Assembly (NCBI RefSeq): GCF_000332275.1
Contig: NZ_CM001776.1
Location: 1,907,268 to 1,971,267 of the forward strand
Direction of reading: 5' to 3'
Length of the DNA: 64,000 bases
Source of the DNA: Synechococcus sp. PCC 7336
GTDB taxonomy: Bacteria; Cyanobacteriota; Cyanobacteriia; Thermostichales; PCC-7336
A program made the translations under genes and the position numbers. A model generated the notes under the pieces. It worked only from the letters and a program-made list of their open reading frames with translations, was not told the origin of the DNA and made no database searches. The stretch's first letter is position 1. Every line of letters begins with the position of its first letter. Of this stretch, positions 1-64,000 are shown one piece after another.

Positions 1-1342
<1,342 letters not shown>

Positions 1343-1440
1343 ACTTGCTCTCATTGGTGATTCTTACCTGCTCACTTTCGTTCGCAACTACGTTTGGATT
1401 TCTCCTCTCGCAATCGCTCACTAGAGTTTGCTGATGATGA

Positions 1441-1480
1441 CTATGCAGTTTTCAAGGTCCTGGCTGGATTAACATCCAGC
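1441..1480 (-). promoter_or_regulatory. boxB hairpin and boxA antitermination motif in the tRNA-Ala/23S spacer
   Basis: Read on the reverse strand, positions 1480-1463 form a 7-bp hairpin (GCTGGAT, loop GTTA, ATCCAGC). It is followed within a few bases by GACCTTGAAAACTGCATAG at 1459-1441. This is the cyanobacterial boxB/boxA arrangement of the 16S-23S spacer, where Nus factors are recruited to prevent premature termination of the rRNA transcript. The motifs are read directly; the function is known from rRNA operons in general. Confidence 0.85.
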
Positions 1481-1559
1481 AGATGATTGATTGATTGAAT
1501 CCTCAATCTCATCAGTGCTACATGCTCTTCCAATCATTTGATAGTTTAGGGCTTGTTGG

Positions 1560-1632
1560 TGGAGGTAAGCGGACTCGAACCGCTGACCCCCTGCGTGCAA
1601 AGCAGGTGCTCTACCAGCTGAGCTATACCCCC
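1560..1632 (-). tRNA. tRNA-Ala (anticodon TGC)
   Basis: A 73-nt tRNA without encoded CCA. The acceptor arm GGGGGTA pairs with TACCTCC (one G-U), the discriminator base is A, the anticodon loop is TTTGCAC and the T arm carries GGTTCGAGTCC. It lies in the 16S-23S spacer downstream of tRNA-Ile, the standard two-tRNA spacer of most cyanobacteria, and is transcribed with the operon. Confidence 0.98.
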
Positions 1633-1672
1633 GAGCCACTCTCTTTCGAGAGCGAGTGTCTTTGATAAATGG

Positions 1673-1746
<74 letters not shown>

Positions 1747-1769
1747 GTTCCCTTGCCTGCCGTAATCAC

Positions 1770-1901
1770 GACAGATAACTTCAAAAGACTCCGGTTCTTC
1801 CCCGACCGACCTAGGATGACCCTCTACAACTCTCATTTTGGATTCGCTCACTTTTCGCTTAACGCAAACAGCTCGCTCTCGAGTTCGTAGATGGGTAGGT
1901 C
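1770..1901 (-). promoter_or_regulatory. 16S-23S spacer: D1-D1' helix and 3' arm of the 16S processing stem
   Basis: On the reverse strand the spacer starts just after 16S with GACCTA (1901-1896), which pairs with TAGGTC (1813-1808) to close the D1-D1' helix used in cyanobacterial taxonomy. Further on, 1789-1770 reads GTCTTTTGAAGTTATCTGTC. This is complementary to the leader upstream of 16S (3533-3556) except for a 4-nt bulge, so it is the 3' arm of the long stem that is cut to release pre-16S RNA. Confidence 0.75.
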
Positions 1902-1905
1902 TCCC

Positions 1906-3392
<1,487 letters not shown>

Positions 3393-3747
3393 GAGTTACT
3401 CGAACTTTAGTCCTCGAACTTTCAACTTCTCAGTTTGGGCTCGTTCTCTTCATAAACCAGTTATTGGCTCTCTTCTCAACAAAGTTAAGAGTCAATAACC
3501 TCTACTCATTTGTTTGACGAGGTTGTACTTTCGTCTTTTGAAGTTATTTCTCTGTCATGGTTCGGAACGCTCGGAAGCCTTGCTGTGCTTGGCTTTTACA
3601 GACCTCGCAGTCGCTCGCTTCCTTCGAGCGCTTTACTAACATAGCTACACCCTAAACTCACTGTCAACCCCTTGGAGAATTTTTTTGTTGGCTGAAGTTG
3701 CATGAGTAAGGAGAGGCGATGCTTTAGACGCTAGCGACTAAACTCGC
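3393..3747 (-). promoter_or_regulatory. rRNA operon leader and upstream region
   Basis: There is no coding capacity here. Two structures are visible in the leader. Positions 3460-3499 hold an inverted repeat: GTTATTG-x-CTCT pairs with AGAG-x-CAATAAC across a loop of about 16 nt. Positions 3533-3556 are the 5' arm of the 16S processing stem, which pairs with 1770-1789. The promoter should lie around 3560-3700. I did not fix -35/-10 boxes with confidence. Confidence 0.7.
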
Positions 3748-4206
3748 TCAGGGCTCGATCGCGCCTCGGGAAAAACTGGATGTCGTGGGGATTTCGAAGG
3801 TGTCCGAGTCGAGGGACTGCAACAGTTGCTGGAGTTGTTGGCTGGGCTCGGAGTTCGGGGGGCTCGGACTTGGCTGAACTGACGTTGTGGAACGAGTGTT
3901 GGCTGGCGGCTCGGTAGCGAGTCGTAGAAGGCTGGGGGTTGGAGGTGCAGGATTGATAGCGTCGGAGGTATCTGCTGGTGGCGGATTGACCGATCGCGGA
4001 CCGATGTTCTGATTCTGAGGACTGGGGGATTGAGTTTGACGCAAGAGGAAGTTACGAGGTGCAGAGATACGCAGGATGAGGGGAGTCGGTTCTTCACCCC
4101 GATTTGCTTGAGCGTTGGCGGGCATAGGGACGATCGCAGGTGTCGCGAGCATCGCGAGCGGCAATGCAGCGAGAACAACTTTGGATCGCCATTGATAGCA
4201 GTTCAT
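3748..4206 (-). CDS. small secreted proline-rich protein, unknown function
   Basis: A 152-aa protein with a clear Sec signal peptide: basic MNCYQWRSK, a hydrophobic stretch to about residue 27, then the AxA site ANA before QANRGEE. The mature part is rich in Pro, Ser, Thr and Gln and has no domain I recognise, so it is probably a low-complexity periplasmic or envelope protein. It lies 48 bp downstream of the TAXI receptor gene on the same strand, so the two may be co-transcribed. Function unknown. Confidence 0.65.
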   Translation of the reverse strand: MNCYQWRSKVVLAALPLAMLATPAIVPMPANAQANRGEEPTPLILRISAPRNFLLRQTQSPSPQNQNIGPRSVNPPPADTSDAINPAPPTPSLLRLATEPPANTRSTTSVQPSPSPPNSEPSQQLQQLLQSLDSDTFEIPTTSSFSRGAIEP

Positions 4207-4254
4207 GCTCCCCTCCTACTTCTGTCATAGCCAACCTGTTAACCGCCCAACCCT

Positions 4255-5571
4255 TTAATTGAGGAGATTGGGGGACACTGCTGCTTGGGCGCCGGCCTCT
4301 CGAATCATCAATTCGCGATGCCGAATCGAAGTAATAGCCACTCCCCACGGGAATGTGAAAGCCTCGAACGACTCTGAGTTAATCCGATCGAAGTCGAAAT
4401 CTTCAACCACATTCTGCAGAATCTCGAAGAGCTGCATGCGGAGTTCTTCCAGTTGCTCTAAATCTCTGGCGGCATAAATGCGATCGAGCAGAGCGATAAT
4501 CTCCATATTGTACCGATCGGCCCGATTTTTCTGCCGCTGCAGCCAGCGTTGGTGAAACTGCCAGAGACCGGAGACGGTCAATACCCCTAATGAAACTATC
4601 AAGCCGATGGTTTCAGCATAGGTCACTAGAAAATTTGGTTCATCTTGAGTGTAGTACCCTTCTGCTCCGGGGTGGAGGGGAACGCCAAAGCTAGCGTCGG
4701 CAGTTTGAGCTGGGATTGCCGCCGACCCTGCATGGAGGGCAATCAGTTCGCTGCGGTGCTCGTTCAACACCCGCACAATTTCTCGAATCGGCTGCGGATC
4801 GACATCTGCTCGGGCCATCACGATCGCCTGTACGGCTACCGCAGGGGTATCGAGGTTCGGTATAGCCGGATCGCCTCCGTAGGTGCCTCGGGGAAAGATC
4901 TGCTCGCTTAAGAAGGGTTGGGAGATCTGCAATGCCTCCACCTGTCGGATGGGCACGAGCGTGGCTGCACTCGCTTGCAGAAATGCCGATGTTGTTGGAT
5001 TGCCGAGGGCAATCGTTTGCGACAGAGCGTCTACCTCGCCATTCAGGAAGGCAGCACGGGCGTCTGCCGAAGATAAAGCCACATGATCGAGGGTCTCTGG
5101 GGCGAACCCGTAATGGCGAGCGACAAGCCAGAACAGATCGTAAGACCCGCTGCCGACTGGCATGAGGGCAATGCGCTTGCCTCGCAGGTCGGCCAGAGTT
5201 TCAATACCGCTATTGTTGGCCGCGACGATATGCAGCATTTCTGGAAAGAGCGTCGCCACAGCGCGGGCAGATGGGACAGCGGCGGTGTCGCTTTGCACGA
5301 GGGCCAACTGCACTGCCCGCGACTCCAGCATCTGCATGTTTTGCACGGAGCCTTGGGTCGCAATGACTTCAATCTGAATATTGGGCTCGTGCTGGGCCAC
5401 CACTTCAGCCAGGGCTCGGCTAAAGGCGTAATACTGACCCTGGGTGCTTCCTGTCGCAATTTTTAACCGATAGACCTGGCTGCGCTCCAAAACTGCCAGC
5501 ACGCCAAAGGCAATCCCCATCGCCAAACTGGCGACAGCAATCGGCAAAACGATACGGCTCTGCAAAGTCAT
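4255..5571 (-). CDS. TAXI-family (TRAP-associated) solute-binding protein with C-terminal membrane segment
   Basis: A 438-aa protein. An N-terminal membrane anchor (about residues 8-28) is followed by a periplasmic type II binding domain with the TAXI hallmarks TGSTQGQYY near residue 41, the block around ALVQSDTA, and AALMPVGSGSYD-like sequence (read here as IALMPVGSGSYDLFWLV). A second hydrophobic helix (about 320-341) precedes a charged cytoplasmic tail of about 90 residues. TAXI proteins normally hand a substrate to a fused DctQM permease. No permease gene is next to this one, so the binding protein is an orphan or serves a sensory role through its tail. The substrate cannot be inferred. 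Confidence 0.85.
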   Translation of the reverse strand: MTLQSRIVLPIAVASLAMGIAFGVLAVLERSQVYRLKIATGSTQGQYYAFSRALAEVVAQHEPNIQIEVIATQGSVQNMQMLESRAVQLALVQSDTAAVPSARAVATLFPEMLHIVAANNSGIETLADLRGKRIALMPVGSGSYDLFWLVARHYGFAPETLDHVALSSADARAAFLNGEVDALSQTIALGNPTTSAFLQASAATLVPIRQVEALQISQPFLSEQIFPRGTYGGDPAIPNLDTPAVAVQAIVMARADVDPQPIREIVRVLNEHRSELIALHAGSAAIPAQTADASFGVPLHPGAEGYYTQDEPNFLVTYAETIGLIVSLGVLTVSGLWQFHQRWLQRQKNRADRYNMEIIALLDRIYAARDLEQLEELRMQLFEILQNVVEDFDFDRINSESFEAFTFPWGVAITSIRHRELMIREAGAQAAVSPNLLN

Positions 5572-6001
5572 GGGCGAACTTCAGAAATAGCGGTGGTAAG
5601 TGTCAAGAAATGCAAACATTCTGGCAAAAATTTACCTCGACTCTAGGCAGGTCGATGGGCTTCGTCAAGTCGAGTGAATTCCTCGTGCAGCCTGATGTAT
5701 GGATGCAACTGCTATGGATGCATTGGCAATATCGGGACACAGTTGAAGCAGAACTCGCGCCAGATCCAGATGGAGTTGCGATCGCATCAGCGAGGGTATC
5801 GCTTGTCGATGTATAGCTCGGCCTTCTGTAGGGGATATGCAGCAAGAGGGCTGCAGACTGACTCGGGCTTGGCTAGACTCGAAATCGAGTGCTTCTGGAG
5901 AAAAGCTTGCCTTCGTGCAATGGTTCGAGCGAAGCAGATGCGAGACGGGATACCGACATCGGTAGTGTCAATCAGCGTAGGGATTGAGAGGCGATCGCTC
6001 T
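5572..6001. other. intergenic region between divergent genes
   Basis: About 430 bp between the divergently transcribed TAXI gene and the coiled-coil gene. It must hold both promoters. Short open frames occur on both strands but show no recognisable protein. The motif TGGATGCA recurs at about 5700-5725 (TGGATGCAACTGCTATGGATGCA). Nothing else is supportable. Confidence 0.5.
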
Positions 6002-6685
6002 ATGCGTCAGTGGATCGACCGATTGCTGGGGGGGAGGATTGGGCCACCCCCCCCTTCGAATGCGGCGGCAAAGGTGCGCGAAAGCCAGCGGGCGATCGCG
6101 GCGGCGGCGGCATCCTATCGCAACCTCAAACAGTCTGTCGCGCAACTGCATCGCGCCGCTCGAGATCAGGCGGCAGCTTACGAACAGGCAGCTCAATACT
6201 ATGTGGATAGGGCGCGCGAGATGCAAACCTGCGAGCGGGAAATAGATCGAGTGCTGCAGTTGGGCGATCGAGCAGCGGCAAAAACCGTCATGGCCCGCCT
6301 GCGCCAACTGGACGAGCAATTGCCGCAGTTGAAACAAATGGTAGAGACCGCAGAACGCCAAGTGGATGCCGTGCGTCAAACCCTCGATCTCCAGCAGAGC
6401 AAATTGACTGCGTGGCACAAGCAATTACAGCAGCTCAGGCACCTACATGCCTTCAATCGGGCAGAAGCGGCTCGGCTGGATAGTCAATCAGCACTACAGG
6501 CAGCCTGCGAGCAGTTCGATACGGCTCGCGCCACCCTCGATCGCCACCAACTGGAACTGCAGGCGATCGAGCAATTGAGTCGGGATAAAACCGCTTGGCT
6601 CGAAACTCAGCTAGAGCAACTGGAAATCGCGCGAGCACTCGAACTCCGCCAACAATTACCAAGGAATGAAGCGACCGGCTCCTAA
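6002..6685 (+). CDS. coiled-coil protein, PspA/IM30-like architecture
   Basis: A 227-aa protein starting MRQWIDRLLGGRIGPPPP. A short amphipathic N-terminus is followed by almost continuous heptad-rich helix, with Ala, Gln, Leu, Glu and Arg dominating residues 25-220. The layout (amphipathic tip plus long hairpin of coiled coils, about 225 aa) resembles PspA/IM30 (Vipp1) membrane-remodelling proteins, but I see no diagnostic signature, so this is an architectural analogy. ATG 6002 is preferred over the in-frame TTG at 5984. It lies 137 bp upstream of the polymer export gene on the same strand. Confidence 0.65.
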   Translation: MRQWIDRLLGGRIGPPPPSNAAAKVRESQRAIAAAAASYRNLKQSVAQLHRAARDQAAAYEQAAQYYVDRAREMQTCEREIDRVLQLGDRAAAKTVMARLRQLDEQLPQLKQMVETAERQVDAVRQTLDLQQSKLTAWHKQLQQLRHLHAFNRAEAARLDSQSALQAACEQFDTARATLDRHQLELQAIEQLSRDKTAWLETQLEQLEIARALELRQQLPRNEATGS

Positions 6686-6822
6686 CTGATTCCCGAGATG
6701 TGTATTCGAGCAGGATGGCCTGTCCCCTAGGAAAGGCAGTAACATCATTAACAAATCCGTCTCAATGTCCCGAGCGGGCTGAGGGAGGGTGAGGAGTGAA
6801 AGAGTGCTAGGAGCAAACAGTC

Positions 6823-8022
6823 GTGAGTAGTCAAAAGGCGCGATCGCCTGCCACAACCGCACAACGCTGCATTGCATCCTTGCTGGCAGGGACGCTGACT
6901 GCGATAGCAACGGGATGGACCAGTGCTCCATCCGCCCAGACAACCACAGATCTCCTTCCGGCGGTGCCGGTGGAATCGGCAGAACCTGCGGGTATCGGTC
7001 CGCCCCTGAGCGATCCTGGGAACGGCCTGCCGACAACGGGGGACGAGCTAGGGATAATTCCTAGGCTGGATGTGGAGGTGGAACCAGATGTGGGGCTCTT
7101 TCGGCTCGGACCTGGAGACAACATCAGCATAAATATCTTTAACGTGCCGGAGTTTAGCGGTCCGCAGCAGATTTTGGTGGATGGCACTGTCACCTTAGCT
7201 TTATTGGGAAGTGTTTCGCTGCAGGGCCTGACACTGGCTGAAGCCTCTGACAAACTTGCTTCCCGCTACTCGGCTTTTCTCAACAATCCAATTGTCAATG
7301 TCATTCTGACCGCTCCCCGTCCGACTCGCGTGAATGCGATCGGCGAAATCGAGCGGCCCGGTCCCTATGTATTGGAAACAGTTCCTTTGGCACCGAAGGT
7401 GACGGCCTTGTTACAGACAGCAGGAGGAGTGACAGGTCAAGCAGATATCCGCAACATTCAGGTGCGGCGGCCCCTGAACGATGGCGGCGAGCAACTGTTC
7501 GATGTCAACTTGTGGGATTTGATCTCGGCAGGGGATGACTCGTCCGATATCGTGCTGCTGGATGGGGATACGATTTTTGTGCCCACAGCCGTGGATGTGC
7601 CGGACGACGAGGTGTTTGCCATTAACGGATCGACCTTGGCACCCGCTCAAATCAATGTGCGGGTGATGGGGGAAGTGCGGTCTCCAGGAGGGTTAACCCT
7701 ACCTGCCAACACTCCTCTCAATCAGGCAATTTTTGCCGCAGGAGGTTTTTTACCCCCCAGAGCCAATCAAAATACTGTTGGCATTTTGCGGTTGGATCCG
7801 AACGGCACCGTCTCTCGCTTAGAGATACCCATCGATATTCTGGCGAGTGTGAACGACGAGTCCAATCCCACACTGCAAAATTCGGATGTGGTGATTGTGG
7901 GCAAGTCTGGCTTGGCACTCTTTACGGATGGATTGGCAACGCTATCGTCGCCGTTCCAACCCGTGCTGACCATTTTCGGTACCGTTCGAAGCATCCAAGA
8001 AACATTCGATGAAGATAACTGA
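6823..8022 (+). CDS. polysaccharide export protein (Wza/KpsD-type, SLBB domains)
   Basis: A 399-aa secreted protein. The signal sequence has hydrophobic residues about 17-30 and likely cleavage at APSAQ. A disordered linker follows, then the poly-export domain from FRLGPGDNISINIFNVPEFSG (about residue 93). Next are two SLBB folds, around VNAIGEIERPGPYVL and VRVMGEVRSPGGLTL. This family forms the outer-membrane channel for exopolysaccharide or capsule in Wzy/ABC systems. There is no lipobox, common in cyanobacterial members. The start is GTG with TAGGAG nine bases upstream. Genes for an outer-membrane barrel and a TPR protein follow on the same strand, suggesting a dedicated export unit. Confidence 0.88.
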   Translation: MSSQKARSPATTAQRCIASLLAGTLTAIATGWTSAPSAQTTTDLLPAVPVESAEPAGIGPPLSDPGNGLPTTGDELGIIPRLDVEVEPDVGLFRLGPGDNISINIFNVPEFSGPQQILVDGTVTLALLGSVSLQGLTLAEASDKLASRYSAFLNNPIVNVILTAPRPTRVNAIGEIERPGPYVLETVPLAPKVTALLQTAGGVTGQADIRNIQVRRPLNDGGEQLFDVNLWDLISAGDDSSDIVLLDGDTIFVPTAVDVPDDEVFAINGSTLAPAQINVRVMGEVRSPGGLTLPANTPLNQAIFAAGGFLPPRANQNTVGILRLDPNGTVSRLEIPIDILASVNDESNPTLQNSDVVIVGKSGLALFTDGLATLSSPFQPVLTIFGTVRSIQETFDEDN

Positions 8023-8237
8023 GCTGTTCTGAGGCGATCGCGAGGTTTTGCCAAGCTTTCGAACAGCACATACAGTGGGCTTTAGCCAGGATCGTCGGGT
8101 TTTGGCTGGCTGCTCGATTGGGCGACTGAGGCACACTAGGGCTTGTCAGCCAGAGGAAGAGCAATATGCTGCTGCGAGTGATGGTGAGGTTCTGTAAATC
8201 GATGGGATAAGCGATTGAGGAACTGAGGTGTGTTGAG

Positions 8238-10499
8238 GTGGATGTCCGCAATAAGATGGGCGATCGCAAGGTTGGAGGACACTGGGGATGGGGACTGGCG
8301 ATTGTATCGTTAGGCTCTATGTCTGCTAATGCCAGCGAATTACCGACAGTAGAGGGGGGAGAGCAGCTCGGAATATGGGCACAAGTGCCCGCCGAACGAC
8401 CTGCAGGAGCTTTGGCGGGCGATCGCGCGGATTCGCTATCGAATACTGGCACCGCTGCCGATTTACAAACCAGTACGCAGCTATTACAGCCCACTCCGTT
8501 TTTCGGCACACTGGATGCGGCTGATATTGTTGCCCCTTTACAGTTAGACAGTCTGGTGCCCTTTCCAGAATTTGCAGATCTACTCGAAGCAACCGAGAAC
8601 TTTATTTTTGCCGACTTTCGCACCAACAATTTTTCGCCACTGGAGCGGCCCCCCTATCGATTATTTGGCTTCGAGACGGGCAGTACGCTGCAACAAAACG
8701 AGCTGGTCTTGAGGGCGGGCCTTAAAGTCTTTGACGATTGCGAAGACCGCGATCGCAGTTGCGACCTGCACTTCGGAGCTGACTACGGAGCCCTCGATAC
8801 GGTTCAGCTCAGCTTCGATATCGCCACCCACGAGGATATCGAATTCCCCGATCTCGTGGGCGCTGGGTCGGAATTGGGGCTGACCTACGAAAGCGTTTCG
8901 GCTCAGGTGAAATGGCAGGCTTATGCCAATGATTTCATCAGTTTTGCACCTGTGGTAGGAGTGGAATTCGGTCTCGGACGAGACGTTGCTTTTTCTCCGG
9001 GGGGCACCTCCAGCCGGGTGGAGGCGGAGGCTCGAGCTCCATTCGCCAGCGTGGCACTGCCCGCAAGCTTGCAGTTGGGAGATCTCGCCCGCTTCCATTT
9101 CAATCCGCAAGTGAGCTTCTTTCCCGAAACTCTCGCAGCCAGTGGCGACCTAGCTGATTTGCAGGACGTGGGAATTGGGTTGGATGGCGATCGCCTAGAT
9201 TATTTCGGTACGGTTGTGGGTTTCGGGGTAGGGCTCGATATCGCGCTCAATTCCTTTTTAAAAGTAGCTGCCGATTACACCGTCATTGTGAGTGGCGAGA
9301 ACTCTGCCGACAATGGCGATGACTCGCTGTTCGTTGCCCGTCCTGTCTTCCACGCAGGCGTTCGTTGGACCCCCAATAGCCGCACAGCCCTAGATATATT
9401 TCTGACCAATCGGTTTGGCCCAACCACTGCTGCACCGTCCAACTTACTGGTACAGCCAGATAACGAGACGATCGTCGGGGTGGAGTTTTCCTATTTGCCT
9501 GACTTCGGTCAAAATTATCCGCTCGAAAATCGCAATCGCTACCCCGAACCCTCGGTCTATTTAGCCAACGCCACTGGCTTGCCGAGTGCCACCTTGCCCA
9601 TCGATAGCGTGCTGTACGAGGTGGTAGGTGGGACTCCTGGCCGCGTTGCGCCCACAGTGAGATATGGCCTGTTGGACGATCTAGAGATTGCCGCCAATTT
9701 TTCCAGCAATGGAACGGACCAATTCGAGCAGCAGGGAAGTCTGTTCTTCCGATATGCCCTTCTGCCCGATCGCGGCGAAAATCCTCTCGAGGGTACCAGG
9801 GGGATTACAGCAGCACTGACGGCAGGGCTAGAAGACTTTTTCGGCGATCCAGCCATAGGGGTTTATGGCGAGATCCCGATTACCTTACCCCTCTTTAACG
9901 ATCGAGTGGATATCGTGGTGACGCCGCAGACCTCGCTCCCCGTACAGGCGGGCAGCGGCGATTCGGCAGCCTTCGATACCGTGGCTGGGGTAGAGGCGGG
10001 TTTAGCTTGGCGGGTGGCGAAGAGTACTCAGCTATTTGGCAGCGGTACAGCGATCGTACAAGGGGACAATCAGCTAGAAAGTGGGTCTGCGAGGGGAAGT
10101 TTCGCCAGTTTTGACGGACGCGCCATCCTCTATTCGGTTGGGGTGAGACAATTGTTCCCCACCGCAAATACGCTATATGCCCTGGATCTCTTCTTTACCA
10201 ATAGTGCTGGGGAGTATGGCTTGCAGGGGCTGACGGCGCTGCCGGATGGAGACACTCGGGTGGGGGCACGAGTGAGCATTCTGAACGGCCTGCCCACCCG
10301 CACGTCCCCTCCGAGAGAAGATCTCGAACGTTCGGCAGTCCCTAGCGAATTTGAAGTCGAGCCCGACTCGACAGAGGGCGATCGCCAGCAGGAAATCGAG
10401 CCCGACTTCGAAAATAGCGAGGACAATGGAGCTTTCCAAACCAATATCTCCCCCGAACCCAGTACCCACGCGGAGGTCAAGGATGGCCACTTTAAATAG
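8238..10499 (+). CDS. predicted outer-membrane beta-barrel protein of the export cluster
   Basis: A 753-aa protein. The N-terminus has a signal-like segment (WGWGLAIVSLGSMSANA). The rest alternates short amphipathic strands with turns, as in barrels: aromatic-rich strands such as VDYTVIVSGENS-like and FFRYALLPD, with Asp/Gly/Asn turns. Two strand-rich halves can be seen (about 90-440 and 440-690). The tail of about 60 residues is acidic (repeated EVEPDSTEG/EIEPDFEN). I do not recognise the family; YjbH- or Wzi-like roles in polymer export are possible. GTG 8238 is preferred because GAGGTG lies eight bases upstream. Its 3' end overlaps the TPR gene by 17 bp. Confidence 0.72.
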   Translation: MDVRNKMGDRKVGGHWGWGLAIVSLGSMSANASELPTVEGGEQLGIWAQVPAERPAGALAGDRADSLSNTGTAADLQTSTQLLQPTPFFGTLDAADIVAPLQLDSLVPFPEFADLLEATENFIFADFRTNNFSPLERPPYRLFGFETGSTLQQNELVLRAGLKVFDDCEDRDRSCDLHFGADYGALDTVQLSFDIATHEDIEFPDLVGAGSELGLTYESVSAQVKWQAYANDFISFAPVVGVEFGLGRDVAFSPGGTSSRVEAEARAPFASVALPASLQLGDLARFHFNPQVSFFPETLAASGDLADLQDVGIGLDGDRLDYFGTVVGFGVGLDIALNSFLKVAADYTVIVSGENSADNGDDSLFVARPVFHAGVRWTPNSRTALDIFLTNRFGPTTAAPSNLLVQPDNETIVGVEFSYLPDFGQNYPLENRNRYPEPSVYLANATGLPSATLPIDSVLYEVVGGTPGRVAPTVRYGLLDDLEIAANFSSNGTDQFEQQGSLFFRYALLPDRGENPLEGTRGITAALTAGLEDFFGDPAIGVYGEIPITLPLFNDRVDIVVTPQTSLPVQAGSGDSAAFDTVAGVEAGLAWRVAKSTQLFGSGTAIVQGDNQLESGSARGSFASFDGRAILYSVGVRQLFPTANTLYALDLFFTNSAGEYGLQGLTALPDGDTRVGARVSILNGLPTRTSPPREDLERSAVPSEFEVEPDSTEGDRQQEIEPDFENSEDNGAFQTNISPEPSTHAEVKDGHFK

Positions 10500-11973
10500 T
10501 CAGGGGGCGATGCGATCGCAGACAGATACCTGCACTTCAGTCGAGGGCGATTGGCAAGTTCGTGTCGCCCGGACAGCCATCGGGAGTCTCCTGGCGATCG
10601 CCATCTGGACAGTTCATCCCCTAGCCGCCACCGCACAAGCCTCGCTCCCCCAAATTTTGCAGGAGGCAGTGGAGGCGGCAGCGGCAGAAGACTGGCAGAC
10701 AGCGGTCGGGCTCTACCGACGGGCAATTGAAATATCCCCAGAGCAAGCATCGCTGTATAACAACTTGGGGGTGGCGCTACGACAGGTGGGGGATGTACCC
10801 GCTGCGGTTGCCGCCTACCGTCAAGCATTGGAGCTCGACCCCAATTTTGCACAGGCTTACGGGAATTTGACGGTGCTGCTGGCGATCGAGCAGCGCTGGT
10901 CGGAGGCTCTGGACGTGCTCGCACAGGCCCAACAGGTGGGGGTGACCGATCCGCAGCTCAATCTGTATCGCGGTTTGGTATTCGAAAAATTCCAGCGCTG
11001 GCAGGACTCGGCTGCAGCCTATGGCATGTATTTGCGATCGGACTCCAGTGCATTGGTCAGCTACCGAGCGGCGATCGCCAACTGGCAGGCGGGCAACGGA
11101 CGGGAAGCCATTCGCCTGTTCGAACGGGCCGCCAGCCTCGATCCGGCGTTTGGACTCTATGTATCTGAAGCGGGCTTGGCCCTAGCCAAAACGGGGGGCA
11201 ATCGCTCGGCCATCCAACTGCTGGGCCGACTGCCCGAGACTTGGGCAAACCCCACCGATTTTGTCGTGCTGGCCCGCATTGCCACCGAGCTGGATATGCT
11301 CGATCTGGCGGAAGCATCCCTGCGGCGAGCTTTTTTATTGCAGGAGCGCAATGCGGACAATTTAGCAGACAGCGCAGCTCCTCCGGCAATATGGACCGTC
11401 GATGCGGGTGCGATCGCCGCTGAGCAGGGCAATTTGGATGAGGCGATCGCTCAATTCCAAGCGGCGGCAGAACAGGCTCGTGGAAACCCCGTCACCTCTA
11501 CCGCCACTCGCCCCCTTACCCTCTTCGATGTGATTGAATCCTCTGGCGAAACCGAAGTCGCAGACCCAGACAATCAGGCACTCGCGCTCGCCTCGGCCAA
11601 CCTAGCCGAAACCTATCTTCGACAGGATCGCTACGCGCTAGCCCTGAGCGCCGGTCAAGCCGCTGTGGAAGCGGCCCCCAGCCTGCCGGTGACCCATAAC
11701 AACTTCGGAGCTGCCTTACTCGCCGTAGGAAGCCTCTCTAAAGCCCTCGACAGTTTCTATCGAGCCCTAGAGCTGAATCCGCAATACTGGCAAGCCCAGC
11801 GCAATCTCGCCCTCACCTACGCTCATTTGGGCGATCGCGATCGCGCCAATAGCTACCTCAAACAGGCGATGGACAACGCCCCCACGCTGGCAACCGTTCG
11901 ACAACTCAATGAAGAGCTGATAAATCTCCAGAGGCTTCAACTGCCCGAGCCCTTACAAGAAGTAGACCGTTAA
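10483..11973 (+). CDS. secreted tetratricopeptide-repeat (TPR) protein
   Basis: About 496 aa. After a long N-region and a hydrophobic signal segment (IGSLLAIAIWTVHPLAATAQA) come TPR units: one set from about residue 50 (AVGLYRRAIEISPEQASLYNNLGVALRQ and following repeats) and another near the C-terminus (THNNFGAALLAVGSLSKALDSFYRALELNPQ and following). These repeats mediate protein contacts. With the export protein and barrel upstream, it probably scaffolds the envelope complex. ATG 10483 (GAGGTC seven bases upstream) is chosen; a longer frame opens earlier but lies inside the barrel gene. The 17-bp overlap indicates translational coupling. Confidence 0.8.
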   Translation: MATLNSQGAMRSQTDTCTSVEGDWQVRVARTAIGSLLAIAIWTVHPLAATAQASLPQILQEAVEAAAAEDWQTAVGLYRRAIEISPEQASLYNNLGVALRQVGDVPAAVAAYRQALELDPNFAQAYGNLTVLLAIEQRWSEALDVLAQAQQVGVTDPQLNLYRGLVFEKFQRWQDSAAAYGMYLRSDSSALVSYRAAIANWQAGNGREAIRLFERAASLDPAFGLYVSEAGLALAKTGGNRSAIQLLGRLPETWANPTDFVVLARIATELDMLDLAEASLRRAFLLQERNADNLADSAAPPAIWTVDAGAIAAEQGNLDEAIAQFQAAAEQARGNPVTSTATRPLTLFDVIESSGETEVADPDNQALALASANLAETYLRQDRYALALSAGQAAVEAAPSLPVTHNNFGAALLAVGSLSKALDSFYRALELNPQYWQAQRNLALTYAHLGDRDRANSYLKQAMDNAPTLATVRQLNEELINLQRLQLPEPLQEVDR

Positions 11974-12012
11974 GCCGAAATACTCCCGGCAGGTTTGAAG
12001 GTAGGGATCTCG

Positions 12013-12213
12013 CTATCGCGATCTGGGCATGCGATCGAGGATCGACACGCAACGCTGCACTGCCTCGGGTGCTTCGAGGCCCAAGATATCGGCCATTAAC
12101 TGCGAGGCTGGATCGGGGCAGAGCGATCGCAATTGAGTCGCGACTTCGCGGCGATCGGACCAAGCTTCAACTGTCTCGGCCATACGGGAACAAAACTTTT
12201 GAGCGGGAGTCAT
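12013..12213 (-). CDS. small conserved-looking hypothetical protein (66 aa)
   Basis: It starts MTPAQKFCSRMAETVEAW, with TAGGAAT upstream of the ATG at 12213. The frame stays open further upstream, but that part is Cys/Ser/Arg-rich and unlikely to be coding. The protein is soluble and helical, with three cysteines and no recognised domain. It is convergent with the TPR gene (40 bp between stops). Confidence 0.55.
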   Translation of the reverse strand: MTPAQKFCSRMAETVEAWSDRREVATQLRSLCPDPASQLMADILGLEAPEAVQRCVSILDRMPRSR

Positions 12214-12491
12214 AGCAGCATTCCTAAAATTTCGAAGGCTCGAACGACACAGCCCAACTTTGCGATACACTTTCTGGGCTGAATGTCTTCGATCGTCTGA
12301 CAGATAACTCGGGCTTCTCCTCACAGTGCCGAGTAAAGCAAAAAAGTTGCGAGAGAATTGTGAATTAACAGCTTTACTTAATGTTTCTTTTTCCAGAGAC
12401 GGAACTGTGCCCCAAAAAGGCACAGCAGGCCCGCAAGCGCCCTCCACTGTTAAGCTCGCTATAGTAGGGATGCACCCGCAAAGCATCGACC

Positions 12492-12981
12492 GTGGTTTCT
12501 CCAGCAAAATCTCAATCGATTGCTGAAGTCGTCTATCCCGATAGCGACAGCAAGCCCATGGCCGACAATACCAAACAATTTCGCTGGATTGTCACCATTC
12601 AGCAGAATTTAGACGAACTGTTTGCTGAAGATCCCAATGTATTCGTCGCAGGGGACCTGCTCTGATATCCGGTCGAGGGCAACAATCGCCTGCGCCAAGC
12701 CCCTGATGTCATGCTGGCTTTCGGGCGGCCCAAGGGCGATCGCGGCTCTTACAGGCAGTGGAAAGAAGATGGTATTGCACCACAGGTCGTATTCGAAATT
12801 TTATCCCCGGGCAATCGACCGGCAGAGATGCGCCGCAAGTGGGAGTTTTACGAGCGCTATGGCAGAGCAAGCACAGCAAGAGGCGCGCGTGGCGCAGCAG
12901 AGATCGGCAGAGGCAGAACTGAGATCGCAGCAATTGGCCGACAAATTGCGATCGCTCGGTATCGATCCAGACCAGCTCTAG
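12492..12981 (+). pseudogene. Uma2-family endonuclease (DUF820) pseudogene
   Basis: The reading frame encodes a typical Uma2 N-terminus (about residues 1-57) ending DPNVFVAGDLL. An in-frame TGA (12663-12665) then replaces the Trp of the conserved DLLWYPVEG. The same frame continues as YPVEGNNRLRQAPDVMLAF and QVVFEILSPGNRP, which carry the PD-(D/E)XK core, up to WEFYERYG. There the central and C-terminal domain is missing, and a shifted frame supplies only the usual coiled-coil tail (AEQAQQEARVAQQRSAEAEL, ending DPDQL). So there is one nonsense mutation plus an internal deletion with frameshift near 12860. Uma2 genes are expanded and unstable in cyanobacteria. Confidence 0.88.
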
Positions 12982-13006
12982 CGTTTGCCAAGACTGGATT
13001 CAGCAC

Positions 13007-13032
13007 AAAAAAAGAGCGGCTGCAAACCGCTC
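13007..13032 (-). terminator. Rho-independent terminator
   Basis: On the reverse strand GAGCGG, a 7-nt loop and CCGCTC are followed directly by seven T. It lies about 140 bp downstream of the reverse-strand gene 13174-13659 and is oriented to end that transcript. The plus-strand side is AT-rich too, so it could also serve the Uma2 remnant. Confidence 0.75.
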
Positions 13033-13173
13033 AATTGAAATTTTAGGAGATTGCAAATCACTAAACCTAATAATGCCGCAATCGATCGCCTCTCGATCCA
13101 GAGGAAACACGGACAAACCTATCTCGGTATCGCTCAAGCTTATATTTTTTCGGTGAGAATACCGACCATCTCC

Positions 13174-13659
13174 TTAAAATGCACAGTTTTGCGGCAATGG
13201 GGGCTGTTTTTCCAGAACTGCCGCAAATTCAGCAGCACTTTCCACGGCTTCCCATTCCGACTCGGAAGTGCCGCGCATTGCCTGTCCGCCGTAGCCATCG
13301 GGGTGCATGTGGGCTCTGACTAAAACTTCGCGATCGCCTGCAATGGCAACGGGGCCGCCGGAGCGCGCAAACGGCTGCTCGCTGACGTGGCTGTGTAACA
13401 AGACCCGTCGGTACAGCAATTCTCCTTCTGGCGTTAACACCTCCCACCAATCGGCATAGCGATCGCAGCCTGTATCGGGGCTGGCAATGGTTACAGAGAA
13501 CGTGTAGCTACCGGGATTGCCCGAAACGCTGACGTTCAGCACATCTGCCACCATTGCCGCTCCTTCCTGTGCAAACACGACCGAGCCATCGATCGCAGTC
13601 AGGGCGATCGCCAGTGCTAGCCACCCCACCCTTTGCCACCACGGTTTGAGAACCATCAT
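13174..13659 (-). CDS. conserved secreted protein, unknown function
   Basis: 161 aa. The signal peptide (VGWLALAIALTAIDGSVVFA, then QEG) is followed by a compact domain: ADVLNVSVSGNPGSYTFSVT, SPDTGCDRYADWWEVL, LYRRVLLHSHVSEQPFARSG, then AHMHPDGYGGQAM. The regular strands and the HSHV and HMHPDGYG histidines look like a small periplasmic beta-sandwich that could bind metal. I recall similar uncharacterised bacterial proteins, but no function. One cysteine pair (C at TGCDR and C near the C-terminus) may form a disulfide. Confidence 0.75.
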   Translation of the reverse strand: MMVLKPWWQRVGWLALAIALTAIDGSVVFAQEGAAMVADVLNVSVSGNPGSYTFSVTIASPDTGCDRYADWWEVLTPEGELLYRRVLLHSHVSEQPFARSGGPVAIAGDREVLVRAHMHPDGYGGQAMRGTSESEWEAVESAAEFAAVLEKQPPLPQNCAF

Positions 13660-13711
13660 TTTGAGATTTGAAACGACACCTATAGGTTGTAGGAATCTGT
13701 AACTCTCTACC

Positions 13712-14161
13712 TTACTCGTAAATCCAAGCTCCTAACGTAGCGTCCCAACTGGCGAGTTCCTCGGGCTTAAACCACAAAGCAATTTCCCGCTGGGCAGTCT
13801 CGGGAGCATCGGAGCCGTGAATAATGTTGCGACCGATATCGATACCGTAATCGCCGCGAATTGTACCGGGCTCCGAATCGAGAGGATTGGTCTTCCCAAT
13901 CGTCTTGCGGGCCGCAGCCACAACCCCCTTGCCTTCCCACACCATTGCCACAACGGGACCAGAGGTGATGAACTCCACTAGGCCGCTAAAGAAGGGGCGC
14001 TCTTTGTGTTCGCCATAATGCTCTTCGGCCAACTCGCGGCTCACCACCAACATCTTCAGACCCACTAGCTGAAAGCCTTTGGTCTCAAACCGCTGAATAA
14101 TCGTGCCCACTAGCTTTCGCTGCACACCATCGGGTTTGATCGCCAAAAAAGTACGTTCCAC
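13712..14161 (-). CDS. ndk: nucleoside diphosphate kinase
   Basis: 149 aa, the family's normal length. It transfers the gamma phosphate from ATP to NDPs through a phosphohistidine, keeping nucleotide pools balanced in the cytosol. The N-terminus is [15 protein letters not shown], the classic Ndk start. The catalytic His sits in [12 protein letters not shown], and the Kpn loop and nucleotide-binding residues are present. It starts with GTG, with AGGA five to eight bases upstream. It lies 52 bp upstream of the 13174-13659 gene but has no functional tie to it that I can see. Confidence 0.97.
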
Positions 14162-14255
14162 AGCTGTCCTGTCCCAGAAAAAACCGTTACAAATCTACCA
14201 CGCAGGCGATCGCCCTCAGCCCCACAAATTCACTCGGTTACTGCTGAGGCTAGGG

Positions 14256-14453
14256 TTAAGATTGAGTCTTTGCCTGCTGGGCGCTCGTCGAGCGGAGTGA
14301 ATCGGTATCTCGGCTTCTACGTGCGGTTTTAACGGCTACAACCCGCATCTCGCAGGATTGCAAGCGTTCGAGCATTTGCTGTAACTGGGGATCTTGTTTT
14401 GCAAACAAATTGGGCAGACAGCGCGAGCGGCGCTGGCAGGCATCGCATAACAT
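14256..14453 (-). CDS. small Cys-containing hypothetical protein (65 aa)
   Basis: It starts MLCDACQRRSRCLPNLFAKQ. A CxxC plus a third Cys (C2-type) suggest a metal or redox site. ATG 14453 is chosen because GAGGA lies nine bases upstream; a second ATG three codons earlier has no spacing for a ribosome site. The tail is Ser/Arg/Thr-rich. No family recognised; it may be genuine because of the good ribosome-binding site. Confidence 0.45.
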   Translation of the reverse strand: MLCDACQRRSRCLPNLFAKQDPQLQQMLERLQSCEMRVVAVKTARRSRDTDSLRSTSAQQAKTQS

Positions 14454-14716
14454 CACAAACATTCCTCACACACTTCAGACATGACCGTTGGCGAGCAACA
14501 GCCCATTGGGACAACCGTGGAACCAGTCCTATCCTGGCCAATTCGAGTGATTCTCGTTCTTCTATTCTTCCCGTTACACAGCTAAAGGGGGGCAAAAGTC
14601 GTCAATGTCTTCAGAGTTGCCTCAAAGATGTATTTTTATTTTGGCTTATTGTCAATTGCAACGGCAATTCGCCTCGGTCCTGCAGCAGCAAACCAGAGAC
14701 CGTCGGGATTGGAGAC

Positions 14717-15436
14717 TTACCAAGGGACTTTAGCTGTAACCTCCATCAGCCAGGGATGTCCCCACCAGAGCAGGCCGATAAATAAGACGACTCCCGCGTA
14801 GGCGGGTTTGACAAACTCGGCTGCATTGAAGCGCTGATAGCCTCTGGCGATCGCCAAAAACGGCACCACTGACGTTCTCTCTTTCACTTTTAAAAACACA
14901 TCCCCATAGCGAGCTTCGAGACGGCGATCGCCGTGCCACACGGCAAAGAGATGGTGAGCGATCAACCCCAATGACGTCACGATGGCAAAAGTCGAGCCAA
15001 TCCATAGGGTGTGGGCCGCACACCAAATCACTTGACCCACCATTTGGGGATGTCGGGTGATGCGGATAATGCCAGTTTCGTATAGGTGAACTTGAGGTTC
15101 TTGCACGGCCGCAATTTCCAACAAATTGAACGTTGCAGGATACAGGAAGATAAACGAAATGGACGAGAGAATCCATACCGTCGCTTTAACCCCCTGTACC
15201 CCTTGCACCATCCACAACTGTGCGCCGTCGTAGCGATGGTTGAAGAAATAAATAATTAAGATCGTCGCCAGCGGCAAACTTGCCAGAGCAAATAGAACTC
15301 GATACGCTCGCGCTCCAATCCTCTCCTCTCCCCAGGGTCGCAATGCCGCCAAACCACTATGCACTGTGACAAAAACCAACATCATGCCCATCACAATCCA
15401 ATGGGAAGGAGTCAGCCAAGCAAAAGAATCAGTCAT
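14717..15436 (-). CDS. NnrU-domain membrane protein, likely 15-cis-zeta-carotene isomerase (Z-ISO)
   Basis: 239 aa with about six hydrophobic helices. Conserved histidines are visible at VTVHSGLAALR, ITRHPQMVG, WCAAHTLW and AHHLFAVWHGDRR. Z-ISO is the haem-dependent membrane isomerase that converts 9,15,9'-tri-cis to 9,9'-di-cis zeta-carotene in carotenoid synthesis. It belongs to the NnrU family, and cyanobacterial NnrU proteins of this length are the usual Z-ISO candidates. Assignment to Z-ISO rather than a generic NnrU protein is inference. It is divergent from rsmD (90 bp apart). Confidence 0.78.
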   Translation of the reverse strand: MTDSFAWLTPSHWIVMGMMLVFVTVHSGLAALRPWGEERIGARAYRVLFALASLPLATILIIYFFNHRYDGAQLWMVQGVQGVKATVWILSSISFIFLYPATFNLLEIAAVQEPQVHLYETGIIRITRHPQMVGQVIWCAAHTLWIGSTFAIVTSLGLIAHHLFAVWHGDRRLEARYGDVFLKVKERTSVVPFLAIARGYQRFNAAEFVKPAYAGVVLFIGLLWWGHPWLMEVTAKVPW

Positions 15437-15525
15437 GCTGCGATGGGGAGAAATTCGACGAGCGAGGCGCTGTCACCGCTAGGCTGGAATCAGTCTTTCC
15501 ATGAATTAGTCTTTCCATTCCGACA

Positions 15526-16080
15526 GTGGCCATCAGAGTCTACGGCAATCGCCCTCTCAAAACTCTAGCAGGACGAGATACCCGTCCCACATCCAGTCGC
15601 GTGCGAGAGGCTGTCTTTCATCTCTGGCGCGATCGCGTGGCGGGCTGTCGTTGGCTGGATTTGTGCGCGGGGGTGGGGGCGATGGGAGCCGAGGCATTGG
15701 GACGCGGGGCGTCGATCGCCGTTGGGGTGGAGCAATCGAAAGTGGCCTGCCAGACGATCCGACACAATTGGCAGCGAATTGCGCACGAAGACCAAATTGT
15801 ACGAGTGCTGCGAGGGGACGTGCGGCGGGTGCTGGAGCGATTGGGTCGAGGCGAGCCGTTTGACTGTATTTACTTCGATCCCCCTTACGCCAGCGATCTG
15901 TATCTGCCCGTGCTCGAACGCATCGATCGCCTTCGCCTCTTAGCCCCCAAGGGCGAACTCGCTGCCGAACATGCCGCCTCCAGAGATCTGCCCGATGCAA
16001 TTGGAAACTTGCAGGTCTGCGATCGCCGTACCTACGGCCAGACCGCGATCGCCATTTACCATCTCGCCACTGGCGACTGA
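15526..16080 (+). CDS. rsmD: 16S rRNA (guanine966-N2)-methyltransferase
   Basis: 184 aa. SAM-dependent methylation of G966 in 16S rRNA of the assembled 30S. N-terminal RVYGNRPLKTLAGRDTRPTS is followed by the family motif SRVREAVFHLW, SAM loop WLDLCAGVGAMGAEAL, and the N6/N2-methylase motif IV FDPPYASDLY. It starts with GTG. The protein is a single Rossmann-like domain, as usual. Confidence 0.93.
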   Translation: MAIRVYGNRPLKTLAGRDTRPTSSRVREAVFHLWRDRVAGCRWLDLCAGVGAMGAEALGRGASIAVGVEQSKVACQTIRHNWQRIAHEDQIVRVLRGDVRRVLERLGRGEPFDCIYFDPPYASDLYLPVLERIDRLRLLAPKGELAAEHAASRDLPDAIGNLQVCDRRTYGQTAIAIYHLATGD

Positions 16081-16175
16081 ACGAAATCGCGTTCGAGCGA
16101 GAGAATTGGGGGTTTTAGCGTCAATATGGGGGTGCAGCCCAATCAACTGCAGTCTCTGTCCGCAAGGGTATGAAT

Positions 16176-16526
16176 ATGAGTTGGATTAAAGTTCTGTCCC
16201 AAGATGAGTTAGCACAAGGCGATCGCAAGGTGGTCGCAACCGAGGGCGGTCCCGTCCTCGTCGTCAACTACAATGGCGATTTTTATGCGGTCGGCAGCAA
16301 GTGTCCCCACATGAAATTGCCCCTGCGTCGGGGGAAACTCACTGATGATGGGGCGCTGGTCTGTCCCTTTCACCGCAGTGCCTTCGACCTCAAAACCGGC
16401 GAGCCCAAAACATGGACTCCCTTTCCGCCGGTAGTGGGTTCGCTGTTAGGGAAAATCTCCACCGAAAAGCCTCTGCCAACTTATCCCACCAAAGTCGAAG
16501 AAGGCAGCATCTGGGTTGAGGTTTAG
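16176..16526 (+). CDS. Rieske 2Fe-2S ferredoxin-like protein
   Basis: 116 aa, starting MSWIKVLSQDELAQGDRKVV. Both halves of the Rieske cluster-binding motif are present: CPH (KCPHMKLPLRRG, near residue 43) and CPFH (VCPFHRSAFDL, near residue 63). These two Cys and two His hold the cluster. Small stand-alone Rieske proteins pass electrons to oxygenases or assist nitrite reductase-like systems. No oxygenase is adjacent, so the partner is unknown. AAGGG lies seven bases before ATG 16176; another ATG two codons upstream is possible. Confidence 0.92.
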   Translation: MSWIKVLSQDELAQGDRKVVATEGGPVLVVNYNGDFYAVGSKCPHMKLPLRRGKLTDDGALVCPFHRSAFDLKTGEPKTWTPFPPVVGSLLGKISTEKPLPTYPTKVEEGSIWVEV

Positions 16527-16556
16527 TCTCTCAATGCGATCCGGCAAATTGGGAGG

Positions 16557-17507
16557 TTAGTGGGAGGAGGTTTCGGCCTCCTCTCCTGCTTGCAGGGGCA
16601 ACTGTAGCTGGCGATCGCGTCTCTCCCAATACACTTGCTCTACGGACTGCCGCAGATAAAATGCCGTACCCGTGCGACTGATATAGAGGGGCTGAATGTT
16701 TGCTTGCTGGAGGGCTTGGCTCGCTCGTGCAGGGGAGCATTGCAAGACTCTGGCGGCGGCGTTGAGGGTGAGAGATTGACGGCCAAAGCGTTCTAGTAGA
16801 GTGTCATCTGCTTCAGATCGCACTTCGTGCAGGAGGCGTTTGGCTAGCAGCCAGCAAGCCAGGGTATCGGCTGCAGCACGATGAGAGGTGGAGATCGGGA
16901 ATTGGAAGTGGCGCACGAGGGCGGGCAAGCGTCGGGAGGGTAGGTGAGAGAGGAGTAGGCGCGAGAGTTCGACGGTGCAGCATTGGTATTGGGGCGGGCG
17001 CAGGAAGGGGGTGTCGAGTCGCTGCAGTTCCGAGCGAACGAAGGCGTAATCGAAGGCGAGATGGTGGGCGGTGAGGACGTTTTGGGAGAGCAGCGGTAGG
17101 TAGGTGGGCCAAATGGTTTCGGGGGGAGCGGCGTCAGCGATCGCAGAGGTGGTAATGCCGGTGAATTCGGCAATGCGATCGGGGACAGAAACGCTGGGAT
17201 TAATCAGGTGGGTTTGCTGGTGGCGGATGCCGCTGTCAAGAGACCCCTGCAGAAGTGAAATTTCGATGACGCGGTGGCGATCGCTATTGGAACCCGTGGT
17301 TTCAACGTCAATGACGGTGAGGGGTTGGGTGCTGACTTGCCGGTAGTGGGCCAGCAGTTCGGTGGAGAGGAGTGGGGGGGATTGGCGATCGGATGTTTTA
17401 GACACGCTCGATTGGGAATAAAGGGGACGGCACTTTATTTTATGGTCGTGGGGCGATCGCCTGCCGAAACGTTGACCTGTAATACTGATAGACACACGCG
17501 AAGTCAT
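16557..17507 (-). CDS. 3'-5' exonuclease, DnaQ/DEDDh family
   Basis: 316 aa. The exonuclease domain (about residues 62-230) shows ExoI VIDVETTGSNSDRHRVIEIS, ExoII TAHHLAFDYAFVRSE, and ExoIII THRAAADTLACWLL, placing it with the DEDDh (epsilon-like) two-metal exonucleases. A C-terminal extension of about 85 residues (RQSLTLNAAARVLQCSPARASQALQQ) looks like a helix-turn-helix. The first 60 residues are irregular, but GAGG sits nine bases before ATG 17507, so that start is kept. Role in DNA repair or RNA end processing not determinable. The upstream end overlaps nothing functional; the neighbouring glycosyltransferase is divergent. Confidence 0.85.
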   Translation of the reverse strand: MTSRVSISITGQRFGRRSPHDHKIKCRPLYSQSSVSKTSDRQSPPLLSTELLAHYRQVSTQPLTVIDVETTGSNSDRHRVIEISLLQGSLDSGIRHQQTHLINPSVSVPDRIAEFTGITTSAIADAAPPETIWPTYLPLLSQNVLTAHHLAFDYAFVRSELQRLDTPFLRPPQYQCCTVELSRLLLSHLPSRRLPALVRHFQFPISTSHRAAADTLACWLLAKRLLHEVRSEADDTLLERFGRQSLTLNAAARVLQCSPARASQALQQANIQPLYISRTGTAFYLRQSVEQVYWERRDRQLQLPLQAGEEAETSSH

Positions 17508-17540
17508 GTAGGTTATCCTCAGTTGCTATTCCCATTTGCG

Positions 17541-18746
17541 ATGTGGGGGTTGAGTCGGGCCGCGATCTGTCTGGTTATGCTCGTCCTCGTTCCTGCAATC
17601 TCTTCCCCAGATGACAGTATTGCCTACGGCTGGAACGTGTTTCATGCCTGGGACAGTCCCCAATATATCGATCTCGCCCGAAACGGCTACATCAATAACG
17701 ATGGCTCGCCCGGTGGCAATGTGGCTTTCTTTCCCCTATTTCCCGGACTGTTGCGGGCGATCGCCAGTCTCGGCATGCCCTATATCCCTGCGGGGGTCGT
17801 GGTTAATAGTTTGGCCTTTCTCGGGGCAGCGATCTGTCTCTATCGTTGGATGGCAGAGCGCTACAGCATAGCGGTTGCCCGTTGGGTCACGGCTGTGTTG
17901 GTCTGGTGTCCGTTTTCCATTTTTGGCACGGTCATTTATACCGAAGGGGTCTTTCTGCTCTTCAGTACCGCCGCACTCTCCACCTTCGATCGCAAACGTT
18001 ACCTGCAATCCGCCCTATGGGGTGCTTTGGCCAGTTTGACGAGAATTTTGGGCATTGCCTTAATTGCCTCTTTTTGGCTAGTGGCTTGGAGAGAGCGGAG
18101 ATCGAAGTGGGCCTATATTGCCGGACTTCTGGCCAGCTTCGGACTGCTCGCCTACACGATCTATTGTTGGGTGGCGTTTTCAGATCCACTGGCGTTTATC
18201 AGCGTCCAGCACCAGTTGTGGGAACGCACTCGCGGAATCAATGTTGCCGATTGGCTCGTGTTGTTCGGCCAAGTCACAGTCGGCCCTGTGAATGTGGAGC
18301 GAGGAATGTTTGCCGATCCCCTCTACCCTGTCGGGATGGCGATCGTCTGTCTGGTCTCTGCTGTCTTGTGGCGCAGGCGCAAGGCGATCGGAGAGGGTCG
18401 AGCGGGCAGCATCTTGTTTGTTTTGTTTGTAGCAGCTTGGTTGATTGCGGGCGATCCATTGATTAATACCCTCATGATTGTGGGGGGGATCGTGGTGTTG
18501 TGGCTGGCGCGCAAGCAGTTGGGCCTATTGTCGTTTGCCTATGCCGCGTTTAGTGTTGCCATTATTCTCGCTTCCGGGCAGGCGACATCGGCAGAACGAT
18601 ATATGTACGGGATTGTGCCCCTGACGATCGCGGTGGGCGAGTGGTTGAGCCGCCATCGCCGCTGGGGCTATGCTGTGTTTAGCTTTTTTGCGATCCTATT
18701 GGTCATGTTTTCGATTCGGTTTGCGCAAGAGCAGTGGGTAGCGTAA
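17541..18746 (+). CDS. polytopic membrane mannosyl/glycosyltransferase (PIG-V-like)
   Basis: About 402 aa with 8-10 transmembrane helices. The first lumenal/periplasmic loop carries WNVFHAWDSPQYIDLARNGY and, further on, VAFFPLFPGLLRAI. The paired WDS...Y and FFPLFP elements typify the PIG-V-like family, which uses polyprenyl-phosphate sugars. Acceptor unknown, presumably a glycolipid or surface polymer. The open frame extends to 17274, but that part lies antisense within the exonuclease gene, so the ATG at 17541 is preferred. Confidence 0.75.
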   Translation: MWGLSRAAICLVMLVLVPAISSPDDSIAYGWNVFHAWDSPQYIDLARNGYINNDGSPGGNVAFFPLFPGLLRAIASLGMPYIPAGVVVNSLAFLGAAICLYRWMAERYSIAVARWVTAVLVWCPFSIFGTVIYTEGVFLLFSTAALSTFDRKRYLQSALWGALASLTRILGIALIASFWLVAWRERRSKWAYIAGLLASFGLLAYTIYCWVAFSDPLAFISVQHQLWERTRGINVADWLVLFGQVTVGPVNVERGMFADPLYPVGMAIVCLVSAVLWRRRKAIGEGRAGSILFVLFVAAWLIAGDPLINTLMIVGGIVVLWLARKQLGLLSFAYAAFSVAIILASGQATSAERYMYGIVPLTIAVGEWLSRHRRWGYAVFSFFAILLVMFSIRFAQEQWVA

Positions 18747-18796
18747 GTGCAAGACTCGTATTTCTCACAAACTTTTCGAGCTCAAAACATCGAATA

Positions 18797-19486
18797 CTAC
18801 GACTTAACTTCAAAATTATAGCCAAACAGCTCGATATCCTTGCTGTAAAATCTGCCAACCATATCGCGAATTTCTTCATTATAAAATTCTGAATAGTGCT
18901 TTCCTTTTGGCGATGCGCTCTGGATCGACAATATACCTAATTCTTTAAATTTTAGGCGATCTGCAATTACTTTGAGAGTTTCTCTATTTTCAAAACGACC
19001 GATATAGTCAACTATAATCTCGCTATCATCTCCCGTAACGTAGTCGGATAAGCCATATCGAGAAGCATGGTACTTAAAAAGATCGCTCTCGGGAGAAGAG
19101 CTCGTCAAAGCGATCGCATAATCGCGAAAGGTCCATTCACTGGGAATTGTACCTCTCTTCAACCTAAAGAAATACATTGATAAAGTCCTATCCCAAGGAT
19201 TGCGGACGATTGAGAATGTGAAAATTTTTTTCCATAAAAATCCTCCCAATCGCTTTCTCATTTCCCGAGCAGTTAAGTGATCTTCAAATATTTGTTGGGT
19301 AGCATATCCTTTGTCAGTATTGATCTTTCCATGAGTTTTGCCAAAGCGCTTTCCGAGTTCCGCACGAATACTGGTAGAAGATGTTCTGGGGATGTCAATA
19401 AACCAAAATCCCTGCCTCGCTATTTGGAAATAACCATAGGCTAAATCCGTTACACGATGAGTGCGTCTCAGGAATTCCTTCATCAT
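18797..19486 (-). CDS. sulfotransferase family protein
   Basis: 229 aa. The PAPS 5'-phosphosulfate loop is IDIPRTSSTSIRAELG (residues about 30-45; the usual Lys is Arg) and the 3'-phosphate element is FSIVRNPWDRTLSMYFF, both diagnostic of Sulfotransfer_2-type enzymes. These sulfate glycans or lipids. The gene is noticeably more AT-rich (AAA, TTT and ATA codons common) than its flanks, suggesting acquisition by transfer. It is convergent with the glycosyltransferase gene, so both could modify a surface glycan. Confidence 0.8.
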   Translation of the reverse strand: MMKEFLRRTHRVTDLAYGYFQIARQGFWFIDIPRTSSTSIRAELGKRFGKTHGKINTDKGYATQQIFEDHLTAREMRKRLGGFLWKKIFTFSIVRNPWDRTLSMYFFRLKRGTIPSEWTFRDYAIALTSSSPESDLFKYHASRYGLSDYVTGDDSEIIVDYIGRFENRETLKVIADRLKFKELGILSIQSASPKGKHYSEFYNEEIRDMVGRFYSKDIELFGYNFEVKS

Positions 19487-19671
19487 CTCGACCCTTCACT
19501 TGAATGAATGCTTTGGACAGTTAACCCTTTCCCGCAAAATTGGAGAAAGGGGAACTTAGCGAAACATAGAGGTTTCTGGCCGTCGCTCCCCTCTCTATAG
19601 CGATCGGTCAGCTTGTGTTAGAGGCGCAGAGAGCATTAGAGCTTCCAATAGGGCATTTTCTCCATCAGAAT

Positions 19672-20718
19672 TTACCGTTCGGAGAACCTTTGGGTCAAGG
19701 ATTCGGCCAGTTGTTTGAGTGAGGCAACGGTTAGAGCTGTATCGAGTAACTCCTCTAGCTGCACTACGGTCAGTTCCTGAAGTTGAGTCTGAAATGGATG
19801 CGGAATCGGGCCAAACCGACGTTCCATTAAACGCAGTAGCATACGGAGCGCTTCTTGTTGTCGCCCCTGTTCGAGCCCTTGTTCGAGCCCTCGTTCGAGC
19901 CCTCGTTCGAGCCCTCGTTCGAGCCCTCGTTCGAGCCCCTGTTCGAGCCCTTGTTCGAGCCCTTTGGCCAGACCGATTCTTTCCACACTGCTGATGTAAG
20001 GCATCCTCTGCTCCCGCTCGTAAGCTTGAATCTCCTCCCAAACCTCTTGCTCCAACTCCTCCGGCAATGCCATCACCCAATCGATGAAGTGAAAGAGCTG
20101 GATGATATCCTCGCGCTCGAAGCCCCGTTCGTACAGCCGCCGAATCAACCGCAGTTTCCACTGCAGGCGATCGCGCTCGTCCCCACGAGTGGCCTGCGCC
20201 TGCAGGTGAGCCATCGCAACGGTTGCAAACGGATTGCTGCTGGCCTCCAATTCGGCCCAGCGCTGCTTGTAGCCTAGCAACTTTGCTGTGAGAAAGCGGA
20301 ATTCCAGGCGACAGCCCAAGACCTCGCGCACAAACTCGCTGGGCTGCCAGTTGGGACTGGTGTCGCAGAGGATGGCTAAACTCGCCACGGGGCGACCGTA
20401 GCGCTCGGCAATGCGGGTGTTGTAGATATACATGCGCTCGGGGAAAGAGTCATCTCTCTGGCCCTGCACTTCCACATGAATGAGAATCCACAGGTCCCGT
20501 CCGTCCAGCAGCCAAACCCGCACCAGTTTGTCCGCATAACGACGGCCCAATTCGGCATCGCGGGCGATCTGCTGGAGCTCTTTGTCGAGAAACTCGTAGG
20601 GACGCGACCAGTCGATTTGGGCCTGAGCGGCGGGGAAGAAGAGCCGGAGGCAGGGCTCAAAATAGAGCTCCAGCATCTCCTTCCAGGGGGTATCGAAGTC
20701 TGCTCGGGGTGAGGTCAT
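19672..20718 (-). CDS. Rpn-family PD-(D/E)XK nuclease-like protein with tandem GLEQ/GLER repeats
   Basis: About 348 aa starting MTSPRADFDTPWKEMLELYF. The N-terminal PD-(D/E)XK-type domain includes FFPAAQAQIDWSRPYEFLD, then DKLVRVWLLDGRDLWILIHVEVQGQRDDSF, where the D...HVEVQ strand gives the nuclease residues. The middle is helical. Around residues 250-285 there is an 8-fold 4-aa repeat (GLEQ/GLER). Rpn/'putative transposase' proteins are recombination-promoting nucleases, common in multiple copies in cyanobacteria. The frame opens 10 codons earlier with GTG, but ATG 20718 matches the usual family start. Confidence 0.85.
   Translation of the reverse strand: MTSPRADFDTPWKEMLELYFEPCLRLFFPAAQAQIDWSRPYEFLDKELQQIARDAELGRRYADKLVRVWLLDGRDLWILIHVEVQGQRDDSFPERMYIYNTRIAERYGRPVASLAILCDTSPNWQPSEFVREVLGCRLEFRFLTAKLLGYKQRWAELEASSNPFATVAMAHLQAQATRGDERDRLQWKLRLIRRLYERGFEREDIIQLFHFIDWVMALPEELEQEVWEEIQAYEREQRMPYISSVERIGLAKGLEQGLEQGLERGLERGLERGLERGLEQGLEQGRQQEALRMLLRLMERRFGPIPHPFQTQLQELTVVQLEELLDTALTVASLKQLAESLTQRFSER
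19866..19961 (-). repeat. 12-bp tandem repeat array, 8 units
   Basis: Eight head-to-tail 12-bp units (plus-strand consensus CTCGTTCGAGCC; first two and last two units are CCTG/CTTG variants) code for alternating GLEQ and GLER. The array is in frame and a multiple of three, so copy number can change without breaking the reading frame. It elongates a predicted coiled-coil or linker segment of the Rpn protein. The variants are symmetrically placed (QQRRRRQQ). Confidence 0.95.
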
Positions 20719-20925
20719 GTCTCGGGCGAACCACAACGTCTGACTCACTCTAGAGTACCGCTAGGGTAAGGTCGAGGCTGCTGATGGGCTCTCGCAATCT
20801 GCCAGCGGCGATCGCGAACTGCACTGACAGAGCTCGATCGCCCGGTAACTTCTGAGCTGGAAATCGCCTAACTCCGATTAGATTCTGGCCGATTTCATCC
20901 CTGCATTCTACTCTTGAGGTGAGAT

Positions 20926-21783
20926 ATGCGAGAATTGCCCAGTTTCGACCCTCAATTCGTTTGGGAGCGATCGCCAGAGATGCCGCAATCTGTCATTCAA
21001 GTGGACGCCTTTACCGATCGCCCCTTTGCCGGTAACCCCGCCGCCATCTGCGTCATGGCTGAAGCTGCTAGCGACGAGTGGATGCAGCAGGTGGCCGCCG
21101 AGATGAATCTGTCCGAAACGGCATTTGTGGTGCCCTGCGCGGGAGAGTTCGGTTTGCGCTGGTTCACCCCCGCGATCGAGGTGGACTTTTGCGGTCATGC
21201 CACCCTCGCCAGCGCCCACGTATTGTGGTCGGAAGGGCATCTGCCTCGGGAGAACGAAGCGCGCTTTCACACCCGCGTCGGGGTACTGACTGCACGGTTG
21301 GCAGGGGATTGGATCGAATTAAATTTTCCGGCCAAGCCAGTGACGCCCATCGATCCCCCGCCAGCGTTACTGGAGGCGTTGGGAGTAGAGGCGATCGCCG
21401 TTTCGGCAGATGCTGTCAATTACTGTGTCGAGATCGAATCTGCCGACCGCTTGCGATCGCTCCAACCCAATTTTGCTCTGCTGGCCCAACTGCCCAAACT
21501 GGGCACCATCGTCACCTGCCGCTCCGATCGCCCCGAATACGCCATCCTGTCCCGCTACTTCGCCCCCGCAGCCGGGATTGACGAAGATCCTGTCACCGGT
21601 TCCGCCCACAGCAGCCTGGGACCTTACTGGCAGGCCAAACTGGGACAATCGGAGTTTGTGGCTTACCAAGCCTCGCCCCGAGGAGGAGTGGTCGAGGTGC
21701 GCAATTTAGGCGATCGCGTTTCCCTTCGCGGTCGAGCTGTCACAGTTCTGCGGGGCGAGTTGCTAGCGCGATCGTCAAAGTAA
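20926..21783 (+). CDS. PhzF-family isomerase/epimerase-like protein
   Basis: 285 aa. Family markers: VIQVDAFTDRPFAGNPAAIC near the N-terminus, the catalytic-Glu region EMNLSETAFVV, and FDEDPVTGSAHSSLGPYW-type sequence (seen as GIDEDPVTGSAHSSLGPYW) in the second half. PhzF itself isomerises a phenazine precursor; most homologues act on unknown small metabolites. There are no phenazine genes nearby, so a general role is likelier. ATG 20926 has a strong GAGGTGAG site; a later ATG at 20980 would match the shorter family start but has a poor ribosome site. Confidence 0.9.
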   Translation: MRELPSFDPQFVWERSPEMPQSVIQVDAFTDRPFAGNPAAICVMAEAASDEWMQQVAAEMNLSETAFVVPCAGEFGLRWFTPAIEVDFCGHATLASAHVLWSEGHLPRENEARFHTRVGVLTARLAGDWIELNFPAKPVTPIDPPPALLEALGVEAIAVSADAVNYCVEIESADRLRSLQPNFALLAQLPKLGTIVTCRSDRPEYAILSRYFAPAAGIDEDPVTGSAHSSLGPYWQAKLGQSEFVAYQASPRGGVVEVRNLGDRVSLRGRAVTVLRGELLARSSK

Positions 21784-22026
21784 CTCGTATGGCTAGTGTG
21801 AAGAAATGCTTTGACTGGCTCGCTTGCCACATCACCGATCGTGTAAGAGACAGTTCTTCACACACCACCCAGCCGTTAGCCCGGATTAATCCATGGACTA
21901 ATGCTCGGACTCATTTTTCATCTTGCCGACCGATCTTTAAATACGCGCGGACATACCGATTCCGAGCTCATTCTGCGAGCTAAAGCAGTTACTGTCTGCA
22001 GAGAAGTCAACTATTAGGGTATTAAT

Positions 22027-22260
22027 TTAACTTCTGCAGGGAAACGATCTGCTCTTGTGCAGGTCCGCATACTTTTCGGGAAAGACTTCCTCGATCGGGA
22101 CCTGCAATTTTTCTGCGATAGCAGCTTCAATCCTGCGACTTCTGCAACTACCCTTGACGATTTTGCTGACTGTGGTGGGAGTTACATCAAACTCCCGGGC
22201 AATTTCGCTTAGGGTATAGCCAGCCTTTCTCAAGGCGGCCTTGATGTCCTCTCTATGCAT
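22027..22260 (-). CDS. small helix-turn-helix regulator (Ner/Nlp-like)
   Basis: 77 aa starting MHREDIKAALRKAGYTLSEI. The DNA-binding helix pair is LSEIAREFDVTPTTVSKIVKG, followed by helical segments up to EEVFPEKYADL. Proteins of this type are Mu Ner/Nlp-like repressors or prophage regulators. It lies at the edge of the AT-rich 1-kb non-coding stretch, consistent with a leftover of a mobile element. Targets unknown; autoregulation through the upstream region is plausible. Confidence 0.75.
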   Translation of the reverse strand: MHREDIKAALRKAGYTLSEIAREFDVTPTTVSKIVKGSCRSRRIEAAIAEKLQVPIEEVFPEKYADLHKSRSFPCRS

Positions 22261-23303
22261 AACTTTCAACTATATTCGATAGGGTTAAAGGTAAGAAGTG
22301 AGCCAAATCTTTACTGCCGCTTAAACTATAGTAAACGGTTTAGGTAATGCTGTAACGATAGCAAGCAAGAACCGCTTATCTCGCCGATTGAGTTTTGCCG
22401 ATTGCTCATCATCTTGCCAGACAAGTTTGCGCAGGACATGTTTCGATTTTTACATGGCAGTGGGGATCGAATTGCTCGATCGCATCATGTTAGAGGAATT
22501 CAAATCAAAGGAAATTGTTTTAGTCTCGGAAATCGATTTAAATTGTCACGAACATTTCCTGAGCGGAGGAGGATGGCCCCCTCGGATAGCTCTCTCACCT
22601 CGAACCTCAATTCTAATGAATTTTCACTATCACAGACATCAGCTAGCAACTTCACTTAATGATTTTGCCTTCTATCGTGCTATTTACCTCGGTCTGCTGC
22701 GCAATTTTGCTTATGTATGACTGGTCTCGCTCAAAGCAGATTTGATGTCTTCTCTCTGTCGACCTAAATAAGATATTGAGAGACATGCTGGCCCAAGCGC
22801 TTGCTGGCAAGGAGCTTCATACTGTGCTTTTTTGACGAAGTCTTCTGGGCTTGCCATGATAATGTAAGGTTTAAGACTGTTTTTTTATGAAGATAAGATA
22901 GAAAGTAAAATATCCTTTGAGTGTGACAAAGCCATAGTCAATAGATTTATGTAGATGTCAAAACATTGTCAGGAAAAATGCCATTCAGGCCACAGTCTTC
23001 GATTGTTTCAAATGTCAGCCTTATTCAGTAAATTTGCGTAGAAGCATATTGTGCTTTTTACTTAGAAATCGCGAGTCAATGACTCGAGGCACTACAAAGC
23101 CGTCAGCCAAGGGTTCTAGACTGCTCGGATTCTCTTCTGCAAGACGCCAAGCTCCATCGGGGGCGAATGCAGCGATGTGGTTGGGATCGCAATCTGCGGC
23201 AATCGGTTTCAATCGGTAGGAGCAGGTGCTAGGTTGCAGGTGATGGAATTCTCAGACAGCTTCCTCAGCTTTAATTCCATGCTTGCGACTACTTTCTATA
23301 ACC
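22261..23303. other. AT-rich gene-poor stretch (about 1 kb)
   Basis: More AT-rich than its flanks, with few HIP1 sites. Open frames at 22388-22720 and 22402-22659 have no recognisable protein features. T-rich tracts at about 22826 and 22880 look terminator-like, but no good hairpin precedes them. A partial reading frame at 23021-23212 is listed separately. Probably a decayed insertion beside the HTH gene. Confidence 0.5.
23021..23212 (-). CDS. possible gene fragment (63 aa, TTG start)
   Basis: The frame reads LKPIAADCDPNHIAAFAPDG and later VVPRVIDSRFLSKKHNMLLR. Its composition looks protein-like and the frame stays open upstream for a few codons to a TGA. There is no good start or ribosome site, so it may be the 3' end of a broken gene. 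Family not recognised. Confidence 0.3.
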   Translation of the reverse strand: MKPIAADCDPNHIAAFAPDGAWRLAEENPSSLEPLADGFVVPRVIDSRFLSKKHNMLLRKFTE

Positions 23304-24740
23304 ATGTCTCGCTCCACGATCGCCCCTGCCCGCATTAGCCGCGTCCTGCCCGATTCAATCGCCGCCGAGCTGGGATTTGAGGTCGGCGATCGCTTGGTGT
23401 CTGTAAACGGTCAGGAATTGCGGGATTTGATCGACTACCAATTTGCGATCGCCGACGAATATCTGGAATTGGAAGTCTTAGATGCCAAAGGCGATCGCCA
23501 TCGGGTCGAGCTCGAAAAAGACTGGGACGACGATTTGGGCTTGGAGTTCGAGACCGCTCTGTTCGACGGGTTGATCCAGTGCAACAATGCCTGTCCCTTT
23601 TGCTTCATCGACCAACAACCCCCCGAAATGCGAGCCACACTGCATCTCAAAGATGATGACTACCGCCTCAGCTTTCTTTACGGCAGTTATCTCACCCTAA
23701 CCAATTTGCCCCAGCCGGAATGGGAGCGGATTGCCCGCCTGCGCCTATCCCCCCTATACGTCTCCGTTCATGCCACCGAACCCGACCTTCGCGCTCGGCT
23801 GCTCAAAAACCCGCGCGCAGCCCAGATTCTGGAGCAATTGGAGTGGTTTCGCCAACAGCAGTTGCAAATTCACGCTCAAGTGGTGCTGTGCCCCGGCTGG
23901 AACGATGGCGAGCACTTGACCCGCACCCTGCTCGACCTAGCCTCGTTTCATCGGGCGATCCCTGCAGAAAGAGTGGAAGCTATCAATAAATTCTCTGCTG
24001 ATGAATTCTCTGCTGACGTTCCTACCGTCCTCTCTGCTGCTGTCGTACCAGTGGGCTTAACCCGCTTTCGCCCCTCAGAAGATGAGATCTCGCCTGTCAG
24101 TCGCGATCGAGCCATTGCAGTCATCGCCCGAGTAGAAGCGCTGCAAGCGCAATTTAGGGCAGAGCTGGGTACGACCTTTGCTTGGCTGGCTGACGAGTGG
24201 TATCTGATTGCCGGTCGCGATTTACCCCCGCCAGAGCATTACGAAGACTATCCCCAAATTGGCAATGGGGTGGGTTCAATTCGCCAGTTTCTGCAGGATT
24301 TCGAAAGCGCAGCAGCGCAGTTGCCCGATCGCCTCCCACAGCCCCTGCAGGTGACATGGGTGGTGGGGAACTCGGTTGAGAGGGTCTTCGAGCCGATCGC
24401 GGCCCGATTCAATCAGGTCGAAAATCTCGACTTTCGCATGCTGGCGATCGCCAGTCAGTTTTGGGGGCAAGAGCTCACCGTCACGGGGCTGCTCACCGGA
24501 GGAGATATTCTGTCGGCCCTGCGAGACATTCCCGGCGGATGTGGCGATGTGCTGTTGTTGCCCTCCGTCACCCTCAAGAACAGCCAGACCTTTTTGGACG
24601 ATCTCGCCCTAGAGGATCTCGCCCAACAGCTTCAGGTCGAGATCGTGACGGTTGGAGGTGGGGTCCGAGATCTGGCGGATGCGATCTCGAACCTGAGGAC
24701 GGGTCTGCCCGCCGGAGCGATCGTCCGCTCATCCAAATGA
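23304..24740 (+). CDS. PDZ-radical SAM protein of the DUF512/TIGR03279 family
   Basis: 478 aa. Residues 8-60 form a PDZ-like domain (ISRVLPDSIAAELGFEVGDR). The radical-SAM-type cluster motif CNNACPFC has Cys at 93, 97 and 100, followed by FIDQQPPEMR. A long catalytic barrel ends in the family-specific GGDI and VTLKNSQTFLDDL region. This family is described as a putative FeS oxidoreductase found in cyanobacteria and some anaerobes; its reaction is unknown. ATG 23304 is preferred to a TTG seven codons upstream. Confidence 0.9.
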   Translation: MSRSTIAPARISRVLPDSIAAELGFEVGDRLVSVNGQELRDLIDYQFAIADEYLELEVLDAKGDRHRVELEKDWDDDLGLEFETALFDGLIQCNNACPFCFIDQQPPEMRATLHLKDDDYRLSFLYGSYLTLTNLPQPEWERIARLRLSPLYVSVHATEPDLRARLLKNPRAAQILEQLEWFRQQQLQIHAQVVLCPGWNDGEHLTRTLLDLASFHRAIPAERVEAINKFSADEFSADVPTVLSAAVVPVGLTRFRPSEDEISPVSRDRAIAVIARVEALQAQFRAELGTTFAWLADEWYLIAGRDLPPPEHYEDYPQIGNGVGSIRQFLQDFESAAAQLPDRLPQPLQVTWVVGNSVERVFEPIAARFNQVENLDFRMLAIASQFWGQELTVTGLLTGGDILSALRDIPGGCGDVLLLPSVTLKNSQTFLDDLALEDLAQQLQVEIVTVGGGVRDLADAISNLRTGLPAGAIVRSSK

Positions 24741-24760
24741 GCTCCCAACAGGGCAAGTCG

Positions 24761-25411
24761 CTAAGCGTCAGAGGACTGCAGCACCATGCCTGCGGCTGCG
24801 GGATCGAAATGGGGTCCGAAGCGGGTTTGGCGATCGTAAATCGCTCCGCGCAGATCCGCATATTGCAGTTGGGCAAAACTGAGATTGGCGGCGGTCAGAT
24901 CGGCCTCCCGCAAATCGGCTCGTTCCAATAAAGCCCGCTCCAAACAGGTATGCCTGAGGGTAGCCGCCCGCAAATTTGCCCGCTCTAAATAGGCTTGCGA
25001 CAGATTGCTGCGATTCAAATTCGCCCGCCCCAACGTGGCCCCGCGCAAGTCAGCCCGCAACAGATAAGTTGCCACCATCAACGCCCGCGTCAAATTGGCT
25101 CCACATAACTGCACCCGCCACAAATTGGCCCCGCTCAGATAACTCTCCGCTAAGTTAGCCCCCTGTAGGTGCGCGCCACTCAAATTGGCCCCCATCAATT
25201 GCGCCCCACTCAAATCGGAGCCCATCAGTTGTGCCCCGCTCATCAGCGCCCCACTCAGATCGGCCCGTTTCAGGTTGATTTGGGCTAAATTCGCCCGACT
25301 CAGTTGTGCTCGCTCCAACAGCATCCCCACAAATTCTCGTTCCCCCTCTGCGTAGCGTTCTAAAAGCTCTGCTGCAGAGTTCGTTAGATGTTGAGAGTCG
25401 GTTTGAAACAT
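24761..25411 (-). CDS. pentapeptide-repeat protein
   Basis: 216 aa. After a helical N-terminus (about residues 1-40) it carries over 25 A(D/N)LXX pentapeptides, for example ADLSG, ANLSG, ADLRG and ANLRA, that form a right-handed quadrilateral beta-helix. Such proteins are abundant in cyanobacteria and usually of unknown function; some mimic DNA and bind gyrase. ATG 25411 is chosen because AAGGGG lies seven bases upstream. It is convergent with the preceding radical-SAM gene (20 bp between stops). Confidence 0.92.
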   Translation of the reverse strand: MFQTDSQHLTNSAAELLERYAEGEREFVGMLLERAQLSRANLAQINLKRADLSGALMSGAQLMGSDLSGAQLMGANLSGAHLQGANLAESYLSGANLWRVQLCGANLTRALMVATYLLRADLRGATLGRANLNRSNLSQAYLERANLRAATLRHTCLERALLERADLREADLTAANLSFAQLQYADLRGAIYDRQTRFGPHFDPAAAGMVLQSSDA

Positions 25412-25741
25412 ATCAGCCCCTTGAATCAACTGAAGCGTAGGTGTATAGCGAAGGCATTGCTAGGAGTGCAGGAGATCGCCTCTACTCAACAGAAGAGACT
25501 GACCTCTTTTTGCCAGCCCCGAGGGCAGAGACCCACGAGTCGGCGATTGTCGCAGGCAAGGCAAAAACTGATTTCGAGAGCTGAGCCGGGGGCGGTCAGC
25601 CGAACCAGTATCCATAGCCTATGGGAAGACTGGATAAATGCCACAATATCTCAATTATTTGAAACAGTAACAGCACTTTCGCAGACCTAAAGGGCGGGTG
25701 GGGATCGCCATATAGCTGATAAAACAACCGATCCCCGTCCT
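25412..25741. other. intergenic region
   Basis: 330 bp between tgt (ending at 25742) and the pentapeptide-protein start, both on the reverse strand. It contains the promoter region of the pentapeptide gene. A short open frame on the plus strand has no coding features. Nothing else seen. Confidence 0.5.
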
Positions 25742-26869
25742 TTAAACACTCAGCCCGTCAAAAGATCGATACGAGCTTGGCTGCCAATCTCGGGTAAACT
25801 GATTCGCCAGAATTGCGACCCTCATCTGGGCTGTAAACGACATCAGCTCGGCAATGTTATGAATGGCCAGAAGCGTGTAGCCCAACAGTTCCTTCGCCCG
25901 AATTAAGTGACATAAATACGCACGGCTAAAGTGTTGGCAGGTATAGCAACTGCAATCGGGATCGAGGGGGCGATAGTCGCGGCGGAAAGGAGTGTTTTTA
26001 ATGTTCCATCGCTGTCCCCGCACCACCACCGTACCGTGGCGAGCCCAGCGCGTGGGGATGACGCAATCGAACAGATCGATGCCCCCCGCCACGGCACCCA
26101 CCATTTCTCGGTGGGTGCCCACCCCCATCAGATAGCGAGGGCGATCGCTGGGGAGTAGGGGCGCAGTGGCCTGCACGATCGCCTCGATCGCCTCGGGCGG
26201 TTCCCCCACACTCACCCCCCCGATCGCGTAGCCGGGTAAATCAAATTCGCACAACTGGCGGGCCGATCGCTGCCGCAATTCGGGATAGACACCCCCCTGC
26301 ACAATGCCAAACAGCGCTTGCTCCTGCGATCGCTGGTGGGCGCAGAGGCAGCGCTCCAGCCAAGCCGTCGTTCGCCGCACGGCGCTCTCCACCGCCTCGT
26401 AGGTGGCGGGGTAGGGGGGGCACTCGTCAAAGGCCATGATGATGTCCGAGCCGAGGGCATTTTGGATGGCGATCGCCTTTTCAGGCGTGAATCGAATCCT
26501 GCTGCCATCGCGGGGCGATCGAAAAGTGACGCCATCCTCGTCGAGCGATCGCATCTCGCTCAAACTAAACACCTGAAAGCCACCCGAGTCGGTCAGAATG
26601 GGGCCATCCCAATGCATAAATTGATGCAGGCCGCCCGCCTCCCGCACAATCTCCTCCCCCGGCTGCAGGTGTAGGTGATAGGTATTGCTCAGAATGATAT
26701 AGGCCCCTGCCGATTTCACCTGCTCGGGGGTCAGGGTTTTGACATTAGCGAGGGTGCCCACCGGCATAAAGCAGGGGGTGGGAATATCGCCGTGGGGGGT
26801 ATGCACGACTCCAGCACGAGCGTGGGTCTGAAGACACTGGGCTTCGCAGGTAAAGGTAACAGCAGTCAA
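25742..26869 (-). CDS. tgt: queuine tRNA-ribosyltransferase
   Basis: 375 aa. It exchanges the wobble G34 of GUN tRNAs for preQ1 on the way to queuosine. Visible blocks: [19 protein letters not shown], the substrate-pocket [30 protein letters not shown], the catalytic aspartate region [17 protein letters not shown], and the C-terminal zinc site CSCYTCQHF with a later His in LLAIHN. The only in-frame start near the expected N-terminus is TTG 26869, consistent with the alignment in my memory of cyanobacterial Tgt. Confidence 0.94.
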
Positions 26870-26993
26870 AGGCGTTGGCTCGGGTTCGCGAATGGGAGGA
26901 AAACGAAGGAGATGTCACTTGCTCTTTGTACGTTACCAACGAGCTATGCTCCATCGCACAGAATATTCCCTCCAGCCCAAACTTGACGCTCTC

Positions 26994-28022
26994 CTAACGG
27001 GTTACCAAATCCTCCGCCAGCACCAATTGCACCGTCACGCCCGGTTCCAAAGCCACCACCCGATCGATCTGAGCAGTTCCCGCCATCGCACCGCCCAACC
27101 CGCCGATCGCCATCAATGGCAAAAAGCCGACGCCACCGGTTAACACTCCCAACAGCACGCCACCCGCAACACCATATCCAGCCCCTTGCAATGCCACTTT
27201 GTCCGCATCTGCCGTCGGATCGATAATGCTGATGGGCAACTCTTCAGTTTGACCGACGAGCGCGTAAGCAGATGACTGAATTTCAATCCGCTCGGCAATA
27301 AACCGGCTGCCTACGACCCGCGTGCGCGTGCGCTCGTAAGAGCCGAGGGTTTCTTCCTCTTGCACTTCAATCGGCTCGAACATTCCCCACACAATACTCC
27401 CCGCCGGGATCGTGGTGCGGCCCGAGCTATCTGTAACGTCAGACTCCACCACCAAGTTGGTTTGTACGGGCTCGTACAATTGAAACACCAATTGACGATA
27501 GACCGACAGTGGAATAACGGTTCCCGCAGACACCTGACCCCGCGTGAAGGGGGTGGCATTCTCAACGGCAGCGGGCGATCGCTGATAGTCGTAAGACACT
27601 GGCACTGCTGGTAACGAGGCGGGGGAGGTGCCTCCTGTCTGGGGGGCAGGTCGAACCTGAGGCACTTGGGAGGTCGCAGCCCGAGTGAACGTGCCCTGAG
27701 GCACCTCTACCTGAGCAGCAGGTCTGGGGGCAGCGGGAGGAACTGGTGCAGGGGCGCTGTCATTGGAGGGGGTAAATTCAATCTCGCGACCGGGCAAGAC
27801 TTCCTGAGCCGTGACGGCTCCCCGCTGGAGCCCGAGAAGGGGCTGCAGGATCATCGACAGGGCAACTGCACCCAAGCCAGTTTTCGTAGTTAAATTTGTT
27901 ATCCAAGTTAATTGGGTTGCCCGAGTTAATTGGGTTTTCCGAGTTAATTGGGTTTTCCGAGTTAATTGGGTTTTCCGAGTTAATTGGGTTGTCCAACGGA
28001 GGTGGGGGAAACGAGCGATCAT
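26994..28022 (-). CDS. envelope protein with repeat-bearing N-terminus, VirB10/TrbI-like C-terminal domain
   Basis: 342 aa. ATG 28022 has GAGGACACT just upstream. Residues 10-50 are a TQLTRK-type 6-aa repeat made by an 18-bp DNA repeat, giving a very long, positively charged n-region ahead of a hydrophobic segment (LGAVALSMILQPLLGL) and TAQ cleavage site. A Pro/Ala/Gln-rich linker follows. The C-terminal half contains TTIPAGSIVWGMFEPIEVQE, RFIAERIEIQS and a Gly-rich helix, GAGYGVAGGVLLGVLTGGVG. The strand pattern recalls VirB10/TrbI periplasmic domains, but there are no conjugation genes here. Function unknown. Confidence 0.72.
   Translation of the reverse strand: MIARFPHLRWTTQLTRKTQLTRKTQLTRKTQLTRATQLTWITNLTTKTGLGAVALSMILQPLLGLQRGAVTAQEVLPGREIEFTPSNDSAPAPVPPAAPRPAAQVEVPQGTFTRAATSQVPQVRPAPQTGGTSPASLPAVPVSYDYQRSPAAVENATPFTRGQVSAGTVIPLSVYRQLVFQLYEPVQTNLVVESDVTDSSGRTTIPAGSIVWGMFEPIEVQEEETLGSYERTRTRVVGSRFIAERIEIQSSAYALVGQTEELPISIIDPTADADKVALQGAGYGVAGGVLLGVLTGGVGFLPLMAIGGLGGAMAGTAQIDRVVALEPGVTVQLVLAEDLVTR
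27881..27988 (-). repeat. 18-bp tandem repeat array, about 6 units
   Basis: Six 18-bp units in register. Units at 27935, 27953 and 27971 are identical (plus-strand TTTTCCGAGTTAATTGGG); units at 27899 and 27917 differ by a few bases; 27881 is degenerate. They lie inside the start of the envelope protein gene and encode TQLTRK on the reverse strand. Being a multiple of three, the array can vary in length in frame. Confidence 0.95.
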
Positions 28023-28288
28023 AGTGTCCTCATCAATCGCGGCGGCAGACAGCTCGATACTCTGGGGGAAGGGATATCAACATAAGCTATCTATAGGGGC
28101 AGTCTATCATTTTTATCTTGAAATAACCCTACATGTGGTATGTCGACCGAGGGAGATTGACATGGCAGACTCAGTGCAGACGGGTGCCGCGCTCCCGATC
28201 GCCCTCCGAATGCTCTCGACCCCTTCGCAATTGGAACGCCAATCCGTTAGGCTCAACAGAGGTGCTTTGCCAGTTTGGAGACTCTTGA

Positions 28289-29158
28289 ATGCGATCCGCC
28301 AATCCTCGTCCCGACTTCAATCTGCCCAATATTCCCATTTTGATTTATCTGTTGGCCGGTCTCTTATTTATCCTGCTGACGGTGGGCTCCCAATGTTTGT
28401 TGGTGGTACCTGCCGGAGCGCGGGCAGTCATCTTTAATTCCTTCAGCGGTTTGGAAGCCACTCCGAGAGGAGAAGGCTTCAGCATTTTGCTGCCAGTCAT
28501 CGAGTCCCCCATCTTCTATGACGTGCGCACCCAAACCTACACCATGGCCTCGCAGCGATCGGAAGGAACGGTGCAGGGGGACGATGCTTTGCGGGTGCTG
28601 AGTTCTGACGGCCAGCAAATTTCCCTCGATGTCTCTGTGCGCTACCGTCTCGATCCTGCTAAAGTCTCCCACTTGCACCAAACAATTGGTTCCCGCTATT
28701 TGGATAAGGTGATTCGTCCCGAGGTGCGTACGGTGGTGCGCAATGAATTAGCTCTGCATCAGGCGATCGCCGTGTTCTCGGACGAGCGAGAACAGATTCA
28801 AGATGCGATCGAAGCGCAACTGGCCTCTAAGTTTGCCGATAACGACTTGATTTTGCAGGATGTCTTTTTGCGCAACGTGAAATTCTCCGATCAATTCCAA
28901 ACGGCGATCGAGCAAAAGCAGATTGCAGAGCAGGAGAAAGAGCGGGAGCGCTTTTTGGTGGAAAAAGCTGAGTTGGAGAAGCAGCGGACGATCGTTCAGG
29001 CGGAGGGGGAGGCTTCAGCCATTCAGTTGAAGGGGGAGGCGCTGCAGCAGAACCCTGAAATTGTCCAGCTAGAGTATGTTCTCAAGCTAGCTCCGGGCAC
29101 CAAGGCAATTGTGACGGCGTCCGATCGCATTACTCAACCGGGGAGTTTGGGCCGCTAG
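28289..29158 (+). CDS. prohibitin / band-7 (SPFH) family protein
   Basis: 289 aa. A membrane helix (about residues 16-36) is followed by the SPFH domain, with motifs AVIFNSFSGLE, VLSSDGQQISLDVSVRYRLDP and VRTVVRNELALHQAIAVFS. A Glu/Lys/Gln-rich coiled coil follows (EKERERFLVEKAELEKQR). Prohibitins oligomerise into ring assemblies in the membrane and chaperone or sequester membrane proteins. Length and order are normal. The preceding gene is divergent with about 265 bp between. Confidence 0.93.
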   Translation: MRSANPRPDFNLPNIPILIYLLAGLLFILLTVGSQCLLVVPAGARAVIFNSFSGLEATPRGEGFSILLPVIESPIFYDVRTQTYTMASQRSEGTVQGDDALRVLSSDGQQISLDVSVRYRLDPAKVSHLHQTIGSRYLDKVIRPEVRTVVRNELALHQAIAVFSDEREQIQDAIEAQLASKFADNDLILQDVFLRNVKFSDQFQTAIEQKQIAEQEKERERFLVEKAELEKQRTIVQAEGEASAIQLKGEALQQNPEIVQLEYVLKLAPGTKAIVTASDRITQPGSLGR

Positions 29159-29194
29159 AGATCGCCACAGACTGTCGCCGTCAGGGGATGATGA

Positions 29195-29821
29195 GTGCGA
29201 GTCGCGCGAGGAATAGCGTTTTTGGCGACCCTAGTCATTTGTCCGGGCATCCACGAGCCGCGTCTGAGCGACCGTTTTGTCACCGCCCTGGATCGGCAAC
29301 TGCAAGCTTTAGAACCAGCCCCGCACCAGAGCAGAGCTCAAGCCTATGGCCTGCTTCCCGCCAATCGCTATTCCCCCTTCTGTGGTTTGGCGGTTGGGGC
29401 CTACCTCTTGCGCTATTGCCAGCTCCAGGAGCCTCTCATCTCGATTGGGTTTAGTGCTGGTGCGATGGGGGCGATCGCTGCTGCCCAACTGTGGCAACAT
29501 CAAGGCGGCACTATTGCAGCGGCGATCGCGCTGGATGGTTGGGGGGTGCCTCAACTCGGTCAATTTCCTTTCCATCGAGTCAGCCACGATCGCTTTACCC
29601 ATTGGAGTTCTGCTCTGTTGGGTTCGGGGCGAGATAGTTTTTATGCCGATCCGCCCCTAGCCCATTTGGATCTATGGCAATTTCCCGATCGCGCTTCGGG
29701 TTGGTGGTTGCGCAGCCCGGAAGCGGGCCCATCCCCACCGGTTCGAACCACTGCCATTGAATTTATTGCCCAGATGCTACTGCGCTATGGTTGTGGCCAC
29801 AAGCTCGAACCACTGCCGTGA
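29195..29821 (+). CDS. conserved hypothetical alpha/beta-hydrolase-like protein
   Basis: 208 aa. The core IGFSAGAMGAIAAAQ matches the G-x-S-x-G nucleophile elbow, after a strand (CQLQEPLISIGFS) and before a helix. A later ALDGWGVPQ could be the acid-bearing strand, and HRVSHDRFTHWSS carries candidate histidines. The protein is short for a typical hydrolase and lacks a recognised lid. It starts with GTG preceded by CAGGGG. The gene follows prohibitin by 36 bp, so the two are likely co-transcribed. Confidence 0.65.
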   Translation: MRVARGIAFLATLVICPGIHEPRLSDRFVTALDRQLQALEPAPHQSRAQAYGLLPANRYSPFCGLAVGAYLLRYCQLQEPLISIGFSAGAMGAIAAAQLWQHQGGTIAAAIALDGWGVPQLGQFPFHRVSHDRFTHWSSALLGSGRDSFYADPPLAHLDLWQFPDRASGWWLRSPEAGPSPPVRTTAIEFIAQMLLRYGCGHKLEPLP

Positions 29822-29919
29822 CATCCTCAATCGATGCTGTAGTGCTTACCGCAGATGGCAGCACCGCTACACCAAAACGAGTTCGCCAGAGCAACCAGTG
29901 TTAGATTCAGTCGAATCGC

Positions 29920-32900
29920 CTATTCAATCCCTTCAATGCGGTCTTCCACCTCAGCATAGATTTCCTGCAGGCGATCGATGTTCTCGTCAGACGTCTCCCA
30001 ATAGCCCCGACCGTTCACCTCGAGCAGCGTTCCCACCATGCGACGAAAAGAATTGGGGTTGAGATTCATGAGGCGATCGCGCATTTCCTTATCGTCAATA
30101 AATGTGGCATTCACATCCTCGTAGACAAAGTTATCCACTGCCCCAGCCGTCGCCGACCAGCCCATCGTATTCACCAACCGGTTGGACAGCTCCCGCACCC
30201 CCTCGTAGCCGTGGCTGAGCATCCCCTCGTACCACTTTGGATTGAGCAGTTTAGTGCGAGCATCCAACCGCACCGTCTCGGACAGCGTCCGCACCTGAGC
30301 ATTCGCCGTCGTAGTGTCAGCAATGTAGGCCGCCGGAACTTTGCCGTCCTCCCGCAACGCTGACACGATCTTGGTGGGATCGGAATCGAAATAGTGAGAG
30401 ACATCCGTGAGGGAGATCTCGGAGGAATCGAGGTTTTGGAACGTGGCGTCAGCGGTTTTGAGAGTCCGCTCGAACAGGTCGCGAGATCGATCCATCACGC
30501 CGGGGTTATCCGAGTTGAACGCAAACGACTTGCGCGCGAGATACATCTCCTGCAGTTCCGCCTCCTCTTCCCAACTGCTGTTCTCCACTGCCAAGTTCAC
30601 GTTCGAGGAATAAGAGCCCGAGGCATTCGAGAAGACGCGAGTAGCAGCCTGACGGACGCCAACCCCCATCTCCTCCGCCTGGGCCAAGGCATGTTTGCGC
30701 ACGAAGTTCATCTCCAGCGGCTCGTCCGCTTCAGCCGCCATCTTGACTGCACGGTCCAGCAGCGCCATCTGGTTGATAAACAAATCGCGGAATACCCCCG
30801 AGCAGTTGATGACCGCGTCAATGCGAGGGCGACCCAACTCTTCTAGGGGAATCAACTCCAGCTTGTTGACGCGACCCAATGAGTCGGGCATGGGGCGTAC
30901 CCCCACCATCCACATAATTTGGGCTAAAGACTCGCCGTAGGTCTTGATATTGTCGGTGCCCCACAACACGCAGGCGATCGTCTCGGGCCAATTGCCGTCA
31001 TTGTCGAGCCTCTGGCGATCGAGCAGGCGATCGACCACAATCTTGGCGGACTGAACGGCAGCACTCGTGGGAATCGACTGCGGGTCCAGAGCGTGAATGT
31101 TTTTGCCCGTGGGCAGAACGCTGGGGTTGCGGATGGGATCGCCGCCGGGACCCGGCATAATGTACTCCCCCTCCAGCGCCTGAATCAGACTACCCAACTC
31201 GAAATCGGCACAAGCCTGCTCCAGACAAAACTCCAGAAACTCCATTAGGGGCTTGAGCTGCTCGGCATCCACATGGGGGAAACCTGCTGCTGCCAAAGCG
31301 TCCAGCCAAGGAGCCTTGCGACCCAGACTCAAGAAATTGAACTTGGAAACGAGAGAGACGCGCCCTTCCGCATCCGTTTGCGCTTTCACCAGAGCGCCGA
31401 CCGCATCGCGCACCCCTTGGGTAATGTCCTGCAAACGCTGAACGTCTTCTAACACCCCAGCATCGTTGTTGCGATAAATCTCTTCAATATCGCGATCGAT
31501 GCTGCGGGCAATCAGGCCGGGCAAGCCCATAATCTCCTCTTCGGGGCGATCGATGCTGGCGATATTCACCAACGTGGCGATCGCCTCTTCTGCAGAAGGC
31601 GGCTCGCCAATCACATGCAAGCCGCAGGGCAGCAGGCGCGCCTCAATTTCCATCAGCTTGGCGTACACTTTCCCGATCAGAGTATTGCGCTCCTCCACCG
31701 ACAGTTCCTTCGCATCTAACTCGGGCAAGTCGATGTCCTTATCGAGGTTGCAGATACGGCATTGCTCGACGATCGCATTCACAATCTGAATGCCGCGACC
31801 GCTATCCTTGAGGGATTGGTAGGACCCAATCAACTCGCTCAACTCCTTCAGACCCTTATACAAACCCGCATTTTCGGCAGGCGGAGTGAGGTAGCTGATG
31901 GTCTCGGCATAGCTGCGACGCTTGGCGATCGTGGCCTCGGAGGGGTTATTGGCAGCGTAGTAATAGAGATTGGGAATCTTGCCGATCAGGCTGTCGGGAT
32001 AGCAGGCGCCGGACATGCCCATTTGCTTGCCGGGCATAAACTCCAGCGAACCGTGGGTGCCGAAGTGCAGAACGGCGTCTGCCCCCCAAATGCGCTCTAA
32101 GTAGGTGTAATAGGCGGCAAAGCCGTGGTGGGGGCTAGCCGAGCGGGAGAACAGCAACCGCATGGGGTCCCCTTCGTAGCCAAAGGTGGGCTGCACGCCG
32201 ATAAAGAGATTGCCAAAGGACTTGCCGTACACCAGCAGATTGCGGCCGTCGGTGTTGAGCTCGCCGGGAGGGGGACCCCAGTTTTCTTCTAAGCGACTGG
32301 AATAGGGGGTGAGCTGCTCGTATTCGCGCACTGGCATCCGGTAGGCGACATTGAGCTGGGGGCTGCTATATTGCGCCTGAGAGTCGTGGATCACTTGCTC
32401 CATCAATGCTTTGGGAGATTCGGGCAAGTCTTGCACGTCATAGCCGTTGCGCTGCAAGGCTTCCATGACGCGGTAGATGGAGCCGAAGACATCGAGGTAA
32501 GCGGCAGTGCCGACGTTGCCTTTATCGGGGGGGAAGCTGAAAACAGTGATGGCTAGCTTTTTATTCAGCTTGGGCTTGCGCCGCAGGCTGGCCCATTTCA
32601 TCGCTCGACCGGCAATGGATTCAATCCGATCTTGAAGGGCGATCGCCTTACCCGTCGCGCCATCGCGGCCGGACAGCACGATCGGCTCGATCGCTCCATC
32701 CAATTCGGGAATCGCCATCTGCAAGGCCACCTGAATGGGATGCAGGCCCAAGTCACTCTCTTCCCACTCTTCGGTGGTTTGGAACACGAGGGGCAAGGCC
32801 ACCATATAGGGACGATTCAGCCGCTTGAGGGAGTCGATCGCCTTGGGGTGATCCTGTCGAGCGGGACCGCCCACCAGGGCAAAGCCCGTTAGGGAGACGA

Positions 32901-33909
32901 CGGCATCGACTAGTGGTTTATCTTGCGTAGAGGCAGGATCGAAGAAATAGGCATCCACTGGTTTGGAGAAATCTAGGCCGCCAGCGAATACGGGCAGAAC
33001 GCGGGCGCCCATGCTCTCCAGCTCCGACACCATGGCGACATAGTGGGCATCGTCCCCCGTGACCAGGTGGGTGCGCTGCAGGACCAAACCGATGCAAGGG
33101 GAGAGGGGATCTTTTTGATCGTCTGTCAGATCGGGGCGGGACTCGTACCAATCGAAGTACGCTCGCACGTCCTCGTACATTTGCGGCGCTAAGGGGTGCC
33201 AGATCCCCATGTCGGGATAGGTAACGGGATCGCTGTACTCCAGAACGGTATTCCCTTTCTGCTCGCCATCCAGAACGTACTTGTCGGCAATCATCAGCAG
33301 GAAGTTAACCAGGTTCTCTTCCGAACCCCCCAGCCAATATTGAAAGCTGAGCATGAAGTTGCGAGCATCTTGCGCTTTATCGACGGGCAGGTATTTGAGT
33401 ACCTTAGGCAGGGTGCGCAGTAGTTTGAGCATGGCGTCTTGGAAGGACGCCCCCGAATTTTCTTTGCGCTTGCGCATGAATTGGGCGATCGCGCTTTTGG
33501 ATTGCCCCAGTTGCGCCATCGAGAAACTGCCCAGTTTATTGAGGCGCATCACCTGCGGCATGGAGGGGAACACCACAGCGGCATCGAGGCGATCGCGGTG
33601 GGGCTGCACGGCAGCGACGACTTTCTCAGCTAAGTCTTCGATAAAAATCAACGAGCCAATAAACAAGTTGGCCTCGGCAATATCCTGCTGGAAGGCTTCG
33701 TAATTGTCGGCATCCCGCAATTCTTCAATCAGGTAGCCACTAATTTCGATCGCCACGCTGGTGTTGGAGGCGTTAATGGCACGTACCGCTGCCGACAGAG
33801 CACTTTGGTACTGGGGTTCGAGCACGACGTAAACCACCCGGATCAGGGCTCGATCCCCCACGGTCTCTGGCTCGATGTGTCGAATCGATGGTCGAACCTG
33901 AGTGAACAT
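29920..33909 (-). CDS. chlH: magnesium chelatase subunit H
   Basis: 1329 aa, the normal size of cyanobacterial ChlH. The large porphyrin-binding subunit of Mg-chelatase inserts Mg2+ into protoporphyrin IX with ChlI and ChlD, the first step committed to chlorophyll. The N-terminus [20 protein letters not shown] is followed by [18 protein letters not shown]. The CobN/BchH core includes [20 protein letters not shown] and, further on, the [17 protein letters not shown] region. ATG 33909 is chosen (GGAGAAG six bases upstream); the frame is open to 34008, but that extension is absent from the family. hemF is about 1.1 kb upstream on the same strand with hup between. Confidence 0.97.
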
Positions 33910-34486
33910 GGGCAACTTCTCCCTCAATGAATGCAAAGCGTGCGAATCTCGACAGAGATCTACGATGGGTACAGGCTCCCCATCGTAACCAAACCAATCG
34001 AAATTCAATCCTCGTTTTAGCAGACTTCTTCTCAGTAATTAAAAATCTGTACAAGTCTTTTAACAAAACATCATGCTCTGAGTGCAGATGCGGCCTGAGT
34101 AATGGCGCAAAAGCACTTGACAAAATGACTGAAGCTTACTGACTTGACAACGATCGAGATTGTCAGTTCTTATTTTTTCATCGAATTGTAATCCTGTGGC
34201 CGTTCAAATTTGAGCGGCAGTCGTAGCGATATTGGGTGGCATTCTGACGCGAGCGTTGGCCGACTCTTTGACAGGCATTCGGATTGACAGGCATTCGGAT
34301 TGACAGGCATTCTGACGGTCTCATAACCCTTGGCGTTCCCGCTTGTGAGGGATTTGACCGGAGTATGGGTGGGGATCGCCAAAATCTTCAGGCGGGCACA
34401 TCCCCGTTTGTCATGGGCCAGAACTCGATGCTCGGCAACCGAGCGCAGCGAGGCCATTGCTGGCTGTAGCAACTATCCGCTCGCAG
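33910..34486. other. intergenic region upstream of chlH
   Basis: 577 bp with no supported gene. It holds the chlH promoter and 5' leader, AT-rich tracts around 34010-34070 and 34150-34200, and a triple 16-bp repeat (34270-34317, listed separately). Confidence 0.55.
34270..34317. repeat. three 16-bp tandem repeats
   Basis: Unit GACAGGCATTCGGATT occurs twice exactly at 34270 and 34286. A third copy at 34302 diverges after GACAGGCATTC. It lies between chlH and hup in non-coding DNA. Confidence 0.95.
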
Positions 34487-34765
34487 CTATTTGTCAGCCA
34501 CTTTATCTTTAAACGATTTACCGGCAGAGAAGGCTGGCACCTTGGTGGCGGGAATGGTGATTTTTTCGCCAGTTTTGGGATTGCGACCTTCGCGAGCTTG
34601 GCGTTCGCGGGGTTCGAACGAGCCAAAACCAACGAGTGTGACCTTACCTCCCTCGGCGACGGTTTCGACGATGGTATCGAGTGTGGCCGATAGAATAGTA
34701 TCGGCATCTTTCTTGCTCACGCCTGCAGATTGAGCGATCGCGTTCACTAACTCACCCTTGTTCAT
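34487..34765 (-). CDS. hup: HU-family nucleoid DNA-binding protein
   Basis: 92 aa, normal length. It starts MNKGELVNAIAQSAGVSKKD, with the DNA-bending beta-arm signature VTLVGFGSFEPRERQAREGRNPK and the Pro loop (ITIPATKVPAF). A homodimeric, sequence-independent DNA-compacting protein. It is a monocistronic-looking gene between chlH and hemF. Confidence 0.98.
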   Translation of the reverse strand: MNKGELVNAIAQSAGVSKKDADTILSATLDTIVETVAEGGKVTLVGFGSFEPRERQAREGRNPKTGEKITIPATKVPAFSAGKSFKDKVADK

Positions 34766-34999
34766 AGCGGCAATTCTGTATTCAGATTGACTTCACGCTA
34801 TAGTAAAGCCTGCAATTGCTGTCAGGGCAAGCTTTTGAGAGGTTTTCTTCGATTTTTTGGGAGTTTTGTGAGGATTTGACCGCATTTCAGCCGATTTTGA
34901 CTCTCTCATTCACTAAATCCAATCCTTCCGATGGGGATCGATGGGATGGGAACGCCACAGTTACAGACACCTCAACGAACGACAAACGGGCGATCGCCC

Positions 35000-36019
35000 T
35001 CAATCTCCTCGCTCGGCGATCGCCACATCCTCTGCCGCCCAATTCTGAGGCTTGAGAAAGACATCGTACAATTCCGCTTCGCGACTGCCCGGTTCGGGAT
35101 GGAAATCGTATTCCCAACGCACTAACGGCGGCAGCGACATCAAAATCGATTCAGTGCGCCCATTCGTCTGCAAGCCAAAAATCGTCCCTCGGTCGTACAC
35201 CAAATTAAACTCTACGTAGCGCCCGCGACGATAAAGCTGAAACTGACGTTCGGCATCGTCATAATCCATCTCGCAGCGACGCTCCACAATGGGCACGTAC
35301 GAAGGCAAGAACGCCTTGCTGCAATCTTGCACGAAGCCGAATAACTGCTCCCAACTGCGATCGCCAATCGAGAGCTGAGTAATGCCTTCGTCGAGATTGG
35401 CGGCACTCGACTTGCACAGCGGCCCGGGACGCCCGTCTTGGTAATCGAAGAAAATGCCGCCCACCCCGCGAGCCTCGTCGCGATGGGGCAAATAAAAATA
35501 GCGATCGCACCAATACTTAAAGGCTCGATAGTAATCGGGATGGTGGCGATCGCAAGCCTGTTTGATGGTGCGGTGAAAATGAACCGCATCGTCTCGAAAC
35601 GGATAGTAGGGAGTTAAATCGACCCCGCCGCCAAACCACCAGACCGGTCCTGCCTCGAAATAACGGTAATTCATATGCACCGTCGGCACATAAGGATTGC
35701 GGGGGTGTATCACCAAAGACGTACCGGTGGCATAAAAACCGTGCCCTTCCACCTCGGGCCGCTGCTTGACAATCGACGGCGGTAACTTCGACCCAAACAC
35801 CTCGGAAAAATTCACTCCGCCCTTTTCAAAAATGCGCCCCTCTTCCATAACGCGCGATCGGCCGCCGCCCCCCTCCGGACGCTCCCAGCTATCTTCGCGA
35901 AAGCTAGCCTCGCCATCGATCGCTTCTAGTGCGGTACAAATGCTGTCTTGGAGTCCTTGCAGAAACTGGCTGACTCGTTCCCTAGTGGTTTGAGTAGGGG
36001 CAGTAGGAGTGGCGGTCAT
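35000..36019 (-). CDS. hemF: oxygen-dependent coproporphyrinogen III oxidase
   Basis: 339 aa. It decarboxylates two propionates of coproporphyrinogen III to vinyl groups, using O2, on the shared haem/chlorophyll path. Conserved blocks: SLVIHPRNPYVPTVHMNYRY, WWFGGGVDLTPYYPF, KYWCDRYFYLPHRDEARGVG, and YVEFNLVYDRGTIFGL near the end. Length agrees with the family. Its nearness to chlH is suggestive but they are separated by hup. Confidence 0.97.
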   Translation of the reverse strand: MTATPTAPTQTTRERVSQFLQGLQDSICTALEAIDGEASFREDSWERPEGGGGRSRVMEEGRIFEKGGVNFSEVFGSKLPPSIVKQRPEVEGHGFYATGTSLVIHPRNPYVPTVHMNYRYFEAGPVWWFGGGVDLTPYYPFRDDAVHFHRTIKQACDRHHPDYYRAFKYWCDRYFYLPHRDEARGVGGIFFDYQDGRPGPLCKSSAANLDEGITQLSIGDRSWEQLFGFVQDCSKAFLPSYVPIVERRCEMDYDDAERQFQLYRRGRYVEFNLVYDRGTIFGLQTNGRTESILMSLPPLVRWEYDFHPEPGSREAELYDVFLKPQNWAAEDVAIAERGD

Positions 36020-36165
36020 AGAACGAGTGGGATTTCAAAAAGCTTCACTATCTTCCCATTCGGGAGAAGGGCTGGCAACACCGCCTTCATCTGCAATCCG
36101 CTCGATGGTTGCAAAAATGGGGTTCGACCGTTTAAAGTAGTAGGCCGTGCCATTGCCTAAATATC

Positions 36166-36366
36166 ATGCCGAAAGTTAAGACTCGTCGCGCCACCGCCAA
36201 GCGATTCCGCATCACCAGAACGGGGAAGATCGTGCGTCGGCACGCCAATCACAACCACTTGTTGGAGCACAAGACCTCCAGTCGCAAGCGCAAATTGCGC
36301 AAGACGTCTTTAGTCGCCGAGTCGGATGCGGCAAATGTCAAGTTGCAGCTACCCTACTCCAATTAG
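36166..36366 (+). CDS. rpmI: 50S ribosomal protein L35
   Basis: 66 aa, basic, starting [20 protein letters not shown], then [20 protein letters not shown], the universal L35 pattern. It precedes rplT by 115 bp as in most bacteria, though infC is not upstream here. Confidence 0.98.
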
Positions 36367-36385
36367 TCCAAATTAGGAATTAGGA

Positions 36386-36417
36386 TCTCCACCTTAAAGA
36401 TTCTCCACCTTAAAGAT
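36386..36417. repeat. exact 16-bp tandem duplication between rpmI and rplT
   Basis: TCTCCACCTTAAAGAT occurs twice head to tail. It sits in the mRNA leader between two co-transcribed ribosomal genes, where L20-binding control elements lie in some bacteria. A structural role is only a guess. Confidence 0.95.
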
Positions 36418-36481
36418 CGCGCATCGCTCGGCCGATGCTGCCATCGCCGATTTTCATTTGTAAGCAGTCACTCTAACTATC

Positions 36482-36829
36482 ATGTCGCGAGTCAAACGGG
36501 GAAACGTCGCCCGCAAACGACGCAAAAAAATTCTCAGGCTGGCGAAGGGCTATGTCGGCTCCCATTCCAAGCTCTTCCGCGTTGCTAATCAGCAGGTGAT
36601 GAAAGCATTGCGGAACGCCTACCGCGATCGCCGCCGTCGCAAGCGGGATTTCCGTCGCCTCTGGATTGCCCGCATCAATGCTGCCGCTCGCCAGCGGGGG
36701 CTCAACTACAGCACTCTGACTTACAAGCTGAAGCAGTCCGATATCGCATTAAATCGCAAGATGTTGGCCCAGATGGCCATTCTCGATCCAGAAGCGTTTT
36801 CCAAAGTGGTAGAAACTGCTAACCAGTAA
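36482..36829 (+). CDS. rplT: 50S ribosomal protein L20
   Basis: 115 aa starting [20 protein letters not shown], followed by the standard [20 protein letters not shown] and [19 protein letters not shown]. Binds 23S rRNA early in large-subunit assembly and, in several bacteria, represses its own operon. Confidence 0.98.
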
Positions 36830-36849
36830 GGTGGGACGAATGCTCGCAC

Positions 36850-37680
36850 ATGCCAGATCGAGATAGTAGCAATGGCTCGAAGCGACTGTTCTTGAAGGAA
36901 GCGCTGCAACGAGTAGCGGTTGGGATAGTCCTTGTTTTGGGGACTATCCCGTCTTTGTGGAGGGGGACTGTGGCGGCTCGCCCCTGGCAGGAGATTGCCG
37001 CTAGCGGTCGCTTGCGGGTGGCCGTGAAAGATAACCTGCCACCCCTAGCGTGGCGGGATAGTCATGGCACTTGGCAGGGATTTGAGATTGCGATCGCCAC
37101 CGAGTTGGCCGAACGAATGCTCGGCGACGGGGCGACAGTCGAGTTTGTAGCGGTAAGCCATCAGGATCGCTTGGCGGCGACGATCGACGATCGCGTCGAT
37201 CTGGCCATTGCCCAGATTGGTATTACGATCGATCGACTGCGTTTGGTGAGTTTTACAGAGCCTTACTATCTCGATGGCACGACGGTGGTGGTGCCGCTGG
37301 GTAGCCCGCTGACCTCTACGCTAGATTTGACGGACGAGACTCTCGCAGTGTTAGCGGGCTCGGCGGCGATCGCGACCCTCAATGCAGCGGCTCCAGAGTT
37401 AGCACTGGTGGGGGTGAGCTCCTATCGAGAGGGCCTAGAGACATTGCAGCAGGGGCAAGTGGATGGATTTGCTGCGGATGCATCGGTGATGGCGGGTTGG
37501 GTAGCAGAGCAGTCTGACTATCGACTCCTGCAGCCTCTCTTGTCGGGCTCGGGACTGGCGATCGCCTTACCCAAGGGGAATCAAGCTTCGGAATTGCGTC
37601 GCCGCACCCACTCGATCGTCCGGGAGCTCGCCGATTCGGGCTGGTTTGAAACCCAGGCAGAGCAATGGGGGTTGCCTTGA
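36850..37680 (+). CDS. periplasmic amino-acid-type solute-binding protein (PBP2)
   Basis: 276 aa. An N-terminal membrane segment (AVGIVLVLGTIPSLWRGTVA, about 22-42) precedes the SBP_bac_3 fold: GRLRVAVKDNLPPLAWRD, WQGFEIAIATELAERMLGDG, VDLAIAQIGITIDRLRLVSF and FTEPYYLDGTTVVVP. These bind polar amino acids for ABC importers. No permease or ATPase gene is adjacent, so the partner is elsewhere or it is an orphan receptor. It starts 20 bp after rplT, so it could be read with the ribosomal operon. Confidence 0.85.
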   Translation: MPDRDSSNGSKRLFLKEALQRVAVGIVLVLGTIPSLWRGTVAARPWQEIAASGRLRVAVKDNLPPLAWRDSHGTWQGFEIAIATELAERMLGDGATVEFVAVSHQDRLAATIDDRVDLAIAQIGITIDRLRLVSFTEPYYLDGTTVVVPLGSPLTSTLDLTDETLAVLAGSAAIATLNAAAPELALVGVSSYREGLETLQQGQVDGFAADASVMAGWVAEQSDYRLLQPLLSGSGLAIALPKGNQASELRRRTHSIVRELADSGWFETQAEQWGLP

Positions 37681-37728
37681 TTGACGCTCATCCCGCTAAC
37701 ACTTCGCGTATAGCAGGAGATTCCCCAT

Positions 37729-38157
37729 TCACAGAATCTTGGCTAGAGTGCAAAACACTCCCCGCCAGAACCTCTCCAGGGGCATTTTCAGCACTGTCCG
37801 CCCAACATCTACGCCCACTACATGACCCACCAATGGTGGTTCTGGGATGACGATATCGGCCCGAAAAGTGAGCATGACGTAATAGCCTGATGCTCGTTTG
37901 ACGACCCTGGCTTGCTTGACGGTGAAGCCCTCTGGATAGGGGCGCGAATGGCGAATGGCCATCCAACCCAGCCCTGGCAGCTTAACTGCCCCGTCTCTCA
38001 ACGGAGCTTTGCCCAGTTGAGGAAAAGAGAATGACCGCATTCGCCCCGACTTCTCGAACCGGGGGAACCCAGCCCCTAGCTTTTTGCGGCGGTCAAACGC
38101 TTGGTCTAAACGCCTCAAAACTTGCTGTAACGCCTGGGCATTGACGAGAGCGGCCAC
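37729..38157 (-). pseudogene. tnpB: truncated TnpB (IS200/IS605-type RNA-guided nuclease) remnant
   Basis: A 5'- and 3'-truncated transposon protein: [19 protein letters not shown], then GFPRFEKSGRMRSFSFPQLG, LPGLGWMAIRHSRPYPEGF and KQARVVKRASGYYVMLTFRA. This is the beta-barrel (WED-like) part of TnpB up to HVVGVDVG, just where the first RuvC Asp lies. It then runs into unrelated sequence and stops. RuvC II/III and the zinc finger are missing, and the N-terminus begins abruptly, so it cannot be active. Confidence 0.88.
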
Positions 38158-38431
38158 GATTATTTCTTGCAGGTGACTGACGCTCGACCCGATACGGGGG
38201 GATTGTCGGGAGCTACCCCCGCTGAAGCCGTGTCGTGGGGCAAAATCGACTGAAAATCTTCATCGCAATAGCCCAATACAAGCGCGATCGAGATCGAGCT
38301 GCTCAACGAATTGATACCGAATATTTCGGAATGCTACTTCGCATCACACCTAGTAAAAGGACGAGCCATCTCCGCCAGAGCTTCCTAGATTGGAACTTGA
38401 GACTTTTCCCCTCTGTTGAGGATTTGGCATC

Positions 38432-38620
38432 ATGCACTCGCTCAAGCTTCGCACTCATAACTATCGGCAACCTGCTGCCCCTATTGTCGAGCGTACCCCC
38501 GCCCAACAGCAGGCGATCGCCGAAACAGGTACCGCCGCCCTCCAAATTCTGTCGATTGGCCTCCTCTCCGGTCTGTGCTGCTACGCAGGCTCTTTGCTGT
38601 TGTTAGCGACCTTTCCATAG
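38432..38620 (+). CDS. small single-span membrane protein (62 aa)
   Basis: It starts MHSLKLRTHNYRQPAAPIVE with GAGG 10 bases upstream. One hydrophobic helix near the C-terminus (ILSIGLLSGLCCYAGSLLLL). Many cyanobacterial genomes hold unnamed proteins of this size and shape. Function unknown. Confidence 0.6.
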   Translation: MHSLKLRTHNYRQPAAPIVERTPAQQQAIAETGTAALQILSIGLLSGLCCYAGSLLLLATFP

Positions 38621-38702
38621 ACTGCTGTGATAAAACCTGACTCGTAACTGAGTGCTGGCAAGCTGAATTGCCCCCCTACTCCTCATAAAGTTCCCGGTCC
38701 TG

Positions 38703-38814
38703 CTAGAGGAAGATCGGGTAGGTGAGCTGTTCTAGGTAGTTGCCATAGCCGATGCCGTCGTCGCGTAGGATGGTGCAAAAGCTCCAGACGTTAAATGATT
38801 GGGGCTGTGTTCAT
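38703..38814 (-). pseudogene. hsdM: 5' stub of a type I restriction-modification methylase (HsdM-like)
   Basis: On the reverse strand ATG 38814 follows an AGGAAA site. After four codons the frame must shift by one base at a run of four G (38801-38804) to read QSFNVWSFCTILRDDGIGYG and NYLEQLTYPIFL before a TAG. That matches the conserved N-terminal helical start of HsdM-type N6-adenine methylases (compare WxFCxxLRDDGxSYGDYxEQLT). Only about 37 codons remain; the catalytic domain is absent. It abuts the intact antitoxin darG. Confidence 0.72.
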
Positions 38815-38877
38815 CAGGAGTTTTCCTGAGAGTTCTGGCTGGTTGTGCAGACTGAATCGCGGCTGAGCTGTTTGCCG

Positions 38878-39948
38878 TCAGTTTGATTGGATCTCTCGGG
38901 GGTCTAGGCGGTTTACCCATTGCTTATTCACCAACACATCGACGGCAATCGCGATCTGGCGGGGGGTAAATTGTCGCTTGCGGTCGTTCCAGGCGTAAGT
39001 TTGGCTGACAACTTCATCGACGGAGTTAACGGATTCAGTTTTCACAATCCAGTGAACTGTGGACAATAGCTCCAGGCCAAAGGCGGACTCGAATCCTTCT
39101 ACTAGCGACGCTACCTTATCAAAGCGATCGCGAGTTTCTGGACACTGTTGTAGAAATGCTGTGGCTTCTTCCACTGCACCCGGTACCAATTGGAGCGGTT
39201 TGTCGGGGGCATCGCCGCCGTCTGCGTAGCCAGAAACGAGATGCCCTTCGATTGCATTGAACACATGGCGCAGGTTTTCGGCATAGGGACCATAAGAGGC
39301 TTTCCGGTACTGCAGCTTCAACGGCTCACCGGCTTCCTGCATGAAATACATTAGCTTGTGGACTTCTAGCAGAGTGACAGTGGGATCGAGTAGACCGCTG
39401 AGGTAGCGGCGCATCAGTTCTACCAGCGCGGCTCGTCCGGCTGTCATGGTCGGTACCTTACGATTGCGCACCATGGTTTCAGTGCTAGGCGCGCCAAGTG
39501 GTTCGTAGATTGCAACGTGTACATCAGTGAGTGGTTGGAGCGCTGCCTCGATGCGAGGCTTAACTTCTGACCAGTTGAGTCCGCCCAGCCCGCTACCCAA
39601 AGGTGGGATGGCAATGGACTGAATGTTGTATTGGCGGATCGTCTCCACCAGCGCCTTGAGTCCTGAATCGATATCTTGTATTCGGCTGGCCCCGCGCCAA
39701 TGGCGTTTGGTGGGGAAGTTAATGATGTAGTGAGGATGGATGAGTTGTCCGGTTGCAAACACGAACATTTGCCCAGGCTGCACTGCTTCCTTCTTACAGG
39801 CGGCGGCGTAGGCTTTGAAGTTTTGCGGAAATGCTTTTTTGAACTGAAGCGCAATGCCGCGCCCCATCACGCCAACGCAGTTCACGGTGTTGATCAGGGC
39901 TTCTGCATCGGCGCGTAAGATATCGCCTTGCGTATACTCGATCGTCAT
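38878..39948 (-). CDS. darG: DarG-type antitoxin: macrodomain DNA ADP-ribosyl glycohydrolase
   Basis: 356 aa. Residues 1-155 form a macrodomain: MTIEYTQGDILRADAEALIN, TVNCVGVMGRGIALQFKKAF, and PPLGSGLGGLNW near the end, typical of the DarG/TARG1 branch that removes ADP-ribose from thymidine in DNA. The C-terminal half (about 165-356) is the helical DarT-binding domain. It includes LEVHKLMYFMQEAGEPLKLQ and KASYGPYAENLRHVF, reminiscent of Panacea-type (DUF4065) antitoxin folds. The upstream darT ends 13 bp before this ATG. The frame opens earlier (to 40023) but inside darT. Confidence 0.9.
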   Translation of the reverse strand: MTIEYTQGDILRADAEALINTVNCVGVMGRGIALQFKKAFPQNFKAYAAACKKEAVQPGQMFVFATGQLIHPHYIINFPTKRHWRGASRIQDIDSGLKALVETIRQYNIQSIAIPPLGSGLGGLNWSEVKPRIEAALQPLTDVHVAIYEPLGAPSTETMVRNRKVPTMTAGRAALVELMRRYLSGLLDPTVTLLEVHKLMYFMQEAGEPLKLQYRKASYGPYAENLRHVFNAIEGHLVSGYADGGDAPDKPLQLVPGAVEEATAFLQQCPETRDRFDKVASLVEGFESAFGLELLSTVHWIVKTESVNSVDEVVSQTYAWNDRKRQFTPRQIAIAVDVLVNKQWVNRLDPREIQSN

Positions 39949-39961
39949 TGCTGCCTCCCGA

Positions 39962-40601
39962 TCAGTAGTACCAGTCTTTCTTGATTTGAACCTGGGGTCG
40001 ATGGCCACCCGCAGGCAAGGCATTAGCTACCTGTTGATAAATTACCTGTGAATACACGCCGATGCGTTCGATCAGATGCCAGGGAAAGCTGCATTCCAGC
40101 AGAAATTCTGCTTGCTTCCCCTCCTTGCAAGCTTGCCAATGGGTGGCTCGAACAGCTTGCCAGTTTATTTCATGCAACTGCTTGAGGTCGCAGCGGTTTT
40201 CAAAATAATAAGCCCCAGCATTCGATAGGGTAAAGGCCCAACGCTTGCCATGTTGGTCTGCCCAGGTAACGCAAGCGCGTAGGTCGGCTTGCAGATGCAC
40301 AATTGGCTCCTGCCCGCCGCGATAGGTGAGATCGGTATGATTGCCTTGATAGAGGAGGTAAAAGCACGATCGATCGCGGACAGAAATAAAACGGCACGCA
40401 GTCACCCACATGTAACCCTGGATGACTAGTCAAGGGGAGTGTGAGCCGCCGTTGTTTGATATGACTCATACCAATGGTGGTTCCCGTTGATGCTCGCGCA
40501 GCAATTTGGGCATCGCACCACATATAGCCATCCGCGATTATCGACTGCAGCCGGTCTACATGCACGATATGGTAAATCTTCGGCTGAGCGGGTACCGTCA
40601 C
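39962..40601 (-). pseudogene. darT: DarT-type DNA ADP-ribosyltransferase toxin, frameshifted
   Basis: GTG 40601 follows an excellent AAGGAGG site (spacing 7). Frame 1 encodes IYHIVHVDRLQSIIADGYMW, IGMSHIKQRRLTLPL and VGDCVPFYFCPRSIVL, then goes wrong. One base must be removed from the T4 run (plus-strand A4, 40360-40363) to continue in the second frame as YLLYQGNHTDLTYRGGQEPI, RWAFTLSNAGAYYFENR, then the catalytic-Glu motif KQAEFLLECSFPWHLIERIG and HRPQVQIKKDWYY. Total length is 3n+1, so one +1 insertion explains everything (about 212 aa when corrected). DarT ADP-ribosylates thymidine in ssDNA. Confidence 0.88.
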
Positions 40602-40700
40602 CTCGCTGCCTCCTTGCGACGGGTTTGCTGAAAGCCTTAAACGCCAGAGTTCCCCCGTCCCCGAAATTTGGGAAAGGGGGGGACAGACAAAGCTCTAGCT

Positions 40701-41771
40701 CTAGTCTTGAACCAATTCTAATTGGGTGGTGCGGCTCGTAATGCCTCCGGCCATACTCGTGAGTTCGATGTTATAAACCGTGCCGTCTATAGAGAGCGGA
40801 CCGGGGCTGACACTGAGGCTGAAATTGCCCTCTGCATCTGCTTGCACAGTGCGGTCGGCTAGTGCTCGCTGGGTCGAGATAAAGCCCCCGAGGGAATTTT
40901 CAGACACCACGCTAATGGAAACAGAGGCATTGGGGGCAGTGGTACCGGCAATAGTAAAGGAGTTGCCGGAAACGCGATCGCCATTTTTGTGGCTGGTCAC
41001 GCGCGGCTGCAGCGATTCGGGCGTGAGGGCAGCAGTGGCAGGCACCTCGTCGTCCCCAATACCGCTCACATCGACTTGCTCGACATTGACCTCAGCAGCA
41101 GCTACTAAAGCGATCGCGCGATCGGCAGTCGCAAAGCGCACCTCCCCCTGCCGCTCCAGACGAGCCACCACAATTCCTTCAGCCGCCAGATCGTTCGCTC
41201 CCACAGCTTTGCTCGCCACATACACCCCGCGAGAAACTTCTGCAGCGTTCAGTGACTGCAGTTGCCTGCCGTCTTTGACTAAAAACACCCTGACGATGCT
41301 GTCAGGCGTGCCGTTCACCGTCACCAACAGCATTTCTCCTTGGGCGATCGCCTCGCCGGTGCCGTTGTGGGAAACCGACTCGATCTCGGCGACGTTGGGA
41401 GTCACAACCGTGAAGCTCCATTGCGCCTGTTGGGGCTGATTGGCCGTATTGGTGAATTCAAGTCGAATTGTATGATTGCCGGGGGAAAGTGGGTTGCGGG
41501 GTCGGTAGCTAAAGAAGTCGGCAGTGATGACCGATGCGGCGGTGACATCGGTGCCATCCAAAAAGATGCGCAGGCTGCCGGGGCGTATAGAGTTGCCGTT
41601 CCGGGCAGAGAAGGACGCCGAGATCGCAGAACTGGGATCGACGTTGGTGGTGCCTTGGGAGGGACTGGGGTTGGTGATGCGCTGGGCGATCGCTGCAGAG
41701 GGTATGAGGGCGAGGGTGGCGATCGCGGCGGTGGAGATCAGACTGCGGGAGAGCCAATAACGAGCGTTCAT
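40701..41771 (-). CDS. secreted protein with Ig-like domains, unknown function
   Basis: 356 aa. A signal peptide (STAAIATLALIPSAAIAQ, cleavage at AIA/Q) is followed by beta-rich domains: an Ig-like fold typical of bacterial cell-surface proteins (ITNPSPSQGTTNVDPSSAIS, then RPRNPLSPGNHTIRLEFTNT), a central domain, and a C-terminal Big/adhesin-like domain with the NGDRVSGNSFTIAGTTAP motif near residue 260. No enzyme residues visible. Probably an extracellular or periplasmic structural/adhesive protein. Confidence 0.75.
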   Translation of the reverse strand: MNARYWLSRSLISTAAIATLALIPSAAIAQRITNPSPSQGTTNVDPSSAISASFSARNGNSIRPGSLRIFLDGTDVTAASVITADFFSYRPRNPLSPGNHTIRLEFTNTANQPQQAQWSFTVVTPNVAEIESVSHNGTGEAIAQGEMLLVTVNGTPDSIVRVFLVKDGRQLQSLNAAEVSRGVYVASKAVGANDLAAEGIVVARLERQGEVRFATADRAIALVAAAEVNVEQVDVSGIGDDEVPATAALTPESLQPRVTSHKNGDRVSGNSFTIAGTTAPNASVSISVVSENSLGGFISTQRALADRTVQADAEGNFSLSVSPGPLSIDGTVYNIELTSMAGGITSRTTQLELVQD

Positions 41772-41969
41772 AAATGTGATATCTCGGGGACAATCGAATC
41801 AGTAAACTATGCTGCTATAGCATCCTGACTGAGCCAGACGGAGTTTAGTTCCTGGCGCTGGGTCGAGGTCGATTGGAGGCGATCGCGCTGCAATCAGCTC
41901 AAATGTCATCCCAGATACAGTTCCACCCGTTCCCCTCCCCTAAGATGCCGACCATACAGCTCTTGAGAG

Positions 41970-42070
41970 AGTGGCTTCTAGGGTTCCGAGCGATGGCGCT
42001 GTCTGGACCGAGAGAGGCAGCCGCCCAGCATCAGCTGAGGGGTGACACGGCGGGATAAAAGCCCGGGAGG
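41970..42070 (+). promoter_or_regulatory. guanidine-I (ykkC) riboswitch
   Basis: All three hallmark blocks are present in order: CTAGGGTTCCG (41978-41988), CTGGACCGAGAG (42003-42014) and ACACGGCGGGATAAAAGCCC (42045-42064) followed by GGGAG. They occur with the usual spacing and a variable stem between. This aptamer binds guanidinium and turns on expression. It lies 60 bp before the guanidine hydrolase gene, a known cyanobacterial pairing, so the whole operon is likely induced by guanidine. A GC-rich inverted element in 42098-42114 (GGCAGTTCGCCGCC) may belong to the expression platform. Confidence 0.93.
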
Positions 42071-42129
42071 ATGATGTTGGCCTACCATTGGGGTCAACGG
42101 CAGTTCGCCGCCGTCACCAGAGAACGAGC

Positions 42130-43305
42130 ATGTCCGACTTAAACGGATATTCCAACGAAGCCGAACGGGGTTTGGGGGAAGAAGCGAAGTTATCCGAAAG
42201 CGGCTGGCAGCGAGAGGTACAACGGGGGCTGGAATTTGGCCTCGAAGCCGCTGACAGCATTCGCGATCGCAGCATCCCCACCTTCTCTCGCGGCGAGCTG
42301 CCCCACTTCGCCGGCATCAATACTTTCCTCAAAGCCCCCTACGTCGAAGACGTGCGGGAAGTGGGCAACTACGATGTTGCCATCCTGGGCGTCCCCCACG
42401 ACTGCGGCACCACCTACCGCCCCGGCACCCGTTTCGGTCCCCAAGGCATTCGCCGCATCTCCGCCCTCTATACCCCCTATAACTTCGAGCTGGGGGTGGA
42501 CCTGCGGGAATCGATAACCCTGTGCGACATCGGCGATGTCTTCACCATCCCCGCCAATATCGAAAAATCCTTCGATCAGATTTCCAAAGCCGTCGCCCAC
42601 GTCTTTGCCAGCGGTGCCCTGCCCGTCATTCTGGGGGGCGATCACTCCATCGGCTATCCCACCGTGCGTGGCGTCTGCCGACATTTGGGGGATCTGAAAG
42701 TCGGCATCATCCACTTCGATCGCCACGTCGACACCCAAGAAACCGACCTGGACGAGCGCATGCACACCTGTCCCTGGTTCCACGCCACCAATATCAAAAA
42801 TGCCCCGGCTGAAAACTTGGTCCAAATGGGGATTGGTGGCTGGCAAGTACCCCGCCAAGGGGTGAAGGTATGCCGCGAGCGGGCGACCAATATCCTCACC
42901 GTCACCGACATTACCGAAATGGGACTGGATGCGGCAGCGGAGCTCGCGATCGAGAAAGCGACTGAGGGTACTGATTGCGTTTACATCAGCTTCGACATTG
43001 ACTGCATCGACGCCGGATTTGTCCCCGGTACCGGCTGGCCCGAACCCGGCGGCCTGCTACCTCGCGAAGCCTTGGGATTACTAGCCCGCATCATCCCCAG
43101 AGTGAAGGTCTGCGGTCTCGAAGTGGTGGAAGTGTCGCCCCCCTACGACATCAGCGACATTACTTCCTTAATGGCCACCCGCGTCATCTGCGACTCGCTA
43201 GCCCATATGGTGCGCTCCCAGCAGTTGCCGCGCCTGGGAGTCAAGCCCAGATTCGTCCACAACCACGCACAACCGGAACTGATTGCCGACTGGCGGGGGC
43301 GCTAA
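42130..43305 (+). CDS. gdmH: nickel-dependent guanidine hydrolase (ureohydrolase family)
   Basis: 391 aa, matching the size of Synechocystis Sll1077. It hydrolyses guanidine to ammonia and urea with a dinuclear Ni centre. Motifs: GGDHSIGYPTVRGVC, IHFDRHVDTQETDLDERMHT and SFDIDCIDAGFVPGTGWPEP. FDRHVDTQE replaces the FDAHxD of agmatinases/arginases, as in the guanidine hydrolase branch. ATG 42130 is chosen; a GTG at 42088 lies too near the riboswitch. The stop overlaps the next ATG (TAATG). Annotations as agmatinase would be wrong here, given the riboswitch and the nickel chaperones. Confidence 0.92.
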   Translation: MSDLNGYSNEAERGLGEEAKLSESGWQREVQRGLEFGLEAADSIRDRSIPTFSRGELPHFAGINTFLKAPYVEDVREVGNYDVAILGVPHDCGTTYRPGTRFGPQGIRRISALYTPYNFELGVDLRESITLCDIGDVFTIPANIEKSFDQISKAVAHVFASGALPVILGGDHSIGYPTVRGVCRHLGDLKVGIIHFDRHVDTQETDLDERMHTCPWFHATNIKNAPAENLVQMGIGGWQVPRQGVKVCRERATNILTVTDITEMGLDAAAELAIEKATEGTDCVYISFDIDCIDAGFVPGTGWPEPGGLLPREALGLLARIIPRVKVCGLEVVEVSPPYDISDITSLMATRVICDSLAHMVRSQQLPRLGVKPRFVHNHAQPELIADWRGR

Positions 43306-43694
43306 TGCACGAAGTCGATATGACCAAAGCGCTCTTCGCCACGCTGGAAGATTGGTGGGTGTCGCAGCCGGACCCCCCGGAGATCGAGACTGTTTATCTG
43401 CTGGTGGGGGATTTCACTTGCGTGGAACCCGCCAGCTTGGAATTTGCCTTTGACGCCCTCAAACAGGGTACGTTTCTGGACTCGGCTCGATTGGCGATCG
43501 AGCGCATCCCCTTTGTGGCCTACTGTCACACCTGCCAGTGCAACTATTTCCCCACCATTGAAGAACAATACGCTTGCCCCGCCTGCCGATCGCCTCTAGA
43601 GGACATCCGCTCTGGGCGGGAATTGAAAATTTCTCGGTTGGAGTGTCGGGATGCCGTTGCAGCCGAGGAACAAACGATGTGTCATTCAGGTTGA
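43305..43694 (+). CDS. ghaA: HypA-like nickel chaperone (GhaA) for guanidine hydrolase
   Basis: 129 aa. The N-terminal MHE nickel-binding triplet and two zinc Cys pairs (YCHTCQCNYF and YACPACRSPL) define the HypA fold. Stand-alone HypA usually serves NiFe hydrogenase, but none is nearby; a homologue activates guanidine hydrolase in Synechocystis. Coupled by a one-base overlap to gdmH. Confidence 0.88.
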   Translation: MHEVDMTKALFATLEDWWVSQPDPPEIETVYLLVGDFTCVEPASLEFAFDALKQGTFLDSARLAIERIPFVAYCHTCQCNYFPTIEEQYACPACRSPLEDIRSGRELKISRLECRDAVAAEEQTMCHSG

Positions 43695-43703
43695 GGGAAG
43701 CCG

Positions 43704-44402
43704 ATGCACCAAGTCATCGATATGGCAGGAGTCGATCTCCTGCAGGCCAACCAAGCCGGAGCCGATCGCAACCGGGCTCAGTTCGATCGCTGGGGCATGA
43801 CCTGTCTCAACGTCATGAGCAGTCCGGGGGCGGGCAAAACGGTGCTGCTGGAAAAGACCTTAGAGGCGTTGCGCGATCACCTGAAGATCGCCGTCATCGA
43901 AGGGGACATGACCACCCAACTGGATGCCGAGCGCCTGCGCCGCTGCGGGGTCCCCGTGATTGCCATCAACACCGGCCGATCGTGCCATCTCGATGCCCAT
44001 ATGGTAGCGGGCGGCATGCACCAGCTAGAGCGCGAGCACAGCCCAGAACAATTCGATTTAGTCTTCGTCGAAAACGTCGGCAACTTGGTCTGTCCGGCGG
44101 AATTTGAAGTGGGGGAACATGCCAAAGTGGCGCTGCTGAGCCTGACAGAGGGGGAAGACAAACCGCTCAAATATCCGGTCATGTTTCGGGAAGCAGACTG
44201 CCTGCTCGTTTCCAAACTGGATTTGGCTCCCTATCTAGAGGTCGATCTCGGCCAGATTGAAGCCAATGTGCGCCAGCTCAACCCCAACGCCAGCATCATT
44301 CCCCTATCGGCCAAATCCGGCGAGGGACTCGAACTCTGGTTCGAGTGGGTGCAGCAACAGGTCCGCAGAGTCCGATCGCAACAGCCGCAAGTGGTCCTCT
44401 AA
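43704..44402 (+). CDS. ghaB: HypB-like GTPase nickel chaperone (GhaB) for guanidine hydrolase
   Basis: 232 aa. SIMIBI GTPase: P-loop [18 protein letters not shown] (residues 39-56), switch [17 protein letters not shown], the metal-site region [11 protein letters not shown] with Cys and His, and [10 protein letters not shown] as the G4-like base-recognition element. GTP hydrolysis drives Ni insertion with the HypA partner. A good GAGGGAAG site lies upstream. It follows ghaA by 9 bp. Confidence 0.88.
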
Positions 44403-44475
44403 CTTCCCCTCGCACGAGCCTTCCGATCCTGCTAGAAACCTTTCCCCCTATGCCCTGCGCCCTCTAGGAGTATCC

Positions 44476-45483
44476 ATGAATTTTCGCAGCTTATTTCCCA
44501 CTTGCGCCCTCGCGCTGGGCCTAGCGATCGCCGGTTGCGCTCCCAGTCCCGACCCCACCGCCACCGAGCCCCTCACGATTGGTTACAGCAACTGGGCGGG
44601 CTGGTGGCCTTGGGCGATCGCCGAGCAAGAGGGCTTATTCGAGGCCAACGGTGCCCATGTGGAACTGCGCTGGTTCGATGGCTATCTTGCCTCGATGGAA
44701 GCCTTTGCTGCCGGTCAATTGGACGGTAACACCCAAACCCTCAACGACACCATTTCGTTTGTGGCCGATTCTGTGAATGGGCAAGTGGTGGTGTTGGTGA
44801 ACGATAACTCCGCAGGTAACGACAAAATTATTGTGGCGGAAGGGATCGACACGATCGAAGACCTGTTAGGCAAGCGAGTTGCTGTGGAGGAAGGGGTAGT
44901 GGATGATTTCCTGCTCACCCTCGGTTTAGAGGAGGCGGGCTACAGTCGCGACGATGTCGAAATTATGCCTTTGGAAACCGGTGCTGCCGCTGCCGCTTTT
45001 GCCGCTGGTCGGGTGGATGCCGTCGGTGCCTTTCCTCCCTTCTGGCTGACTGCGCTGGAGCGAGAGGGCAGCCGAGAGCTGTTCAGTTCTGCCGACTTCC
45101 CTGGTGCGATTCCCGATTTGCTCGTGGTCAGTCAAACGGTTATCGACGAGCAGCCCGAACAGGTGCAAGCGTTAGTGAACACCTGGTTCGACATTCTGGA
45201 ATTCATGCAGGAAAACCCCGAACGGGCGGATGAAATCATGGCCGCACGGGCTGGCGTCAGCCCGGAAGAACTACAACTGTTCAAGGAAGGCACCCGCTTT
45301 TTCACCCTTGAAGATAATCTAGAAGCCTTTAGTGAGGGAGATAGCTTCGCGTCCATGCCCTACGCCGCTGTAGAAATGGCGGCATTTATGGTGGGCATGG
45401 GCTTCATTCCCGAGGCCCCCGACCTCAGCACCCTGTTCGATCGCCGCTTTGTGGACGCCTATGCCGCATCGCTGGCGGAATGA
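44476..45483 (+). CDS. guanidine-operon ABC transporter substrate-binding lipoprotein (NMT1/SsuA-like)
   Basis: 335 aa. Lipoprotein signal with lipobox LAIAGC (about residues 16-21), then YSNWAGWWPWAIAEQEGLFE, a TauT/NitT-type binding protein start. It shows the DLLGKRVAVEEG and FLLTLGLEEAGY segments typical of that family. In the homologous sll1080-1082 cluster the transporter imports guanidine. TAGGAG sits five bases before ATG 44476; the frame is open further but inside ghaB. First of three transporter genes. Confidence 0.87.
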   Translation: MNFRSLFPTCALALGLAIAGCAPSPDPTATEPLTIGYSNWAGWWPWAIAEQEGLFEANGAHVELRWFDGYLASMEAFAAGQLDGNTQTLNDTISFVADSVNGQVVVLVNDNSAGNDKIIVAEGIDTIEDLLGKRVAVEEGVVDDFLLTLGLEEAGYSRDDVEIMPLETGAAAAAFAAGRVDAVGAFPPFWLTALEREGSRELFSSADFPGAIPDLLVVSQTVIDEQPEQVQALVNTWFDILEFMQENPERADEIMAARAGVSPEELQLFKEGTRFFTLEDNLEAFSEGDSFASMPYAAVEMAAFMVGMGFIPEAPDLSTLFDRRFVDAYAASLAE

Positions 45484-45560
45484 GCGATCGCCCAACCATT
45501 GCTTGAGGTGTCAAATCCCGACTGGCACCTTTAATCGAGTTCCCTTCCCCCACTGCCATC

Positions 45561-46400
45561 GTGACGACCCATCCCTTCGCAGGCTCCGCTAGCGACTCCC
45601 GCCCCAGCCTGAAGCCAACGGTGTTCTGGCGAATTGCCGAAGACATTCCCAAGCCCCTGCAGTGGAGCTTGGCCCTGCTATCCATCTTTGTACCCTTTAG
45701 CTTGTGGTGGTTAATGGCCAGCACGGGTTGGGTGAATTCCCAGTTTTTGCCTTCCCCTGCCGATGTGGGTCGGGCCTTTGTGCGGCTGTGGGAACAAGGA
45801 TTTTTACTCAAAGACATCGCGGCCAGCTTTTTAAGGGTGTCGAGTGGATTTATCTTAGCGGCGATCGCGGCCATCCCCATCGGCATCAGTATGGGTACCT
45901 TCGCCAGCATTCGCTCCTTAGCCGAACCCATCATCGGCATCTTCCGCTATATGCCCGCCCCCGCCTTCATTCCGCTACTGATTATTTATCTGGGACTAGA
46001 CGAACCCCCGAAAATTGCCTTGATCTTTATTGGCACCGTGTTTTTCAACACCCTGATGATCGCAGACGCTGTCAAGTTCATCCCCAAACAATTGATTGAG
46101 GCGACCTACACTTTGGGGGGGGCCAGAGTGCAAGTGCTCTTCCGCGTCATCGCCCCCTATATCGCCCCCAACATCCTCGATGCCTTTCGCATCAACATGG
46201 CAGCAGCTTGGAACCTCGTCGTCGTAGCCGAGCTCGTGGCTGCTAACGAAGGTTTGGGCAAGCGCATTCAATTGGCTCAACGTTTTTTCCATACCGATGA
46301 AATTTTCGCCTGTCTGATTGTTTTGGGCACGATCGGGTTCTTACTCGACTTAACCCTGCAATGGATAATGCGGCTTACCTGTAAATGGGCAATTGACTGA
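45561..46400 (+). CDS. guanidine-operon ABC transporter permease
   Basis: 279 aa, six membrane spans. The EAA-type cytoplasmic loop EATYTLGGARVQVLFRVIAP matches the binding-protein-dependent permease signature (usual form EAAxxxGAxxxxxxxxIxLP), with NLVVVAELVAANEGLG after it. It starts with GTG. Its 3' end runs close to the ATPase gene, as usual for such modules. Confidence 0.87.
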   Translation: MTTHPFAGSASDSRPSLKPTVFWRIAEDIPKPLQWSLALLSIFVPFSLWWLMASTGWVNSQFLPSPADVGRAFVRLWEQGFLLKDIAASFLRVSSGFILAAIAAIPIGISMGTFASIRSLAEPIIGIFRYMPAPAFIPLLIIYLGLDEPPKIALIFIGTVFFNTLMIADAVKFIPKQLIEATYTLGGARVQVLFRVIAPYIAPNILDAFRINMAAAWNLVVVAELVAANEGLGKRIQLAQRFFHTDEIFACLIVLGTIGFLLDLTLQWIMRLTCKWAID

Positions 46401-46428
46401 CGTTCAGTTCTTATCTCCTCGTTCTGCC

Positions 46429-47205
46429 ATGCACCTAAAAGTCAGACAGCTCTGCAAATCATTTCCCACCCGCAGAAGGGGACAGTTTGTCGCCCTCGAC
46501 AACATCAATTTGCAGGTAGAAACGGGAGAATTAGTCTGCATTGTGGGGGCGTCGGGCTCGGGGAAAACCACCTTACTGCGACTGATTGCGGGTTTGGAAG
46601 CTCCGACGAGTGGCGAGATTGCTGTGGATGGGATGCCAGTCTTGGGGCCGGGGGCCGATCGCGGCATGGTGTTCCAAAGCTATACGCTATATCCCTGGAT
46701 GACGGTGGCGGCGAATGTGGGGTTCGGACTCAAGTTGCAGGGAATGCCTTTGCTGGAGCGGGAGGGGCGGATTGCCTATTTCTTGGAGGTGGTAGGACTG
46801 ACAAAGTTTGCCAAGGCGTTGCCGAAGGAACTGTCGGGAGGAATGAAGCAACGGGTGGCGATCGCCCGCGCGCTAGCCAATCAACCGAAGATCCTGTTAA
46901 TGGACGAACCCTTTGGGGCATTGGATGCCCAGACGAAGGAAATCATGCAGGGCTTTTTGCGGGAAGTGTGGCAGCGGACGGGCACCAGTATTTTGATGAT
47001 TACCCACGATGTGGAAGAGGCTGTTTTTGTCGCTCAACGAGTCTACGTGCTCACCTCTTCCCCCGGTCGCGTTAAAAAAGAAGTAAAAGTGTTGTTGCCG
47101 GAAGAACGGGAATTTGGCCTCAAGCGTATGCCCAGCTTTCAGCAGCAGGAAGAAGATATCCTCGAACTCCTGCGGGAGGAGCAGAAAAAAGCGTTGCAAC
47201 TTTAG
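46429..47205 (+). CDS. guanidine-operon ABC transporter ATP-binding protein
   Basis: 258 aa. Walker A GASGSGKTTLLR, Q-loop VFQSYTLYPWM, signature LSGGMKQRVAIARAL, Walker B ILLMDEPFGALD, D-loop and H-loop ITHDVEEAV all present: the NitT/TauT-type ATPase. ATG 46429 is chosen; a TTG 12 codons earlier would overlap the permease gene by 8 bp and cannot be excluded. It is the last recognisable gene of the operon. Confidence 0.88.
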   Translation: MHLKVRQLCKSFPTRRRGQFVALDNINLQVETGELVCIVGASGSGKTTLLRLIAGLEAPTSGEIAVDGMPVLGPGADRGMVFQSYTLYPWMTVAANVGFGLKLQGMPLLEREGRIAYFLEVVGLTKFAKALPKELSGGMKQRVAIARALANQPKILLMDEPFGALDAQTKEIMQGFLREVWQRTGTSILMITHDVEEAVFVAQRVYVLTSSPGRVKKEVKVLLPEEREFGLKRMPSFQQQEEDILELLREEQKKALQL

Positions 47206-47208
47206 AGT

Positions 47209-47415
47209 TTGGGCGATCGTCAAATACAATGCTTGGCTAAAACCATCTCTACACCATTACATGTGGAGTTACAAAAATTCTCATACGCTAGATATGGCAA
47301 TATAATAGTGATATTATCCTCTCAAGTTCAGCCACAATATGTCCAGTATGCTTGTACGATAGGAAACATTTGGCAGGCTACGATGATTCCAATCAGAGGT
47401 AGGTATAAATGGTAG
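47209..47415 (+). CDS. possible short reading frame, AT-rich, unknown
   Basis: TTG-started frame of 68 codons. The second part (HVELQKFSYARYGNIIVILS and VQYACTIGNIWQATMIPIRG, ending RYKW) has protein-like composition and ends across the start of the next gene (ATGGTAG). The 5' part is poor and may be chance. Possibly the 3' remnant of a gene broken when this AT-rich segment joined the guanidine operon. No family recognised. Confidence 0.35.
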   Translation: MGDRQIQCLAKTISTPLHVELQKFSYARYGNIIVILSSQVQPQYVQYACTIGNIWQATMIPIRGRYKW

Positions 47416-47763
47416 TCCCTTTTCGTGAACGGTTAGTGGCTCTCAGCTGCTTCATAGCTCCTGCAGCATTTTCTGGAGAGCGCATATTTTAAAGTAAAAC
47501 TAGCCAATGGTGAATCTTACACAAGCCTAGCTCCGCGACAATTTTGTTGGAATCGCGATGGTCATCTGGTAGGCAAAGATGAACCAAATGATGAAGTTGA
47601 AGGAAAGGTTGCAGCCCGAATTGTTGATGTTATTGATGACACACAAACAATTATCGAAGTCCCTGACGGTGAAATTATTGCCGTCGATCGATCGACTATA
47701 TCAGAACGACCTACTGCCATTACACCTCCTGAGGTGAAAGATCGTGTACCTGTCCGATCGTGA
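47409..47763 (+). pseudogene. frameshifted small gene overlapping the dCTP deaminase gene
   Basis: ATG 47409 (with GAGGTAGG upstream) encodes MVVPFRERLVALSCFIAPAA FSGERIF and then hits TAA. Removing one T from the T4 run at 47487-47490 restores a single 117-aa protein continuing KVKLANGESYTSLAPRQFCW, EPNDEVEGKVAARIVDVIDD and VPDGEIIAVDRSTI, ending with TGA 47761-47763. The total is 3n+1. I do not recognise the family. It overlaps the dcd-like gene by 20 bp, so the two were translationally coupled. Confidence 0.7.
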
Positions 47764-48373
47764 CTTGAAGTTTGCTGTTGAAACAGGTCAGTTGATAGTC
47801 GATCCCAAACCAGAAGAATACGATACAACCTCTATTGACCTTCATCTAGATGATGTCAGTGAAGCAAAGGTATGGAACGTAGATGCGTTTAAGCAAAAAC
47901 AGGAGGAGTCGGGCAGCGATGCGTGGTTGCGAGTTGGAAAATATAAGTATAGAGCTTTTTCAAGGTTATTTTATAAGAGTGTTCCAACACATCCTAATGA
48001 TAACGATCTAGTCTATCGGAATGGAGATCGAGTGATCCTTAAACCAAAAGGGTTTCTCTTATGGCAGACGCGGGAATCTGTGGGAACACCTGAAACCGAT
48101 CCTCGATTAATTTGTTTTATTAATGGTAAGAGTTCATCCGCCCGGTCTGGATTGTTAGTTCACACGACTGCACCAACGATACATGCTAGATGGTGGGGGC
48201 AAATTACTTTAGAAATTGCAAACCTTGGCCCTTTTGATTTGTGCTTAGGCGCAGGTGATGCGATCTCTCAAATTGTTGTCGCAACCATTTCTAGTCCACC
48301 CACCAAACGTAAGAAAGAGGGAATTGCCATTGGTCAACGAGAAGTTGGCGGTAATGCTGGTTCCAGAGACTAG
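47744..48373 (+). CDS. dCTP deaminase / dUTPase-like protein
   Basis: 209 aa. Dcd fold: YLSDRDLKFAVETGQLIVDP at the N-terminus and the core NGKSSSARSGLLVHTTAPTI, then WWGQITLEIANLGPFDL, whose Glu in QITLE corresponds to the deaminase catalytic Glu, and LGAGDAISQIVV. It should convert dCTP to dUTP, or be a related dUTPase. Base composition is more AT-rich than the flanking genes, and it forms a pair with a small gene, both signs of an acquired module. Housekeeping versus accessory (anti-phage nucleotide depletion) cannot be settled here. Confidence 0.82.
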   Translation: MYLSDRDLKFAVETGQLIVDPKPEEYDTTSIDLHLDDVSEAKVWNVDAFKQKQEESGSDAWLRVGKYKYRAFSRLFYKSVPTHPNDNDLVYRNGDRVILKPKGFLLWQTRESVGTPETDPRLICFINGKSSSARSGLLVHTTAPTIHARWWGQITLEIANLGPFDLCLGAGDAISQIVVATISSPPTKRKKEGIAIGQREVGGNAGSRD

Positions 48374-48394
48374 CTTTTTGCTACTCTACATTTT

Positions 48395-48790
48395 TTAATC
48401 ATCTCTTAGGAAAGAAGTGTCACAAACTTGCAAGATCTCCTGCAGACGATCGCCATCTTGCAAATACAAATATCCCAATAACGCCTCAAACCCACTCGCG
48501 GCACGATAAATCTCGGGGCTGACGCGGCGGGGAATGCTACCGCAATTGTTGCGACCTCGCTGTACGATCGCCTGCTCGGCATCCGATAGCGTCGGGGCGA
48601 TCGAGGCCAGCGTTTTGGCTTGAGCTTCTGCCTGCACGCAAGCGACCACGGCACGATGGTACGCCTGCAGGCGCTGGGGCGGGATTAATAGCGATCGCCG
48701 CACGTGTAACTCGTAAACCGCATCCCCTAAATAAGCCAATGCGGCTGGCGACAGCCGTTTGATATCGATGGACGGAGCGTCCCCAGTCAT
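48395..48790 (-). CDS. mrnC: mini-ribonuclease III
   Basis: 131 aa. A single RNase III catalytic domain without a dsRNA-binding domain: LSPAALAYLGDAVYELHVRR carries the signature Asp, and YRAASGFEALLGYLYL carries the second conserved Glu. Mini-III matures 23S rRNA ends by cutting paired precursor termini. It is convergent with the dcd-like gene (22 bp between stops). Confidence 0.93.
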   Translation of the reverse strand: MTGDAPSIDIKRLSPAALAYLGDAVYELHVRRSLLIPPQRLQAYHRAVVACVQAEAQAKTLASIAPTLSDAEQAIVQRGRNNCGSIPRRVSPEIYRAASGFEALLGYLYLQDGDRLQEILQVCDTSFLRDD

Positions 48791-48857
48791 ACCAATCTAT
48801 CTACCCCGATCTGTCGGGATATTAGCAACTCTCGCACAATCGCTTGGCAGGCGATCG

Positions 48858-49214
48858 CTAGTCTGCCTGAGGAACATTAGCCAAAGCGTCTTCGAGGGAC
48901 TTTTGCAGAGCTAGGAATTTTTCCAAACGAACCAACTTTACCGTTTGGGTGACCCGAGGATTACTCACCACTTGCAAGCTACCCGACTCGCTCAGCTTCT
49001 TGGCAAACTGAACTAACACCCCCAACCCAGAGCTATCCAGAAAATCGATCGCCTTCATATCCAAAATGATATGGGGCGGACCTTGCTCCACAAATTGATT
49101 CATTTCCTTGCGAAAACTGGGTTCGGAGAAAGAATCGAGCTGACCTGTCAAATGTACAATTCGACAAGCCCCTCTCACCTCCTGACTGCCGCGCAAACTG
49201 ACAGTCAAATTCAT
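48858..49214 (-). CDS. STAS-domain anti-sigma factor antagonist
   Basis: 118 aa starting MNLTVSLRGSQEVRGACRIV. The core HIILDMKAIDFLDSSGLGVL holds the phosphorylatable Ser of SpoIIAA-like proteins. Such proteins release sigma factors or regulate partner kinases. No cognate kinase or sigma gene is adjacent. ATG 49214 is preferred over an upstream start at 49277, whose extra part is unlike the family. Confidence 0.88.
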   Translation of the reverse strand: MNLTVSLRGSQEVRGACRIVHLTGQLDSFSEPSFRKEMNQFVEQGPPHIILDMKAIDFLDSSGLGVLVQFAKKLSESGSLQVVSNPRVTQTVKLVRLEKFLALQKSLEDALANVPQAD

Positions 49215-49409
49215 CGGTTCCGGAATGGTTCCAGTCTCCTTAAAACGTCGGGACCAAAGCAAACGTCGGGACAGCAACCCATTGCTATGTAGCCGCTAGC
49301 CACTGCAGACCGCCCGTAGCAGCGGCCCCCCCGCACAGTGTATTAAGCTTACAGCAATCTGATTGTTTCGACAGCGATTTATCGAGACGACCTCGACCCA
49401 CCCTGAGAG

Positions 49410-49427
49410 CAGCGGTTCGAACCGCTG
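49410..49427. repeat. perfect 18-bp palindrome
   Basis: CAGCGGTTCGAACCGCTG is its own reverse complement. It lies 39 bp before the GerMN gene and could be an operator for a dimeric regulator. No matching perfect copy was noticed elsewhere in the window, although a half-site resembles the motif near 29743. Confidence 0.9.
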
Positions 49428-49465
49428 CAAGATAGGCTGGATCTAAGCGGTTACCTTTATTCCAA

Positions 49466-50089
49466 ATGAATCACTCTGAAGATCGCACTACTCTCCCTGC
49501 TCCTCCCAACCGCAGACCCAATCGCGCGCCTCTGTTTACTCTATTGGGGTTTGCCATTGGCCTGGGGGCCGTTGGGAGTCTTTGGTGGGCTTCAGGCTCT
49601 CCCCCCACCCAAACCGTAGCTTTGTACTGGCTGACCGATGCCGAGGACGATATCTATTACGTGATTCAAGAGCGAGCAATTCCCGCCAGCACCCCCGACG
49701 AGGCGATCGCCAGCGGCCTGCAACAATTAATTGAGGGATCTGCCGATCCCGAGCTACTCTCCGCCATCCCCAAAGAAACTCGCCTGCTCGATACCCGCAC
49801 GGAGAATTCAGAGATTTTTGTGGATTTCTCCAGTGACTTTGCCTCGGGAGGCGGCGCGACTTCCACGATCGGACGGGTCACGCAAGTGCTCTACACCGCC
49901 ACCAGCCTCGATCCCGAAGCCAGCTTGTGGATCTTGGTGGATGGCGAACCCGTGGAGGTGCTCAGTGGAGAAGGGCTGTTGCTCGAACAACCCCTCACCC
50001 GCGAGTCATTTCCCCCCAGCTTTAAAAACTACGTCGTTCCGACAGACGATATTTCGCAAGCCTTGGAGGAGTTACCGCTCGATCGATAG
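49466..50089 (+). CDS. GerMN-domain lipid- or membrane-anchored protein
   Basis: 207 aa. One N-terminal membrane helix (LFTLLGFAIGLGAVGSLWWA) is followed by a GerMN domain: VALYWLTDAEDDIYYVIQER, IASGLQQLIEGSADPELLSA and IFVDFSSDF, TLIGRVTQVLYTATSL-type sequence (read here as STIGRVTQVLYTAT). GerMN proteins are envelope proteins, often linked to cell-wall hydrolases or lipoproteins. Partner unknown. Confidence 0.88.
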   Translation: MNHSEDRTTLPAPPNRRPNRAPLFTLLGFAIGLGAVGSLWWASGSPPTQTVALYWLTDAEDDIYYVIQERAIPASTPDEAIASGLQQLIEGSADPELLSAIPKETRLLDTRTENSEIFVDFSSDFASGGGATSTIGRVTQVLYTATSLDPEASLWILVDGEPVEVLSGEGLLLEQPLTRESFPPSFKNYVVPTDDISQALEELPLDR

Positions 50090-50145
50090 AGTACCTTATG
50101 GGCTCGTGGCAGCACCGGTCGCGCTAGGCTAGTAGCGATCGCATT

Positions 50146-50898
50146 GTGGAAGATTATTTGCCTAGTCCCCATCCTGTTGTCTTGGGTGTTTCCGGTGCCT
50201 CCGGTCTCATCTACGCCGTTCGCACTGTTAAGGCCCTGCTCGACAGCAACTTTTGCGTGGAGTTAGTGGCCTCGCGAGCCGCTTATCAAGTTTGGCAGGC
50301 AGAGAATCAAGTGCGGATGCCTTCAGACCCCGTCCGGCAGGAAGCCTTTTGGCGCAGACAGGCGGGCAGTCACAGCGGGCGCCTCACCTGCCACCTCTGG
50401 AGTAACGTGGGGGCCAGTATCGCCAGTGGCTCGTTTCGCACGCAGGGGGCGATCGTCATTCCTGCCAGTATGAGTACGGTGGCCAAGTTGGCGGCGGGGC
50501 TCAGTTCCGATCTGTTAGAACGCACGGCAGACGTTCATCTCAAGGAAGGTCGGCGCTTGGTGGTGGTACCCCGCGAAACACCCTTCAGTATCATTCACCT
50601 CCGCAATCTCACCACTTTAGCTGAGGCTGGCGTGCGGATCGTGCCCGCGATTCCCGCCTGGTATCACCAACCCCGCAGGATTTTGGATTTAGTAGATTTT
50701 GTTGTGGCACGAGCACTCGATCAGTTGGGGGTGGAACTTTCTGGCGAGTTAATCGAGCGCTGGAGTGGGCCGCGATCGCCCGCAACTGCCCCCCAAGACT
50801 TCCCCGTGCCCGCCTTTTCTAGGGATGGAAAAGATGACGTGGGGAGAGACGAAACGTTTAGCGACGAAACCGCAAGGATTGAGGTGGAGCGTGATTAA
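50146..50898 (+). CDS. ubiX: flavin prenyltransferase UbiX
   Basis: 250 aa. It attaches a dimethylallyl group to FMN, giving the prenyl-FMN cofactor of UbiD-type decarboxylases (ubiquinone/plastoquinone-type pathways). Motifs: VLGVSGASGLIYAVRTVKAL, GAIVIPASMSTVAKLAAGLS, LLERTADVHLKEGRRLVVVP and RETPFSIIHLRNLTTLAEAG. The C-terminus is about 40 residues longer than usual and acidic. It starts with GTG and overlaps the next gene by 8 bp. Confidence 0.93.
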   Translation: MEDYLPSPHPVVLGVSGASGLIYAVRTVKALLDSNFCVELVASRAAYQVWQAENQVRMPSDPVRQEAFWRRQAGSHSGRLTCHLWSNVGASIASGSFRTQGAIVIPASMSTVAKLAAGLSSDLLERTADVHLKEGRRLVVVPRETPFSIIHLRNLTTLAEAGVRIVPAIPAWYHQPRRILDLVDFVVARALDQLGVELSGELIERWSGPRSPATAPQDFPVPAFSRDGKDDVGRDETFSDETARIEVERD

Positions 50899-51289
50899 AA
50901 AAATTAGCGGCATTGTCTTACTCCTCTTGCTGGCGGCGATCGGGCTTTTCTATTGGCAAAATCAAGCCAGCACTGTCAATGTGGTGCTGTTTGGCGGAGC
51001 GGCCCGCTCGATGTCGCTATCTCGAGCCCTAGCGATCGCTTATTTGGTGGGGATTGGCGTGGGGTTGCTATTCGTGCTGAACTGGGCCTTTCGAGATGCC
51101 TTCCTGCGTCGTCGCTGGACTCGTCACCTCAAAATTGATACGCAGCCCAAATCAGATCGCAGGTCCGGCGAAATGCTGGCAACCTCCGAAGACAACTATG
51201 CCAGCGACTCGTATGACGAGCCGGCCCCCATTCAACCCGATGTTTTGCCTGATGACGACTCAGTTTGGCAAGACCGCGAAGAAGTGTGA
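50891..51289 (+). CDS. LapA-domain membrane protein
   Basis: 132 aa. Starts MIKKISGIVLLLLLAAIGLF with GTG and GAGG six bases upstream. Two membrane helices (residues about 5-22 and 45-67) surround the NVVLFGGAARSMSLSRALAI loop, as in lipopolysaccharide assembly protein A-like domains (DUF1049). The tail is acidic and probably disordered. It overlaps the ubiX stop, so the two are co-translated. Confidence 0.8.
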   Translation: MIKKISGIVLLLLLAAIGLFYWQNQASTVNVVLFGGAARSMSLSRALAIAYLVGIGVGLLFVLNWAFRDAFLRRRWTRHLKIDTQPKSDRRSGEMLATSEDNYASDSYDEPAPIQPDVLPDDDSVWQDREEV

Positions 51290-51296
51290 ATCGTTG

Positions 51297-52970
51297 TTAT
51301 GGCAGTCGAATTTCTGCTTCCACAGTCAATCCAGCTAGGAAATTGCGATCCTCGCTAATATGAGGAAACTTCAACTGAGAATCTGGAATTCCCCGTTCCA
51401 CTTGTCTCTGACGCACAATCGCAAAACTTCCAGGTGAGAGGATTCGCAGTCGGGGAGGAGGCACTTGATCCTTTCGTTTTGAGCCGTAATACAGATTAAT
51501 TTCTTTAAGCTTGCGATCGAAGCGATCGAGAAATGCTTGAGGATCGCTGAGTTCCGCACCAGGAGCAAGTTCAATATTGACTAAATAGTGAGCTGGAAAT
51601 TCATCTTCGGACAAGGTGATGCAGAAGTCCTCCAGTAGCAAACTGAATTCCTGCTGCAGAGCTTGCATAGTTTGCGTGGCGTGAAATTCAGTTGTTTTTT
51701 CTGTGGTCGAAGAGAGCAATCCCCCTCGGCGGTGGCGAAATACCAGTAGGGGAGCTGTTCCGTAAAAGCCCACCACTTCGATCGCATCGCCGTTATCGTA
51801 TCGATAAAAGCCACTGTAGTTGGTGACGAGGATGCGGTAGTAGTCACCAATTTTGACCTCAGTGGGAAGAACTGTCTCGGGATGCTCTGACTCCCACTCA
51901 GTTTGAGGAATAAATTCAAAAAAGCCCGCCTCGATCGCCAAGATGCTGCCATCTTGGTTCAACTCGGGATAGATACTGTAGGTGCCTTCTGCTGCTGCAA
52001 AGACTGCTCCAAATCCGGGGGTATCGCCGAAGTAGTCGGGAAAGCGCTCGAAGTAGAAATCTGAGGTTCCTCCTCGTGCCGTCGCAAAGAAGGCCAAATC
52101 CGGCCAAGCCAGCTTGGGGGTGAGCCGACCTGCCGAGCTCGCGATCTGCTGCAGTTCTGCCGCACGCTTGGCTGCGGGACGACATTGCCGCTCCAATTGG
52201 GCTCGTAAGTCCGATTCTAGCGCTAACCAGTCGGCGATCGTTCCAGCTTCCAAATCTCGCATCAAGTCCTCAGCGTAGCGCTCCAAATAGTTGCAGGTGC
52301 GCAGCAACAGCATCGGGAAATTAGCTCCAATACCTCGCATCGATGGATCGCGTAAGGCAAAGAGCAGGCAGAGATAGTGACGCGCCAAGCAATCATCTGC
52401 TTTGAGGGCCTCGTAGGGGTTAGCAAAGATCTGGCTGAAGAGAAACTTGCCCATCCGCAGTACCCCCGTCCCTGCCGTCCCGTAGTCAATACCGCCACTC
52501 GTTTGTCCCGATATGTAGGTGGAATTAGTCGCTACAAACTTGCCAAACCGTCGCTGCCGCGATCGCAGGGCTTTGCTGAGAAAACCGATACTCGCCAGGT
52601 TTGCCTTGCTTAAAGACTTTTGATATCGCTCGGTGACTGGAATCATTTTTTGCTTTCCCGTCGAGCCGCTCGTTGTATTGAAATAGACGACGGGATCGGG
52701 GTTCAAAATATTGCGATCGCCACGGGCAATCCGTTCGAGATAGGGTTCGTAGAAGTGATAGGACCGAACGGGAACTTGTTGCCGAAAGCGATCGATCGTT
52801 TTAATGCTGCCAAGACCGTATTCTCGCCCTAGTTCAGTATCTTTATGGAGCTTTAAAAGTTTGAATAGATAGTTCTCTTGAGTGGCTAAAGTCTTATGCG
52901 TTTTAGCGATAAACTTATCTGCTTCACGTTCGGCGATCGCCGCTAAAGGTCTCAGCAAAATGTTGGGCAT
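51297..52970 (-). CDS. GH3-family acyl-adenylate/amido-synthetase
   Basis: 557 aa, typical GH3 length. The ATP-binding block is VVYFNTTSGSTGKQKMIPVT. Further family signatures are FARAEGTYS-like segments (here VFAAAEGTYSIYPELNQDGS) and GDYYRILVTNYSGFYRYDNG. GH3 enzymes adenylate a carboxylic acid and transfer it to an amino acid; in plants these conjugate auxin or jasmonate, while bacterial substrates are mostly unknown. The gene follows a threonine-synthase-like PLP gene by 67 bp on the same strand, so the acceptor or donor amino acid may come from that enzyme. ATG 52970 is chosen over a TTG five codons earlier. Confidence 0.87.
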   Translation of the reverse strand: MPNILLRPLAAIAEREADKFIAKTHKTLATQENYLFKLLKLHKDTELGREYGLGSIKTIDRFRQQVPVRSYHFYEPYLERIARGDRNILNPDPVVYFNTTSGSTGKQKMIPVTERYQKSLSKANLASIGFLSKALRSRQRRFGKFVATNSTYISGQTSGGIDYGTAGTGVLRMGKFLFSQIFANPYEALKADDCLARHYLCLLFALRDPSMRGIGANFPMLLLRTCNYLERYAEDLMRDLEAGTIADWLALESDLRAQLERQCRPAAKRAAELQQIASSAGRLTPKLAWPDLAFFATARGGTSDFYFERFPDYFGDTPGFGAVFAAAEGTYSIYPELNQDGSILAIEAGFFEFIPQTEWESEHPETVLPTEVKIGDYYRILVTNYSGFYRYDNGDAIEVVGFYGTAPLLVFRHRRGGLLSSTTEKTTEFHATQTMQALQQEFSLLLEDFCITLSEDEFPAHYLVNIELAPGAELSDPQAFLDRFDRKLKEINLYYGSKRKDQVPPPRLRILSPGSFAIVRQRQVERGIPDSQLKFPHISEDRNFLAGLTVEAEIRLP

Positions 52971-53037
52971 TGTTACTTGTATCAATGAACGTCAATAGCA
53001 CCAGCCAGCTTCTCGGGGATATCTGGAGAAGTTGAGA

Positions 53038-54255
53038 TTAGGCTGGAGATTTCCCATTTAAGATCTTTGTCTCCACTGGATAAGTATGACCCGAACAGTT
53101 GATCGCAACAGTTTCGTGAGACTGAATAATCCCTTTTTGAACTAGCCTTATCAGTCCTGCAAATGCAACAGCAGTGCCAGGTTCTACTGAAATGCCTTCG
53201 GTTTGGGCAAGCAAGCGCGTGGCAGCATAAGCTTCTTCATCTGAAGCCTCTTCTAAAATTCCTCCATGCTGCTCGATCGTTCTGTAGAGAACTTCATACG
53301 CTCGACCGGGATCGCCCGTCGATAATGTGGCAATCGAGGTTGTCGGTTCTGTGAGAGGAATGGCGATCGGTTGCTGCTTCCTAAACGCCGTTACCATCGG
53401 CGCACAACCAGACGATTGAATCAACCCGAGGGCAGGAATTTTCTCTACTAATCCGAGGGCGACCAGCTCTTCGAACCCCTGAGCAACTCCAATCGGCCCC
53501 GCCCCACCACTGACTGCCTGAACAAACCAGTCGGGTGACTGCCAGTTGAGCTGTTCGGCAAGCTCAAACGCCATTGTTTTCATACTTTCGGTGCCCGCAA
53601 TATATTTGACACCGCCATCGAGAAAGAGACCTTCGCGATTGGCAAACTCTGCGGCTGCAAGCTTGGCTTCGTCATAGGTTCCATTAATTCTGACAACAGT
53701 GGAACCGCAGATTTTCATCTCCCGTATTTTTTCTTCTGGCGTTAAGTTAGGGACAAAAACCCACAATTTAATTCCAGCGCGAGCGGCAAAAGCTGAGTAA
53801 GCAATCCCAACATTACCCGTTGACGAGAGAACCGCTTCAGTGATTCCCTGCTCGCGCATCATGGAAACTGCTACCGACGCTTGTCGATCTTTGAAAGACG
53901 AGGTTGGTCCCTGTCTTTCATCCTTCAGATAAAGGCGATCGAGCTTGATTTTCTGCCCCAGTTTCTCGGCATGAATTAAAGGGGTGAATCCTTCACCAAA
54001 ACTGACAACATTTTGAAGATTGGAGAGAGGTAACAGCTCGTGATATCGCCAGAGCGTGCAATCTCGGTATAATAATTGATTCTTCCAGTCAGACTGCTTT
54101 AGGGCTTGTAGATCGTACTGGGGTTTGAGAATCGAGCTGCCACAGATCGGGCAAGAGGAAATGAGTTTTTTATAAGGAGCACTATAGTCACATTGAGTGC
54201 ATTTTAATTCAATGATTTTGGCCTGCGCGATCTCATTACTCCTAAGTAATTGCAT
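53038..54255 (-). CDS. threonine synthase-like PLP enzyme with N-terminal zinc ribbon
   Basis: 405 aa. Residues about 18-40 hold CTQC and CPIC, a zinc ribbon as seen in archaeal-type threonine synthases. The fold type II PLP core shows the Lys in TSSFKDRQASVAVSMM, the phosphate loop LSSTGNVGIAYSAFAARAG and GGAGPIGVAQGFEE. It catalyses a beta/gamma elimination-replacement on an O-phospho or O-acetyl amino acid. Whether this is the housekeeping threonine synthase or a paralogue for a special amino acid is open; its neighbour is a GH3 ligase. ATG 54255 is preferred over the longer frame. Confidence 0.85.
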   Translation of the reverse strand: MQLLRSNEIAQAKIIELKCTQCDYSAPYKKLISSCPICGSSILKPQYDLQALKQSDWKNQLLYRDCTLWRYHELLPLSNLQNVVSFGEGFTPLIHAEKLGQKIKLDRLYLKDERQGPTSSFKDRQASVAVSMMREQGITEAVLSSTGNVGIAYSAFAARAGIKLWVFVPNLTPEEKIREMKICGSTVVRINGTYDEAKLAAAEFANREGLFLDGGVKYIAGTESMKTMAFELAEQLNWQSPDWFVQAVSGGAGPIGVAQGFEELVALGLVEKIPALGLIQSSGCAPMVTAFRKQQPIAIPLTEPTTSIATLSTGDPGRAYEVLYRTIEQHGGILEEASDEEAYAATRLLAQTEGISVEPGTAVAFAGLIRLVQKGIIQSHETVAINCSGHTYPVETKILNGKSPA

Positions 54256-54710
54256 AGTGCAGCCTGTTTCGTGTTTCGATGCCAATGATATCCCATAACG
54301 AATAAGGGCTACTCTAGCGTGGCATCTCAATTATTGTGACGCGATCGGGTGCTTGCAAGTACAAGTCTCAATGCGCGCACAGTTTAGTCGGGAATGGGAT
54401 TCGTCCCGGAGATAGCTTCGGCCGGGCTGGGGTAGCGCGTCCAGAAGGGGATTCTACATTCCCAGGGCGGGATCTCCTGCGATATTTTAAGGTTTTTTCC
54501 ATAAATCTCGACCTTTCCACCACTCAAACTAGCTTTCTCCAACTCAAACTAGATAGAGCTAAGCGTGTGAGCAAAATGTAAAACCGACATGCAATGATTG
54601 AAATCATACAACCCGTATAGCGTTTATCTATTCAATTCAATAGACTGTGCTCCCCATCATTGAGGGAAAGAGGTCTTGACTAGACGATACTTGGTGTATT
54701 CTGGCTCGTA
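54256..54710. other. intergenic region
   Basis: 455 bp between the divergent PLP-enzyme and Mpo1-like genes. It has AT-rich promoter-like DNA around 54590-54680. A plus-strand frame at 54336-54581 has no protein-like features. Nothing else supported. Confidence 0.5.
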
Positions 54711-55046
54711 ATGGATTTCTCGGAGATCGGCGTGAGTTACTTCCACGAGGCGAAAGCCCATTTTGTTGCCTGCCACCAACATCCAGTCAATCAAGCATTG
54801 CACCACTTGACCAACCTGCTCGCGATCGCGGCAGTTCCCCTACTGTTTTATGACTGGCGCTTAACGCTCCTCTGCCTCGTTCTGACTCAGGTGTTTGCCT
54901 TGAGCGGACATGCCTTCTTCGAGAAAAACGAACCTGCGTTTCGAAAGTATCCCGGTATGACCATCTTGGCTTCGCTATCCTGGTCTTTCGATAACTGGTT
55001 TGGCCTGCGCCAACTCTTCAATCGCCCCAACCGCGAGATCGGCTAG
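54711..55046 (+). CDS. Mpo1/DUF962-like membrane protein
   Basis: 111 aa. Two to three hydrophobic helices with conserved H and FEKN features: VACHQHPVNQALHHLTNLLA, ALSGHAFFEKNEPAFRKYPG. Yeast Mpo1 (same superfamily) is an Fe-dependent 2-hydroxy fatty acid dioxygenase in sphingolipid breakdown; bacterial members are uncharacterised. The histidines are compatible with metal binding. It lies about 2 kb upstream of the putative ceramide-type operon, which may be coincidence. Confidence 0.72.
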   Translation: MDFSEIGVSYFHEAKAHFVACHQHPVNQALHHLTNLLAIAAVPLLFYDWRLTLLCLVLTQVFALSGHAFFEKNEPAFRKYPGMTILASLSWSFDNWFGLRQLFNRPNREIG

Positions 55047-55147
55047 CTTACACACTACTGCAGTGCAAACCGACACGTTCGCATTGAAATGTATTCGCCG
55101 ACACAGCCTAGAAACCATCACCAGACTTTTTAGATAGGACAATTCCC

Positions 55148-56551
55148 ATGTACCAAGGTTTGCCAGTGATTGATGCGGATGCCCATAAGTTGGAAAATCC
55201 GCTCGTCATGCTGGATTATTTGGAGCCGGAGTACCACGATCGCATCGGCTTAGTTATCGATAAATTAGGCGATCAAAGGGCGCGGATTGTCGACTTTAAC
55301 CCCGCAACGGGTGAAAACGACCTCGTACACCTGTTTCCCAAGCCTCAGGGACTGGGCAAAGGGGTGTTTCGCGGCTTGCACCCGGACACCACCCTGGGGG
55401 CAATGTTCAATCGCATCCGCATCGAGCATATGGATCGAGAAGGGATCGATATCCACGCTATTTTCGGCACGCTCAATCTGATCTTCTCCAGCATTCTCGA
55501 TAAGGATTTGGCGATCGCCCTCTGTCGTGCCTACAACACCTACATGGCCGATGACTGTCGAGGATACGACAATCGCCTCAAACCCGTTGGGGTAATTCCG
55601 CTCCAAGACACCGACGAAGCCGTCAAAGAAATGTATCGCTGCGTCAACGAACTCGGCATGGTCAGCGTCGGAGTCGCGCCCAACTTGCCTATTCCCCATC
55701 CCAAGGCTCCCCAGGCTTTCCCAGAAATTCGCACCTGCAAATCCATTAGCCATCCCGATTTCCGGCCCATTCTCCAAGCCGCCGTCGATCTGGATATCGG
55801 TCTGGGCATTCACGGTGCTCCTGGCTCCTCGATGGTGGGAGGCATTGCCGACCACATGGAAACCTTTGTTCTGGGTCATATTTTCGTGCAGCGCAACCAG
55901 CAGCAAATGGCTCTGGCTCGCATGGTGTTTGACGGAGCCTTCGAGCAATTCCCGACGCTGCGGGTGGGATTTTTTGAAGGGGGTTGCGGTTGGCTCCCCG
56001 ATCTAGCCCACGCCTTCCACGAGCATTGGGAAAAGCGCATCCGCGATTTCGATCCCAAGAACCCCTATAAACCCCCGCTGGTGGACTTCACCAAGCTATT
56101 GATTCAAGAGCGGGGCGGGCGCGACAGCACCAGCATCATTAGCAAAGCGAAGAACTTATTCGAGCTGTTATGGAATGCCGAGCGGGACGCCACCCAGATG
56201 GACGATTCCACCCTCTACGAGCACTACGATCTGCGCCATCGCGACCCCTTGGAGTATTTCGATCGCGGTCAAATCTTTACGTCGTTTGAGTCTGACGATC
56301 CCGCTCCGGCATACCTGCCAGTTGCGATGGGAGAGGTGGGCAAGCGTCTGGCCTGCTTCTCGGGCGATTACGGTCACTGGGATGGAGTGCTGCAAGATTG
56401 CGTCAAGAGTGCTGCAACCGCAGCCGATTACGATCGCGAGCATTTGGGCCTACTGTTGGGGGGTAATGCCCTGGCCTTTTATGGCGATCGCCTACGCCAA
56501 TCTATGCCGCAGGAACTCGAACCTGTCGCTGCAGTTGGAGCGGGGGCATAG
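55148..56551 (+). CDS. amidohydrolase-family metal-dependent hydrolase
   Basis: 467 aa. TIM-barrel amidohydrolase_2-type protein: start GLPVIDADAHKLENP (metal-site Asp/His), DIHAIFGTLNL, DIGLGIHGAPGSSMVGGIAD (His), FEGGCGWLPDLAHAFHEHW, and catalytic-Asp region FSGDYGHWDGVLQDC. Members decarboxylate or hydrolyse aromatic or fatty compounds; the substrate is unknown. ATG 55148 has AGGA upstream. The HxH of many family members is replaced by DAH. Confidence 0.85.
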   Translation: MYQGLPVIDADAHKLENPLVMLDYLEPEYHDRIGLVIDKLGDQRARIVDFNPATGENDLVHLFPKPQGLGKGVFRGLHPDTTLGAMFNRIRIEHMDREGIDIHAIFGTLNLIFSSILDKDLAIALCRAYNTYMADDCRGYDNRLKPVGVIPLQDTDEAVKEMYRCVNELGMVSVGVAPNLPIPHPKAPQAFPEIRTCKSISHPDFRPILQAAVDLDIGLGIHGAPGSSMVGGIADHMETFVLGHIFVQRNQQQMALARMVFDGAFEQFPTLRVGFFEGGCGWLPDLAHAFHEHWEKRIRDFDPKNPYKPPLVDFTKLLIQERGGRDSTSIISKAKNLFELLWNAERDATQMDDSTLYEHYDLRHRDPLEYFDRGQIFTSFESDDPAPAYLPVAMGEVGKRLACFSGDYGHWDGVLQDCVKSAATAADYDREHLGLLLGGNALAFYGDRLRQSMPQELEPVAAVGAGA

Positions 56552-57035
56552 GACTGCAGCCGGTGTATCGATCTCCGGTTCTTTGGGAGATTCGACCCCG
56601 TTCTGAGGCAGCTCGAGCGGGGGCGCTTTTCCATAGCTCGAGCTCGGGCTAGTCGAGCCCGCCCCGAAGCGAGCGCGTTCTCTCCCCTGCTCTACCTGAC
56701 TGTACCGGATGCTCCTATGAGTTGCCCTTGTTGCGTTACAGCGGGTTTCGATTGCACAATACGAGAAATCTCGATCGAAGCAATTGCCCTCGCCACCTAT
56801 CTGCAACGGCAGCCGTTTCGCAAGCCCAGCGAGATCTGAGAAACTTTTCAGGATAAATTCGGAATCGAGGCCTCAGACTTGGCTTGTAATAAACTGATAC
56901 ACATGCACAAATCCCAGTGCGCTCGCAGATATCCCACAGTCTTTGAATTTGGACCGATCGCTTGCGGTCAGTCCAGATTTATTCATTCCGCACCATTCCA
57001 GCCGGGACATCATCAGTAGGGAAGAGGAGTAACCA
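56552..57035. other. intergenic region upstream of the oxoamine synthase operon
   Basis: 484 bp. It contains an inverted GC-rich element around 56607-56665 (GGCAGCTCGAGCGGG / TCGAGCTCGGGCTAGTCGAGC) and a candidate 40-codon frame (56717-56839, listed separately). The promoter of the downstream operon should be here. Confidence 0.5.
56717..56839 (+). CDS. possible 40-aa cysteine-containing miniprotein
   Basis: Starts MSCPCCVTAGFDCTIREISI and ends FRKPSEI. Four Cys in the first 13 residues. No convincing ribosome site. The codon pattern is plausible but the frame may be chance. Confidence 0.25.
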   Translation: MSCPCCVTAGFDCTIREISIEAIALATYLQRQPFRKPSEI

Positions 57036-58322
57036 GTGGAAGTTGTAGAAGAGTACATGCAAGGGCTGCACGGTAGCGGCCTCTATCCCGATAAGTTTGT
57101 TTGTCACAACAAACAAGGCAACTGGGTAGATCTAGAAGAAGCTTCCACTGGCAAGCGGCATCGGGTGCTGACCTTTTGCACCAACGATGTGTTGGGTCTG
57201 GTGCAATCAGAAGCTGTGCGCCAAGCCGCGATCGATGCCGTCCTGCAATACGGCACTTCTAACAGTTCCTGTTCGGTGTTGAGCGGTCGCATCGATCTCC
57301 ACCGACAGCTAGAAGCAGAAATTTCCGCCTTCAAGCACCTGCCCCACACCCAGCTCTTCCTCAATGCTTGGATGGCCCTTCAAGCTTTGATGGATGGCTT
57401 CTGCCATTTAGCCATCCCGATTCCCGGCTTCCGGCACACCCGCGAAACCCTGATTCTGACAGACGTGCTCAATCACGGCTGCATCGTCTCCGCCGTAGTC
57501 AATGCGGGCAATCGCTCCGGCAAGATGTTTGGCTACAGTCCCGAAGTCAGAGTTAAAGCCTATCGCCATTGCGATATGAATGATTTGGCCCGCAAACTGC
57601 GCCGCTATGCCAAACCGGGCGATCGCATTGTGGTGATTTCCGATGCCGTCTTTTCGATGGACGGAGATATCGTTCCCCTACCCGATATGCTGGATGTGTT
57701 GGAACCCTACCCGGGCAGCATGGTGGTGATGGACGAGGCTCACGCCAGTGGGGCAATTGGTCCCCAGGGGGGCGGCATCTACGATCACTTCGGCATCCAT
57801 CCCCAAGCTGTTCTCGATCGCGGCATTGTGCCCGTCATCATGACGACATTCTCGAAATTCGCCGCTTCTGCCGGGGCCGCCATTAGCAGCCATTCCAGCA
57901 ATCTGATCGACCTATTAGACGTCTCCCCCACCTCCATCGGCACCATTTCCCTACCGCCCCCCACCACCGCTGCCGCCCTCGAAAGCATCCGTCAAGTGCG
58001 CCAAAATCCCCATTTGGTAACGACACTGCAGGCCAATACTCGCTATTTGCGATCGCGTCTCGTGGAAGCAGACTTCGAAGCGATCGGCGAAACCAACGTG
58101 ATCCCGGTGCTCTTGCCCCCCGAGCTCGATCCCAAGACCTTCTCTCAGCATTTGATGGAGCAATACCAACTGTGGGTATCTCCCATTTGGTTTATCGCCA
58201 AACCCCGCCTGCGCATTACCGCTAACGCCCTCCACACCCGCGAAGAAATGGACCGGCTGGTGGGTGCCATGACCGCGACGCGGAAGCTGTTGTACAAACC
58301 GACCGTGGTTGTCTCTGCCTGA
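57036..58322 (+). CDS. alpha-oxoamine synthase (BioF/Kbl/SPT-type PLP enzyme)
   Basis: 428 aa. It condenses an amino acid with an acyl thioester and releases CO2. Motifs of fold type I oxoamine synthases: TSNSSCSVLSGRIDLHRQLE, DRIVVISDAVFSMDGDIVPL, MVVMDEAHASGAIGPQGGGI, and the Schiff-base Lys in MTTFSKFAASAGAAISS. Starts with GTG, preceded by AAGAGGAG. The substrates (serine plus acyl in SPT, alanine plus pimeloyl in BioF, glycine in Kbl) cannot be read off; there are no biotin genes nearby. The following GNAT-fold protein and reductase suggest an N-acylated amino-ketone product. Confidence 0.87.
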   Translation: MEVVEEYMQGLHGSGLYPDKFVCHNKQGNWVDLEEASTGKRHRVLTFCTNDVLGLVQSEAVRQAAIDAVLQYGTSNSSCSVLSGRIDLHRQLEAEISAFKHLPHTQLFLNAWMALQALMDGFCHLAIPIPGFRHTRETLILTDVLNHGCIVSAVVNAGNRSGKMFGYSPEVRVKAYRHCDMNDLARKLRRYAKPGDRIVVISDAVFSMDGDIVPLPDMLDVLEPYPGSMVVMDEAHASGAIGPQGGGIYDHFGIHPQAVLDRGIVPVIMTTFSKFAASAGAAISSHSSNLIDLLDVSPTSIGTISLPPPTTAAALESIRQVRQNPHLVTTLQANTRYLRSRLVEADFEAIGETNVIPVLLPPELDPKTFSQHLMEQYQLWVSPIWFIAKPRLRITANALHTREEMDRLVGAMTATRKLLYKPTVVVSA

Positions 58323-58376
58323 GCGCAAATCGCAGGCTCTCTCCCCCGATTGGCCACCTCCTCCCTCTGACTTGTC

Positions 58377-59510
58377 ATGTCTCCCCCGATCGCCGTTCCG
58401 ATTGAGCCCGTTCGCACGCCAGAGGATCTAGACGCCTTTCTCGATCTGCCTGCCAGGGTATATCGAGGCGATCGCCACTGGGTACCTGCTTTGCGCAGCA
58501 GCATCGCCAAGCAGTTTGAAGATAGCAATCCCTTTTTGCGGTACGGGCAAATGCAGCCGTTTTTAGCGCTGCTGGAGGGAAAGCCCGTGGGTCGAGTGGT
58601 AGCGTCGGTAAACGAACGCCTGAACGAACGGGAAGGCAAGACAATTGGTCTATTCGGCTTCTTTGAGTGCATTGACCAGTTAGAGGTGGCGCGGGCGCTG
58701 TTGGAGGCAGCGGCGGGCTGGTTGCGCGATCGCGGGGCGAGGCTGCTGCGGGGACCGATTGACTTTTCCACCCACAACAATTGCCTCTTTTTGGTGGAAG
58801 GGTTCGACTCGCCACCCCACGTGATGATGCCCTACAATCCGGCCTACTACCCCAGCCTGATGGCTCAGTTGGGCTGGACCGAGGCGAAAGATGCCTATGC
58901 CTACCACCTGCCGCTCGATCGCCCCCTCGACGATAAATTTGCCAAAGGCTATCGCATTGCCTGCAAGGCCGGAGTCACCTTCCGACCCATTCACCTCAAA
59001 GGGGATGCCTTTATTCGCGATTGCCGCAGCTTATACCAACTCTTCACCACCGCCTTTGTCAACAATTGGAGCTCGTCGGCTCGCACCGAAGCAGAGTTTT
59101 TAGAAGAAGCTCAGGATCTCCAAAGTCTCGTCGATCGCGATATTTTCTGGATTGCCGAGGACAAGAGCCAAATGGTGGGCTTTTTTATGGGACTGCCCGA
59201 TTACAACATCCCGTTAAAGCAGGTCAATGGCCGCTTGAACTGGCTGGGAATCCTCAAATTTCTCTGGTACCGACGTCAAATCGATCGCGCTCGCATCATT
59301 GCCATCTGTTCGTTGCCAGACTATCGCCGCAAGATGGTGCCGCTAGCTCTCATTCATCTGGGGATGACGGGGGGAACGGGCAAACGCAAGCCCTATCGCA
59401 CGGCAGAACTGTCGTGGGTGTACGAAGACAACTGGTCCTCCCGCAAAGTGATTGAAGCAACGGGGGCCACCATTTATAAAACCTATCGAATTTACGAACG
59501 AGCGGTATGA
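58377..59510 (+). CDS. GNAT-superfamily acyltransferase (bacterial ceramide synthase-like)
   Basis: 377 aa, much larger than ordinary N-acetyltransferases. Visible elements: ARVYRGDRHWVPALRSSIAK, GLFGFFECIDQLEVARALLE, AARWLRDRGARLL-like sequence (read here as AAGWLRDRGARLLRGPIDFS), FLVEGFDSPPHVMMPYNPAY and, later, WYRRQIDRARIIAICSLPDY. As I recall it, this WVPxL...GPIDxS...YNPxYY layout is that of large GNAT-like proteins found with sphingolipid genes in other bacteria. It should transfer a long acyl chain to an amine. It lies 54 bp after the oxoamine synthase and overlaps the next gene by 4 bp. Confidence 0.7.
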   Translation: MSPPIAVPIEPVRTPEDLDAFLDLPARVYRGDRHWVPALRSSIAKQFEDSNPFLRYGQMQPFLALLEGKPVGRVVASVNERLNEREGKTIGLFGFFECIDQLEVARALLEAAAGWLRDRGARLLRGPIDFSTHNNCLFLVEGFDSPPHVMMPYNPAYYPSLMAQLGWTEAKDAYAYHLPLDRPLDDKFAKGYRIACKAGVTFRPIHLKGDAFIRDCRSLYQLFTTAFVNNWSSSARTEAEFLEEAQDLQSLVDRDIFWIAEDKSQMVGFFMGLPDYNIPLKQVNGRLNWLGILKFLWYRRQIDRARIIAICSLPDYRRKMVPLALIHLGMTGGTGKRKPYRTAELSWVYEDNWSSRKVIEATGATIYKTYRIYERAV

Positions 59511-60481
59511 AAGCACTGGTGACTGGGGCAAACGGATTTACGGGCTCGCACCTGGTGAAGGCGCTGGAACGGCACGGAGCCAGTGTGGTGGGTCTGGTGC
59601 GGCGAACGAGCAACTGCGATCGCCTGAACGGCTCTGGGCTAGAGCGAGTCTACGGCGATATCGCCGATCGCGAGGCGATCGCAACCGCAATGCAGGATGT
59701 CGATACTGTCTTTCACCTCGCCGCCTATGTGGATTTGGGGCTGGTGGACGAAACGGAAATGGCCAGAGTGAATCTGGAGGGCACCCGCGCAGTACTGGAA
59801 ACAGCACAGAGCCAGCCCACTCCGCCCAGACTGCTCTACTGCAGCACCATCGGCATCTACGGCGATACTCGGGGGACCGTGGTGGATGAAGCCTTCCAAC
59901 GGCAACAGACAGATTTCTCTTCCGCTTACGATCGCACCAAATATCGCGCTCAAGAGCTGGTCGATCGCGCTGCTGCAGAGGGGCTAAAGGTTGTAAGCGT
60001 CATGCCGTCCGGCATCTTTGGCCCCGACGATCCCCACTTCGGCCCTGCCATCAAACTCTTCCTCTCCGGCTGGTTGAAGGGTTGGCCGGGGGGCGATCGC
60101 ATGACGGGTGTGGTGCATGTGGAGGATCTGGTGGAAGCGATGATTCTTGCAGTCGAACGGGGCACCCCCGGCGAGCATTACATCCTCTCCGCCAGCGAGC
60201 TGTCCTTACGGGACATGTTTGCCATTCTCAGTCGCGAAACAGGAATTCCCGTTCCTGCCGAAATTCCCCAACCGTTGGTGCGGGCGATCGGCAATATCCT
60301 CGACCCAATCGGACGCCTATTCAAGTGGAATCCGCCCCTCGGACGGGAGCGGATTCACTATCTCTACGATCGCTGTGTCAGGGTCAGTGGAGCTAAAGCC
60401 AAGCGGGAATTGGGCTGGCAGCCCCGTTCGATTGAGGCCACCCTGCAGGACATTCTCGATCAGCTTAGGTCGACCAACTAG
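59507..60481 (+). CDS. NAD(P)-dependent epimerase/dehydratase-family reductase (CerR-like)
   Basis: 324 aa extended SDR. Rossmann motif TGANGFTGSHLVKALERHGA, active-site Tyr-Lys in SSAYDRTKYRAQELV, and conserved SNV-like and GGDRMTGVVHVEDLVEAMIL blocks. The family includes dihydroflavonol reductases, 3-beta-HSD-type enzymes and the ketosphinganine/oxo-ceramide reductases of bacterial sphingolipid loci. ATG 59507 overlaps the preceding stop (ATGA). It would reduce the ketone left by the oxoamine synthase. Confidence 0.85.
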   Translation: MKALVTGANGFTGSHLVKALERHGASVVGLVRRTSNCDRLNGSGLERVYGDIADREAIATAMQDVDTVFHLAAYVDLGLVDETEMARVNLEGTRAVLETAQSQPTPPRLLYCSTIGIYGDTRGTVVDEAFQRQQTDFSSAYDRTKYRAQELVDRAAAEGLKVVSVMPSGIFGPDDPHFGPAIKLFLSGWLKGWPGGDRMTGVVHVEDLVEAMILAVERGTPGEHYILSASELSLRDMFAILSRETGIPVPAEIPQPLVRAIGNILDPIGRLFKWNPPLGRERIHYLYDRCVRVSGAKAKRELGWQPRSIEATLQDILDQLRSTN

Positions 60482-61256
60482 CCTGACGCTCTAGCGCTTC
60501 TAAATCGACAGCCCTGTATTCCATCCGACCAATTTCGCCATCTTCGAGATGCACAATCCGATCGGCAAATTCCGTAATGCGGGGATCGTGGGTCACCACC
60601 AGCACGGTGCATCCCCGTTCTTTTGCGAGGTTGTGCAAGAGGGCGATCGCCGCATGGCCGTTGTGGGAGTCGAGGGATGCCGTCGGTTCGTCTGCCATCA
60701 GAATGCAGGGGTTACCTGCAAGAGCGCGAGCGATCGCGACCCTCTGCTTTTGTCCCCCCGATAAATGACAGGGCATCAGCTGTGCTTTATCTATCAAATC
60801 CACCTGCGCCAGTAACGTCAGGGCCTGCTTGCGGGAGGCTTCCCCTTTAAGCCCATTCAGATTGAGGGCCACTTCCACATTCTCGAGCACCGAGAGGGTA
60901 GGAAACAAATTGAAGCCCTGAAACACAAATCCAATCTGCGAGCGACGAAACTCAGCCAGTTGGCGGCGAGACATTTGGGTGATATCTCGACCGAGGATGC
61001 GAACGCTGCCAGCCGTCGGCGTCAGAATGCCTGCCAAAATCGAGAGCAACGTCGTTTTGCCCGATCCCGAAGGCCCCATCAAAAACTGAATGTCTCCCTG
61101 CTGAACCTCTAAATCGATGCCTTTGAGGACCCGACAGTAGTCGTTTCCAGACCGAAACACCATCTCAATTCCACGGGCGGAAATGGCCGATAGCTGTTGG
61201 GAGGGCAGCTCGATGGAACGTTCGAGTTGAAGTGATTGTAGTTGAAGATTAGTCAT
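60465..61256 (-). CDS. DevA-type ABC exporter ATPase
   Basis: 263 aa. Walker A LMGPSGSGKTTLLSILAG, signature HLSGGQKQRVAIARALAG, Walker B CILMADEPTASLDSHN and H-loop VVTHDPRITEF. The LolD/MacB/DevA type energises a MacB-type permease with a membrane-fusion partner. In heterocystous cyanobacteria DevA exports glycolipids; here no devB/devC is adjacent. The 3' end overlaps that of the reductase gene by 17 bp (convergent). ATG 61256. Confidence 0.9.
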   Translation of the reverse strand: MTNLQLQSLQLERSIELPSQQLSAISARGIEMVFRSGNDYCRVLKGIDLEVQQGDIQFLMGPSGSGKTTLLSILAGILTPTAGSVRILGRDITQMSRRQLAEFRRSQIGFVFQGFNLFPTLSVLENVEVALNLNGLKGEASRKQALTLLAQVDLIDKAQLMPCHLSGGQKQRVAIARALAGNPCILMADEPTASLDSHNGHAAIALLHNLAKERGCTVLVVTHDPRITEFADRIVHLEDGEIGRMEYRAVDLEALERQASWST

Positions 61257-61830
61257 TAGTTCGCTTGCACGGAATGGGGGATGAACCGGCTAGGAGAAGT
61301 GAAAACGAGGACGGTCAGCAGCCCACAGGAATTAGATTGGATTGGAGCTGGATCTCAAAGCAGTGAACGTCAAATGTCTAGGAATAATTGCGGAGTATGA
61401 ATTATTAGCTTAATCGCTGCTGCCTAGCTTTGGCGCTTCGCGAATGAGTGAAGGCATTCGCGGTATACGGCAGTTCGAGCGGGCGATCGAGGTCCCAAAA
61501 CCGTCGGGTTGCCGCCATGATAAGGAGGCTGCCATAGGTCATGAGGTTGCATGCAATACAGTATAATTTTCCCTCTTTAATCCCTTTACTTTATTTCAAA
61601 ATAATAAGTGGGGCAGCAATTAGCAGGATTAGAGATAGCTTAATTTTCCTTAACCTTACTACATCAACGCTGGATGCGAGTCCTTGCCTGCTGCCGAGCC
61701 CCCGAACAACTGGCAGCAGAACGGGAGCACCAGAAGCTAAATCAACCTTAATCTATCCATAACATTTGCTTTACAGTCCCTTGTTCCCCAGGCGTTAATG
61801 TGTACTTGAATACGTTCCAGACTCAGGCTT
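61257..61830. other. intergenic region between divergent devA-like and crp-like genes
   Basis: 574 bp, AT-rich from about 61540 to 61790, with no supported coding frame. It must hold both promoters. An inverted element may exist around 61470-61510 (GTTCGAGCGGGCGATCGAGG) but is imperfect. Confidence 0.5.
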
Positions 61831-62466
61831 ATGCACCAGCTTCAACCTTTGCCTCAGTTTCGCGAACTTCTCGAGCAGTTGTACCGCGAGCGTACGCTGA
61901 CTCCCTTTGCAACGGGAATGCCGATTCCATTGCCAGAGGAAGTGGTAGCGATCGTTTGTCGGGGCGTCGTGCAATTGAGCGCGATTCACGATAACGGCGA
62001 CGAAACTCTGTTGGGCTTAGCCGGTCCGTCTGCTCCCATTGGCCTCCCTCTGACAGTGGTCGATCCGTATCAGGCCCATGCCCTGAGCCCTGTTGACATC
62101 CTCTACCTCCCCCTGGCAGAAATTGAAGCTTCGAATGAATTAGCAGCGGGCCTGTGCCGCCAAATGATGGCCCGCCTGCGCCAAGCAGAGGCATGGCTGG
62201 CCCTCTCGGGCAAGCGCCCCGTCTCCCAACGCTTGCGTCATTTGCTGACTCTATTGGCTGACGACTTCGGTCAGGAACAGGAGGGCCGCACTCGCATTGC
62301 CGTGCGCCTCACCCACCAGCAACTGGCCAATGCGATCGGGACCACCCGCGTCACCGTGACTCGCCTGCTGAGTGCTTTCCGCAAAGAAAACTGGTTGGTG
62401 TTCGACCCACAGCGTCACATCGTTGTCGATCGCGCTCGGCTAGAACATCAAAGTTGGAGGAGCTAG
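61831..62466 (+). CDS. Crp/Fnr-family transcription regulator
   Basis: 211 aa. An N-terminal cyclic-nucleotide-binding-like beta-barrel (residues about 15-105: TFFA-type strands here TPFATGMPIPLPEEVVAIVC) precedes a dimer helix and a C-terminal winged helix: VRLTHQQLANAIGTTRVTVT and RLLSAFRKENWLVF. NtcA or a stress regulator are candidates; the barrel lacks the obvious cAMP-contact signature. It precedes acsA by 132 bp on the same strand and could regulate it. Confidence 0.87.
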   Translation: MHQLQPLPQFRELLEQLYRERTLTPFATGMPIPLPEEVVAIVCRGVVQLSAIHDNGDETLLGLAGPSAPIGLPLTVVDPYQAHALSPVDILYLPLAEIEASNELAAGLCRQMMARLRQAEAWLALSGKRPVSQRLRHLLTLLADDFGQEQEGRTRIAVRLTHQQLANAIGTTRVTVTRLLSAFRKENWLVFDPQRHIVVDRARLEHQSWRS

Positions 62467-62598
62467 GGGGCAGCAAGTACGAGATCGGGCAGGATCGCCC
62501 ATTGGCTGCCAACGAGAAGCTCGTCGCAACAAAACGTTTCCTCAGCCCTAAAACACAGCCTTTAAGATCGGGAATCGAACTCTAGCGTTGGCTATCCC

Positions 62599-64000
62599 AT
62601 GAGCGCAACTGCCGATTCCAGTGCAATTGAATCTGTCCTGCAGGAAGATCGCAGCTTCGAGCCGCCAGCAGAATTTGCGGCGCAGGCGCGCGTGCAGGCC
62701 CAACAATTTTGGGACATGACTGAGGCGGCTAAGGCCGATCCCGAGCAATTTTGGGGGGAGTTGGCCGAGCGAGAATTGCACTGGTTCCAGCCTTGGGAAA
62801 AGGTACTGGACTGGAACCTTCCTTTTGCCAAATGGTTTGTCGGAGGCAAGCTGAATCTGTCTTATAACTGCCTCGATCGCCATCTCGACTCTCCCCGCCG
62901 CAACAAAGCCGCCCTGATCTGGGAAGGAGAACCCGGCGACTCCCGCACCCTCACCTATGCCCAGCTCCATCGCGAAGTGTGTCAGTTTGCCAATGCGCTG
63001 AAATCTCTAGGGGTGCAAAAGGGCGATCGCGTTGGCATTTATCTGCCAATGATCCCCGAAGCGGCGATCGCCATGTTGGCCTGCGCCCGGATTGGGGCAG
63101 CCCATTCGGTGATTTTTGGGGGGTTTAGTGCCGAGGCATTGCGCGATCGCCTCAACGATGCCGAGGCCAAAGCGGTGATTACCGCCGATGGCGGCTTCCG
63201 CAAAGACAAAATTGTTTCCCTCAAGCCCCAAGTGGATCTGGCCCTAGCGGACGGCAAAGCTCCCTCGGTCGAGAGCGTGCTGGTGGTACGGCGAACCCAG
63301 CAGGCAATTGAGATGGTGCAGGGGCGAGACCATTGGTGGCACGAGTTGCAACCGCAGATGAGCGCCGATTGTCCCGCCGAGGTGATGGACAGCGAAGACC
63401 TCCTATTCATCCTCTATACCTCTGGCACCACCGGTACCCCCAAGGGTGTGGTTCACACCACAGGCGGCTACAACCTTTACACCCACATGACGACCCAATG
63501 GGTGTTCGACCTGAAAGAGACCGACGTGTACTGGTGTACTGCCGATGTGGGTTGGATTACGGGGCACAGCTACATCGTTTACGGTCCCCTCTCCAACGGT
63601 GCAACCTCAGTCATGTTCGAAGGGGCTCCCCGTCCGTCGAAGCCCGGTGCCCTTTGGGAAGTGGTGGAAAAGTACGGCGTCAATATCTTTTACACGGCTC
63701 CGACGGCCATTCGGACCTTTATCAAGGCAGGAGAAGACATTCCCAAGCAATACAATTTGTCTTCCCTCAGACTGCTCGGAACGGTGGGGGAACCCATCAA
63801 CCCGGATGTTTGGATGTGGTACCGACGCGTCATTGGGGGCGATCGCTGTCCCATTGTCGATACTTGGTGGCAAACGGAAACCGGCGGGATCGCCATTACT
63901 ACCCTGCCCGGTGCCGCTGCCTCGAAACCGGGCGCTGCTGGCTTTCCCCTACCCGGCATTCAAACGGATATTGTCGATCGCGCGGGCAACTCCGTGCCTG
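62599..64000 (+). CDS. acsA: acetyl-CoA synthetase, 5' part (partial)
   Basis: About 467 of roughly 650 residues; the gene leaves the window on the right. It makes acetyl-CoA from acetate, ATP and CoA via acetyl-AMP. Adenylation motifs: [17 protein letters not shown] (A3), [19 protein letters not shown], and [12 protein letters not shown] (A5). Upstream [20 protein letters not shown] and NRAGNSVP-type sequence (read here as DRAGNSVP) agree with Acs. Start ATG 62599. It follows a Crp-family gene. Confidence 0.96.

Follow-up and report, generated by a model that had tools for sequence, protein, structure and literature searches.

A frameshifted small gene overlaps an accessory dCTP-deaminase-like gene in Synechococcus sp. 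PCC 7336

Two described systems come closest to the locus considered here. AvcID is a type III toxin-antitoxin system consisting of a deoxycytidylate deaminase toxin, AvcD, and an RNA antitoxin, AvcI (PMC10511110), and Clover combines the dGTPase CloA with its regulator CloB (PMC12265719). The locus in Synechococcus sp. PCC 7336 resembles AvcID in that a deoxycytidine-nucleotide deaminase lies in a two-part accessory locus. However, PADLOC and Pfam scans assign the enzyme to a different family, the partner is a protein-coding gene that, to judge from its substitutions, is under purifying selection, the two genes overlap, and the DNA upstream of the pair is poorly conserved between this locus and its one close relative. 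A search of the locus against Rfam found no match that could represent an RNA antitoxin like AvcI beside the deaminase gene. The AvcD-type analogy drawn in the first-pass annotation is therefore not upheld, as far as tested: the enzyme is of the Dcd/trimeric dUTPase family, its neighbour encodes a protein, and PADLOC matches are lacking. Clover, in which a dNTP-pool enzyme is joined to a regulating partner, as is proposed here, is the better analogy of logic, without implied homology. The two share no domains, as the present pair has neither an HD-domain dGTPase nor a nucleotidyltransferase.

The stretch of DNA analysed (64,000 nucleotides, hereafter the window) is part of a single-contig, 5.07-Mb cyanobacterial genome. 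Its compact two-gene unit (Table 1) is preceded by an ABC-transporter ATPase gene (46393-47205) and followed by a small gene in convergent orientation (48395-48790, minus strand). The deaminase start is surrounded by a 10-bp inverted repeat that the relative lacks, and this region shows no more tendency to fold than shuffled sequences do. Further upstream, positions 41967-47205 have the appearance of an operon for a guanidine hydrolase and guanidine uptake: a Guanidine-I riboswitch precedes a ureohydrolase-like gene, HypA/HypB-like genes and an ABC set of substrate-binding protein, permease and ATPase.

Table 1. Features of the two-gene unit, in window coordinates
Feature	Position	Strand	Basis or remark
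Promoter-like site, TTCTCA-17-TATAAT, 10/12	47278..47306	+	Consensus scan only; 5 sites found against 2.6 expected by chance
Small gene, 5' part: ATG 47409, AGAGG/AGG upstream, 27 codons, premature TAA 47490-47492	47409..47492	+	
T run at the frame change, one base longer than the relative's aligned run	47487..47490	+	DNA alignment
Small gene, 3' part, in the next frame; ends inside the deaminase gene (TGA 47761-47763)	47491..47763	+	
dCTP-deaminase-like gene, 209 aa, GTG start, accessory Dcd, TAPTIHA motif	47744..48373	+	
Intrinsic-terminator-like hairpin and T run at the deaminase gene end	48356..48381	+	Consensus scan; 1 found against 1.2 expected

Among 84,980 species genomes scanned, one close relative of the deaminase was found, in the metagenome-assembled genome (MAG) Aphanocapsa sp. 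GSE-SYN-MK-11-07L (locus L008), where the protein is 82% identical to the window copy. Directly upstream of it lies an intact gene for a 117-aa protein, so that the possibility raised in the first-pass annotation, that the restored small protein would have no homologues, does not hold. Gene order and overlap are alike at the two loci (14 nt in Aphanocapsa, 20 nt in the window), but the flanks are unrelated, with frr upstream in Aphanocapsa and ABC transporter genes in the window. The small gene has thus been seen at two loci only, one of them in a MAG. The genome-contig scan was seeded by exact peptides and, by our estimate, does not pick up proteins less than roughly 60-70% identical; the pair may thus be more widespread than these finds show.

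The Aphanocapsa protein is also what explains the small gene in the window. In tblastn, its residues 1-28 match window positions 47412-47489 (54% identity, E 2.7e-4) and its residues 28-108 match 47488-47730 (65% identity, E 1.7e-32); the two matches lie in adjacent frames that meet at the T run. When the DNA of the two small genes is aligned, a single 1-nt length difference is present, at this same run. This homology to an intact protein is the decisive evidence, at the level of sequence comparison, for a frameshifted small gene. The frame after the shift is open from 47458 to its TGA, and only 23 of 20,000 composition shuffles keep it open that long. ATG and TTG are absent from it, and its sole GTG (47734) is near its end, so it has no independent start from a common start codon. 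Substitutions relative to Aphanocapsa are concentrated at third codon positions on both sides of the shift (7/6/18 at positions 1/2/3 before it, 19/19/45 after it). Rough dN/dS values, with synonymous sites near saturation, are 0.05 for the deaminase gene and about 0.15-0.20 for the small gene, whose part after the shift has about 0.17-0.20; by these measures both genes are under purifying selection. As no second lesion was seen in the small gene, either the shift happened recently or some slip still yields the product. The first-pass description of a small gene frameshifted at a run of four T and overlapping the deaminase gene was exact in its coordinates and is confirmed at the level of the sequence.

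The larger protein gives a full-length match to the Dcd family (E. coli and M. tuberculosis structures 1xs1 and 2qlp). It matches PF22769 over residues 3-181 (E 2.3e-22, 80.2 bits against a gathering cut-off of 27), and its Pfam matches are to DCD and dUTPase only; by these profiles it is a member of the Dcd/trimeric dUTPase superfamily. Against TIGR02274 (E 9.2e-26) it scores 90.6 bits, below the equivalog cut-off of 92.8, whereas its Aphanocapsa orthologue scores 98.3. In an alignment with E. coli Dcd, the GKSS..AR motif, TA and the catalytic-type Glu of ITLE are kept. The active-site Ser, Arg, Ala and Glu are thus present, the first Arg of GRSSLAR is replaced by Lys, and the Asp of IDPG by His (TIHA); the roles of these residues are those we take Dcd enzymes in general to have. 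The protein most likely converts dCTP to dUTP, as predicted from its family and conserved residues, although loss of the IDPGF Asp means that its activity may differ. It also has a longer insertion around residues 38-90 than other members of the family. The TAPTIHA sequence, in place of TA.RIDPG, is common to the window deaminase and Dcd-like proteins of two other cyanobacteria. AlphaFold models of the two proteins of the unit were unusable (pLDDT 38 and 33), probably due to the lack of a deep alignment.

Four DCD-family genes are present in the genome: the window copy, a canonical Dcd that scores above the TIGR02274 cut-off (L002), a dUTPase-like gene (L003) and a membrane-type DCD protein (L004). 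The first-pass annotation had linked a housekeeping role to the case of a single dcd in the genome; the window copy is not the only one, and the separate canonical gene marks it as accessory. The Aphanocapsa accessory copy is only about 23% identical to the canonical Dcd of the window genome. Between the two genomes, the accessory Dcds are 82% identical and the canonical ones 70%. The membrane-type protein belongs to another gene pair, outside the window (L004:353-2361, genome C1 about 4130479-4132487), in which an adenylosuccinate-synthetase-like gene (PF00709, E 2e-41) overlaps the gene for this 333-aa DCD-domain protein with a likely membrane segment. No PADLOC match was found for that pair, which is a possible nucleotide-based conflict system.

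The composition of the two-gene unit differs from that of its surroundings. Its GC content is 43.9%, whereas 34 long frames from the window have 56.5% (sd 2.8%). Its GC3 is 24-35%; the ABC gene upstream of it and the canonical dcd have 64-67%. In Aphanocapsa, the pair has a GC3 of 32-36% against about 55-60% for its neighbours. An AT-rich deaminase had been noted from the start, and these figures extend the observation to both genes and both hosts. In overlapping draws of 386, 388 and 378 cyanobacterial genomes, an intact window-type deaminase was found only in this genome and in one that, to judge from its identical contig number and coordinates, is apparently the Aphanocapsa genome. A third cyanobacterium (G473, complete genome) carries a 47-aa relic of the deaminase with 79% identity, near a transposase-like fragment (L019:1504-1644, minus strand). 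A search of the relic locus found no trace of the small gene, and the sole other DCD/dUTPase-family match in that genome is a dUTPase-sized ORF. Taken together, composition, context and distribution suggest a rare two-gene unit that was probably acquired horizontally, and they point to horizontal spread with repeated loss.

The small protein, 117 aa when intact, is by the searches made here of a family outside the libraries searched. Nothing significant was found in Pfam, NCBIfam, PADLOC, PHROGs or the PDB (a weak eIF-1a match had an E of 0.11), no internal repeat was significant, and no relatives beyond the Aphanocapsa protein were found in plasmids, phages, IMG/VR or 386 cyanobacterial genomes. 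Weak matches at L006 and L046-L048 were judged to be chance, with L046, L047 and L006 lying in or beside unrelated ORFs. Among plasmid Dcds (27-35% identity), a start-overlapping small gene is not listed where records are annotated, and several records are barely annotated. A similar layout was observed at L018:910-1872, where a small ORF of no recognised family (P0006) lies 6 nt upstream of a TAPTIHAG-type Dcd-like gene. P0006 resembles the small protein on inspection but was rejected as its homologue: hhalign gave a probability of 0.1%, and 587 of 2000 shuffles scored as high.

Several explanations can be considered for these observations. The frame change may not be a loss at all, if it is an assembly error or if a +1 translational slip on TTT-T yields the full protein. 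The post-shift part, still coding-like and free of further lesions, would fit this, and the TTT TAA context permits cognate +1 re-pairing. However, the DNA alignment shows that the relative lacks such a site, a prfB-like Shine-Dalgarno sequence at short spacing is absent, and an assembly error is improbable in a run of only four T in a single-contig genome; a preserved product is accordingly considered unlikely. The pair could also be an accessory nucleotide-metabolism cassette from a phage or mobile element, in which the deaminase would contribute to the supply of dUTP/dTTP, with the small protein either a bystander or a helper in assembly. Dcd-family proteins are encoded in phage records, including those of haloarchaeal viruses, where they are next to thymidylate synthase, and by cyanophages (PMC6293099). 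The foreign composition of the pair adds to this, as does genome G480, where a TIHAG-type Dcd is the only Dcd found, together with a dUTPase-sized match. Nevertheless, no close relative of either gene was found on any phage, plasmid or IMG/VR contig, and no integrase or phage genes were seen beside the window or Aphanocapsa copy. Such an origin has a somewhat better chance than a preserved product, while still being the less expected outcome.

Other explanations assign the pair a role in conflict. As an anti-phage nucleotide-depletion module, its deaminase would drain dCTP on infection, with the small protein as a sensor or restraint, and the system would have been inactivated in this lineage. 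This is consistent with a unit that is accessory, AT-rich, sparse and decaying in two genomes, and nucleotide-pool effectors with a regulating partner do exist (Clover, PMC12265719; AvcID, PMC10511110). On the other hand, no PADLOC model matches either protein (E<=1), neither copy was seen to have defence genes as neighbours, and AvcD, the deaminase toxin known from defence, is under the control of an RNA (PMC10511110). A defensive role is therefore doubtful, to about the same degree as a product preserved by slippage or hidden by misassembly. The layout of the locus has a further reading, in which the small upstream protein is an antitoxin to a toxic deaminase. A small first gene, overlapping genes and a sparse distribution are typical of toxin-antitoxin pairs, and all three are seen here. 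It speaks against this reading that the presumed antitoxin is the broken part and the deaminase frame the intact one; selection would then act against a strong toxin, unless its translation drops with the lost coupling. It is the least probable of the explanations considered.

The explanation preferred here, with moderate confidence, is that of a compact two-gene operon, accessory and probably acquired horizontally, which encodes a small partner or regulator and a dCTP-deaminase-like enzyme and whose partner has been lost in this genome by frameshift. The overlap and order of the genes point to a flow of translation from the small gene into the deaminase gene, and the conservation of the pair in two unrelated contexts suggests that the two proteins work together. 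The small gene would be translated first, coupled to translation of the deaminase, and its product would bind to the enzyme and determine how active or how specific it is. The enzyme, if it acts as its family and conserved residues predict, would deaminate dCTP to dUTP and so shift the pyrimidine dNTP pool. The 1-nt frameshift would then remove the small protein, leaving an intact enzyme that is unregulated, idle or on its way to loss. The earlier proposal of a two-gene accessory module, now broken, is in line with the homologue beside dcd in Aphanocapsa, the second dcd in the genome and the frameshift itself. A bolder version, in which the 117-aa protein founds a new regulator family for dUTPase-fold deaminases and the pair is a new nucleotide-pool defence or regulatory module, spreading in cyanobacteria and repeatedly lost, is speculative and ranks below the cassette and defence readings in probability.

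In summary, the small gene is a clear example of a gene that annotation by open frames would overlook. As it stands, the locus presents an accessory Dcd with a dedicated, previously undescribed partner gene. If the small protein controls the deaminase, it would represent a new way to regulate Dcd, the enzyme at the branch to dTTP, and the pair would join AvcD as a second type of nucleotide-pool module built on a deaminase.

Follow-up and report, generated by a model that had tools for sequence, protein, structure and literature searches.

Gene content of the locus

The window, a stretch of 64,000 nucleotides from Synechococcus sp. PCC 7336, carries three consecutive genes on its forward strand: an alpha-oxoamine synthase (AOS; 57036-58322; PF00155, 111 bits), a tandem-GNAT acyltransferase of the bCerS family (58377-59510; PF00583, 28 bits) and an epimerase-type SDR, presumed to be a 3-keto reductase (59507-60481; PF01370, 135 bits). 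The AOS reading frame opens with GTG, with GAGGAG just 5' of the start; a spacer of 54 bases separates it from the GNAT gene, which overlaps the SDR gene by the 4 bases ATGA. A preliminary description of this DNA had reported these three genes in this order and with this overlap, and our coordinates and Pfam assignments bear it out. Promoter and terminator scans gave matches no more than chance.

Several further genes flank the operon. A GH3-family acyl-amido synthetase gene, recognized by profile match, lies at 51297-52985 on the reverse strand, followed by a threonine-synthase-like gene (53038-54330) and, on the forward strand, by an Mpo1-like gene of the 2-hydroxy fatty acid dioxygenase family (54711-55046), whose product reached the PF06127 cut-off (46.3 bits against 24). 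The Mpo1-like gene neighbors an amidohydrolase-2 family gene (55148-56551, forward strand; profile match). On the other side, a gene for a DevA-like ABC transporter ATPase (60465-61256, reverse strand; below the model cut-off) is convergent with the SDR gene. A scan of nine proteins around the operon, taken from a list of reading frames of at least 80 aa, identified neither an acyl carrier protein nor an acyl-ACP synthetase.

Distribution and linkage among cyanobacteria

Among 386 genomes of the cyanobacterial phylum we found orthologues of the AOS in 28, of the GNAT in 29 and of the SDR in 29 (raw counts, kinship ignored). The GNAT and SDR genome sets are identical and the AOS set is nested within them, as all 28 genomes with the AOS have both partners, even where the genes are unlinked; 12 of these 28 carry the three genes side by side. 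Because the orthologue sets are nested or identical across so many genomes, and the genes are all adjacent in these 12, we conclude that the trio arrangement is not due to chance.

Other genes co-occur with the trio. The Mpo1-like gene is present in 19 of the 29 trio genomes, against 25 of the 357 others, and adjoins the amidohydrolase gene in all 19; the amidohydrolase is itself found in 19/29 trio genomes but in none of 30 controls, with the other 18 copies 72-83% identical to that of the window. GH3 matches of at least 250 bits occur in 23/29 trio genomes and 0/30 controls, and orthologues of a fatty-acid hydroxylase (FA_hydroxylase) in 26/29 and 2/30, respectively. An ABC gene adjoins the SDR gene in 6 of 19 mapped SDR-bearing stretches, the window included, and lies near it in several named loci. 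In two loci (L103 and L111) the trio forms part of a ten-gene island, together with Mpo1-like, amidohydrolase, fatty-acid hydroxylase, GH3, Rieske oxygenase, MFS and DevA-like ABC genes; the GH3 gene is found inside the island of other cyanobacteria also. Four of these seven extra genes (Mpo1-like, amidohydrolase, GH3 and DevA-like ABC) flank the trio in the window. A Rieske oxygenase is present in 18/29 trio genomes; as a core part in the window genome it was rejected, as only a 37% identical relative occurs there.

The FA_hydroxylase of locus L049 reached the PF04116 cut-off (54.2 bits against 31), and the window genome encodes an orthologue 71% identical to it outside the window (G000:C1:390473-390937), about 1.6 Mb from the operon. 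Searched against PDB sequences up to E 1, the hydroxylase matched only two entries, both of the yeast ceramide hydroxylase Scs7 and both weak (E 0.003 and 0.009). The family PF04116 is common to Scs7 and the cyanobacterial protein, but the latter is bacterial, short (161 aa here, 168 aa in L049) and no more than weakly similar to Scs7 (E 0.003), with a predicted activity. The window's Mpo1-like protein likewise shares the family PF06127 with yeast Mpo1, but is bacterial and its activity is a prediction; a search of the open-access literature for bacterial Mpo1 returned nothing useful.

The gene set is thus larger than the trio plus Mpo1 previously proposed. The Mpo1 neighbor was rightly singled out, as its distribution and its place in the ten-gene island show it to be meaningful; the window's GH3, amidohydrolase and ABC genes had been left uncounted, and the hydroxylase lies beyond the window.

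Relationships of the three enzymes

The GNAT is 26% identical to the sphingolipid-cluster GNAT of Sphingomonas parapaucimobilis over 99% of its length, and 29% identical to those of E. coli and Pseudomonas sp. BYT-5, with E-values of 2e-27 to 1e-43 against these references and conserved blocks. In our tree it joined the sphingolipid-cluster GNATs, split with support of 100/100 from five weak cyanobacterial GNATs, and the cyanobacterial rows plus a gammaproteobacterial copy formed a separate lineage (99/99). The structures that best matched its model were GNAT acetyltransferases, including several tandem ones (Z 21), a result that says nothing about acyl specificity; the matches listed included no bCerS structure. 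On sequence grounds we assign the GNAT to the family of bacterial ceramide synthases (bCerS), as originally proposed, with a predicted role in N-acylation. Membership in this family is not in itself proof of the pathway, because three of nine GNAT-family places that we opened show no AOS.

Outside the window SDR's own orthologues, its nearest compared rows by score were another SDR of the same genome (34% identity) and then the SDR of a Streptomyces trio (36% over 233 aa); it had its top profile, HpnA, in common with four of the SDRs compared. The SDR tree was poorly resolved (row L123, a 47-aa fragment, is to be disregarded). The proposal that the SDR is CerR found no backing: it showed no specific grouping with presumed CerR proteins, and with a presumed Sphingomonas CerR as query it ranked only fourth of eight matches in its own genome, so that assignment by best own-genome match failed. 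These comparisons do not demonstrate that the SDR is CerR.

The AOS has the catalytic residues of its superfamily members: K274 (the PLP lysine), H147 (stacking), D233, H236 and R393 align with SPT, Kbl, BioF and HemA and are invariant in all 29 rows of the AOS alignment. It is without the G-S-R segment, has two inserts, and is four residues shorter in one loop region. Trees built with 8 of the 30 AOS rows from cyanobacteria, together with 23 of 46 low-identity loci (46 among the matches listed), placed it in a deep clade of its own (100/100), outside the SPT clade and, among the matches listed, almost confined to cyanobacteria. Grouping with SPT, as expected if the AOS were Spt, was not obtained, nor did it appear after we dropped 10 of 47 rows (HemA and nine that were loosely placed, long or odd: L130, L132, L145, L150, L151, L154, L161, L166 and L170). 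The AU tests were not decisive, as a union with SPT was not rejected either (p 0.445 with its own L038, 0.217 without). SPT models scored 165, 142 and 103 bits against cut-offs of 640, 500 and 670; an SPT cut-off was reached by five of eight reference AOS (Sphingomonas, E. coli, Pseudomonas, Prevotella and Bacteroides), whereas the other three, all of the SPT clade (Rubrobacter, Streptomyces and Aureispira), reached none.

A housekeeping role as BioF or Kbl, with the neighboring genes incidental, is most improbable. The best NCBIfam profile of the AOS is indeed that of BioF (TIGR00858, 214 bits), and union with Kbl was not rejected (AU p 0.293), but the BioF cut-off of 426 and the Kbl cut-off (TIGR01822; 155 bits against 493) were missed and the same genome has separate BioF (454 bits) and Kbl (637 bits) genes over cut-off, which makes either role unlikely; its restriction to 28 genomes, each with a bCerS-type GNAT, argues likewise. 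A CqsA-like role, in which the operon would make a secreted amino-ketone natural product or signal instead of a membrane lipid, is also improbable, if less so. It would fit the patchy distribution of the trio (29/386 genomes), the MFS and ABC genes of the island and the Rieske oxygenase; against it, the CqsA-type model gave 79 of the 428 bits needed, the scan of nine proteins around the operon revealed no PKS or NRPS, and AOS identities of 69-82% between genomes of many families (among the matches listed) are high for secondary metabolism.

A candidate pathway for a hydroxylated ceramide-class lipid

The Caulobacter/Sphingomonas pathway (Spt, bCerS/CerS, CerR, AcpR, AasR) shares three enzyme kinds with the window, whose GNAT is in the bCerS family. 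In contrast to that pathway, the window AOS falls outside the SPT clade, the SDR is not specifically CerR, AcpR and AasR were not identified in the nine proteins scanned, and the cyanobacterial set adds a hydroxylase, Mpo1, amidohydrolase and GH3. The GNAT gene is flanked by those for the AOS and the SDR, whereas a passage of the Caulobacter paper places bacterial cerS always in another operon (PMC11324152). The window's gene order, with genes overlapping or close, recurs in Rubrobacter radiotolerans and on plasmids of Streptomyces sp. NBC_01001; unlike that of the window, their AOS fall in the SPT clade (support 99/98 in one tree, 88/87 in another), and their GNATs are only 34-35% identical to the window's. 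An spt cluster is described for E. coli BL21(DE3) in passages of PMC9386255.

The gene content, orthology, co-occurrence and linkage observed here are best read as a pathway dedicated to a hydroxylated lipid of the ceramide class, and the operon and its satellite genes probably make and remodel such a lipid, to judge from the chemistry that the genes suggest. In the scheme we propose, the individual reactions, the sequence in which they occur, their substrates and which way the lipid is transported are all predicted. The AOS would form a 3-keto amino lipid by condensing a long-chain acyl thioester with an amino acid, of which serine is the most likely; the GNAT would N-acylate this product and the SDR would then reduce its ketone, and the FA_hydroxylase-family membrane enzyme may hydroxylate the lipid. 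The amidohydrolase and Mpo1 would act as a turnover module, releasing or trimming 2-hydroxy acyl chains, GH3 may form or re-form the amide, and the DevA/DevC-like ABC exporter would carry the lipid outward.

The same chemistry might use another amino acid, either alanine or glycine (1-deoxy-ceramide type) or cysteate (sulfonolipid, capnine type), giving an N-acylated amino lipid other than a true sphingolipid. We consider this unlikely, though a serious alternative. The separate deep clade of the AOS and its altered segments are consistent with it, as is the naming of Spt, bCerS and CerR as the "(1-deoxy)Cer pathway" in a passage of PMC11334938. Comparison of the AOS model with solved structures also leaves room for it: Kbl, SPT and ALAS tie, a cysteate acyl-ACP transferase scores a little less well (Z 36.7, against 39.2), and the comparison does not discriminate because the first three lie close together. 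No result here, however, favors a particular non-serine amino acid, and the company of a hydroxylase and Mpo1 is typical of hydroxylated sphingolipids.

If the reading as a hydroxylated ceramide-class lipid is correct, it would account genetically for the two ceramide-type lipids that have been described in cyanobacteria, an acetylsphingomyelin of Scytonema julianum and a cerebroside of Moorea producens (PMC8895605). Given these reports, the earlier statement that sphingolipids are not a recognized cyanobacterial trait was too strong; such lipids are nonetheless rarely reported, and were published without genes, none of which we found for cyanobacterial ceramides in the open-access literature. 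Ceramides are among the lipid classes sought in cyanobacteria in a passage of PMC7203895. Npun_R3567 of Nostoc punctiforme, a member of the AOS family, made no 3-keto-dihydrosphingosine when assayed (PMC8895605). This protein of 394 aa, 38.75% identical to Sphingobacterium SPT, was the sole AOS that its authors found in the genome (PMC8895605), and is unlikely to be the same gene as the window AOS, from which its published length and similarity set it apart; the negative result would be explained if N. punctiforme were without the gene set.

We tentatively extend this reading to a cyanobacterial sphingolipid-like pathway built around a new AOS class, possibly with a hydroxylase of its own and a recycling branch of Mpo1 and amidohydrolase that would yield odd-chain fatty acids, as a bacterial counterpart of the eukaryotic branch of sphingolipid hydroxylation and alpha-oxidation. 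A bacterial module of hydroxylase and Mpo1 type would also allow hypotheses on how hydroxylated sphingolipid turnover evolved to be tested, and two carriers of the gene set, Leptolyngbya sp. PCC 7375 and Baaleninema simplex PCC 7105, are held in culture collections as strains in which to look for the lipid.

The trio and its distribution

The three consecutive forward-strand genes named in the preliminary description are present in the window: an alpha-oxoamine synthase (AOS; 57036-58322, matching Aminotran_1_2), a GNAT acyltransferase (58377-59510, Acetyltransf_1) and an SDR (59507-60481, Epimerase). The AOS gene starts with GTG, preceded by GAGGAG, and ends 54 bases before the GNAT gene, which overlaps the SDR gene by ATGA, as described. 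The Mpo1-like gene reported nearby lies at 54711-55046; the window also holds GH3, amidohydrolase and ABC genes, and a threonine-synthase-like gene sits between GH3 and Mpo1. The trio is real, conserved, and part of a larger gene set than first noted.

We searched one set of 386 cyanobacterial-phylum genomes with each of GNAT, AOS and SDR, using thresholds that we set (E 1e-20, 1e-80 and 1e-70) and scoring the best few candidates per genome. Orthologues of GNAT (at least 57% identity) and SDR (at least 59%) were each found in 29/386 genomes, and of AOS (at least 69%) in 28/386; the GNAT and SDR sets are identical, and the AOS set is nested inside them, one genome (G329) being without AOS. These genomes cover 16 family codes; the GNAT match in G161 and the SDR match in G399 cross a stop codon. 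A closer sample gave GNAT at 56% or more in 23 of 59 genomes. AOS and GNAT adjoin in 19/28 genomes, GNAT and SDR in 16/29, and the complete trio in 12/28; because the genome sets are nested or identical though adjacency is partial, the three genes co-travel even when unlinked. In nine phylum genomes, eight of them from other classes, the only GNAT relative is at 28-32% identity (G314, G061, G063, G067, G070, G075, G082, G092, G100).

An AOS-alignment scan of named genomes, from which at least 80 loci were kept, found AOS at 59-82% identity in at least 34 loci, the next among the matches listed being at most 34%. By title, these listed loci comprise 32 cyanobacterial ones (including Leptolyngbya sp. 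PCC 7375, Baaleninema simplex PCC 7105, Prochloron didemni and Nostoc sp. WHI), one “Tatlockia” MAG and one gammaproteobacterial MAG (59%). In the DNA stretches examined, 25/34 of the AOS loci listed also have GNAT and 18/34 SDR; neither was found in the remaining 46 listed loci, disregarding SDR matches below 32%. The gammaproteobacterial contig (L123) carries AOS, GNAT and SDR at 51-59% identity, a possible transfer or binning error.

Identity of the three enzymes

The expected grouping of GNAT with bacterial ceramide synthases (bCerS) was borne out: in a tree of selected rows, cyanobacterial GNATs and bCerS were united with 100/100 support against five other cyanobacterial GNATs. The GNAT structure model (pLDDT 85) resembles tandem GNAT proteins, and searching the window's own genome with GNAT revealed no second strong bCerS-type GNAT. 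A tblastn search of plasmid records matched 44, with query coverage of at least 80% in 40. Nine were opened for gene context, and 6/9 have AOS near the GNAT relative: Sphingomonas parapaucimobilis has SPT (serine palmitoyltransferase), ACP and LptFG there; Pseudomonas sp. BYT-5, one E. coli record and Aureispira have AOS in the stretch; and Rubrobacter and Streptomyces have AOS-GNAT-SDR operons like the window's. AOS is absent from the stretches of Roseomonas, Tunicatimonas (by annotation) and Nonomuraea, yet the Roseomonas stretch has LptFG-like, acyl-AMP ligase and epimerase genes. With 3/9 stretches lacking AOS, GNAT-family membership alone is therefore insufficient proof of the pathway.

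The window AOS falls below the cut-off of every NCBIfam model; its genome encodes three further AOS, one BioF and one Kbl over cut-off and one without assignment. Trees of 47 and 37 rows place the window AOS in one long-stemmed clade (100/100) with its orthologues from cyanobacteria and the copy from the gammaproteobacterial contig. This clade lies outside BioF and Kbl, and outside SPT too; AU tests did not reject a union with SPT (p 0.217 when the unassigned own AOS is left out and 0.445 when it is included) or with Kbl (p 0.293). The modelled fold (pLDDT 78) is almost equally close to Kbl, SPT and ALAS. Because catalytic residues are kept and the model has the AOS fold, the protein looks like a working AOS, for which SPT is a candidate identity; a G-S-R segment, one loop and two inserts deviate. 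A further AOS of this genome (G000:C1:112935-114059; L182:8798-10150) was placed at the base of the SPT clade.

For the SDR, CerR (ceramide reductase) is a candidate assignment that the comparisons did not specifically support. Nearest to the SDR are its own orthologues, followed by score by another SDR of its genome (34%) and the Streptomyces trio SDR (36% over 233 aa); its identity to the cluster SDRs of Sphingomonas, Pseudomonas and E. coli, labelled CerR from gene position, is 23-27%. By best own-genome match, the presumed Sphingomonas CerR places the window SDR fourth of eight. Its company, and HpnA and OleD profiles common to cluster SDRs, suggest a 3-keto reductase.

Satellite genes and the larger island

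In raw counts that ignore kinship, comparing the 29 GNAT+SDR genomes (28 with AOS) with 30 non-trio genomes of the class, the hydroxylase occurs in 26/29 (at least 64% identity) versus 2/30 (46-53%), the amidohydrolase in 19/29 versus 0/30, Rieske at 57% or more in 18/29 versus 0/30 (control maximum 38%), and GH3 at 250 bits or more in 23/29 versus 0/30, with weak GH3 matches besides in four controls and one trio genome. G338, the sole trio genome sampled from family f31, has hydroxylase and strong GH3; both are absent from the family's 11 non-trio controls, two of which have a weak GH3 match. Across all 386 genomes, Mpo1-like genes occur in 19/29 trio genomes versus 25/357 others (15 in class, 10 outside); counting only matches above 38 bits leaves 18/29 trio genomes, no other class genome, and all 10 of those outside. 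Caulobacter is the only one of 14 named control genomes with such a gene. Mpo1 and amidohydrolase occupy the identical 19 genomes and adjoin in 19/19, 93-317 bases apart, a candidate two-enzyme module judging by gene order (window 54711-56551 and 18 other genomes).

The suggested look at synteny in other cyanobacteria gave recurring trio neighbours in island maps drawn from 37/40 stretches plus named loci. Loci L103 and L111 have a ten-gene row: amidohydrolase, Mpo1, FA_hydroxylase, GH3, MFS, Rieske, AOS, GNAT, SDR and ABC. L103 is the “Tatlockia” contig, perhaps misnamed or from a mixed bin, whose genes share 60-84% identity with the cyanobacterial queries. Among the 34 listed named AOS loci, 10 have the hydroxylase and 5 Mpo1 with amidohydrolase.

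The hydroxylase adjoins Mpo1 in 17/19 genomes. The window genome is one of two exceptions, its FA_hydroxylase (G000:C1:390473-390937) being divergent from a DevC-like permease (the pair at L183:9471-11271); a DevA-like ATPase stands beside SDR in the window. ATPase and permease miss the DevA and DevC model cut-offs; together they are possibly a split lipid exporter.

A possible pathway and reported cyanobacterial ceramides

In the best-supported reading, AOS would carry out a condensation, GNAT an N-acylation and SDR a reduction, followed by hydroxylation, with amidohydrolase and Mpo1 acting in turnover. In PDB, the hydroxylase has no sequence match up to E 1 other than two entries for yeast Scs7. 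Going by its family name, the Mpo1-like protein presumably performs 2-hydroxy fatty acid chemistry. As its nearest PDB neighbours are DitZ and ACMSD-type decarboxylases, the amidohydrolase may decarboxylate rather than cleave amides. Of the proposed ceramide synthesis, ceramide-class chemistry is likely, given the bCerS-family GNAT and the trio's co-occurrence, and true sphingolipid synthesis is a candidate role.

Sphingolipids had been called unrecognised in cyanobacteria; the available text of Belton et al. (PMC8895605) records two ceramide-type lipids, though without attached genes. It also reports that sphingolipids were sought in Nostoc punctiforme and none found; the sole AOS there, Npun_R3567, of 394 aa, is by its length and reported similarity probably not of the window type. 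Npun_R3567 was tested in E. coli BL21(DE3) (PMC8895605), a host reported in PMC9386255 to have its own spt; 3-keto-dihydrosphingosine was nonetheless absent from the expressing strain (PMC8895605). A Black Sea study predicted Spt-like proteins in 38 phyla, and the available main text has “cyanobacteri-” once, inside a reference (PMC11334938). The Moorea cerebroside, described in the accessible text of PMC6272925, combines a C25 acyl chain with a C17 base; these odd chains would fit an alpha-oxidation step, if that organism has the genes.
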